Translations under genes and position numbers: made by a program
Assembly (NCBI GenBank): GCA_028696945.1
Contig: JAQVGD010000002.1
Span: 1 to 34,542, forward strand
Source of the DNA: Lutibacter sp.
Lineage (GTDB): Bacteria; Bacteroidota; Bacteroidia; Flavobacteriales; Flavobacteriaceae
Direction of reading: 5' to 3'
DNA: 34,542 nt
Shown: positions 1 through 34,542 of the stretch, piece by piece
Position numbering within the stretch: the stretch's first letter is position 1
Layout of the letters: each line of letters begins with the position of its first letter
The notes under the pieces: model-generated
The model's database searches: none
Seen by the model: the letters and a program-made list of their open reading frames with translations, nothing else
What the model was told of the DNA's origin: nothing

Positions 1-489
1 ATTTTCAGAAGGCTTCATCGGATTAATAATTGTTGTAAACCAGCTGTTTAGACCTCCTTTTAAAACGCGAATATTTTTAAATCCTAAACGGTTACTTAGT
101 ATCCACGCCTGATCTGCATAAAAATGATCATTTGAAAAAAGCACCACATCAAATTGATTTTGATTTAGATATAATCTTGAATCCTCATCTAATAAATTTT
201 TTAGAGGAATGTTAATGGCGTTTGGAAGTGTATAACTTTCAAAACTATTTTCATCCCTTACATCAATCAATATAAAAGAGGGATCCTGATTAATTAATTT
301 ATGAGCCAACTGATCTGTTGTGATATATCTTTCAGGGCTAATAGTGTTGCTCAGTAATTGTTCGGGCTTTATGCCTTCATGTTTTTGGTACTTTGGCAAT
401 AAAACCAATCCGCCGGCAAGTAAAATTAATATTGCCGCCAATATTTTATATCTGAAAGCCAATACTTTCGCTATCTTTTTTTTAACCAT
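1..489 (-). CDS. Membrane-anchored rhodanese-like protein lacking the catalytic cysteine (3' end outside window)
   Basis: Last visible gene of the minus-strand sulfur operon; 163 codons are visible and the frame is still open at base 1. The N-terminus is basic, followed by one hydrophobic segment (about residues 16-32), so the domain should sit outside the cytoplasmic membrane. The rhodanese fold is recognisable from FILIDVRDENSFESYTLPNA (72-91), the strand DVVLFSNDHF and the GLNSW turn near 146-150. In active sulfurtransferases the loop after the VV-strand starts with Cys; here residue 119 is Ser and no Cys occurs in the visible protein. It may bind or sense sulfur species, or be a structural partner, rather than transfer persulfide. 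The start at 489 is the first ATG before the hydrophobic segment and follows the YeeE gene by 15 bp. Confidence 0.85.
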   Translation of the reverse strand, partial: MVKKKIAKVLAFRYKILAAILILLAGGLVLLPKYQKHEGIKPEQLLSNTISPERYITTDQLAHKLINQDPSFILIDVRDENSFESYTLPNAINIPLKNLLDEDSRLYLNQNQFDVVLFSNDHFYADQAWILSNRLGFKNIRVLKGGLNSWFTTIINPMKPSEN

Positions 490-504
490 GGTATTGTTGT
501 ATAA

Positions 505-1095
505 TTAGTAAAATATTTTTTTTTGTTTTTTACGCACCATATCAGCTATTACAAATGCTACAATTGCAATAATGGAAAATATAAATATAGCCCAATATGG
601 ATTAATGCCTAATGAATCTTGCAAAGTGATATTACCATAAAAATATCCATCGTAAATTGGTTCTAAAAGCGGGAACAATTCAGAAAAAATGAAAACTCCT
701 ACCATAATTCCACCCACATAAACGATGGCATCTATTTTACCGATAGCCACTGCACATAAACTTGTTCCAGGGCAGAAGCCTCCAGCAACAAAACCTATAC
801 CCATGATAATTCCGCCAATAATTGCTCCCCATAAATAAGTTGGGTGAACATATAATTGAGTGATGTCTAAGTAGCCAAGATAATCCATATAATAAAGCCC
901 AATTAAAGAGACTACTGCAGCGGTAAAAAATACTTTTAAAACTGCAAAATCATAGCCGTAAAAAACGCCGGCGAGTTTTCTGGATGATGAAAATCCGGAG
1001 GCTTCTAAAATAAATCCGAAAACAATGCCAATTAATATGGCAATTATACTATCCCATTCAATAGGAATTATACCGTTAGGAATTAAAGGTCCCAT
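505..1095 (-). CDS. YeeE/YedE-family sulfur transporter, second half-size subunit
   Basis: 196-residue membrane protein with about five or six hydrophobic segments. It belongs to the YeeE/YedE (DUF395) family, whose characterised members take up thiosulfate or related sulfur compounds through conserved cysteines. The family signature is clear: EASGFSSSRKLAG near residues 31-43 and GFVAGGFCPGTSLCAVAIGK in the middle, with two Cys in the pore-type motif. It lies 22 bp downstream of another half-size YeeE gene, so the two probably pair to form the equivalent of a full-length transporter. Upstream neighbours are NrfD, a ferredoxin subunit and a molybdopterin oxidoreductase; downstream is a rhodanese domain. 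The substrate is inferred only as an inorganic sulfur species. Confidence 0.88.
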   Translation of the reverse strand: MGPLIPNGIIPIEWDSIIAILIGIVFGFILEASGFSSSRKLAGVFYGYDFAVLKVFFTAAVVSLIGLYYMDYLGYLDITQLYVHPTYLWGAIIGGIIMGIGFVAGGFCPGTSLCAVAIGKIDAIVYVGGIMVGVFIFSELFPLLEPIYDGYFYGNITLQDSLGINPYWAIFIFSIIAIVAFVIADMVRKKQKKIFY

Positions 1096-1117
1096 AATTT
1101 TTTTTGTTTTTTATTAA

Positions 1118-1651
1118 TTAAATCCAATTTTTTCTAAAAAAGTAAGCGAATGCGTAAGCCGAACCAAAAATGGCCAACATTGTGATAAATCCGCCAGTTG
1201 ATAATACTGCCATTCCGCTTAATGCAGCACCACTTGTACAGCCACGGGCAATTTGTGCTCCTAATCCAAATAACACACCACCTCCCAAAGCAAAGATGAG
1301 TCTTCGTTTACTTGTGATTTTTGGCGAATGTTGGATTCTCCAACTAATTCTTCCACTTAATCCACCAGATATAAATGCCCCAATTAATACACCTAATGCT
1401 TCAAATACCAGCCAAGTGTCCAAAGGTGATTTATCTTCCTCAATAAATTTACTGTAATAAGCATTATTTTGGGCGTGCGTAGGAGATATGGAGCCAACAA
1501 TTGAAACAACACTGCTTTTCATGGCACCACTTGCCCCTAAACCCCTGCCTGTTAAATAAAATGTAAATAGAATTAAAATTCCGAATATAAAACCTCCAAA
1601 ATAAGGATTCCAATAAACGTGTCTATTTTTTTGTTTTTTGTCTTTTGTCAT
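1118..1651 (-). CDS. YeeE/YedE-family sulfur transporter, first half-size subunit
   Basis: 177-residue protein with four or so membrane segments after a basic cytoplasmic start (MTKDKKQKNRHVYWNPYFGG). YeeE-type motifs are visible: GRGLGASGAM near residues 35-44 and ARGCTSGAALSGMAV near 134-148, the latter holding the conserved pore Cys. The loop between them (residues about 55-80) is hydrophilic. It is the partner of the next gene, 22 bp downstream, and follows nrfD after 11 bp, so it is co-transcribed with the oxidoreductase complex. Splitting the YeeE fold into two adjacent genes is common in Bacteroidota and many Proteobacteria. I infer transport of a sulfur substrate or product of the complex. 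Confidence 0.87.
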   Translation of the reverse strand: MTKDKKQKNRHVYWNPYFGGFIFGILILFTFYLTGRGLGASGAMKSSVVSIVGSISPTHAQNNAYYSKFIEEDKSPLDTWLVFEALGVLIGAFISGGLSGRISWRIQHSPKITSKRRLIFALGGGVLFGLGAQIARGCTSGAALSGMAVLSTGGFITMLAIFGSAYAFAYFFRKNWI

Positions 1652-1662
1652 GATTTACTTTT

Positions 1663-2622
1663 TTAATAAAGGAAACGTGTTAATTGTCCGGCTTCTACCA
1701 TTACAAATCTAAATATTAATCCGCCCAGAATAACCAACATAGCTGGAACCATTACTGGAACTTTATAACCAATAAGTTCAATGAGTTCAAGTGTTGCAGG
1801 GATTATCAATCCGAGAAGCACCACAAAACCAAAAAACATAAGGGTAAATTCACCGCCAACCAATAATTGCATGGCTTCGAGCTGTACTTGTGAGCCAGCA
1901 TAATATCCCATAATCATATGGACGATTAAAGCCAATTCAATAATAATTAATCCCAAATCTATTTTGCCGAACAAATGTTTTTCCTGTTTGGTTTTTGCCA
2001 TCAAAATAATAGCCGCAGCACCTGTTGAAAGACCCGATGTTAAAAATAGAGGTCCTAAAATAGCATTGTTCCAAAGAGGTCTTGCATTAAAAGCCGAAAG
2101 TAAAATACCAGTATAAACGCCCAAAACCAAGGTTAATGGAATTAAGGCATAAGCAATGTATAATCTATTTTCTTTTAAGAATTGTTCAAACCTTGCTAAA
2201 AATTTGAATTTTTTCAGAAGCTGTAACTTTTCTTCCGTTTTTGGATAAATTTCAGCATAATAACTGAAGAGCCACAAAAATGAAAGTGGTGTTACAATTA
2301 GCAATACCCACGCTCCCCAAGACATTGGGGATTCAATTCTAAAGATGGTATATAATCTCCAAGTGTATAATTTATGTGTTAAATCATAAACCAAAGCCAA
2401 CAATCCTATTGATAACGCAATTGGCGGTATGATTGAGGCAAATTTAACAGCCGCTGGATATTCTTTTTCTTTCCCCAACACATAAAATAGGGCTGCAAAA
2501 AACAGGATTCCAGCAGCGAGCCCACCTAAAAATAAATAGAGTGAAATAGGCCAATGCCATATTTGTAATGAAGGATCTATATTTGGAATATTTCTTCCGC
2601 TTGTAAATAATTCTTCTTGCAT
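1663..2622 (-). CDS. nrfD: NrfD/PsrC-type quinone-interacting membrane subunit
   Basis: 319 residues with eight or nine hydrophobic segments, the usual size for NrfD/PsrC proteins. This subunit anchors CISM-type complexes and exchanges electrons with the quinone pool. The start IWHWPISLYLFLGGLAAG (residues 21-38) is the typical NrfD first helix; the segment PMSWGAWVLLIVTPLSF near residues 98-114 is also characteristic. It follows the four-cluster ferredoxin gene by 10 bp and precedes the YeeE pair, so the operon encodes a complete catalytic, electron-transfer and membrane module. No haem-binding motif is present, as expected for this family. Confidence 0.92.
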   Translation of the reverse strand: MQEELFTSGRNIPNIDPSLQIWHWPISLYLFLGGLAAGILFFAALFYVLGKEKEYPAAVKFASIIPPIALSIGLLALVYDLTHKLYTWRLYTIFRIESPMSWGAWVLLIVTPLSFLWLFSYYAEIYPKTEEKLQLLKKFKFLARFEQFLKENRLYIAYALIPLTLVLGVYTGILLSAFNARPLWNNAILGPLFLTSGLSTGAAAIILMAKTKQEKHLFGKIDLGLIIIELALIVHMIMGYYAGSQVQLEAMQLLVGGEFTLMFFGFVVLLGLIIPATLELIELIGYKVPVMVPAMLVILGGLIFRFVMVEAGQLTRFLY

Positions 2623-2632
2623 AATTTTAATA

Positions 2633-3166
2633 TTAAATTAAGTAAAAAACGTGTGGGTTGGTTCCCGCTTCAGGAGCCAATGTTTTGTATTTTCTGTTTT
2701 TTAGCAGCTGTGAAACTTCGCTGTTTGGATTGTCTAAATCCCCAAAATACATACATTTTGTAGGACAAACTGATACACAAGCAGGAAGTTGTCCTTTTTC
2801 CAATCGATGATGGCAGAAGGTACATTTATCAACATAACCATCTGGATGTTGGTAACGCGCATCGTAAGGACAAGATTCTATACAAGCACCACAACCGATG
2901 CACTCATTTGCAGTTACTAGAACAATCCCACCATCAACTATATGACTAGCACCAGTAGGACAACAACGTACGCAAGGTGCATTATCACAATGATTGCATC
3001 TTTCTGATTTTAATTCTAAATCAAGGTTTGGATAAGAACCATTAACGGTTTCTGTAATCCAATCTCTGCAATACCCAATTGGTACGTCGTTTTCTGTTTG
3101 ACAAGCAACAACGCAATCACTACATCCGACACATTTTAGAGTGTCAATTATCATTGCATATCTCAT
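2633..3166 (-). CDS. 4Fe-4S ferredoxin subunit of the molybdoenzyme complex (PsrB/PhsB type)
   Basis: 177 residues, the normal size for the electron-transfer subunit of polysulfide/thiosulfate reductase-like complexes. Four Cys groups that would hold four cubane clusters are visible: CVGCSDCVVAC (12-22), CNHCDNAPCVRCC (57-69), CIGCGACIESC (about 89-99) and CTFCHHRLEKGQLPAC followed by CPTKC. It has no signal peptide, in line with co-export as a passenger of the Tat-dependent catalytic subunit. Its start codon overlaps the stop of the catalytic gene by 4 bp (ATGA), which implies translational coupling. It would pass electrons between the molybdenum subunit and NrfD. Confidence 0.94.
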   Translation of the reverse strand: MRYAMIIDTLKCVGCSDCVVACQTENDVPIGYCRDWITETVNGSYPNLDLELKSERCNHCDNAPCVRCCPTGASHIVDGGIVLVTANECIGCGACIESCPYDARYQHPDGYVDKCTFCHHRLEKGQLPACVSVCPTKCMYFGDLDNPNSEVSQLLKNRKYKTLAPEAGTNPHVFYLI

Positions 3167-5406
3167 ATCTCTGTATTTTTATAAGGGTTCTCAGTTAAAA
3201 TGGCAACAAAATTACCTCTCATTCCAGTGCCACCCATAATTGGGTCGGTAAATACTTTGGTAATTAGTTCCGTATCATTTATTCCTTTTCCGTTGGCTCG
3301 GCTTAATTTTTTGTTTTGATGTCCGAAACCATGAACCATATAAACAGAATCCCAGCGAACTCTTTCAGTAACTCTCACTTTTATGGAAAAGGTTGAAATA
3401 ATTTCATCCTGATTTTTAAGCCAAACTTCCTGTCCAGTTTTCAAGCCAATTATTCTGGCAACTTTTGGATTTACCCAAAGGTCATTTTCCTTTTTTAAAT
3501 CGTTTAAATTAGGGTTGTTTACAGTTCTGCTAAAAGTATGCATTGGTGCTCTACCGTAGTTTAACCTGTAAAAACCTTGAGGTGGTTCGGGGTGTTTTGT
3601 GTAATTTGGCATAGGATCAAAACCTAAATCCTTTAATTCTTGGGAATAAAGATGAATTTTGCCATTATCTGTTGGGAATTCATAAGTTTCGTTTTCATCT
3701 ATATACATTGGTCCAGACTTGCGTGGGTAATTTTTAACACCAATTTTTTCCATTTCTTCTAATGAAGTTCCCATTTCTTTTAACTGCCATTCAATTACCT
3801 CCTTATAATCATCATAATTAAAATAATCTCCCAGACCTAAACGCTCACCAATTTGTTTGGCTATCCACCACGCAGGTTTTGAGTCGTATTTTGGCTCAAC
3901 TGCTGGAATTCTAATGGCAATAGAAGGTTCTCTATTGGTTGCGGAACGAATATCATCATAACGCTCTAAATAGGTACATTCTGGCAAAACAACATCGGCA
4001 TAACCAGTTACGTCCATCGGCATGGTATCAACAACAACCATAAAATCTAATGCATCTATTGCTTCTTCCATTAGTATTTTGTTTGGTATTGATTTGGTAA
4101 TGTTTGTGGCTGCAACCATTAATGCTTTTACAGGATATTTATTATCTTTATTTGGCAAAGCACATTTTATGACTTCAGTGGTAATTCCCATTTGCGCTAA
4201 AGGATAATTTTCTCCTATTTCTTTCCATCCCCATTTTGGTTCTGGATAAGCAGGAGCAGGAAAATTAGGAACTTTTGCAGCTTCTTTAAAGTAGAACCCG
4301 CCACGTCTTCCCCAGGAACCCAATAGGGCATTTAAAATCGCCATAGCTCTTGCTCTTTGGGAGTCATCTCCATACCAAGAAACATGGCGACCTGGGTGAA
4401 TAATTACAGAAGGAGCCGCATTCGCCATGGTTCTTGCGGTTTCTCTTATCACTTCAGGTTTTATGGTGGTAATACCATAAGCCCATTCAGGAGTGAATTG
4501 ACTTACATGTTGTTTCAATTCATCAAAGCCTGTGGCGTATTTATTTATGTATTCTTTATCATAAATACCTTCTTCTATGATAACATTCATCCAAGAAAGC
4601 ATTAAAGCAATATCGGTTGCCGGTTTAATGGCCAACCAAAATTTTGATTTGCTCGCAGCGGTAGAAAGTCTTGGATCTACAGTAATAATGGTGGCACCAT
4701 TATCTATTGCATCTGACATTTCCTGAATTTGAGAGTTGTGCATATTTTCACCTATATGTGAACCAATAAGCACCAAACATTTTGTGTCTCTAATATCGGT
4801 AGGTTCAGGTGATCCTACCCAAGAACCAAAAGTTAAACTAAAGCCCGCTTCACGTGGTCCTCTGCATTGTGCATAAGCCGGTTCTGCAATTGTGTCCGAG
4901 CCAAACGCTTTAAATAAGTGTTCAAAATACGAACCAGGAGCACCATGTTTAAGTAAAGCAACAGATTCTGCACCATAAGTTTCTTTAATGCCTTTAAATT
5001 TTGAGGCAATTAAATCAAAGGCTTCATCCCAACTTGCTTTTCTGAAAGTTTGTTCGCCATTTACCGTTGTTCTGATTAAAGGCGTTTTAAGTCGGTCTTC
5101 ATCATCGTACATTCCAACACCTCCTGTTCCTCTCGGACACAAGCGCCCATTACAATGTGGGTCATCATCGTTACCAATAATTTTTTTAATCTCTCCATCT
5201 TCATTTGTGTATGCCCAAGCAGCGCACTTCCAAAAACAAACTTCGCAATAGGTGGCGGTTCTTTTAAATTTTTTGGAAACGTTTTGTTTAACCAATTCAT
5301 CAATATATGAATTTGCTCCAAACATATTTATTGCAGTTGTTGATGCTGCCACAGCCCCTAACCCTAAAGCAGAAATTTTGATAAATTTTCTTCTTGAAGT
5401 AGTCAT
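3163..5406 (-). CDS. Tat-exported molybdopterin oxidoreductase, PsrA/PhsA type
   Basis: 747-residue catalytic subunit of a complex iron-sulfur molybdoenzyme. It opens with a Tat signal (SRRKFIKISALGLGAVAAS, residues 4-22). A proximal 4Fe-4S site follows: Cys54, Cys57, Cys61 and Cys90, spacing CX2CX3CX28C. The bis-MGD binding domains follow, and Cys181 in AYAQCRGPREAG sits where PsrA/PhsA-type enzymes place the Mo-ligating Cys. The molydopterin-binding C-terminal domain is present (YGRAPMHTFSRT, VNPKVARIIGLKTGQEVWLKN). Substrates in this clade include polysulfide, thiosulfate, tetrathionate and sulfite; context with YeeE and rhodanese supports a sulfur compound, but direction and substrate are not determined. 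It is the first gene of the operon and divergent from the multiheme cytochrome. Confidence 0.9.
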   Translation of the reverse strand: MTTSRRKFIKISALGLGAVAASTTAINMFGANSYIDELVKQNVSKKFKRTATYCEVCFWKCAAWAYTNEDGEIKKIIGNDDDPHCNGRLCPRGTGGVGMYDDEDRLKTPLIRTTVNGEQTFRKASWDEAFDLIASKFKGIKETYGAESVALLKHGAPGSYFEHLFKAFGSDTIAEPAYAQCRGPREAGFSLTFGSWVGSPEPTDIRDTKCLVLIGSHIGENMHNSQIQEMSDAIDNGATIITVDPRLSTAASKSKFWLAIKPATDIALMLSWMNVIIEEGIYDKEYINKYATGFDELKQHVSQFTPEWAYGITTIKPEVIRETARTMANAAPSVIIHPGRHVSWYGDDSQRARAMAILNALLGSWGRRGGFYFKEAAKVPNFPAPAYPEPKWGWKEIGENYPLAQMGITTEVIKCALPNKDNKYPVKALMVAATNITKSIPNKILMEEAIDALDFMVVVDTMPMDVTGYADVVLPECTYLERYDDIRSATNREPSIAIRIPAVEPKYDSKPAWWIAKQIGERLGLGDYFNYDDYKEVIEWQLKEMGTSLEEMEKIGVKNYPRKSGPMYIDENETYEFPTDNGKIHLYSQELKDLGFDPMPNYTKHPEPPQGFYRLNYGRAPMHTFSRTVNNPNLNDLKKENDLWVNPKVARIIGLKTGQEVWLKNQDEIISTFSIKVRVTERVRWDSVYMVHGFGHQNKKLSRANGKGINDTELITKVFTDPIMGGTGMRGNFVAILTENPYKNTEI

Positions 5407-5441
5407 AAGTATGATAATTTATTTCTAATTTATTTCTGGTG

Positions 5442-5449
5442 TAAAGGTA
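5442..5449 (-). promoter_or_regulatory. Possible -7 box of the sulfur operon
   Basis: The minus strand reads TACCTTTA here, a 7-of-8 match to the Bacteroidota -7 box TAnnTTTG. The predicted transcription start is near 5437, about 30 bases before the ATG at 5406. No good -33 TTG lies at 17-23 bases, so the promoter would need an activator. The nearest palindrome (5472-5485) is centred about 41 bases upstream of that start, a classic activator position. Inference from spacing only. Confidence 0.35.
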
Positions 5450-5471
5450 TTTACACACAGAAGCTAATAGT

Positions 5472-5485
5472 GTGACAAATGTCAT
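5472..5485. promoter_or_regulatory. Palindrome 1 in divergent region (candidate Crp/Fnr-type operator)
   Basis: GTGACAAATGTCAT contains the arms TGACA and TGTCA around AA. It resembles the half-site spacing of Crp/Fnr-family operators. It shares the pattern GTRACAWWTGTYAY with palindrome 2, whose centre lies 32 bp away, about three helical turns. It lies upstream of the sulfur operon and could be bound by a redox or nitrosative/oxygen sensor; no regulator gene is in the window. Confidence 0.5.
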
Positions 5486-5503
5486 TAAACAGTATTAAAT
5501 GCA

Positions 5504-5517
5504 GTAACATTTGTTAC
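5504..5517. promoter_or_regulatory. Palindrome 2 in divergent region (candidate operator)
   Basis: GTAACATTTGTTAC has perfect 6-bp arms around a TT centre. It is the second member of the GTRACAWWTGTYAY pair, 32 bp centre to centre from palindrome 1, so both would face the same side of the helix. It lies about 100 bp upstream of the sulfur operon start codon and about 150 bp upstream of the cytochrome promoter. Confidence 0.5.
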
Positions 5518-5647
5518 ATTAACAGGTTGAAAATCAATATTATATATGTAATAAAAGTTGCACTACTAGGTTAATAATCTCTTTTAAAACGGATTATATA
5601 TTAAAACATCTATTAACCATCGTTAGCAGTTAAAATATTATTTATTG

Positions 5648-5655
5648 TAAATTTG
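5648..5655 (+). promoter_or_regulatory. -7 box for the multiheme cytochrome gene
   Basis: TAAATTTG fits TAnnTTTG exactly. The expected transcription start is near 5660. This box overlaps the earliest in-frame ATG (5653), which argues that translation begins at the next ATG, 5677. A -33 TTA (5623-5625) is 22 bases upstream, a weak match to TTG. Confidence 0.5.
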
Positions 5656-5676
5656 TTTCATAATTGTATAATAAAA

Positions 5677-7566
5677 ATGAAATATAAAAAAATTGGTGGT
5701 TTTGCTTTTGTAAGTGCGCTTCTTGCCGTTTTGCTCATTTTAAATAATAAAAATTATTTTCAGAAAAGTTTTGTTGAAGAAGGCGACTATATCAAAATTG
5801 AAAATATAGATAAAGAATCTTGCCTGCAATGCCATCAAGACACAAAGGGGTATTCTGCTTATCACAATCCAGAACTCATTGGTTGCATAAGTTGCCATTT
5901 GGGGAATCCCAATACCTTAGATAAAGAAGATTCACATAAGGGAATGGTATTAATTCCTGGAAATTTGGTGGATGCCAAAGAAACCTGCGGAAAATGTCAT
6001 CCAAATGAATTGGCCAAAATTGAAAATTCTTTGATGACGACCAATAGCGGTTTGGTGGCTGTTGATAAATATATTTTTGGAGAGGCGGATTCGCCTGATT
6101 ATCATTACCATATTAAGGATGTTAAAAATTCAGCAGCTGATAAGCATATTAGGGATTTATGTGCCAATTGTCATTTGGGCGCAGAAAAGAAGGAATATGG
6201 CCCTACTACGCAATTAAGTAGGGGTGGAGGTTGCAATGCTTGTCATTTAAATTATTCTGAAAAAGCAAAAAACGATTTACAAAAGTATTTGAGTTCAAAT
6301 AAAAAGGATTTGCCAAAATTTCATCCTGCCACAAATATATTTGTAAAAAATGAACATTGTTTTGGATGTCATAGCCGTTCAAGCAGAATTTCTACCAATT
6401 ATGAAGGTTGGCAGGAAACTTTGTTGGATGAAAATGATGTGAATAAAAAAGAAGGTTTTAAAGTTTTTGAAGACAAACGAGTTTATAAATATATTGGGGA
6501 AGATTTGCATCATAATAAAGGTTTGTTGTGTGTGGATTGCCATTCCTCACACGAAGTTATGGGCGACGGAAAAAAATATGCCCACGCTGAGCAAGCGGTA
6601 AAAGTGCAATGTTCCGACTGTCATTTTAAAGACAAACCACACACAACTTCATACAGTTCTTTAGATGCAGAAAGTTTGTTGGTTTTCTTGCATAGAGATT
6701 ATAAACATACGGATAAGCCAATTATTATAGTTGAAAATGGCAAGCATCCATTGGTAAATACTTATGTTGATTCGTTGGGAAAGGCTTATTTAATCGGTAA
6801 AAAAGATGAAAAAATTCACGAATTAAAACCGCAGTCTAAAATTTGTTCGAGAGACCATGCACATAAAAATGTAAGTTGTGCCACGTGCCACTCATCCTGG
6901 ACTTCCCGTTGCATAGGTTGCCATAACGAATTTGACAAAAATGAGCCCAGAGCTTTCGATTTGTTAGACAAAAAATATGGAAAAGGCCAGTGGAAAGAGC
7001 ATGTTGCAGAATTTTCTTCATCACTACCTGCAATGGGCGTTAGAGAATCTAAAAATAAAAGGCATATTGAACCTGCCATTCCTGGAATGATTTTAACAAT
7101 AGACAAAGGAAGCTTTACTGGAAAGGAAGTTGGAAAGGATGTTTCTTTTCATAGATTGTACGCAGCAAATTCCCCACATACAACAACCAGAAGTATTCGA
7201 GATTGTAAATCGTGCCATGCAAATTCAGCAACGTTGGGTTATGGAAATGGAAATTTGGTTTATAAAATAAAAAACGGAGAGGGAAAGTGGAATTTTACGC
7301 CAGAATATGAAAATAATCCAAATGATAATTTGCCCGAAGATGCCTGGATTCCGTTTTTAACAGCACCTAAAAAAAGTGTTATCAATTCAACTAGACTAGA
7401 TTTTAGACCATTTACCGTTAAAGAACAACAGCAATTATTGCTGGTTGGCACTTGTTTGCAATGTCACAAAGATGATTCTAAAATAATGCAACAAAGTTTG
7501 GTAGAAGGTATTAAACCAATGTTAAAAAAATTAAATAAAAATTGTATATTGCCCACTTGGAACTAA
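5677..7566 (+). CDS. Dodecaheme c-type cytochrome, membrane-anchored or secreted
   Basis: 629 residues from the chosen start MKYKKIGGFAF; an ATG at 5653 would add eight residues but lies inside the probable -7 box. One N-terminal hydrophobic segment (about residues 7-22) acts as signal or uncleaved anchor. Twelve CXXCH haem sites are visible: CLQCH, CISCH, CGKCH, CANCH, CNACH, CFGCH, CVDCH, CSDCH, CATCH, CIGCH, CKSCH and CLQCH. The last lies within 35 residues of the C-terminus. An extra CSRDHAH stretch precedes the ninth site and is not a canonical haem motif. I do not recognise a named family. Its divergent placement beside the molybdoenzyme operon suggests it exchanges electrons with that complex in the periplasm, as donor or acceptor; this is inference. 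Confidence 0.88.
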   Translation: MKYKKIGGFAFVSALLAVLLILNNKNYFQKSFVEEGDYIKIENIDKESCLQCHQDTKGYSAYHNPELIGCISCHLGNPNTLDKEDSHKGMVLIPGNLVDAKETCGKCHPNELAKIENSLMTTNSGLVAVDKYIFGEADSPDYHYHIKDVKNSAADKHIRDLCANCHLGAEKKEYGPTTQLSRGGGCNACHLNYSEKAKNDLQKYLSSNKKDLPKFHPATNIFVKNEHCFGCHSRSSRISTNYEGWQETLLDENDVNKKEGFKVFEDKRVYKYIGEDLHHNKGLLCVDCHSSHEVMGDGKKYAHAEQAVKVQCSDCHFKDKPHTTSYSSLDAESLLVFLHRDYKHTDKPIIIVENGKHPLVNTYVDSLGKAYLIGKKDEKIHELKPQSKICSRDHAHKNVSCATCHSSWTSRCIGCHNEFDKNEPRAFDLLDKKYGKGQWKEHVAEFSSSLPAMGVRESKNKRHIEPAIPGMILTIDKGSFTGKEVGKDVSFHRLYAANSPHTTTRSIRDCKSCHANSATLGYGNGNLVYKIKNGEGKWNFTPEYENNPNDNLPEDAWIPFLTAPKKSVINSTRLDFRPFTVKEQQQLLLVGTCLQCHKDDSKIMQQSLVEGIKPMLKKLNKNCILPTWN

Positions 7567-7577
7567 AATTTTTTAAA

Positions 7578-8237
7578 ATGATAAAAAAAATTGCACTTTT
7601 TGTATTTATCCTAGTTTCTGTTTTAGATATTATAGGTATTGTTTTTAAGGTGGATAGCCTTCTCTATATTTTTAAGCCATTGATAATGTTGGCATTGTTA
7701 TTTTTATATACAAGATCTGTTTTTGAAACAAATAAATGGTATTCTACAGCATTAATTTTCTCGTTTTTTGGTGATGTGTTCTTAATATATTCAGGACAAC
7801 TTTCCTTTAAAATAGGTTTAATCTCTTTTTTAATTGCCCATATTTTATTTATAAAAATTGTGATGAGTCGCATTAAAAACGTTTCATTCTTAAATATTTT
7901 AACTGCTATAATCCCATTTGGAATATTTTTATTGTTGTTCATTTATACCTTAAAGGATTCTCTTGGAGAACTTTTTATGCCTGTAATAATTTACGGATTT
8001 ACAATCTCAATGTTTGGGGTGGTTTCGCTGATTAATTATTTAGAAACGAAATCGAACAAATCAATTTGGATGTTGATTGGTGCCATTATTTTTATGATGT
8101 CAGATACATTTTTAGCAATCAATAAATTTTACCTTTCAAAAGAAATCTTTGCTGTTTTTATTATGGGTACTTACATCATTGCACAGTATTTAATTTATCG
8201 TTCAATGATTTTAGTTACAGAAAAAAGCAGCAACTAA
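7578..8237 (+). CDS. YhhN/TMEM86-family integral membrane protein
   Basis: 219 residues with about seven or eight hydrophobic segments. The YhhN pattern is visible: FKPLIMLALLFLY near residues 33-45, FFGDVFLIY near 66-74 and FLIAHILFI near 87-95. Animal members of this family (TMEM86) hydrolyse lysoplasmalogens; the bacterial role is not settled. The start is the ATG at 7578, 11 bp after the cytochrome stop; an in-frame ATG at 7542 would overlap the cytochrome gene and add residues unlike the family. Co-transcription with the cytochrome is likely, though no functional link is evident. Confidence 0.8.
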   Translation: MIKKIALFVFILVSVLDIIGIVFKVDSLLYIFKPLIMLALLFLYTRSVFETNKWYSTALIFSFFGDVFLIYSGQLSFKIGLISFLIAHILFIKIVMSRIKNVSFLNILTAIIPFGIFLLLFIYTLKDSLGELFMPVIIYGFTISMFGVVSLINYLETKSNKSIWMLIGAIIFMMSDTFLAINKFYLSKEIFAVFIMGTYIIAQYLIYRSMILVTEKSSN

Positions 8238-8268
8238 CACTAATTTTTAGTGAAAATAAACTGCTTTT
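8223..8268. terminator. Bidirectional hairpin between convergent genes
   Basis: AAAAGCAG (8223-8230) and CTGCTTTT (8261-8268) form perfect 8-bp arms. Inside them CACTAA (8238-8243) and TTAGTG (8247-8252) form a second small hairpin. The structure sits between the convergent yhhN-like and guaC genes, with T-rich flanks in both directions. Confidence 0.5.
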
Positions 8269-8289
8269 ATTTTAAGTGTTTACGAAGAA

Positions 8290-9330
8290 TTATTTTGAAA
8301 AAACTTCATTCTGCTGTTCTTGAACCCTTATAAAAGTAGTTCTTTTTGTGAGTTCTTTTAACCTGCTTGCACCAACATAAGTACAGGTTGAACGAAGTCC
8401 GCCCAAAATATCCTGCACGGTATTTTCAACGGCTCCACGATAGAGAATTTCAACAGTTTTACCTTCAGAAGCTCGGTAATCTGCAACGCCGCCAACATGT
8501 TTATTCATGGCAGTTTCAGAACTCATGCCGTAAAACTGCTTAAATTTTTCACCATTAATGTCAATTGTTTTTCCACCACTTTCGGTATGTCCAGCAAACA
8601 TGCCACCCAACATCACAAAATCGGCACCACCGCCAAATGCTTTAGCCACATCGCCAGGAATTTTACAACCTCCGTCAGAAACTATTTGTCCACCCAATCC
8701 GTGTGCAGCATCAGCACATTCAATAATTGCGGATAATTGCGGATAACCAACACCTGTTTTAACGCGTGTTGTGCAAACAGAGCCTGGACCAATGCCAACT
8801 TTAACGATGTCGGCACCAGCTAATAACAGCTCTTCCACCATTTCGCCAGTGACTACATTTCCGGCCATTATTATTTTATCGGGATATTGTTGCCGAGTTT
8901 TTTTTACAAAATTTGCGAAATGTTCAGAGTAGCCATTGGCAACATCAATACAAATAAATTTAAGCTGGGGGTATTGCTTGAAGATGGCTGCCAATTTTTT
9001 TGAATCTGCAGTTCCTATTCCTGAACTTACCGCCATATAATTCGTCATATTATCGTCGGCAGTTTGCATAAATTCTTTCCATTCTTGTAGAGAATAATGC
9101 TTGTGAATTGCCGTAAATAGTTTGTGATTTGCCAACGCAGTAGCCATTTCAAAGGTGCCAACGGTATCCATATTTGCAGCCATGATTGGAACACCACTCC
9201 ATTTTTGTTGGCTGTGTAAAAAAATAAATTCCCTTTCCAGACTAACCAAGGATCTTGAATTTAATGTTGAGCGTTTTGGGCGAATCATTACATCTTTAAA
9301 CCCTAGTTTTAAATCGGTTTCTATGCGCAT
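8290..9330 (-). CDS. guaC: GMP reductase
   Basis: 346 residues, one shorter than the E. coli GuaC protein and very similar along its length. The enzyme converts GMP to IMP with NADPH, in purine salvage. The (beta/alpha)8 barrel is shown by [13 protein letters not shown] (51-63), [11 protein letters not shown] (128-138) and the catalytic loop GPGSVCTTR with Cys186. The flap region [19 protein letters not shown] and the ending [12 protein letters not shown] are typical. The start at 9330 ([13 protein letters not shown]) matches the family; an in-frame ATG at 9393 would add 21 unrelated residues overlapping the metallophosphatase gene. The upstream gene on the same strand is a nucleotidase-type metallophosphatase ending 19 bp before, so both may serve nucleotide salvage. 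Confidence 0.96.
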
Positions 9331-9349
9331 TTTCTTAAAATATATTATA

Positions 9350-10258
9350 TTAAATGATGATACTTTTACCCTTGCTTCCCAAATTTTTATCACTGTCGAA
9401 ATAAAAATCTATTCTTCCTAAATTAATTCCATAGCAACCAACCTGATTTACCAACACATTTTCGCCAACACTATTTTTTGTGATGGTTGGCTTGGGCAAA
9501 AAAGTATGGGTATGGCCACCAATAATTAAATCGATATTTTTGGTTTTTGAAGCGATTACCAAGTCGCTTACTTTTTCATTTTTATAGTGATAGCCTAAAT
9601 GGGATAGGCAAATAACCAAATCACATTTTTCTTCCTCTTTTAAAATACGGCTCATATCCTGGGCAATTTCTATGGGATCTAGATAAATTGTTTCCTTATA
9701 CATTCTTGGATCCACCAAGCCAAGAAGTTCAACTCCCAAGCCAAAAACACCAATTTTGATACCGTCTTTCACAAAAATTTTATAAGGTTTTACGTGGGTA
9801 TTTAACACTGTATTTTTGAAATCGTAATTGGCCGACAAAAAGTCGAATTGTGCGTGAGGCAATTGCGAAAATAAGCCGTCGATGCCGTTGTCGAAATCGT
9901 GATTTCCAATAGTTGCGGCATCGTATTTTAACATGCTCATCAATTTAAATTCCAATTCACCTCCGTAAAAATTAAAGTACGGCGTTCCCTGAAAAATATC
10001 TCCGGCATCCAATAATAAGGTATTCGGATTTTCTTTTCGAATGGTTTCAACCAAAGTTGCACGTCGCGCAACGCCGCCCATATTAGAATATCGGCTGTCA
10101 GTGCTTGGAAATGGATCAATATGGCTGTGCACATCATTGGTGTGTAAAATGGTAATGTGCTTGGCATTTTTTGTAGCAAAAGATTGCAGTGAAAATCCGC
10201 CCAATGTTAAAAAGGCAGTTGCTGCCGTTGATTTTTGTATAAAATTTCTTCGTTTCAT
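9350..10258 (-). CDS. Exported metallophosphatase domain of a split 5'-nucleotidase
   Basis: 302 residues starting [21 protein letters not shown], a twin-arginine type signal. The calcineurin-like metal-binding motifs are all visible: [37 protein letters not shown] and GGHTHTF. UshA-type enzymes hydrolyse periplasmic nucleotides and need a second, substrate-binding C-terminal domain; here that domain is the next gene upstream (10792-11556). An in-frame ATG at 10303 lies within the last upstream repeat unit and would add 15 residues in front of the signal; I prefer 10258 because Tat signals start like this. Its start codon is the right arm of a predicted hairpin from the repeat array (10259-10788), which may control its translation. 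Confidence 0.88.
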
Positions 10259-10351
10259 CTGTTTAATTTTTATTTTTTTGTTGGTACAGATGCTGTTCGC
10301 CATTAATCATTCCTCTGTGTATCAAAATTTGTTATAGCTCGTTTCATCTGT

Positions 10352-10435
10352 TTAATTTTTATTTTTTTGTTGGTACAGATGCAGTTCGCCATTAATCATT
10401 CCTTTATGTATCAAAATTTGTAATGCTCGTTTCAT
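10352..10435 (-). CDS. Mini-ORF in fifth unit of the minus array (27 codons)
   Basis: Starts [17 protein letters not shown] and ends with an Asn/Lys-rich tail read from the linker, stop TAA at 10352-10354. It is the same reading frame as the 22-codon mini-ORF of the first plus-array unit. It reads through the CATCTGT arm and ends inside the predicted loop before the next start codon. It could be a translated leader rather than a functional peptide. Confidence 0.4.
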   Translation of the reverse strand: MKRALQILIHKGMINGELHLYQQKNKN

Positions 10436-10455
10436 TTGCTATTTTTTATTGTTTT

Positions 10456-10524
10456 TTATTTGTCAAATGGAACGCTCAGCATCTTTCTTTTTTCTGTTAG
10501 ATGATTCTGTTGTAGGCGTTTCAT
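10456..10524 (-). CDS. Mini-ORF in the divergent fourth unit (22 codons)
   Basis: Begins MKRLQQNHLTEKRKM and ends VPFDK then TAA. It has exactly the 22-codon length of the first plus-array mini-ORF, although the DNA between start and stop is almost unrelated. The stop again follows the left hairpin arm, here CATTTG, and precedes an A-rich linker to the next ATG. Confidence 0.4.
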   Translation of the reverse strand: MKRLQQNHLTEKRKMLSVPFDK

Positions 10525-10791
10525 CTGTTTAATTTTTATTTTTTTGTTGGTACAGATGCAGTTCGCCATTAATCATTCCTCTGTGTATCAAAATTTGTTA
10601 TGCTCGTTTCATCTGTTTAATTTTTATTTTTTTGTTGGTGCAGATGCAGTTCGCCATTAATCATTCCTTTATGTATCAAAATTTGTTATGCTCGTTTCAT
10701 CTGTTTAATTTTTATTTTTTTGTTGGTACAGATGCAGTTCGCCATTAATCATTCCTCTGTGTATCAAAATTTGTTATGCTCGTTTCATTAC

Positions 10792-11556
10792 CTAATTCTT
10801 TAGTATTTTTTCATTTCTAAATCTTCCATCCAAAGAAACTTTAACAGTATCTGTTTCCTTAAAATAATCGATAATAGCATTTCTTATCTTATAATCAAGG
10901 GAATATAAATGAACAGGATCTTTAAAGAAATTCATATTGTCACCGCCAGTTTGCAAATAATCTGAGGTCAACACAAAATAGGTTTTTAAAGTGTCAAGAG
11001 CAACGTTATTTATTTTTAAGTCGTAACCTTTTTCTGTGATGACCAAATTAAATTGTTTTGAAAGCGGATGTGCTTTATTTTCGGTAATTAGGTAATTTAC
11101 AAGTTCCGTTATTTTTTCAGAAGTCAATTCAACTACCACCAAACTATTTTCAAAAGGCATCAAATTAAAAGCACTTTCATTGGTAATATTTCCTTTGGAA
11201 ATTCCTGCCCTGATTCCGCCATAATTAAACATGGCAAAATCGATATTTTTTCCTGTTCTTGAATTAAATACTGGATTTGCCTTTTCAAAACTCAAATCTG
11301 CCATTAAATTTCCCAAACTACTTTCCAAATCCCCATCATTTCTATACAAATTTATTGGGGTGTAGCTAATTACGGTGGTCATTTCTTTTTCAACCTTTTC
11401 CCTATAAGGTTTAATGGTATTTTCAATTGTTTTGTCTGAAGCAATTGTTTCATTAATAGTTGTTTGACTTCCTTCTATTTTAACCAATTGGTTAAGCTGG
11501 CTTTTACAGCTGAAAAGCGTTAAGAAAATAATAAGCGGAATAATAAATTTTTTCAT
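10792..11556 (-). CDS. 5'-nucleotidase C-terminal domain lipoprotein
   Basis: 254 residues. The N-terminus MKKFIIPLIIFLTLFSC is a lipoprotein signal with Cys17 as the lipidation site. The body is the 5_nucleotid_C domain: GDLESSLGNLMADL near residues 75-88, FAMFNYGGIRAGISKGNIT near 108-126 and LTSDYLQTGGDNMNFF near 205-220. These motifs bind the nucleoside in UshA-type enzymes. The metallophosphatase half is encoded separately downstream, beyond the repeat array, an arrangement I recall as usual in Flavobacteriia. The two proteins may assemble outside the cytoplasm. Its stop codon lies 3 bases before the ATG of the first repeat unit. It is divergent from the DUF6913-like gene with 53 bp between the starts. 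Confidence 0.88.
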   Translation of the reverse strand: MKKFIIPLIIFLTLFSCKSQLNQLVKIEGSQTTINETIASDKTIENTIKPYREKVEKEMTTVISYTPINLYRNDGDLESSLGNLMADLSFEKANPVFNSRTGKNIDFAMFNYGGIRAGISKGNITNESAFNLMPFENSLVVVELTSEKITELVNYLITENKAHPLSKQFNLVITEKGYDLKINNVALDTLKTYFVLTSDYLQTGGDNMNFFKDPVHLYSLDYKIRNAIIDYFKETDTVKVSLDGRFRNEKILKN

Positions 11557-11588
11557 TGCTGCTATACTGATGATTTTAATTAATTTTG
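11556..11588 (+). promoter_or_regulatory. Promoter of the DUF6913-like gene and dapA
   Basis: TTG (11556-11558), 22 bases, then TAATTTTG (11581-11588), matching the Bacteroidota pattern. The expected start of transcription is about 11593, leaving a leader of roughly 17 bases before the ATG at 11610. The -33 element overlaps the start codon of the divergent gene, so the two transcription units share a very short control region. Confidence 0.55.
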
Positions 11589-11609
11589 TCTTCAGAATGG
11601 TAAATATAA

Positions 11610-12134
11610 ATGATTTTTACAGGATTTAAACGAAAAAGCAATCAAATTTTTTTTAAAAAAGCATTGCCGGGCTTTCTTAAAGACGAACATAAAAGTTCGT
11701 TTGAGGAAGTAAAAAAAGTGCTTGTTTTTTTAGATGAAAAGTCGAGAAAAGCACCTATTGTAAGCAAACTTGCAACGATTTTAAAAATTTCTGAAAGCGA
11801 TATTACAGTTGTTATTTTTCAAAGAAAATTGAAAAACGAGAAAGAGACAGAGGATATTATTACGCCCAAAGATTTTGGCTGGTATGGGAAAGTTGATGCT
11901 GAAAAATTGAAAAATATTTTAACAAATAAATACGATTTGTTAATTAATTATAGCAAAGTTGACAATGTCTATCTCAACATCCTATTATTGCATTGTAAAC
12001 CTGCATTTAAGGTTGGTTTTGCACATACGGACAAGCGTTTGTATGATTTAATGATTAGGTGCGAACTGGATGAATTAGACTTGTTTCATGAAGAATTAAT
12101 AAAATATTTAGTCATTTTAAAGATAGTGCGATGA
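11610..12134 (+). CDS. DUF6913-like conserved protein
   Basis: 174 residues, soluble, no signal peptide. It resembles the DUF6913 family, which in Flavobacteriia usually lies directly upstream of dapA, as here; I assign this from recall of the neighbourhood and sequence character. Features are a basic N-terminus (FKRKSNQIFFKKALPGF), the central KDFGWYGKVD stretch, NYSKVDNVYLNILLLHCKPAFKVGFAH and a C-terminal amphipathic helix. No catalytic motif is evident. Its TGA stop overlaps the ATG of the first repeat unit as ATGA (12131-12134), so a ribosome finishing this gene could start on the repeat mini-ORF. Confidence 0.75.
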   Translation: MIFTGFKRKSNQIFFKKALPGFLKDEHKSSFEEVKKVLVFLDEKSRKAPIVSKLATILKISESDITVVIFQRKLKNEKETEDIITPKDFGWYGKVDAEKLKNILTNKYDLLINYSKVDNVYLNILLLHCKPAFKVGFAHTDKRLYDLMIRCELDELDLFHEELIKYLVILKIVR

Positions 12135-12199
12135 AACGAGCATTACAAATTTTGATACACAGAGGAATGATTAATGGCGAACAGCATCTGTACCAATAA
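12131..12199 (+). CDS. Mini-ORF of unit 1, plus array (22 codons)
   Basis: Encodes a peptide starting [17 protein letters not shown] and ending HLYQ. The start codon overlaps the upstream stop (ATGA). Codons 19-21 are the CATCTGT hairpin arm and the TAA follows one codon later, so translation would open the arm and stop in the loop. Confidence 0.45.
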   Translation: MKRALQILIHRGMINGEQHLYQ

Positions 12200-12217
12200 A
12201 AAATAAAATATAAACAG

Positions 12218-12292
12218 ATGAAACGAGCATTACAAATTTTAATACACAAAAGAATGATAATGGCGAACAGCATCTGTACCAATAAAAAATAA
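12218..12292 (+). CDS. Mini-ORF of unit 2, plus array (24 codons)
   Basis: Begins [15 protein letters not shown] like unit 1, then a 1-base loss relative to unit 1 shifts the frame. The new frame still reads through CATCTGT and stops in the linker, 11 bases before the next ATG. Confidence 0.4.
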   Translation: MKRALQILIHKRMIMANSICTNKK

Positions 12293-12303
12293 AATATAAA
12301 CAG

Positions 12304-12420
12304 ATGAAACGAGCATTACAAATTTTGATACATTATGTAATGACAATGGTGAACCTGCCTGCTGGCAGGCAAGGTTTACCTGCTGTTAGGTTGGCAGCAT
12401 CTGTTACCGCTAAAAAATAA
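12304..12420 (+). CDS. Mini-ORF of unit 3, plus array (38 codons)
   Basis: Begins [16 protein letters not shown]. The frame stays open through the palindromic insertion (giving LPAGRQG), passes through CATCTGT and stops 11 bases before the dapA start. An open frame retained after such an insertion is compatible with selection for read-through of the arm, or chance. Confidence 0.4.
12348..12380. repeat. Imperfect palindrome inserted in repeat unit 3
   Basis: Left arm 12348-12362 (GGTGAACCTGCCTGC), 2-base centre, right arm 12365-12380 (GCAGGCAAGGTTTACC). The core CCTGCCTGC/GCAGGC resembles a palindromic motif that I recall as frequent in Bacteroidota intergenic DNA. It is GC-rich against its surroundings and is absent from the other eight units, so it arrived after the array formed. 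Confidence 0.7.
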
Positions 12421-12431
12421 AATATAAACAG

Positions 12432-13307
12432 ATGAAAGAATTATTAGGAACAGGAGTTGCTTTGGTAACACCTTTTAATGAAGATAAATCAGTAGATTTT
12501 GAAGGGCTAAAACGTTTGGTCAACTTTCAAATTGACAATGGCGTAAATTATCTGGTGATTTTAGGAACCACTGGTGAACCAGCTACTTTAACTTCAGAAG
12601 AAAAAAAACAAGTTAAGGCAACCATTATCAAGGCAAATAATGGTAGGCTTCCTTTGGTAATTGGCATTGGCGGAAATAATACCATGGCGGTTGTTAATGA
12701 GGTTAGAACTGAAGATTTATCAGCATTTTCTGCCATACTTTCTGTTTCACCTTATTATAATAAACCAACGCAGGAAGGAATTTACCAGCATTTTAAAGCC
12801 ATTTCAGAAGCAAGTCCGTTGCCAATTATTGTTTATAATGTACCTGGAAGAACCGCGAAAAATGTGGAGGCAAAAACCGTGATAAGATTGGCCAATGATT
12901 TTAAAAATATTGTGGCGGTAAAAGAAGCCGCTGGAGATATTGTGCAGGCGATGCGGTTAATTCAACAAAAACCTAAAGATTTTATGGTCATATCTGGCGA
13001 TGATATGATTGCTTTACCAATAGTGTTGGCTGGCGGCGCAGGTGTAATTTCGGTAATCGGACAAGGTTTGCCTAAAGATTTTTCAGAAATGATTCAGCAA
13101 GCTTTAAAAGGAAATGTAGCGAAAGCCAATGCTTTACACTACAAAGTTATGGATTGCATAGATTATATATTTGAAGAAGGAAACCCAGCAGGGATTAAAA
13201 CATTGTTGAAAAGTTTTGGTATTTGTTCTGAAAACGTGAGGTTGCCTTTAGTGAATGCTTCTTATGATTTACAACAAAAAATTGCTAACTTTGCAGCTAA
13301 ATATTAG
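12432..13307 (+). CDS. dapA: 4-hydroxy-tetrahydrodipicolinate synthase
   Basis: 291 residues, normal for DapA. It condenses pyruvate and aspartate semialdehyde, the first committed step to diaminopimelate and lysine, feeding peptidoglycan synthesis in the cytoplasm. The TIM-barrel signature is clear: [10 protein letters not shown] with Thr46 and Thr47, [13 protein letters not shown], the Tyr of [11 protein letters not shown] and the Schiff-base Lys in VAVKEAAGD. The C-terminal helical part is complete ([13 protein letters not shown]). The start ATG at 12432 is preceded by AAACAG and is the right arm of the hairpin formed with CATCTGT (12398-12404) of repeat unit 3; no purine-rich Shine-Dalgarno site is seen. 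Translation may therefore depend on ribosomes coming from the repeat units. Confidence 0.97.
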
Positions 13308-13414
13308 ATTTGAGATATTATTCATTTTCAGTCTATTATTTTGTAAAAAAAATATTTATTTGGTTTAATTTATATCGAAAAATTACCATATAACATCATT
13401 AAAAATAAAATTAT

Positions 13415-13924
13415 ATGTTATCAGAAAGGATGCAAACCGTTTTAAATAGTCAAATAAGAATTGAAGCAGAGTCATCTCAAATTTATCTAGCAATGGCTTC
13501 TTGGTCTGAGTTGAAAGGTTTTGAAGGAATTTCTCAATTTATGTATGCACAATCTGATGAAGAAAGATTGCATATGCTTAAAATGTTTAAATATATTAAT
13601 GAACGTGGCGGACATGCAATGGTTTCTGAATTAAGCGCACCCGCACTTGAATTCGGGTCGGTAAAAGAAATGTTTGAAACATTGTTTAAACATGAAATTT
13701 TTGTTTCACAAAGCATTAATGAATTGGTGCACATTTCTTTGGAAGAAAAAGATTATGCTACCCATAACTTTTTACAATGGTATGTTGCCGAACAAATTGA
13801 AGAAGAAGCACAGGCAAGAACTATTTTGGATAAAATTAATTTAATTGGGAATGATAAAGGAGGAATGTACTTGTTTGACAATGATATTAAACGACTTACA
13901 GTGGTAAGCTCTGTTTCGCCTTAA
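13415..13924 (+). CDS. ftnA: Ferritin
   Basis: 169 residues, the size of bacterial non-haem ferritin, which stores iron as a 24-mer in the cytoplasm. Ferroxidase ligands can be placed by alignment with E. coli FtnA: Glu17 (RIEAESSQIY), Glu50 and His53 (SDEERLHML). The third and fourth helices supply further Glu residues (NFLQWYVAEQIEEEAQA). It has its own upstream region of 107 bp after dapA and a 126-bp gap before bamD, so it is probably monocistronic. Confidence 0.94.
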   Translation: MLSERMQTVLNSQIRIEAESSQIYLAMASWSELKGFEGISQFMYAQSDEERLHMLKMFKYINERGGHAMVSELSAPALEFGSVKEMFETLFKHEIFVSQSINELVHISLEEKDYATHNFLQWYVAEQIEEEAQARTILDKINLIGNDKGGMYLFDNDIKRLTVVSSVSP

Positions 13925-14050
13925 GCCTAATAATTAACAAACAATTAGGATTGTCGCTCACTATTTCTACAAAAAGCTGGTTATTTTTGTGGTTTAGTGG
14001 TCTGTAAAAAATCATTTTAATAATCCATAATAAATAACTAATTTTGCCAA

Positions 14051-14869
14051 ATGCAAAAAAATAAAATTTATATTTTCATTTTGTTAGTCGCTTTGAGCGT
14101 TTCGTCTTGTAGTGAATACCAAAAAGCATTGAATAAAGGTACCAGCGAAGAGCAATATGTAATGGCTGTTAAAATGTATGATGAACAAAAGTACACCAAA
14201 GCCATTGCTTTATTTGAGAAGATAACGCCAAGTTATAAAGGAAAACCTCAGATGGAACGGATTCAATATATGGTTTCTCAAGCTCATTATAACACCAAAC
14301 AATATAGTTTAGCCGCTTATTATTTTGATAAATTTGTAAAAAGCTATCCAAAAAGTTCAAAGGTTGAAGAAGCAGCATACCTGTCGGCTTACAGTTATTA
14401 TTTAGCCTCACCTATTTATAGCTTGGATCAAAAAGATACAAAAGAGGCCATCATGGCACTTCAAAATTTTATTTATAAATTTCCAGAATCCGAGAAAGTT
14501 CCCGATGCAAATAAAAATATAAAGGAATTAACGTATAAATTGGAAAAAAAATCTTTTGAGATTGCCAAACAATACTATCATACCCAAGATTACGTAGCTG
14601 CAATGGTCGCTTTTGATAATTTGCTTTCAGATTATTTAGGCACCTCATTTAAAGAAGAAGCTATGTATCTGAAATTTAAATCGGCTTATAATTTGGCAGC
14701 CAACAGTATTAATATTAAAAAAGAAGCTAGGATTAGTGAAGCCTTAAAAGTGCATCAGAGATTCGAAAAAAATTTTCCCAATTCTAAATATTTAGAGGAA
14801 ACAAAAGAATTGATTTCCAGTTTAAATAATGAATTAAACGCCATAACTGTCATTAAAACTCAAAACTAA
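14051..14869 (+). CDS. bamD: Outer membrane assembly lipoprotein BamD
   Basis: 272 residues. The signal MQKNKIYIFILLVALSVSSC gives a lipid-modified Cys20. TPR-like repeats follow, typical of BamD/YfiO: EEQYVMAVKMYDEQKYTKAIALFEKI, QAHYNTKQYSLAAYYFDKFVKSYP and SFEIAKQYYHTQDYVAAMVAFDNLLSDYL (each quoted by region at about 33-58, 78-100 and 172-200). BamD is an essential part of the BAM complex that inserts beta-barrel proteins. It leads the block bamD-rpoZ-coaBC-porD-recN; its stop overlaps the next start (TAATG). TAATTTTG at 14039-14046 looks like a -7 box but would make the message leaderless. Confidence 0.93.
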   Translation: MQKNKIYIFILLVALSVSSCSEYQKALNKGTSEEQYVMAVKMYDEQKYTKAIALFEKITPSYKGKPQMERIQYMVSQAHYNTKQYSLAAYYFDKFVKSYPKSSKVEEAAYLSAYSYYLASPIYSLDQKDTKEAIMALQNFIYKFPESEKVPDANKNIKELTYKLEKKSFEIAKQYYHTQDYVAAMVAFDNLLSDYLGTSFKEEAMYLKFKSAYNLAANSINIKKEARISEALKVHQRFEKNFPNSKYLEETKELISSLNNELNAITVIKTQN

Positions 14870-15195
14870 TGGATTATAAAAACTCAGAAGCACCTACTAC
14901 AACAGTAACTTACGACAAAAATAAAATTGAAGCACCAACAGGCAATATTTACGAGGCTATTACAATTATAGCAAAAAGAGCCGATCAAATTAGCATCGAT
15001 TTAAAAAATGAACTGGTTGAAAAATTAGAGGAATTTGCAACATACACTGATAGCTTGGATGAAGTTTTTGAAAATAAGGAACAAATTGAGGTATCTAAAT
15101 TTTATGAAAGGTTGCCAAAACCAACAGCAATTGCCGTTCAAGAATGGTTAGACGATAAAATTTATTACAGAAATCCAGAAGAAATTCAAAAATAG
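14869..15195 (+). CDS. rpoZ: RNA polymerase omega subunit, Bacteroidota type
   Basis: 108 residues. The core NIYEAITIIAKRADQISIDLK (about residues 26-46) matches the omega/RPB6 helix region that contacts the beta' subunit. The extended C-terminal part (FYERLPKPTAIAVQEWLDDKIYYR) is usual in Bacteroidota. It overlaps bamD by one base and abuts coaBC, a neighbourhood conserved in this group. The N-terminal part is hydrophilic and Thr-rich. Confidence 0.88.
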   Translation: MDYKNSEAPTTTVTYDKNKIEAPTGNIYEAITIIAKRADQISIDLKNELVEKLEEFATYTDSLDEVFENKEQIEVSKFYERLPKPTAIAVQEWLDDKIYYRNPEEIQK

Positions 15196-16416
15196 ATGTC
15201 CATTTTAAGCGGTAAAAAAATACTATTAGGCGTTACAGCTGGTATTGCTGCTTATAAAACAGCACATTTAGTACGACTTTTTGTAAAATTAGGTGCGCAG
15301 GTAAAAGTTGTGATGACACCTGCAGCCAAAGATTTTGTTACGCCGCTTACACTTTCAACATTATCCAAAAATCCAGTTTATTCTACCTTTTTTGAAAAGG
15401 GAACTACTGAAAACGAACTGTGGAATAGCCACGTAGATTTAGGTTTGTGGGCTGATTATATGCTCATTGCCCCGGCAACAGCAAATACCTTGTCTAAAAT
15501 GGCCAATGGCGTGTGCGACAATCTATTATTAGCCACCTATTTATCGGCCAAATGCAAAGTATATTTCGCTCCAGCGATGGATTTAGATATGTACCAACAT
15601 CCGACCACAAAACAAAGTATAAAGAAATTACAAAGTTTTGGGAATGTTTTTATTCCATCGGCAAGTGGTGAACTGGCCAGTGGTTTGGTGGGTGAAGGAC
15701 GCATGGAAGAACCTGAAAATATTGTGTCATTTATTGAAAATGAAATTGTTAAAGGATTGCCGCTATATAATAAAAAAGTTTTAATTACTGCAGGTCCAAC
15801 TTATGAAGCAATTGATCCAGTCCGCTTTATTGGAAATCATTCTTCGGGAAAAATGGGATTTGAATTGGCTAAAAAAGCAGCTAATTTAGGCGCTAACGTT
15901 TATTTAATTACAGGAAATTCAAATGAAACGGTTTCAAATTCCTTAATTCAAAGAATTGATGTGATAAGTGCAGAAGATATGTACAATGAAGTTCATAAGT
16001 ATTATGCTTCTGTTGATGTTGCCATTCTTTCGGCAGCTGTGGCAGATTATAAACCAAAAAATCTAGCAGTTTCCAAGATAAAAAAATCAGAGGAGAACTT
16101 GACGCTTGAATTGGTAAAAACCAAGGATATATTGGCTTCATTGGGAAAAGTTAAAAGCCATCAATTTTTGGTTGGTTTTGCGTTGGAAACAGATAATGAA
16201 CTGGAAAATGCGATTGCCAAGTTAAAAAGTAAGAATTTGGATTTAATTGTATTAAATTCACTTCAGGATAAAGGTGCTGGATTTAAAGAGGAAACAAATA
16301 AAGTTACCATTATAGATAAATTCGAAAAATTTTCGGAATTTAGTCTAAAATCTAAGGCTGAAGTTGCTGAAGATATATTTAATGTAATTTTGAATCAAAT
16401 TTTATGCGTAAAATAG
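15196..16416 (+). CDS. coaBC: Bifunctional phosphopantothenoylcysteine decarboxylase / phosphopantothenate-cysteine ligase
   Basis: 406 residues with both domains. CoaC (about 1-185) is a flavoprotein with GVTAGIAAYKT at the FMN site and active-site His79 (SHVDLGLWAD). CoaB (about 190-400) begins VLITAGPTYEAIDPVRFIGN and carries the SSGKMGFELA and VDVAILSAAVADYKP motifs. Together they make 4'-phosphopantetheine for coenzyme A. Aligned with the E. coli numbering (offset +4 throughout), residue 129 is Asp where E. coli has catalytic Asn125 (PAMDLDMY instead of PxMNxxMW). Residue 162 is Ser where E. coli has Cys158 (LASGLVGEGRM). I recall this as a lineage variant in Bacteroidota rather than a defect. 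The ATG follows the rpoZ stop with no gap. Confidence 0.95.
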   Translation: MSILSGKKILLGVTAGIAAYKTAHLVRLFVKLGAQVKVVMTPAAKDFVTPLTLSTLSKNPVYSTFFEKGTTENELWNSHVDLGLWADYMLIAPATANTLSKMANGVCDNLLLATYLSAKCKVYFAPAMDLDMYQHPTTKQSIKKLQSFGNVFIPSASGELASGLVGEGRMEEPENIVSFIENEIVKGLPLYNKKVLITAGPTYEAIDPVRFIGNHSSGKMGFELAKKAANLGANVYLITGNSNETVSNSLIQRIDVISAEDMYNEVHKYYASVDVAILSAAVADYKPKNLAVSKIKKSEENLTLELVKTKDILASLGKVKSHQFLVGFALETDNELENAIAKLKSKNLDLIVLNSLQDKGAGFKEETNKVTIIDKFEKFSEFSLKSKAEVAEDIFNVILNQILCVK

Positions 16417-17291
16417 TTCAACTTTTTATTGTTTTCTTTGTTTCTGCTCAGCTAAATGCACAAGAGTTAAGGTGTACTATTACTATTAATGCTGATAAAA
16501 TTCCGAGTTCAAACAAACAAATATTCAAAACATTGGAGAATTCATTAAATGAATTTGTAAACCAAAAACGCTGGACAAATATTAAGTATGAACCTCAAGA
16601 ACGTATTAATTGCAATTTAACACTGACAATTTTAGAGCAAACTGGTAACGATTTTAAAGGTCATATTCAAATACAATCATCACGTCCTGTTTACAATTCA
16701 ACCTACTTAACTCCTGTTTTTAATTTTAAAGATGACGATTTTTCTTTTAAATATATTGAGTTTGAACCCTTGTTATTTAATGAAAATTCTTTCGAATCCA
16801 ATTTGGTGTCTGTAGTTTCATTTTATGTTTACACTATTTTGGGAATGGATGCTGATACTTTTGCTTTAAATGGAGGCACTTCGTTTTTTGTTAAAGCACA
16901 AAATATCGTGGTGCAGGCTCAGCAAAGTGGCTATGTTGGCTGGAATCAAAATGATGGATCTAAATCAAGATTTGTCATGATTGACAATATTTTATCACCA
17001 ACTTACAGTTTATTTCATGCTGCAATGTATTCTTATCATTTGAAAGGATTAGATGTTATGAATAAAGACAAAAAGCAGGCAGAACAAAAAATTGAAGAAT
17101 CCATCGGATTTTTAAAAACCATTTATGATTCGCGTCCGAATGCGTTTTTATTAAGGGTGTTTATGGATGCTAAAGCAGATGAAATTGTCAATGTTTTTTC
17201 AGATGGTCCAAATTATGATGCCTTTAAATTAAAAGAAGACTTACTAAAAATTTCACCTCTTAATTCGTCCAAATGGAACGACATAAAGTAA
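16404..17291 (+). CDS. porD: DUF4835 family, type IX secretion protein PorD
   Basis: 295 residues. A signal peptide (MRKIVQLFIVFFVSAQLNAQ, cleaved after about residue 19) sends it to the periplasm. The body matches DUF4835: ITINADKIPSSNKQIFKTLE, FVNQKRWTNIKY, SRPVYNSTYLTPVFN and the C-terminal DAKADEIVNVFS. In current annotation this family is PorD, a factor of the type IX secretion system of Bacteroidota. It overlaps the end of coaBC by 13 bp and precedes recN by 23 bp, so it belongs to the same transcription unit. Confidence 0.85.
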   Translation: MRKIVQLFIVFFVSAQLNAQELRCTITINADKIPSSNKQIFKTLENSLNEFVNQKRWTNIKYEPQERINCNLTLTILEQTGNDFKGHIQIQSSRPVYNSTYLTPVFNFKDDDFSFKYIEFEPLLFNENSFESNLVSVVSFYVYTILGMDADTFALNGGTSFFVKAQNIVVQAQQSGYVGWNQNDGSKSRFVMIDNILSPTYSLFHAAMYSYHLKGLDVMNKDKKQAEQKIEESIGFLKTIYDSRPNAFLLRVFMDAKADEIVNVFSDGPNYDAFKLKEDLLKISPLNSSKWNDIK

Positions 17292-17314
17292 ATTCTTAAC
17301 ATTAACTTACAAGA

Positions 17315-18967
17315 ATGCTTACAAATCTTTCCATAAAAAATTATGCATTAATAGATAGTTTATCTGTTAATTTTAGAGATTATTTATCTACAATTACAGG
17401 GGAAACTGGCGCAGGTAAATCTATCTTATTGGGCGCACTTGGATTGGTTTTAGGTAAAAGAGCTGACACTTCAACTTTAAAAGATACCAATAAAAAATGT
17501 ATTATTGAAGCCAAATTTCTTATTTCCAATTATCAATTGGAAGGTTTTTTTGAAGAAAATGATATCGATTTTGAGAATGAAACCATTATCAGAAGAGAAA
17601 TTTCGCCGACTGGTAAATCAAGAGCTTTTGTTAATGATACGCCCACAACTTTACAGGTTTTACTGGATTTAAGCGAGAAACTGATCGATGTGCATTCCCA
17701 ACATCAAACCCTGAAGTTGTCGGATGAAAATTTTCAGTTTCAAATTATTGATGCACTTGCTGGCAATGCCCCAAAAATTGAATCGTACAAACGGGGATTG
17801 AAATTATTTAATCAATTGTCCAAAGAGTTGAAGGAGCTTAAAAAAAATCAGGAAGCCGCCACACAAAACTACGAATACAACTTGCACTTATTTGAAGAGT
17901 TGGAAAAATCAAATTTACAGCCCGATGAGCAGGAAATTATTGAACAATCGCTGGATAAATTAAACAATATTGAAGAAATAAAACTAAATTTATCTGAAGC
18001 GCAGACACTTGCCTTAAGCGAAGAGATTGGTTTGCAAACACTTTTAAATTCATTTGTTGTAAATTTGAATAGAATTGCAACATACTCAAATGAATATGCA
18101 GCACTTTACAACAGGATTCTGAGTGTTAAAATTGAATTTGACGATATTGCCGGAGAGATTGAAAAATTCAATGAAAATGTAGATTTTGATCCTTTGGAAT
18201 TGCAAAAACTGAACGACCGGTTGCAACTGATTTTCAATTTGCAAAAAAAACATACTGTAACTACCGTGACGGAGTTACTTCAAAAACAAGAGGAACTTTC
18301 CGTAAAAGTTGATGAAGTAGAAAATTCTTCCGCAGCTATTTTAGAAAAGGAAAAGGAAATTAACGGTGTTGCTGAAAAAATTGACAAGCTGGCGAAATTA
18401 ATATTTCAAGATCGGGAAAAGGCAATTCCAACATTGATTTCAAAATTGGAAAATAGCCTCGAAAATTTGGGGATGGAAAATACGCGTTTTAATTTTGTGA
18501 TTAAGCATACTAAACAGTATTTTCATAACGGAAAAGACGAATTGCAGCTTTTTATTTCAGCAAATAAAGGGGCTAATTTTGGAGAACTGAAAAAGATAGC
18601 CTCAGGGGGCGAATTATCGCGAATTATGTTATCTGTTAAAGCCATTCTTTCGGAATATTTAAAATTGCCAACCATTATTTTTGATGAGATAGACACTGGT
18701 GTTTCTGGTGATGTTTCCCAAAAAATGGCCGAAATTATGCAGCAAATGAGTGTTAATATGCAAGTGATTACCATTACGCATTTGCCACAAATTGCCGCAA
18801 AAGGAAAACAACATTATAAAGTTTACAAAGAAGATATAGAAAATAATATTGTGACAAAATTAAAAGAGCTGTCGAAAAACGAGCGAATTGAAGAAATTGC
18901 AGAGATGTTAGGTGGAAAAGATATTTCTAAAACTGCAATTGAACATGCAAAACAGTTGTTGAATTAA
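17315..18967 (+). CDS. recN: DNA repair ATPase RecN
   Basis: 550 residues, the normal size of this SMC-like protein of double-strand break repair. The N-terminal ATPase half has Walker A GETGAGKS (29-36). The central part is long coiled coil (about 150-370). The C-terminal half has the ABC signature KKIASGGELSR and Walker B TIIFDEIDTGVSG. The helix between them contains the HSQHQTLKL stretch seen in RecN. The ATG lies 23 bp after porD. Confidence 0.95.
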   Translation: MLTNLSIKNYALIDSLSVNFRDYLSTITGETGAGKSILLGALGLVLGKRADTSTLKDTNKKCIIEAKFLISNYQLEGFFEENDIDFENETIIRREISPTGKSRAFVNDTPTTLQVLLDLSEKLIDVHSQHQTLKLSDENFQFQIIDALAGNAPKIESYKRGLKLFNQLSKELKELKKNQEAATQNYEYNLHLFEELEKSNLQPDEQEIIEQSLDKLNNIEEIKLNLSEAQTLALSEEIGLQTLLNSFVVNLNRIATYSNEYAALYNRILSVKIEFDDIAGEIEKFNENVDFDPLELQKLNDRLQLIFNLQKKHTVTTVTELLQKQEELSVKVDEVENSSAAILEKEKEINGVAEKIDKLAKLIFQDREKAIPTLISKLENSLENLGMENTRFNFVIKHTKQYFHNGKDELQLFISANKGANFGELKKIASGGELSRIMLSVKAILSEYLKLPTIIFDEIDTGVSGDVSQKMAEIMQQMSVNMQVITITHLPQIAAKGKQHYKVYKEDIENNIVTKLKELSKNERIEEIAEMLGGKDISKTAIEHAKQLLN

Positions 18968-18983
18968 GAAATTACTATATTTG
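18956..18983 (+). promoter_or_regulatory. Promoter of fabI
   Basis: TTG (18956-18958), 17 bases, TATATTTG (18976-18983). The box fits TAnnTTTG and would start transcription near 18989, about 30 bases before the fabI ATG. It lies partly within the end of recN. Confidence 0.55.
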
Positions 18984-19017
18984 CCAATTAATTTAGAATA
19001 ATCAAATAGAAATTTAA

Positions 19018-19839
19018 ATGTACAATTTACTTAAAGGAAAAAAAGGAATTATTTTTGGAGCCTTAGATGAGAACTCTATCGCCTGGAAAGTTGCCGAAAG
19101 AGCGCACGAAGAAGGTGCTACATTTGTGTTGACAAACGCACCAGTTGCCATGCGATTTGGAACTATTGATGAACTTGCCGCAAAAACGGGTTCTCAAGTA
19201 ATTCCAGCCGATGCAACATCCGTGGAAGATATTCAAAATTTGGTGGACAAGTCGATGGAAATTTTAGGCGGAAAAATTGATTTTGTTTTACATTCAATAG
19301 GAATGTCGGTAAATGTGCGTAAAGGCAACCATTATACCACCCAAAATTATGAATACACTAAAATTGGATGGGATGTTTCTGCGGTTTCATTTCACAAAGT
19401 AATGGGCGTATTGTATAAATCTAACGCAATGAATGAGTGGGGAAGTATTGTCGCATTAACCTATATGGCTTCGCAAAGAGTTTTTCCAGATTATAATGAT
19501 ATGGCTGATAATAAGGCATATTTAGAATCTATTGCACGTAGTTTTGGCTATTTCTTTGGAAGAGACCATAAAGTTCGCGTAAACACAATTTCTCAATCAC
19601 CAACGCTTACCACGGCCGGTAAAGGTGTAAAAGGTATTGAAGGTTTTTTAAATTATGCCGAAAAAATGTCACCACTTGGAAATGCAACAGCTTTAGAGTG
19701 CGCCGATTATGCCCTTTCGCTTTTTTCTGATTTAACAAAAAAAGTGACCCTGCAAAATTTATATCATGATGGTGGATTTTCAAACATGGGAATTAGTCAA
19801 GAGGTAATGGAACTTTTTATGGATAAAGAAGAACAGTAA
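19018..19839 (+). CDS. fabI: Enoyl-ACP reductase (NADH), FabI type
   Basis: 273 residues, short-chain dehydrogenase fold. FabI reduces enoyl-ACP in the last step of fatty acid elongation. The cofactor site is the divergent GALDENSIAWKVAERA (about 13-28) instead of a standard glycine-rich loop. The second motif is VLHSIGM, and the catalytic pair is Tyr and Lys in PDYNDMADNKAYLE, with the Y-X6-K spacing of FabI. The C-terminal loop TAAGKGVKGIEGF is the substrate-binding region. It has its own promoter and a terminator hairpin downstream. Confidence 0.9.
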   Translation: MYNLLKGKKGIIFGALDENSIAWKVAERAHEEGATFVLTNAPVAMRFGTIDELAAKTGSQVIPADATSVEDIQNLVDKSMEILGGKIDFVLHSIGMSVNVRKGNHYTTQNYEYTKIGWDVSAVSFHKVMGVLYKSNAMNEWGSIVALTYMASQRVFPDYNDMADNKAYLESIARSFGYFFGRDHKVRVNTISQSPTLTTAGKGVKGIEGFLNYAEKMSPLGNATALECADYALSLFSDLTKKVTLQNLYHDGGFSNMGISQEVMELFMDKEEQ

Positions 19840-19856
19840 ATTGCAATTAAATTTTT

Positions 19857-19890
19857 AAAAAAGCACAGATTTTTAAATTCGTGTTTTTTT
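19857..19890 (+). terminator. Probable intrinsic terminator after fabI
   Basis: A-run, GCAC (19863-19866), an AT-rich interior, then GTGT followed by a run of eight or more T. The arms AAAAAGCAC and GTGTTTTTT pair with one G-U pair. The T-run follows directly. Confidence 0.5.
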
Positions 19891-19930
19891 TTATTTTAAA
19901 ACTTATACATTAGCGGTAAACCTCTAACTT

Positions 19931-20884
19931 TTGAAATTAACATATTCCATCATAATTCCTGTTTTCAATAGACCTCAAGAAATTGACGAATTGTTGCGGA
20001 GCTTAACCAAACAAACCTTTACGAAGGATTTTGAAGTACTTGTTATTGAAGATGGATCTACCTTAAAATCTGATAAAATTGTTTCAAAATATACTGATCT
20101 TTTAAACGTAAAATATCATTTTAAAGAAAGCACGGGGGCAGGAGCCAGCAGAAATTTCGGAATGCAATTGGCCACAGGAAATTATTTTATCATTTTTGAT
20201 TCGGATTGTATAATTCCTTCCCATTATATTGAAGAAGTTGACAACGCTTTAAAGCAAGATTTTACCGATGCTTATGGAGGCGCAGATGCTGCTCATGAAT
20301 CTTTCACAACCATTCAAAAAGCAATAAATTATAGCATGACTTCCTTTTTAACAACTGGAGGACTAAGAGGAAGTAAAAAAGTTATCGGTAAATTTCAACC
20401 TCGCAGTTTCAACTTTGGAATTTCAAAAAAAGCATTTGAAGCCACTGCCGGTTTTGGTAAAATGAGAATAGGTGAAGATATTGATTTAACTTTCCGGTTG
20501 TGGGAAAATAATTTTCATACACAATTTATTGAAAATGCCTTTGTTTACCATAAACGAAGAACCAGTTTAAAACAGTTTTTTAGGCAAACTTTTCTTTTTG
20601 GAAATGCAAGACCATTTTTAAACCGTAAATATCCAGATACAGCCAAAATTACCTATTGGTTTCCAATGCTTTTCACATTGCTTTTTTTGGCATCATTCGT
20701 ATTTCTACTATTTGGGTTTAAGTTATTTGCATTATTTTTTGTAATTTATTTTGTGGCAATATTTATAGATTCATACTTAAAAAACAAAAAAATATCCGTA
20801 GCTGCTTTAAGTATTGTAACAACATTGATACAATTTACTGGCTACGGATCGGGTTTTTTAAAAGGAGTGTTTGGCTTTAATTAA
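19931..20884 (+). CDS. Family 2 glycosyltransferase
   Basis: 317 residues, starting with TTG (19931). An in-frame TAA at 19925-19927 rules out an earlier start and the next ATG lies far inside the domain. The GT-A fold is shown by YSIIIPVFNRPQEIDELLRS, VLVIEDGS, GAGASRNFGMQLATGNYFI and the metal-site IFDSDC. The acceptor region has GEDIDLTFRLWENNF. Two hydrophobic segments near residues 237-285 anchor the C-terminus in the membrane. The sugar donor and product cannot be read from the sequence. Its 3' end overlaps the convergent thioredoxin-like gene by 4 bp. Confidence 0.88.
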   Translation: MKLTYSIIIPVFNRPQEIDELLRSLTKQTFTKDFEVLVIEDGSTLKSDKIVSKYTDLLNVKYHFKESTGAGASRNFGMQLATGNYFIIFDSDCIIPSHYIEEVDNALKQDFTDAYGGADAAHESFTTIQKAINYSMTSFLTTGGLRGSKKVIGKFQPRSFNFGISKKAFEATAGFGKMRIGEDIDLTFRLWENNFHTQFIENAFVYHKRRTSLKQFFRQTFLFGNARPFLNRKYPDTAKITYWFPMLFTLLFLASFVFLLFGFKLFALFFVIYFVAIFIDSYLKNKKISVAALSIVTTLIQFTGYGSGFLKGVFGFN

Positions 20885-21438
20885 TTGGAATTATTTAATT
20901 TGAATCGTTCTGAAATAATCGTCAGCTCTTCTTCATTTAAATTTGAAGTTTCTTTCAATTTATAATTAAAGGCGGCCACTTCTTCAATGGTGCCTGGACA
21001 GCCTATATTGTTCCCTTGCCCTTTCAAAACAAATTCGTTCTTAACCATTTTTGAGTCGGCCAATAAATTGCCGTCACTATTAAAAATCAGGAAATAAGGT
21101 ATTCCTTGCCTTTCACCGCCATATTTATTTAATAATGCTTCAGCACCATTATTTTCTAAATGTTTTTTGGTGGCAGATTCTAAAACCACTAAATGAGCAA
21201 TCACATAGTTTTTATTGAACAATTCTTTCGTGGAGGCATCATTCATGGAAGCATCCATTTTTTTACACCAGCCGCACCATGATGCATGAAACATAATAAT
21301 AACATTTTTATTTTCGGATTTTGCTTGTTCACAAGCGTTTTTTAAAACTTCATCTGCACTTTTTGGCTTTTCTTGTGCCGATGAAAAATTGAAAAACAGA
21401 ATAGCTAATGTTATAGTAAAAGTTGTTTTTAAATTCAT
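20881..21438 (-). CDS. Exported thioredoxin-like protein
   Basis: 185 residues. A signal peptide (about 1-21, ending FSSAQ) exports it. A thioredoxin fold follows with VIIMFHASWCGWCKKMD (about 46-62); CGWC is the redox motif. The cis-Pro region is RQGIPYFLIF. It belongs to the thioredoxin_7/DUF255-like proteins of Bacteroidota that act on periplasmic disulfides, but the partner is unknown. It lies 41 bp downstream of clpC on the same strand, beyond the clpC terminator hairpin, and may use its own promoter. Confidence 0.85.
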   Translation of the reverse strand: MNLKTTFTITLAILFFNFSSAQEKPKSADEVLKNACEQAKSENKNVIIMFHASWCGWCKKMDASMNDASTKELFNKNYVIAHLVVLESATKKHLENNGAEALLNKYGGERQGIPYFLIFNSDGNLLADSKMVKNEFVLKGQGNNIGCPGTIEEVAAFNYKLKETSNLNEEELTIISERFKLNNSN

Positions 21439-21467
21439 ATTGACTTTTAGGTATTTAAATATAAAGG

Positions 21468-21492
21468 CAAGGTTGATGGTTATTCAACCTTG
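21468..21492 (-). terminator. Hairpin at the 3' end of clpC
   Basis: CAAGGTTGA (21468-21476) and TCAACCTTG (21484-21492) form a perfect 9-bp stem with a 7-base loop that includes the clpC stop codon. On the minus strand it is followed by CCTTTATATTT, a weak T-run. It may terminate or protect the clpC message before the thioredoxin-like gene. Confidence 0.55.
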
Positions 21493-24011
21493 TCTTTTCC
21501 TTTGGTTATTTTTATGGTAAGTTCGTTTTTGTCTTTATCCAAATCCATGAAAATTGAATCGCCTTCTTTTAATTTTGAAGTCACAATTTCTTCAGCCAAG
21601 GCATCTTCAACATATTTTTGAATAGCACGTTTTAACGGTCTGGCACCATATTGTTTGTCGAATCCCTTTTCCGCAATATAATCTTTTGCTTCTTTGGCCA
21701 ACACTAATTTATACCCTAAATCGTCTATACGTTTTGATAATTTACTTAATTCAATATCAATAATTAAATGAATATCTTTTATTTCTAAAGGATTGAATAT
21801 CACAACGTCATCAATTCTGTTTAAAAATTCTGGAGCAAATGATTTTTTAAGTGCATTTTCTATCACGCCTTTAGCATTTGCATCTGCCTGTAAATTTTTA
21901 GAAGCTGTTCCAAAACCTACGCCAGCACCAAAATCTTTCAATTGGCGGGAGCCAATATTGGAAGTCATGATGAGAATTGTATTTCTAAAATCAATTCGTC
22001 TTCCCAAACTGTCGGTAATATGTCCTTCATCCAATATTTGCAACAACATATTAAAAACATCAGGATGTGCTTTTTCAATTTCATCAAAAAGAACAACAGC
22101 ATAAGGTTTGCGTCTAATTTTTTCGGTAAGTTGCCCGCCTTCTTCATAACCCACATAACCTGGAGGCGCGCCAATCAATCGAGATACGGCAAATTTCTCC
22201 ATATATTCACTCATGTCGATTCGAACCAATGCGTCTTCACTATCAAATAATTCGGTTGCTAAAACTTTAGCGAGTTGTGTTTTTCCAACGCCGGTTTGTC
22301 CTAGAAATATGAAAGATCCAATTGGTTTATTAGGGTCTTTAAGTCCAATACGATTGCGTTGTATGGCCTTCACAACCTTGCTGACCGCTTCGTCTTGCCC
22401 AATAACTTTTCCTTTAATTCGGATTGGTAAATCGTTTAAACGTTTGCTTTCAGCTTCAGCAACTCTGTTTACAGGAATGCCTGTCATCATAGAAACCACT
22501 TCAGCAACATTGTCTTCGGTAACAATTTCACGATTTAATTTTGAAGTTTCATCCCATTTTTTTTGCTCAGTTTGTAACATGCTTTCAATGCGTTTTTCAT
22601 CATCGCGCAAGCGTGCTGCTTCTTCATATTTTTGTCTATTTACAGCAGCGGTTTTGTCTTCCCTAATTTTTTCCAGCTGCTCTTCCAGTTGTAAAATTTC
22701 AGTAGGTACCACAATATTTGTAATATGGATTCTAGATCCTGACTCATCCAAAGCGTCAATTGCTTTGTCTGGTAAAAAACGGTCGGTCATATACCTGTTT
22801 GTTAATGTTACACAAGCTTTAATTGCTTCATCCGTATAAACTACATTATGGTGATCTTCGTATTTATCTTTTATATTTTGTAAAATCTGAATTGTTTCTT
22901 CAACAGAAGTCGGTTCAACCATTACCTTTTGAAAACGGCGTTCCAGCGCACCATCTTTCTCAATATTGGTTCTAAATTCATCCAAAGTTGTTGCGCCAAT
23001 ACATTGAATTTCTCCACGCGCCAATGCTGGTTTTAGCATATTGGAAGCATCTAAAGAACCCGTTGCGCCACCAGCACCAACAATGGTGTGAATTTCATCG
23101 ATAAATAAAATAATATCATCATTTTTTTCCAATTCATTTACCAAAGCCTTCATGCGTTCTTCAAACTGACCACGGTATTTTGTACCGGCAACCAAACTTG
23201 CCAAATCCAATGAAACTACGCGTTTGTTAAATAAAATACGCGAAACTTTACGTTGGATAATACGTAAGGCCAATCCTTCAGCAATGGCAGATTTGCCAAC
23301 TCCTGGTTCACCAATTAAAATTGGATTGTTCTTTTTTCTTCGGCTTAAAATTTGTGAAACCCTTTCAATTTCTTTTTGGCGTCCAACTACAGGATCCAGG
23401 TTTCCTTCTTCTGCCAAACGTGTCAAATCCCGTCCGAAATTATCCAAAACGGGTGTTTTTGTTTTTTTAAGCGGCGTTTTTTCGCCTCTAGATTGTTCAA
23501 AAGGATTTGATTTAGAGGTGTCAAAATCATCATCAGAAGAATTTTCAGCTTTTGGCAAATCTATTTCTTCATCAAAGGATAATTGTTTAAAAACAGATTT
23601 CACATCATCATAACTCACATCAAAATGTTGTAATAATTTTGTTGTTGGGTCATTTTCATTGCGTAAAATGCATAACAGCAAATGTGCAGTATTTACAGAT
23701 TCGCTTTGATATAATTTGGCTTCTAAAAAAGTTGTTTTTAATGCTTTTTCGGCTTGCTTTGTCAGATGTAAACTTTTCTTTTCATCGGCTTCTTTCAAAG
23801 AATTAATAGGGTTTAAGCCTTCAATTTTTTTACGTAAATGATCAAGATTAATTTCTAAAGAATTTAAAATTTCTATAGCTTTTCCATCTCCTTTACGTAA
23901 CAATCCTAAAAGAAGGTGCTCCGTACCAATAAAATCATGCCCCAAACGCAAAGCTTCTTCTTTACTGTAGGCAATTACATCTTTAACTTTAGGTGAAAAA
24001 TTATCGTCCAT
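21480..24011 (-). CDS. clpC: ATP-dependent Clp protease ATPase subunit ClpC
   Basis: 843 residues, class I Hsp100 unfoldase. Order: N-terminal double Clp_N repeat (1-145, DDNFSPKVKDVIAYSKEEA), first AAA module with Walker A GEPGVGKS, a UVR-type middle helix (AVNRQKYEEAARLRDDE), second AAA module with Walker A GQTGVGKT and Walker B VLFDEIEKAHP. The UVR element and length mark it as ClpC rather than ClpB or ClpA. It feeds proteins to ClpP in the cytoplasm. It is divergent from gyrA. The upstream region has an inverted repeat AAAAGTG-N3-CACTTTT at 24064-24080. Confidence 0.94.
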   Translation of the reverse strand: MDDNFSPKVKDVIAYSKEEALRLGHDFIGTEHLLLGLLRKGDGKAIEILNSLEINLDHLRKKIEGLNPINSLKEADEKKSLHLTKQAEKALKTTFLEAKLYQSESVNTAHLLLCILRNENDPTTKLLQHFDVSYDDVKSVFKQLSFDEEIDLPKAENSSDDDFDTSKSNPFEQSRGEKTPLKKTKTPVLDNFGRDLTRLAEEGNLDPVVGRQKEIERVSQILSRRKKNNPILIGEPGVGKSAIAEGLALRIIQRKVSRILFNKRVVSLDLASLVAGTKYRGQFEERMKALVNELEKNDDIILFIDEIHTIVGAGGATGSLDASNMLKPALARGEIQCIGATTLDEFRTNIEKDGALERRFQKVMVEPTSVEETIQILQNIKDKYEDHHNVVYTDEAIKACVTLTNRYMTDRFLPDKAIDALDESGSRIHITNIVVPTEILQLEEQLEKIREDKTAAVNRQKYEEAARLRDDEKRIESMLQTEQKKWDETSKLNREIVTEDNVAEVVSMMTGIPVNRVAEAESKRLNDLPIRIKGKVIGQDEAVSKVVKAIQRNRIGLKDPNKPIGSFIFLGQTGVGKTQLAKVLATELFDSEDALVRIDMSEYMEKFAVSRLIGAPPGYVGYEEGGQLTEKIRRKPYAVVLFDEIEKAHPDVFNMLLQILDEGHITDSLGRRIDFRNTILIMTSNIGSRQLKDFGAGVGFGTASKNLQADANAKGVIENALKKSFAPEFLNRIDDVVIFNPLEIKDIHLIIDIELSKLSKRIDDLGYKLVLAKEAKDYIAEKGFDKQYGARPLKRAIQKYVEDALAEEIVTSKLKEGDSIFMDLDKDKNELTIKITKGKDKVE

Positions 24012-24063
24012 TATCTTATGTTTATATTGTAAATTTAACTGATTTTTTTATCTTTTAAACACA

Positions 24064-24080
24064 AAAAGTGAACCACTTTT
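24064..24080. promoter_or_regulatory. Inverted repeat in the clpC-gyrA divergent region
   Basis: Arms AAAAGTG and CACTTTT with a 3-base spacer, centred about 60 bases upstream of the clpC start. It could be an operator for clpC. I see no clear TAnnTTTG box for either gene in the 256-base region. Confidence 0.3.
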
Positions 24081-24267
24081 AATTAATTTATTTTTCCGAT
24101 TAATTTTTAGAGCTTAAAACGATTGAGAATCAGAGTGTTAATGCGGTATTTCATGAACTTTTCCTTGTTGATAAAAAGTATAAAAACATCACGATAAATA
24201 GGTTGTGAAAAAGTGAAAAATCGTATATTGCTTTGTTGAAAATTGACACAAAATTAAATATAAATTT

Positions 24268-26793
24268 ATGGCAGACGGAGAAAAAATTATACCAATTAAT
24301 ATAGAAGATGAAATGAAATCCGCTTACATTGATTATTCAATGTCAGTAATAGTTTCTAGGGCATTGCCTGATGTGCGAGATGGGTTAAAACCTGTACACA
24401 GAAGGGTGCTTTTTGGTATGCATGAGTTGGGAATTAAAGCAACAGGTTCCTATAAAAAATCAGCAAGAATAGTTGGAGAGGTTTTAGGGAAGTTTCATCC
24501 TCATGGAGATACTTCAGTTTATGACGCTATGGTGCGTATGGCACAAGAATGGAGTGTGCGTTATATGATGGTGGACGGACAAGGGAACTTTGGTTCTGTT
24601 GATGGTGACAGCCCCGCAGCAATGAGATATACAGAGGTTCGTATGCAAAAAATTTCGGAAGAAATGCTTGCGGATATTGAAAAAGACACCGTTGACCATC
24701 AATTAAATTTTGATGACACTATAGAAGAACCGACCGTTTTACCTACAAGAATTCCAACTTTATTGGTAAATGGTGCTTCAGGTATTGCTGTTGGGATGGC
24801 CACCAATATGGCACCCCACAATTTAACGGAGGTTATCAACGGTACCTTGGCTTATATTGAAAACAGAGATATTGAAATTTCTGAATTGATGAAGTATATT
24901 AAAGCACCCGATTTTCCAACAGGAGGAATTATTTATGGTTATGAAGGCGTAAAAGAAGCTTTTGAAACTGGGAGAGGAAGAATAGTGATGCGCGCAAAAG
25001 CCATTATTGAAGAAGTACATGGACGTGAAAGTATTATTGTCACTGAAATTCCTTATCAGGTAAATAAGGCAGAAATGATTAAGAAGACTGCTGAATTGGT
25101 CAATGACAAGAAACTGGATGGAATTGCGAATATTCGTGATGAATCTGACAGAAAGGGAATGCGTATCGTTTATGTTCTAAAACGCGATGCGATACCAAAC
25201 ATTGTTTTAAATAATTTATTCAAATACACTGCGCTTCAAACTTCATTCAGCGTAAATAATATTGCCTTGGTAAAAGGGCGTCCGCAGCAATTGAATTTAA
25301 AACAATTAATTCATTATTTTGTTGAACACAGACACGAAGTTGTTGTTCGCAGAACAGAATTTGAACTTAAAAAAGCCGAAGCTAGAGCCCATATTTTAGA
25401 AGGATTAATTATTGCAAGTGACAATATTGATGAAGTCATTAAAATAATCAGGGCTTCCTCAAATGCTGATGAGGCAAGAGAAAATTTAATGGGGCGTTTT
25501 GAGTTGTCTGAAATTCAAGCAAGAGCCATTGTTGAAATGCGTTTACGTCAGTTAACAGGACTTGAGCAAGATAAGCTTCGTACGGAATATGATGAGATTA
25601 TTAAATTAATCGCAGATTTAAAAGATATTTTGGCAAATGAAGAAAGGCGTTTTGAAATTATTAAAAATGAACTTATTGCCATTAGAGATAAATATGGAGA
25701 TGAACGGAGATCGGTTATAGAATACGCTGGTGGAGATTTATCGATTGAAGATATGATTCCAAATTCAAACGTAGTGATAACAATTTCACATGCTGGCTAT
25801 GTAAAAAGAACCAATTTGGATGAATATAAAGTTCAAAATAGAGGAGGACGCGGACAAAAAGGTGTGGCAACCAGAACAGAAGACTTCCTGGAACATTTAT
25901 TTGTGGGAACTAACCATCAATATATGCTGTTCTTTACCCAAAAAGGAAAAGTGTTTTGGATGCGTGTTTATGAAATACCCGAAGGTGGAAAAACTTCGAA
26001 GGGAAGAGCTATTCAAAATTTAATAAATATTGAGCAAGATGATACCGTTAAAGCATTTTTGGTTACGGAAGACTTAAAAATTGAAGAATATGTTAACAGT
26101 CACTATGTGATAATGGCGACTAAAATGGGACAGGTTAAAAAAACCTCTTTAGAACAATATTCTAGACCAAGAGCAAATGGAATTAACGCTATAACCGTAA
26201 GGGAAGGCGATGAACTTTTAGAAGCCAAATTAACTACTGGCGACAGCCAAGTGATGTTAGGTTTAAAATCGGGGAAAGCCATTCGTTTTGAAGAAAGTAA
26301 AACGCGACCAATGGGTAGAAATGCTTCTGGTGTACGCGGAATTACATTGGCCAATAAAAATGATGAAGTTATTGGAATGATCGCCGTTGACGATATAGAC
26401 AGCGATATCTTGGTAGTTTCAGAAAATGGTTACGGAAAACGCTCAAAACTAGAGGATTATAGAATAACCAACCGAGGAGGTAAAGGTGTAAAAACAATCA
26501 ATATTACTGAAAAAACAGGTAATTTAGTGGCCATAAAAGATGTGAAGGATGATGATGATTTAATGATTATCAACAAATCGGGAATTGCAATCAGATTGGC
26601 TGTTGGTGACTTACGTGTAATGGGTAGAGCCACTCAAGGTGTTAAATTAATCAATATAAAAGACAACGATTCTATAGCTGCTGTGGCAAAAGTGATGCAT
26701 GAAGAAGAAGTTGAACTTCTTGAAGATGACATCGAAATTGACAATGGCACGGAAATTGAAAATAACGATGAAGATAATTTAAACCAGGAATAA
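24268..26793 (+). CDS. gyrA: DNA gyrase subunit A
   Basis: 841 residues. The breakage-reunion domain has the helix [17 protein letters not shown] (77-93) and catalytic Tyr121 in AAMRYTEVR. Residue 82 is Thr where E. coli has Ser83, while Asp86 is retained; both lie in the quinolone pocket, and I cannot say from this alone whether drug response differs. The C-terminal beta-pinwheel begins near residue 510 and contains the GyrA-box [10 protein letters not shown]. The end is acidic ([15 protein letters not shown]). It is divergent from clpC, and the TPR gene starts 35 bp downstream, probably on the same message. Confidence 0.97.
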
Positions 26794-26828
26794 ATCAAGA
26801 ATAAACCAATAACAATAAATCAGAAAAA

Positions 26829-28109
26829 ATGAGAAAACAATTAATAATTCTGTCAGCTTTTTTTATTAGTATGACAGTATTCGCGCAAAAAGATGAATTA
26901 AAATCTACGGAAAAAGCGATTAAATCAAATGATTTTGCAACTGCTATGTCAGCAGTAAATCAAGCAGAAGGCTTAATTGTCGATGCTGATCAAAAAACAA
27001 AGGCTAAATTTTATTATTTAAAAGGTTTGGCATTGTATCAAAATGGAAATCCGAATGCGGATATTGAAAAAGTTGGTAATGCATTTAACCAATTAATTAC
27101 TTATGAGAAAGAAACTGGTAAACAAAGGTATTCTTCTGAAATTGGTGAATTGCTTAATAAGATGATTGTTGCCGCTGCAGAGAATGCATCCAATAGTTAC
27201 AGCTATGCAATTGAAACAAAAGAAGATGCTGATTATCTTAAAGCCGCTAAGGAATTTTATCAAGTGTATGTACTAAGTCCAAGAGATACTTCTTATTTAG
27301 ACAACGCAGCCTTGGTTTACTACTTTGCAAAGGATTATGACAGTTCTATAAAATTATACGAAGAATTATTGGATCTAAACTATACAGGAATTACAACTGT
27401 TTATGTTGCCACAAACAAAGAAACCAAAGAAGACGTTACTTTTGGGGATAAAAAAAGTATGGATTTACAGGTTAAATTAGGGTTGGCGGAAAATCCTAGA
27501 GAAGAGGTAAAAGAATCTAGACGTGAAATGATCTTCAAAAATTTGGCCCAAAATTATTCAGATAAAGGAAATAATGAAAAAGCTTTAGAAATCATTTCAA
27601 AAGGAAGAACAGAATTTCCAATCAGTTATTCTTTGTTAATTGATGAGGCAAATATTTATTATAAAGCTGGCGACAACGCCAAATTTAAAGAACGTTTGGA
27701 AGAAGCTATCAACCTAAATCCCACAGAACCAACCTTGTATTATAATGTTGGGGTAATGAATATGGATCAAAAAAATATTGATGAAGCCATCAAAAATTTT
27801 GAAAAGGCCATTGAATTGAAACCTGATTATGCCGATGCTTACAATAATATTGGTGCTGCAATTATTGAAAAGGCAGCTCCTATTATTGATGAAATGAATA
27901 AGAGTTTGTCAGACTTTAAAAAATATGATAAATTACAGGCGCAACAATTTGAAATTTATAGAGAAGCATTGCCTTATTATGAAAAAGCATTTACTTATAA
28001 TAAAACAAACATTAGTACAATACAAACATTAATGGGTTTGTATGAAAATTTAGAAATGCCCGATAAACTTAATGAAATTAGAGCAGTTTACGATAATTTA
28101 AAAGAATAA
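26829..28109 (+). CDS. Exported tetratricopeptide repeat protein
   Basis: 426 residues with a signal peptide (MRKQLIILSAFFISMTVFAQ). TPR-like helices run through most of the protein; the clearest are near residues 300-345 (NPTEPTLYYNVGVMNMDQ and NFEKAIELKPDYADAYNNIG). An insert near residues 185-225 lacks the TPR pattern (FGDKKSMDLQVKLGLAENP). It probably serves as a periplasmic scaffold; no enzyme motif is present. The position directly after gyrA is something I recall from other Flavobacteriia, but the role is unknown. A very strong terminator follows. Confidence 0.85.
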   Translation: MRKQLIILSAFFISMTVFAQKDELKSTEKAIKSNDFATAMSAVNQAEGLIVDADQKTKAKFYYLKGLALYQNGNPNADIEKVGNAFNQLITYEKETGKQRYSSEIGELLNKMIVAAAENASNSYSYAIETKEDADYLKAAKEFYQVYVLSPRDTSYLDNAALVYYFAKDYDSSIKLYEELLDLNYTGITTVYVATNKETKEDVTFGDKKSMDLQVKLGLAENPREEVKESRREMIFKNLAQNYSDKGNNEKALEIISKGRTEFPISYSLLIDEANIYYKAGDNAKFKERLEEAINLNPTEPTLYYNVGVMNMDQKNIDEAIKNFEKAIELKPDYADAYNNIGAAIIEKAAPIIDEMNKSLSDFKKYDKLQAQQFEIYREALPYYEKAFTYNKTNISTIQTLMGLYENLEMPDKLNEIRAVYDNLKE

Positions 28110-28121
28110 TTATTTTAATTG

Positions 28122-28161
28122 ATAAAAGAAAAGCCCACAAATTTGTGGGCTTTTCTTTTAT
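28122..28161. terminator. Perfect 40-bp palindromic bidirectional terminator
   Basis: Two 20-base arms are exactly complementary, with the core AAAAGCCCACAAA / TTTGTGGGCTTTT and A-rich and T-rich ends. It sits between the convergent TPR and NlpC/P60 genes and contains the stop codon of the latter (28158-28160). It works in both directions by its symmetry. Confidence 0.9.
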
Positions 28162-28928
28162 ATAATCTTTTTAATGACCCTTAATTTATGGGTATGCCTT
28201 TGCGTATCAACATTAAAAATACCACTATGGTCAATCCTGTCAATTCTTATTTTTCCGTGGGCGTGAATAATATAATTATCATTCATAATGATGCCTACGT
28301 GAACAATAACACCTTCTTCATTGTCAAAAAAAGCCAAATCTCCTGGTTCGCTTTCTTCAATAAAACTTAGTGCTTCGCCCTGAGTTGCTTGCTGGCTTGC
28401 ATCACGTAATAATTTGTATCCGCATAGTTTATATACCATTTGGGTAAAACCAGAACAATCTATCCCGAAAGGCGTTTTTCCACCCCATAAATAAGGCGCA
28501 TTTAAAAAACGGGCAGCCATTTCAACAAGGGATTTTTTTGGTTGTTTTTTATTAAAAACTTGTCCTTCATAACGATAATTTATAGGTCCTAATTTTAAGG
28601 TTTTATCATTATAAAAGGGAAGTGAAGCACCAATGGTTATGGTTAAAAAAGACTCTTTTTTATCGATTACAAAATCAATTAATTCACCTGCCAAAACAAT
28701 ATTGGACTTTTCAATTTCAAAAAAAGTTCTTTCAGAAAGCGGTAAATACTGATTGGTATCAACCCAACCTTCATAATTATCAAAAGCAATTCGAATTTTG
28801 CTCCATTTTTTATGAATTTCTAATACTATAAAGTGCTCGCCAAATAATAATTGTGAAACCATTTCACTTTTATCGTTTGGTTCAATTCTGAGGGGGACAA
28901 TACTTAAATTACAAATTCCGTAATCCAT
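28158..28928 (-). CDS. C40 family (NlpC/P60) cell-wall peptidase with SH3-like domains
   Basis: 256 residues, no obvious signal peptide. Two bacterial SH3-like regions come first (about 1-65, with VPLRIEPNDKSEMVSQLLFG, and about 70-125). The catalytic NlpC/P60 domain follows, with Cys158 (GIDCSGFTQM), His210 (VIVHVGI) and a third polar residue around His222 (YIIHAHG). Such enzymes cleave gamma-D-Glu-diaminopimelate bonds in peptidoglycan stem peptides, often for recycling. It lies 9 bp downstream of the thiolase gene and is probably co-transcribed with it. Confidence 0.9.
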   Translation of the reverse strand: MDYGICNLSIVPLRIEPNDKSEMVSQLLFGEHFIVLEIHKKWSKIRIAFDNYEGWVDTNQYLPLSERTFFEIEKSNIVLAGELIDFVIDKKESFLTITIGASLPFYNDKTLKLGPINYRYEGQVFNKKQPKKSLVEMAARFLNAPYLWGGKTPFGIDCSGFTQMVYKLCGYKLLRDASQQATQGEALSFIEESEPGDLAFFDNEEGVIVHVGIIMNDNYIIHAHGKIRIDRIDHSGIFNVDTQRHTHKLRVIKKII

Positions 28929-28937
28929 GCAATAAGT

Positions 28938-30113
28938 TTACAGGCGTTCAATAATAATAGCACTTGCGCCACCGCCACCATTACAGATGGCTGCTGCACC
29001 ATATTTTGCCTTATTTTGCTCCAATACTGAAGCCAATGTAATTACAATTCTAGCTCCAGACATGCCAAGTGGATGCCCTAAAGAAACAGCACCTCCATTT
29101 ACATTAACTTTTGAAGCATCTATGCCTAAAATTTTAATATTGGCCAATCCAACTACCGAAAAAGCTTCATTAAACTCAAAATAATCAATGTCATCTATTT
29201 TTAAACTCGCCTTGGCCAATGCTTTTGGAATTGCCTTTGCAGGAGCGGTGGTAAACCATTCAGGCTCATGGGCAGCATCTGCATAACCAATTATTTTGGC
29301 AATGGGTTTAAGATTTAGTTCTTTGGCTTTGTCTGCGCTCATAACCACCAATGCTGCAGCGCCATCGTTAATTGTCGATGCGTTTGCGGCAGTTACGGTT
29401 CCATCTTTACTAAATACAGGGCGCAAGGTTGGGATTTTTGCCAAATCTACATTTTTGTACTCCTCGTCTTCAGCAAAAATAATAGGATCGCCTTTTCTTT
29501 GTGGAATTTCAACAGGAACGACTTCATTAGAAAATTTTCCTTTAGCCCAAGCATCAGCTGATTTTTTATAGGATGCAATGGCAAAATTATCTTGATCTTC
29601 TCTAGTGAATTTATATTCATCAGCGCATAAATCACCACAGGTTCCCATATGTTTTTGGTCATATACATTTATCAAACCATCAACCAACAATCCGTCAGCA
29701 ACAGTAATATTGCCAAGTTTTGTCGATTTTCTTCCTTCCAGATAATGTGGAATTTTACTCATATTTTCCATTCCGCCAGCAACAATAATTTCAGCATCAC
29801 CAGTTTTAATGGATTGGGCAGCAAGCATAATTGCTTTCATTCCAGAGGCACAAACTTTATTAACAGTGGTACAAGGAACAGTATTTGGTATTCCAGCAAA
29901 AAGAGCCGCCTGTCTTGCAGGTGCTTGACCCAATCCGGCAGAAACTACATTTCCCATAAAAACTTCATCAACAAGTTTTGGGTCTAATTTTATGCGATTT
30001 AAGGCACCTCTAATGGCTATTTCTCCTAATTTTGTAGCTGAAATACTAGATAAGCTACCTAATAAACTTCCAATTGGTGTTCTAGCGACAGATACAATTA
30101 CAACTTCTTTCAT
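28938..30113 (-). CDS. Acetyl-CoA C-acetyltransferase (thiolase)
   Basis: 391 residues. Thiolase condenses two acetyl-CoA or cleaves 3-ketoacyl-CoA. The nucleophile is Cys88 in TTVNKVCASGMKAIML. The other active-site motifs are NGGAVSLGHPLGMSGAR, with the catalytic His, and AICNGGGGASA, with the second catalytic Cys. The GIPNTVP stretch and full length indicate an intact enzyme. Whether it acts in biosynthesis or in beta-oxidation is not shown by the neighbours. The upstream 348-base region has no clear promoter box on this strand. Confidence 0.95.
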   Translation of the reverse strand: MKEVVIVSVARTPIGSLLGSLSSISATKLGEIAIRGALNRIKLDPKLVDEVFMGNVVSAGLGQAPARQAALFAGIPNTVPCTTVNKVCASGMKAIMLAAQSIKTGDAEIIVAGGMENMSKIPHYLEGRKSTKLGNITVADGLLVDGLINVYDQKHMGTCGDLCADEYKFTREDQDNFAIASYKKSADAWAKGKFSNEVVPVEIPQRKGDPIIFAEDEEYKNVDLAKIPTLRPVFSKDGTVTAANASTINDGAAALVVMSADKAKELNLKPIAKIIGYADAAHEPEWFTTAPAKAIPKALAKASLKIDDIDYFEFNEAFSVVGLANIKILGIDASKVNVNGGAVSLGHPLGMSGARIVITLASVLEQNKAKYGAAAICNGGGGASAIIIERL

Positions 30114-30326
30114 AAGTAGGTATTATTTTTTTATATTGGTTTTACTGCCTGCCAGTCAAGCAGGTGGAATTTGCAGATCTTCATAAGTGTTTGCATCAAA
30201 TTTCCGTTATGCACATTTCTTTTGTGTTTATTCAAAAAATCTAATGCGAAATTAAACAATTTTATACAATTTTTTAGTTTTTAGAGGAGGGTTTATTCTA
30301 TTTTGGACTTAATTACGGTAAAAAAG

Positions 30327-30354
30327 AAAGCCTCTCAAATAAATGAAAGGCTTT
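30327..30354 (-). terminator. Intrinsic terminator reading on the minus strand
   Basis: AAAGCCT (30327-30333) and AGGCTTT (30348-30354) form the stem, with TCA/TGA extending it inside. On the minus strand the stem is followed by CTTTTTT, a good T-run. No minus-strand gene ends here now, so it may be left from a displaced gene. Confidence 0.5.
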
Positions 30355-30427
30355 TGTATCTTTAACTTGATTACGTTTCTTAAAAAGAAAGAGGCTTTAT
30401 CAAGCATAACCTTGCAAATATATTAAT

Positions 30428-30435
30428 TATATTTG
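30428..30435 (+). promoter_or_regulatory. Possible -7 box of the Abi-like gene
   Basis: TATATTTG fits TAnnTTTG. The nearest upstream TTG is only 13 bases away, shorter than usual, so support is weak. The predicted start of transcription, about 30441, is 20 bases before the TTG start codon. Confidence 0.35.
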
Positions 30436-30461
30436 TATTACACAAATAAAACAGACCCAAA

Positions 30462-31142
30462 TTGGAATATAGTAAACTTGAATATTTTGTTTCACAACCC
30501 AGATTAGACAGATTTTTAATTGCAACTGGTAATTCTAAATTAAAGGCGCAAAAGCTATATAGGATCAATTTAAGAGTTTCTCAATCATTCTACCCAGTAT
30601 TTAATTTGTTCGAAATATTTTTGAGAAATATTGTAAACTACCAGATTTCTTCTCATTTTGCAAATCCCAATTGGATAATAACAGAAAAGAATAGGTTTAT
30701 GAACGATCCTTCATTAGTTAGATCGAAATATTTTCTAAGAAAAAGTGTACAAAAAGCAGAAAATACAATAAACAGAAAAGGTGGAACAATAACCGCTGGA
30801 AAAGTTATAGCTGAGCAGTCATTTGGTTTTTGGACGAGCTTATTTGATACTCATCATTACAGATTAATTGGAGGTGTAATTATTCATTGTTTTCCAAATA
30901 AACCATCCACTATGAATAGAAGTCTTATAAATCAGAAATTAAATAGAATACGAGAATTTAGAAACAGAGTTTACCATAATGAGCCTATTTGTTTTAATGG
31001 AAATGCAATTGATTTTTTAAATGCAACATTGATAAAACAAGAAATGTATGAATTACTCGAATGGATGGATACTGATTTAATCGATTATGTTGATTACTTT
31101 AATGGAATTGATAAAAAAATAAATGCTGTCAACAACTTATAA
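30462..31142 (+). CDS. Abi-like protein with HEPN RNase motif (candidate abortive-infection gene)
   Basis: 226 residues; start codon TTG, because an in-frame TAA at 30447-30449 and no ATG precede it. The protein matches the Abi_2/AbiD-F type by its layout: RINLRVSQSFYPVFNLFEIFLRN near 34-56, FGFWTSLF near 121-128 and IREFRNRVYHNEPI near 163-176. Arg167-X4-His172 is the catalytic motif of HEPN ribonucleases, which in phage-defence and toxin systems cut RNA. It stands alone: there is no antitoxin or partner on either side, though the flanks hold 348 and 273 non-coding bases. It interrupts housekeeping genes and is likely acquired. Target and trigger are unknown. Confidence 0.78.
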   Translation: MEYSKLEYFVSQPRLDRFLIATGNSKLKAQKLYRINLRVSQSFYPVFNLFEIFLRNIVNYQISSHFANPNWIITEKNRFMNDPSLVRSKYFLRKSVQKAENTINRKGGTITAGKVIAEQSFGFWTSLFDTHHYRLIGGVIIHCFPNKPSTMNRSLINQKLNRIREFRNRVYHNEPICFNGNAIDFLNATLIKQEMYELLEWMDTDLIDYVDYFNGIDKKINAVNNL

Positions 31143-31415
31143 AACTAAGCCCAACACCTCATGAAATCTATGCTTAAATTTTGAACTTACAAACCGACAG
31201 ACATTAATCAAACGATTTGCTACGTCTGAGAAATCTTCGATTTTTAGTCGCACAAATCTAATAAAAACTCGTTGTATTCGCTTAAAAATACAGCATTTGG
31301 TTTTATGGATGAATTAAAAATAATAATTTCACAAAACCTGCAGCATTTTAAAAATAATGACGGCTATAAATGTCCGTAACATAATAATTGCTATTTTTGG
31401 AGGGCAAATAAAGAT
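31143..31415. other. Intergenic region between Abi-like gene and pgpH
   Basis: No supported gene. A 24-codon open frame (31305-31379) has no supporting feature. TATTTTTG at 31392-31399 is a likely -7 box for the downstream gene and GGAGG at 31399-31403 resembles a Shine-Dalgarno site but overlaps that box. Confidence 0.4.
31392..31399 (+). promoter_or_regulatory. -7 box of pgpH
   Basis: TATTTTTG fits TAnnTTTG; transcription would start near 31404, about 12-15 bases before the TTG or GTG start codon. No TTG is seen at the -33 position. Confidence 0.4.
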
Positions 31416-33470
31416 TTGGTGAAAAAAATTATAAATAAATTACTTGTAAATCACTCCTTAATATACAAACTATTCTTATACGTCCTAACTATAATTTTAG
31501 TTGTTTATTTATTTCCAAAAGGAGGTCAATTTAAGTATGAATTTCAAAAGGGAAAACCTTGGCAATATGAAAATTATTATGCGCCATTTGATTTCTCGAT
31601 TAAAAAATCTGACCAAGAAATTGAAGCAGAAAAGCTGCAAATTAAGGAAACATCAAAGCATTTCTTTGAGTATAATGAAGAAGTTGTTTTAAATGTTAAG
31701 AAAAACACTTCTGAAAAGATTTCCGAATTTTTGGCTACTACCAATTTATCCAAATATAATAAAAATAGATTATTTCAAAAATCAAAAGAAATTTTAAATG
31801 AAATATACGAATATGGCTATTTGGATCCTTTAAGTGAACAAAAAGTTGAAAATGTAGAAATAACCTTAAGGCGCGGAAATTCAATAGCGGATATTCAGCC
31901 AAATAAACTTTTTAAAGCAACTCAAATTTCGGCATTTTTAAATACTAAATTTGGAAAACAGCCATTTTCAAATGAAGAAAAAAGTGTTTTAACAATTATT
32001 TCAAACGAATTAAAACCAAATGTAACCTTTGATGAAAATTTTACAAAAAAAGCTTATGAACAAAATTTAAGTAAAATTTCCTATACAAAAGGTTTGGTTG
32101 CCGAAAAAGAGCGGATTATATTTAAAGGTGATATTGTTGAGGGAGAAAAGTTAGTAAAACTAAATTCACTTAAAAGTGAGTTTGATTCGCAGGTGTGGAG
32201 CGAATCTAACTCCAATTGGATTATTTTTGGGTATTCTTTATTGGTGGCATTGTCATTTTTAATGCTGATGCTTTTTTTAAGAAAATACAGGCTGGATATT
32301 TTTGAAAATAACAACAAAGTAACCTTCATTTTTTTTAACATCATTTTGGTTATTCTATTAATCACAATGATTGTAAAATATGATGCTAAATTTATTTATG
32401 CAGCACCGATAGTTATACTTCCTTTGGTACTAAAAGCTTTTTTTGATTCGAGATTGGGTTTATTTGCCCACACATTAACCGTTTTATTACTTGGTTTTAT
32501 TGTGCCTAACAGTTTTGAATTTGTTTTCTTGCAAATAGTTGCAGGTATCGTGACCATTTTAACAATCTCGGAGCTGTATAAAAGAGCAAATTTATTTATT
32601 TCTGTTTTGCAAATTACCTTTGTTTATTTTGTGGCATATTTTGCTTTTTCTATTATTCAAGAGGGAAATGCCCAGAATTTAAATTTTGAAAAACTGACTT
32701 ATTTCGCTATGAATGGGGCGGCAACTTTATTTGTTTTGCCTTTAATTTATATATTCGAAAAACTTTTCGGATTGGTTTCTGATGAATCATTAAAAGAATT
32801 ATCAAATACAAATTCCAAATTATTACGCGAATTGGCCGAAAAAGCGCCAGGCACTTTCCAACATTCCTTGCAAGTTGCCAATTTGGCAGAAGCTTGTGCA
32901 AATGAAATTCATGCAAATTCGATGTTGGTACGTACAGGAGCGTTGTATCATGATATTGGCAAAATTAAAAACCCCATGTATTTTACTGAAAATCAGGCGA
33001 CCAATGTAAATCCCCATAATGAACTTACACCAACAGATAGTGCTAAAATTATTATTGATCATATTATTAATGGTGTGGAAATGGCAAGAAGGAATCGTAT
33101 TCCCGATAGAATTATTGATTTTATAAGAACACATCACGGAACTACATTAGTTTATTATTTTTTTAGAAAAGAGGAACTAAGTGGGAACGTTTTTGCTGAA
33201 AGTAATTTTCATTATCCGGGACCAATTCCATTTTCGAAAGAAACTGCTATATTAATGATGTGTGACTCTGTTGAAGCAGCATCAAAAAGCATAAAGGAAC
33301 CATCTTCTCAAGCTTTCGACGATTTGGTTGAAAAAATTGTAAATAGGCAAATGGATGAAGGTCAATTTATGAATGCGGATATTACTTTTAAAGAGCTACA
33401 AACCATTAAAAAGGTGTTAAAGAAGAAGTTAAAAAACATTTATCATTTAAGAATTGAGTACCCTGAATAG
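31416..33470 (+). CDS. pgpH: 7TM-HD family phosphodiesterase, PgpH type
   Basis: 684 residues if TTG at 31416 is used; GTG at 31419 gives one residue less and is equally possible, and there is no nearby ATG. Order: one membrane segment (about 16-34), a long extracellular 7TMR-HDED region (about 35-260), seven membrane segments (about 265-460) and a cytoplasmic HD domain. The HD motif is ALYHDIGKIKNP, with His and Asp near residues 511-512, plus FQHSLQVANLAE before and the HHGTT stretch near 573. In Firmicutes PgpH degrades c-di-AMP; I infer the same here. The N-terminal region probably senses an extracellular signal. Confidence 0.88.
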   Translation: MVKKIINKLLVNHSLIYKLFLYVLTIILVVYLFPKGGQFKYEFQKGKPWQYENYYAPFDFSIKKSDQEIEAEKLQIKETSKHFFEYNEEVVLNVKKNTSEKISEFLATTNLSKYNKNRLFQKSKEILNEIYEYGYLDPLSEQKVENVEITLRRGNSIADIQPNKLFKATQISAFLNTKFGKQPFSNEEKSVLTIISNELKPNVTFDENFTKKAYEQNLSKISYTKGLVAEKERIIFKGDIVEGEKLVKLNSLKSEFDSQVWSESNSNWIIFGYSLLVALSFLMLMLFLRKYRLDIFENNNKVTFIFFNIILVILLITMIVKYDAKFIYAAPIVILPLVLKAFFDSRLGLFAHTLTVLLLGFIVPNSFEFVFLQIVAGIVTILTISELYKRANLFISVLQITFVYFVAYFAFSIIQEGNAQNLNFEKLTYFAMNGAATLFVLPLIYIFEKLFGLVSDESLKELSNTNSKLLRELAEKAPGTFQHSLQVANLAEACANEIHANSMLVRTGALYHDIGKIKNPMYFTENQATNVNPHNELTPTDSAKIIIDHIINGVEMARRNRIPDRIIDFIRTHHGTTLVYYFFRKEELSGNVFAESNFHYPGPIPFSKETAILMMCDSVEAASKSIKEPSSQAFDDLVEKIVNRQMDEGQFMNADITFKELQTIKKVLKKKLKNIYHLRIEYPE

Positions 33471-33507
33471 ATTAGTGCGTAATTTTATTAAAAAAGTCCA
33501 ATAAATG

Positions 33508-33538
33508 TTGTGTGAGTGCATTTGTAATGTTACATTTG
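33508..33538 (+). promoter_or_regulatory. Promoter of tRNA-Ser
   Basis: TTG (33508-33510), 20 bases, TACATTTG (33531-33538). This is one of the best matches to the Bacteroidota promoter in the window. The predicted start, about 33543, is 30 bases before the tRNA. A 30-bp imperfect palindrome (33514-33543) overlaps the spacer and the -7 box. Confidence 0.65.
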
Positions 33539-33572
33539 CACTCGCAAAAATAAGTTCATAAAGTAAATATTA

Positions 33573-33656
33573 GGAGAGGTGCCGGAGTGGTAACGGAGCA
33601 GATTGCTAATCTGTCGACGGGTAACTGTCGCCAGGGTTCGAGTCCCTGTCTCTCCG
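33573..33656 (+). tRNA. tRNA-Ser (anticodon GCT)
   Basis: 84-base cloverleaf. The acceptor stem GGAGAGG pairs with TCTCTCC (last pair G-U) and the discriminator is G. The anticodon loop TTGCTAA has GCT for Ser codons AGC/AGU. A long variable arm (GTCGACGGGTAACTGTCGC region) marks a class II tRNA, and the T-arm is AGGGTTCGAGTCCCT. The 3' CCA is not encoded (CTTT follows). The tRNA is preceded by its own promoter and followed by a terminator at 33716-33739. Confidence 0.97.
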
Positions 33657-33715
33657 CTTTTTTGTTTTTGGGATTGGACATTGTGCATATCACGGCATAA
33701 TTATCTCCCAAATTG

Positions 33716-33739
33716 GGCTACTGAAAAGTAGTCTTTTTT
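33716..33739 (+). terminator. Intrinsic terminator downstream of tRNA-Ser
   Basis: GGCTACT (33716-33722), loop GAAA, AGTAGTC (33727-33733), then six T. It has one G-U pair. It lies 60 bases after the tRNA and before the repeat array. Confidence 0.8.
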
Positions 33740-33779
33740 GAAATATCTATTATGTCGCTTAGTCTCGTAGTTTTTGGGG

Positions 33780-34050
33780 CTGTAGTACTGTGACAAGCAC
33801 GGCGTAAACTACGCTCATAAAAATTGAAATTAAAAGCACCTTCGGGGTGTAGCGTAGCCCGGTTATCGCATCACGCTTGTGGCGTGAAGGCCGCATTTGA
33901 AGCGTGCCACCCAAACTAAAAAGGAAGTTATATATACTTTTTAGTGATAAAAGTTCAGGATATTATGTAGGTAAAACTGCAGATGTCGAAAATAGATTGA
34001 AAAAATAAAACCCTGGAAATATCCAATCTACAAAGTTTGGAATTCCTTGG
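33780..34050 (+). repeat. Direct repeat copy A: tRNA-like plus GIY-YIG cassette
   Basis: About 271 bases almost identical to 34142-34413, with a period near 362. It includes a small hairpin (TGTG-ACAAG-CACG), the tRNA-like sequence and the 5' part of a GIY-YIG reading frame. After 34050 copy A continues with the 3' part of the nuclease gene, which copy B lacks. Confidence 0.9.
33843..33912 (+). pseudogene. Degenerate tRNA-Pro-like sequence, copy A
   Basis: Starts CGGGGTGTAGCGTAGCCCGG like a bacterial tRNA-Pro 5' half. D-arm (GCG...CGC) and anticodon arm (TCACG-CTTGTGG-CGTGA) can form; the T-arm is weak (GCAT-TTGAAGC-GTGC) and lacks the TTCRA core; the acceptor loses the last two pairs. The anticodon position reads TGT, not the Pro TGG. 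I judge it non-functional as a tRNA. Confidence 0.65.
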
Positions 34051-34123
34051 AACGTAGTTTTGCAAATTGAAGTGTTTAATTTAGTTTTAGAAAAAAGTTA
34101 AGAAACGAGGAGCAAAACGATGA
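33928..34123 (+). pseudogene. Broken GIY-YIG nuclease gene, copy A
   Basis: In one frame the DNA encodes LYILFSDKSSGYYVGKTADV and NRLKK, then a TAA at 34006-34008. After a shift it encodes PGNIQSTKFGIPWNVVLQIE (from 34012) and after a second shift KKRGAKR (34100-34120). Joined, this is a small UPF0213-type GIY-YIG domain: YIL...YYVG motif, STKFGIPW and the C-terminal KKRGAKR. No start codon is seen; the tRNA-like sequence precedes it directly. Confidence 0.75.
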
Positions 34124-34141
34124 ATAGATAGCCAATTCGGG

Positions 34142-34413
34142 GTGTAGCACCGTGACAAGCACGGCATAAACTACGCTCAGAAAAATTGAAATTAAAAGCA
34201 CCTTCGGGGTGTAGCGTAGCCCGGTTATCGCATCACGCTTGCGGCGTGAAGGCCGCATTTGAAGCGTGCCACCCAAACTAAAAAGGAAGTTATATATACT
34301 TTTTAGTGATAAAAGTTCAGGATATTATGTAGGTAAAACTGCAGATGTCGAAAATAGATTGAAAAAAATAAAACCTTGGAAATATCCAATCTACAAAGTT
34401 TGGAATTCCTTGG
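34142..34413 (+). repeat. Direct repeat copy B: tRNA-like plus truncated GIY-YIG
   Basis: Nearly identical to copy A. It begins after another 5' tRNA-like scrap (TTCGGGGTGTAGC, 34136-34148) and ends inside the nuclease domain, where copy C starts at once. Copy B has one extra A in the run near 34373, which removes the stop seen in copy A. Confidence 0.9.
34205..34274 (+). pseudogene. Degenerate tRNA-Pro-like sequence, copy B
   Basis: Identical to copy A except at the anticodon loop, which is CTTGCGG, so the anticodon position reads TGC. Confidence 0.65.
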
Positions 34414-34427
34414 AGTTCGGGGTGTAG
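34290..34427 (+). pseudogene. Truncated GIY-YIG reading frame, copy B
   Basis: 45 codons open: LYILFSDKSSGYYVGKTADV, then a frame-altered tail ending NSLEFGV and a TAG that lies in the next tRNA-like copy. Only the first half of the GIY-YIG domain is present. Confidence 0.7.
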
Positions 34428-34542
34428 CGTAGCCCGGTTATCGCGTCACGCTTTCGGCGTGAAGGTCGCACGTGAATCGTGACCATCCAACTAAAAAGGA
34501 AGTTATATATACTTTTTAGTAATAAAAGTTCAAGATATTATG
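34418..34542 (+). repeat. Copy C of the tRNA-like/GIY-YIG cassette, cut by window end
   Basis: tRNA-like part at 34418-34488 with anticodon loop CTTTCGG (anticodon position TTC) and a changed T-arm region (CACG-TGAAT-CGTG). The GIY-YIG frame follows from 34503 (LYILFSNKSSRYY) to the last base. More copies or an intact gene may lie beyond the window. Confidence 0.8.

Follow-up and report, generated by a model that had tools for sequence, protein, structure and literature searches.

The window analysed here is a stretch of 34,542 nucleotides from a Lutibacter genome, in which two arrays of a short repeat occupy the gaps between neighbouring genes. The first array, a six-element one on the minus strand (10259..10788), precedes the gene of a calcineurin-like phosphoesterase (Metallophos, PF00149, 9350-10258) and is reported by Tandem Repeats Finder as an 88-bp repeat in 6.1 copies (10250-10788). 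On the same strand, family 1 units of 88 bp lie at 10701..10788 (unit 1), 10613..10700 (unit 2), 10525..10612 (unit 3) and 10348..10435 (unit 5), and one of 89 bp at 10259..10347 (unit 6). Unit 1 begins 3 bases past the TAG of the upstream gene, and the right end of unit 6 is the start of the phosphoesterase gene, with its ATG at 10258 and the target hexamer ATGAAA at 10253..10258. Unit 4 (10436..10524, 89 bp) belongs to a family 2, which has an AACGC/GCGTT stem and a CATTTG pairing with CAA and the ATG behind it.

The second array, on the plus strand, is reported as an 86-bp repeat in 2.6 copies (12130-12354). It connects a DUF6913 gene (11610-12134) with a DHDPS-family gene (dapA, PF00701, 12432-13307) and holds three family 1 units: unit 1 (12131..12217, 87 bp), whose ATGA is at the same time the stop of the DUF6913 gene, unit 2 (12218..12303, 86 bp) and unit 3 (12304..12431, 128 bp). 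The last of these is long because a palindrome, CCTGCCTGCTGGCAGGCAAGG, is nested in its variable region; it is followed by the ATG at 12432, which opens the target hexamer ATGAAA of dapA at 12432..12437. All nine units share the left end ATGAAACG. The original prediction, made from the letters of the window, had counted six minus-strand and three plus-strand units fitted from stop codon to start codon, and both the count and the fit were confirmed by Tandem Repeats Finder and the unit borders. Its single 88-bp unit is a real repeat but does not extend to the whole of both arrays, given the family 2 unit and the 128-bp unit.

These arrays are not chance products of the window, since at least 110 blast matches to the unit were found in this genome (a lower bound, 40 of 151 candidates having been scored) and since most arrays elsewhere end in the same way. 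From 176 arrays in 144 loci, 140 could be judged, their right end being recognised and over 150 bp following it; 109 of these abut the start ATG of an ORF of at least 60 aa, and the other 31 are not at an ORF start. The stop-to-start fit, rightly called unusual in the original prediction, is recurrent across relatives. Unoccupied non-coding ATGAAA sites of the same loci were divided into 181 at starts and 205 elsewhere, so that arrays are enriched at starts with an odds ratio of 4.0 (p = 1.3e-10). This excess could reflect selection instead of targeting. The hexamer at the right border was ATGAAA in 136 of the 147 fully read arrays, which on the minus strand places the element 3' of TTTCAT.

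Important insight can be gained by comparing the same gene start in different genomes. Alleles with and without the unit were found at twelve gene starts (for example L122 against L056, L078/L093 against L099, L102 against L041, and L159 against L163/L042). In the case of dapA, the start was readable in 27 loci of the genus: family 1 was present in 5, another family in 1, and no recognisable unit in 21, one of which (G020) is ambiguous. Seven close relatives with a dapA start of ATGATA or ATGAGA were all without a unit. In the case of the phosphoesterase gene, the relative G003 (L072) carries a single unit at the same position. As judged from these alignments, the empty orthologous sites, dapA included, show insertion before a native ATG. 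At dapA, the fit is the result of insertion where two overlapping genes share an ATGA: the left ATGA keeps the upstream stop and the right ATG keeps the start.

The borders can be described at the nucleotide level. ATGAA stands at both ends of the element; the left copy is near-constant, and the right copy varies and equals the empty allele in L080. A target duplication of up to 5 bp may accompany insertion. In four comparisons the allele without the unit has another second codon (ATGAAC, ATGACA, ATGGAG and ATGATA) and the filled allele has ATGAAA, for which reason part of the right hexamer might derive from the element. As a separate observation, left flanks of family 1 end in CAG in 12 of 135 cases, compared with 5 of 367 unoccupied sites, and 6 of these 12 resemble the tails of older copies. 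A role of the three end bases as a guide to the target was considered and rejected: class-wide, the left flanks match the last three bases of the element in 3 of 96 cases, the shuffled value being 3.0.

Taken together, we consider it probable that the units are copies of a non-autonomous mobile element, about 90 bp long, which integrates directly 5' of ATGAAA and does so mainly where this hexamer opens a gene. The mobility of this element and its target are well supported; we infer its recombination chemistry and any regulatory role. This reading departs from the original prediction, in which the unit was a cassette, translated or controlling translation, whose copies arose by duplication at the junctions between cistrons. 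Of the start-codon arrays whose upstream gene could be read, 73 of 93 have it on the same strand, and tandem arrays in this position would fit such a cassette. However, it lies on the opposite strand in the other 20, so that the copies, while mostly ending at a start codon as anticipated, are not confined to co-transcribed junctions. Further, the copies are dispersed, with a single family 1 match in 90 of 155 arrays, and no conserved peptide is found among the unit frames. In 120 of 212 units the frame that opens at the unit ATG stops after four codons, and among the rest the frames are variable; on these grounds a translated micro-peptide was rejected. Tandem duplication of an ancestral junction as the sole origin was likewise rejected, on account of the orthologous starts in related species that have no unit. 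As a whole, we regard the cassette as very unlikely.

To the sequence of the element corresponds a common fold. Divergent relatives share a covarying hairpin, P1, located on the sense strand just 3' of the left ATGAA, followed by a helix, P2, that an internal CATxyz forms with the last three bases of the element and the ATG behind them. In an alignment of 25 divergent elements (A1) covariation was 0.244, compared with 0.082 after shuffling and at most 0.099 after sliding; these rows were hand-picked with patterns that demanded a hexamer of the CA..TG type or an A-rich tail. In a second alignment of 97 class-wide matches (A2), fitted to the covariance model resulting from A1, 568 of 580 P2 cells were Watson-Crick, and the variable pair was AT in 38, CG in 29, GC in 18 and TA in 5. 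The loci for class-wide matches (88 of 89 supplied) omit L284, whose element is identical to that of L280, and 60 loci were taken from among the matches listed in the covariance-model search. The pairing also extends to a non-ATG case, L343, where CACCTG pairs with CAG and the GTG after it. Within family 1, 83 of 212 units carry CATCTG, 74 carry CAGCTG, which breaks one P2 pair, and 53 were unread. Five units were also folded alone: P1 formed in four, full P2 in four and both in three, and one of them (L235) was no more stable than its shuffles (z -1.05).

Mismatches within P1 bear on the strand that folds. Tandem G.A/A.G mismatches occur in 31 of 97 rows of A2, and G.A exceeds T.C by 84 to 16 in A2 and by 33 to 5 in A1; the sense strand therefore fits as the folded strand better than the minus strand. 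With G.U against A.C as strand test, the two alignments contradict each other (34:18 in A2, 10:16 in A1).

The accessibility of the start codon, which is part of P2, was also predicted. The unpaired probability of the start codon was 0.15 in the elements, 0.46 in shuffled sequences (one shuffle per element) and 0.39 at called ATGAAA starts, which include occupied ones. Sequestration of the start codon is thus a predicted side effect of the element, and initiation in Flavobacterium johnsoniae is favoured where the start region is weakly structured (PMC8710568). Control of translation, the other half of the cassette proposal, accordingly keeps its plausibility, with the end hairpin predicted to hold the start codon.

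The same observations could be explained by a cis-regulatory RNA kept by the host, in which P2 masks the start codon, a factor acting on the A-rich loop or on P1 frees it, and copies spread since the regulation is useful, mobility being secondary. Besides the predicted masking and the F. johnsoniae report, the covariation of the fold in A1 and A2 and the formation of P1 and P2 in most of the units folded alone would agree with such an RNA. Against it, most relatives have no unit in front of the orthologous gene (21 of 27 for dapA), 31 of 140 arrays lie away from an ORF start, and P2 also forms between array-internal units, where no gene follows. We also noticed no theme common to the downstream genes, whose names besides dapA were judged from the peptide. 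We hold a host-kept regulatory RNA to be unlikely.

For the start-codon mobile element, the following course can be proposed. The sense strand folds into the two hairpins P1 and P2, and this folded strand would be the substrate of a recombinase or transposase supplied in trans. As the element carries its own left ATGAAA, an upstream stop that overlaps as ATGA is preserved together with the ATG of the downstream gene, and the A-rich tail of the element becomes the new leader of that gene, with the P2 hairpin possibly lowering or tuning its translation. Arrays may grow as further copies insert at the ATGAAA with which each unit begins, and also through unequal exchange between units. No age gradient was detected inside arrays, so that growth by start-proximal insertion is not supported by the sequence.

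Two known routes of mobilisation were considered. In the first, the element would be a non-autonomous member of the IS200/IS605 or RAYT type (Y1 HUH), its minus strand inserted 3' of TTTCAT with no target duplication. The layout, with a fixed flank on one side and the same sequence at the end of the element, is of this kind, and Y1 genes occur in 41 of 46 element-bearing genomes compared with 102 of 152 others (p = 0.0027). However, the G.A/A.G mismatches of P1 favour the sense over the minus strand (the G.U and A.C counts leave this undecided), the element was found at E < 0.001 in only 1 of 51 Y1 loci (L174), read with flanks of about 1.5 kb or more where the contig allows, and the flanks of the Y1 loci read hold other palindromes. 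We thus find this route improbable. In the second, the element would spread via an RNA intermediate and reverse transcription into sites defined by mRNA. The structure of the sense strand and the preference for start codons would be in line with this, but RVT_1 matches show no association (14 of the 46 genomes with the element, 51 of the 152 without it), and 4 of 8 genomes with at least 10 model matches have no RVT_1 at E up to 0.001. Non-start insertions were 9 sense and 6 antisense, with 56 and 59 in the null, so that antisense is close to chance. Altogether, spread through RNA is highly improbable. A Y2 transposase profile (PF04986) gave no matches even in the controls and is therefore uninformative. 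No mobilising enzyme was found, the Y1 and reverse-transcriptase candidates fitting poorly. Neither a gene-bearing copy nor a parent transposon with shared ends was seen in the DNA examined (of 227 left ends, 14 had no right end recognisable within 220 nt; over 120 nt, none of these 14 resembled a larger version).

The element is not restricted to Lutibacter. The covariance model matched in 46 of 198 Bacteroidia genomes and 27 of 121 genera, and some genomes carry the element at dozens of genes. Of the 94 class-wide matches followed by 190 nt or more, 68 end at an ORF start. Comparison between genomes thus documents presence and absence at the same gene start, the target, the border precision, the covarying fold and the class-wide spread.

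Several known systems resemble the element in part. REP and REPIN sequences with their RAYT/TnpA-REP are likewise short, non-coding, gene-less and of high copy number, with an important folded single strand, and a conserved motif, GTAG in two studied systems, precedes the palindromes (PMC8266576, PMC3116915). The present element differs, as it starts with ATGAAA, sits before ATGAAA and pairs with the start codon; GTAG is not conserved among the 25 aligned elements. REP/REPIN also flank the RAYT gene of their genome, and the present element is near only one of the 51 Y1 loci. MITEs are similarly small, non-autonomous and dispersed, with alleles lacking the element (e.g. PMC4596501 and PMC6382973). 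The present element differs from them in having borders at ATGAAA and no terminal inverted repeats: ATGAAACGAGC and TTTAAACAG, the two ends of the unit, do not form an inverted repeat, and none were seen by eye in the other printed families. Integron attC sites combine an imperfect hairpin with short fixed terminal triplets, an unpaired spacer, a variable stem or loop and tandem arrays. The element shares this form, but its fixed triplets are ATG and CAT instead of the integron core, and its copies lie at gene starts. In Beggiatoaceae, and also in five Bacteroidetes, TAACTGA direct repeats are reported to stand in tandem just upstream of start codons (PMC4679880); these are simple 7-base repeats, in contrast to a folded 90-bp insertion with element-free alleles. 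Flavo-1 (RF01705) is a structured Bacteroidetes motif without an assigned function (PMC2864571, PMC9723704). An Rfam scan (E up to 1) of 9900-12700 and of ten relatives gave no Flavo-1 match, its sole hits being a chance-level snoRNA model and a tRNA.

The original prediction knew of no described family with this layout, and none is described in the literature we found, in which few subscription papers are covered. We put forward, tentatively and at somewhat less than even probability, that it represents an undescribed class-wide type of mobile element targeting the start codon. During integration, a folded single strand of about 90 nt would bring its own end and the ATG of the host together through its internal CATxyz, sparing the protein and turning the leader into a start-masking hairpin; the reaction would be carried out by a recombinase that is new or by a host recombinase in a new role. 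Such a recombinase, if found, would be a tool placing DNA precisely before start codons.

Mobile elements are commonly pictured as disrupting genes or as lying hidden in the gaps between genes. The family described here, present in 46 of 198 sampled Bacteroidia genomes, occupies instead the junction that sets translation. How the ribosomes of Bacteroidia, for which Shine-Dalgarno pairing is rare, deal with a masked AUG also becomes a testable question. If the hairpin controls initiation, many genes of a large bacterial class would bear an acquired, family-wide translational switch, and differences in occupancy between strains would amount to expression variation that is invisible to gene annotation.

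Tandem Repeats Finder gave repeat periods of 88 bp and 86 bp in the window. With unit borders set by cutting at ATGAAACG, six units were obtained on the minus strand (10259-10788) and three on the plus strand (12131-12431), as originally noted, and the base directly after either array is the A of an ATG. The minus array lies between the genes of a 5'-nucleotidase C-terminal protein (PF02872) and, downstream, a calcineurin-like phosphoesterase (PF00149), the plus array between those of a DUF6913 protein and, downstream, the DHDPS-family protein dapA (PF00701). Besides the main unit family (family 1), the minus array contains a unit of a second family (family 2) at 10436-10524. The last plus-strand unit (12304-12431) owes its extra length to a nested palindrome. 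In this unit and in the fetched loci L098, L104, L088 and L125, the hairpins in the variable region of family 1 between GCGAA and TACC are interchangeable (AACAGCAGCTGTT, TCCCGAATTTTCGGGA, CCTGCC..GGCAGG), as though this region accepted other palindromes.

Comparison of alleles indicates that the arrays arose through insertion rather than expansion. In 84 comparisons of downstream-gene N-termini between loci, with several low-identity paralogues set aside by eye, twelve gene starts had an equivalent start without a unit in a relative (L122 v L056; L078, L093 v L099; L159 v L163, L042; L102 v L041; L078, L163 v L161; L069 v L138; L066, L100 v L157; L061 v L147; L073, L075 v L041; L077 v L122; L043 v L164; L080 v L137). 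Apart from the last of these, the leaders can be recognised as similar, and in L122 v L056 the array is the sole difference besides a few base changes. The right hexamer of L080, ATGAAT, is that of the unit-free allele and the left one is ATGAAA, so that the left copy appears to come from the element and the right copy from the host. In four comparisons the filled allele has ATGAAA and the unit-free one another second codon (ATGAAC in L164, ATGACA in L130, ATGGAG in L078 and, for the dapA of the window, ATGATA in L072), and a later change therefore cannot be told apart from partial conversion by the element. The left flanks of young elements in L054, L237 and L076 carry apparent decayed tails of older ones (TATGACCGAATTAAAACAATAAA...), thus the same gene starts seem to have been hit more than once.

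The dapA start was surveyed in 30 loci of the genus, 27 of them with readable starts, family 1 being recognised by visual inspection of the final 75 bases. Family 1 is present in the host assembly (G000) and in genomes G002, G006 and G015, with a degenerate unit in G022 and a unit of a different family in G028; no unit is recognisable at the other 21 of the 27 starts (G020 among them doubtful). All filled alleles start with ATGAAAG, and unit-free starts read ATGATAG in G003, G026, G029, G001, G034 and G010, ATGAGAG in G016 and ATGAAAG in G005. In G005 and G001 the dapA start overlaps the upstream stop (GTGCAATGA). After an insertion before such an ATG, the ATGA to its left would serve as the upstream stop and the ATG to its right as the dapA start, so that the plus array would span from stop to start. 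The exact stop-to-start fit noted originally is thus borne out and accounted for; the expansion at an ancestral junction proposed with it is contradicted by these 21 unit-free dapA starts and by the twelve gene starts.

Among 176 arrays from 144 loci, the left hexamer was ATGAAA in 152, ATAAAA in 8, another in 7 and unread in 9; on the right, 136 arrays have ATGAAA and 11 a different complete hexamer, and in 29 the hexamer was unread or truncated. The right end was recognised, with >150 bp of sequence after it, in 140 arrays; 109 of these end at an ATG from which an ORF of >=60 aa runs, and the other 31 do not. The same loci, with arrays masked, hold 1400 ATGAAA within genes, and unoccupied non-coding ATGAAA at 181 starts (159 of them called, a further 19 close to a called one and 3 at ORFs that were not called) and at 205 places elsewhere; over these non-coding sites, the start excess of arrays has an odds ratio of 4.0 (p = 1.3e-10). 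This excess can be due to targeting, or else to selection against insertions at other places. Selection is a possible cause because arrays away from starts are rare in divergent gaps upstream of genes: where both neighbours are known, 1 of 22 such arrays lies in one, vs 49 of 187 unoccupied sites. For the strand of upstream genes, 132 arrays were classed, 103 of them at starts; where it was readable, the upstream gene of start arrays lay on the same strand in 73 of 93 and on the opposite strand in 20. The expected placement at start codons between same-strand genes holds for most of the arrays read, with these exceptions on both counts.

Family 1 has at least 110 matches in the host genome (3.36 Mb, 310 contigs) and occurs in 34 of 60 genomes searched, host included; among the named records listed, its core pattern is found in MAGs titled Lutibacter, Gelidibacter, Flavobacteriaceae, Flavobacteriia and Bacteroidetes bacterium HGW-Bacteroidetes-3. 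Several host contigs start or end in an array or within 100 bases of one (C13, ending at 51947, C172, C203, C257, C58), so assemblies are probably fragmented by arrays and copy numbers underestimated. In L042, L056, L066 and L230, family 1 arrays lie within another dispersed palindromic repeat (TCCCTCTGGGACT...GCTCCGTAGGAGC...TGTTTGTAGAAAA, then the array), thus mobile repeats are nested in the host genome. Among the family 2 copies listed in G000 (L038, L041, L043, L044, L045, L048, L050, L056, L057, L061 and the window), 15 of 17 have family 1 on either side, the other two being cut by contig ends, and ATAAAACGAGC follows 12 of 16, which suggests that a family 1/family 2 composite of ~177 bp amplifies as a whole. 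In G010 (L234) a family 2 unit adjoins the host gene.

Searching with the family 2 unit returned incomplete matches, covering its 3' half, throughout the genus, and at these sites further families could be read with a common plan: ATGAA is followed by a stem, CATxyz, an A-rich stretch and three bases, after which comes the host ATGAA. One of them was found in 33 of the 196 genomes searched within the order; among the loci listed, its terminal ATG opens an ORF of >=60 aa in 27 of 30. The hairpin just behind the left ATGAA (P1) has a different stem in each family (AATGAGCAT/ATGCGAATT; AATCGC/GCGATT; AATAGCCAT/ATGGCTATT; AACACCCATGAT/ATCATGGGTGTT; AATGTCCATAAT/ATTATGGACATT). The second pairing (P2) joins CATxyz to the last three bases and the following ATG: CATATG with CAT-ATG, CATCTG with CAG-ATG, CATTTG with CAA-ATG, CATGTG with CAC-ATG, CATATC with GAT-ATG (L298) and CATAAG with CTT-ATG (L286). 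At L343:740-832, where no long ORF follows, the target GTGAAA is matched by an internal CACCTG, a paired change at the start-codon position of P2.

Full P2 is present in 24 of 26 elements selected by a pattern that did not require complementarity. In 25 hand-picked elements, 78.1% of cells were paired; this share fell to 66.9% on shuffling and to 38.2% or less on sliding, and covariation was 0.244 vs 0.082 shuffled. Of 332 A-rich tails (232 ending in CAG, mostly family 1), 131 carry a CAT followed by the complement of their final three bases, vs 77.3 with partners shuffled. A covariance model built on the 25 picked elements matched 46 of 198 Bacteroidia genomes, spread over 27 of 121 genera (E <=1e-4). 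An alignment of 97 matches from 88 loci, fitted to this model, shows Watson-Crick pairing in 568 of 580 P2 cells, and each of the four possible pairs occurs at the variable position of P2 (38, 29, 18, 5). With one best-scoring match per genome, the element end opens an ORF in 25 of 29 (L280 and L284 among the 29 being identical); in all matches with at least 190 nt downstream, it does so in 68 of 94. Model-free RNA folding of five units gave P1 in 4, full P2 in 4 and both in 3, P1 being shifted in the window unit and P2 shortened in L300; z-scores ranged from -6.3 to -1.05, L235 folding no better than 25 of 200 shuffles.

Tandem 5'-GA/5'-GA replaces two P1 pairs in 31 of 97 rows, and G.A outnumbers T.C among P1 mismatches by 84 to 16 in the fitted alignment and by 33 to 5 in the unfitted one. 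Sheared pairing stabilises tandem G.A but not its complement, so this points to the sense strand as the folded one. The ratio of G.U to A.C runs in opposite directions (34:18 fitted, 10:16 unfitted).

A Y1 transposase (IS200/IS605 or RAYT type) as partner is associated with the element, Y1 genes occurring in 41 of 46 element-bearing genomes vs 102 of 152 without it. However, the palindromes at Y1 loci with flanks read differ from the element, which lies near only 1 of 51 such loci at E <0.001, and the strand expected for Y1 is probably the wrong one. In Lutibacter and other genomes of its family, Y1/RAYT genes are flanked by palindromes of their own, e.g. GTCCCTAACGGGAC, CCCACGGTTTAAACCGTGGG and GCACGGATTGCAAATCCGCGC (L181, L184, L185, L183, L182, L196, L203, L367, L368, L381), apparently as RAYT/REP pairs. 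Mobilisation by a reverse transcriptase finds no association (14 of 46 element-bearing vs 51 of 152 element-free genomes), and the antisense share of non-start insertions is close to expectation. Because both enzymes fit poorly and no gene-bearing copy was seen among left ends in fetched DNA, we infer a putative recombinase acting on the folded strand.

None of the papers listed by the literature search describes these elements, and Rfam gave no relevant match for the window region and ten relatives, in agreement with the original view that no described family has this layout. The nearest described case found is that of the TAACTGA repeats (PMC4679880). Broadly, the elements are small non-autonomous mobile repeats, and their target, fold and spread fit none of the described families tested.

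Regarding the host gene, the unit had been proposed as a translated or translation-controlling cassette. Read from the unit's own ATG, the frame closes after 4 codons in 120 of the 212 family 1 units with a length of 80-135 bp, after 14 in 30, after 27 in 19 and after 22 in 17; this varying length speaks against translation of the unit and rules out a conserved peptide. The predicted probability that the start codon is unpaired is 0.15 in elements vs 0.46 with shuffled elements (one shuffle each), and 0.39 over the called ATGAAA starts of Lutibacter loci, whether occupied or not. According to PMC8710568, initiation in Flavobacterium johnsoniae is favoured by low structure, by adenines at -3 and -6 and by an A motif at -12/-13, and AUGs close to starts are avoided throughout Bacteroidia. 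The elements bring structure and extra AUGs, yet keep an A-rich leader, and therefore lowered or conditional initiation would be likely at the gene behind the element.
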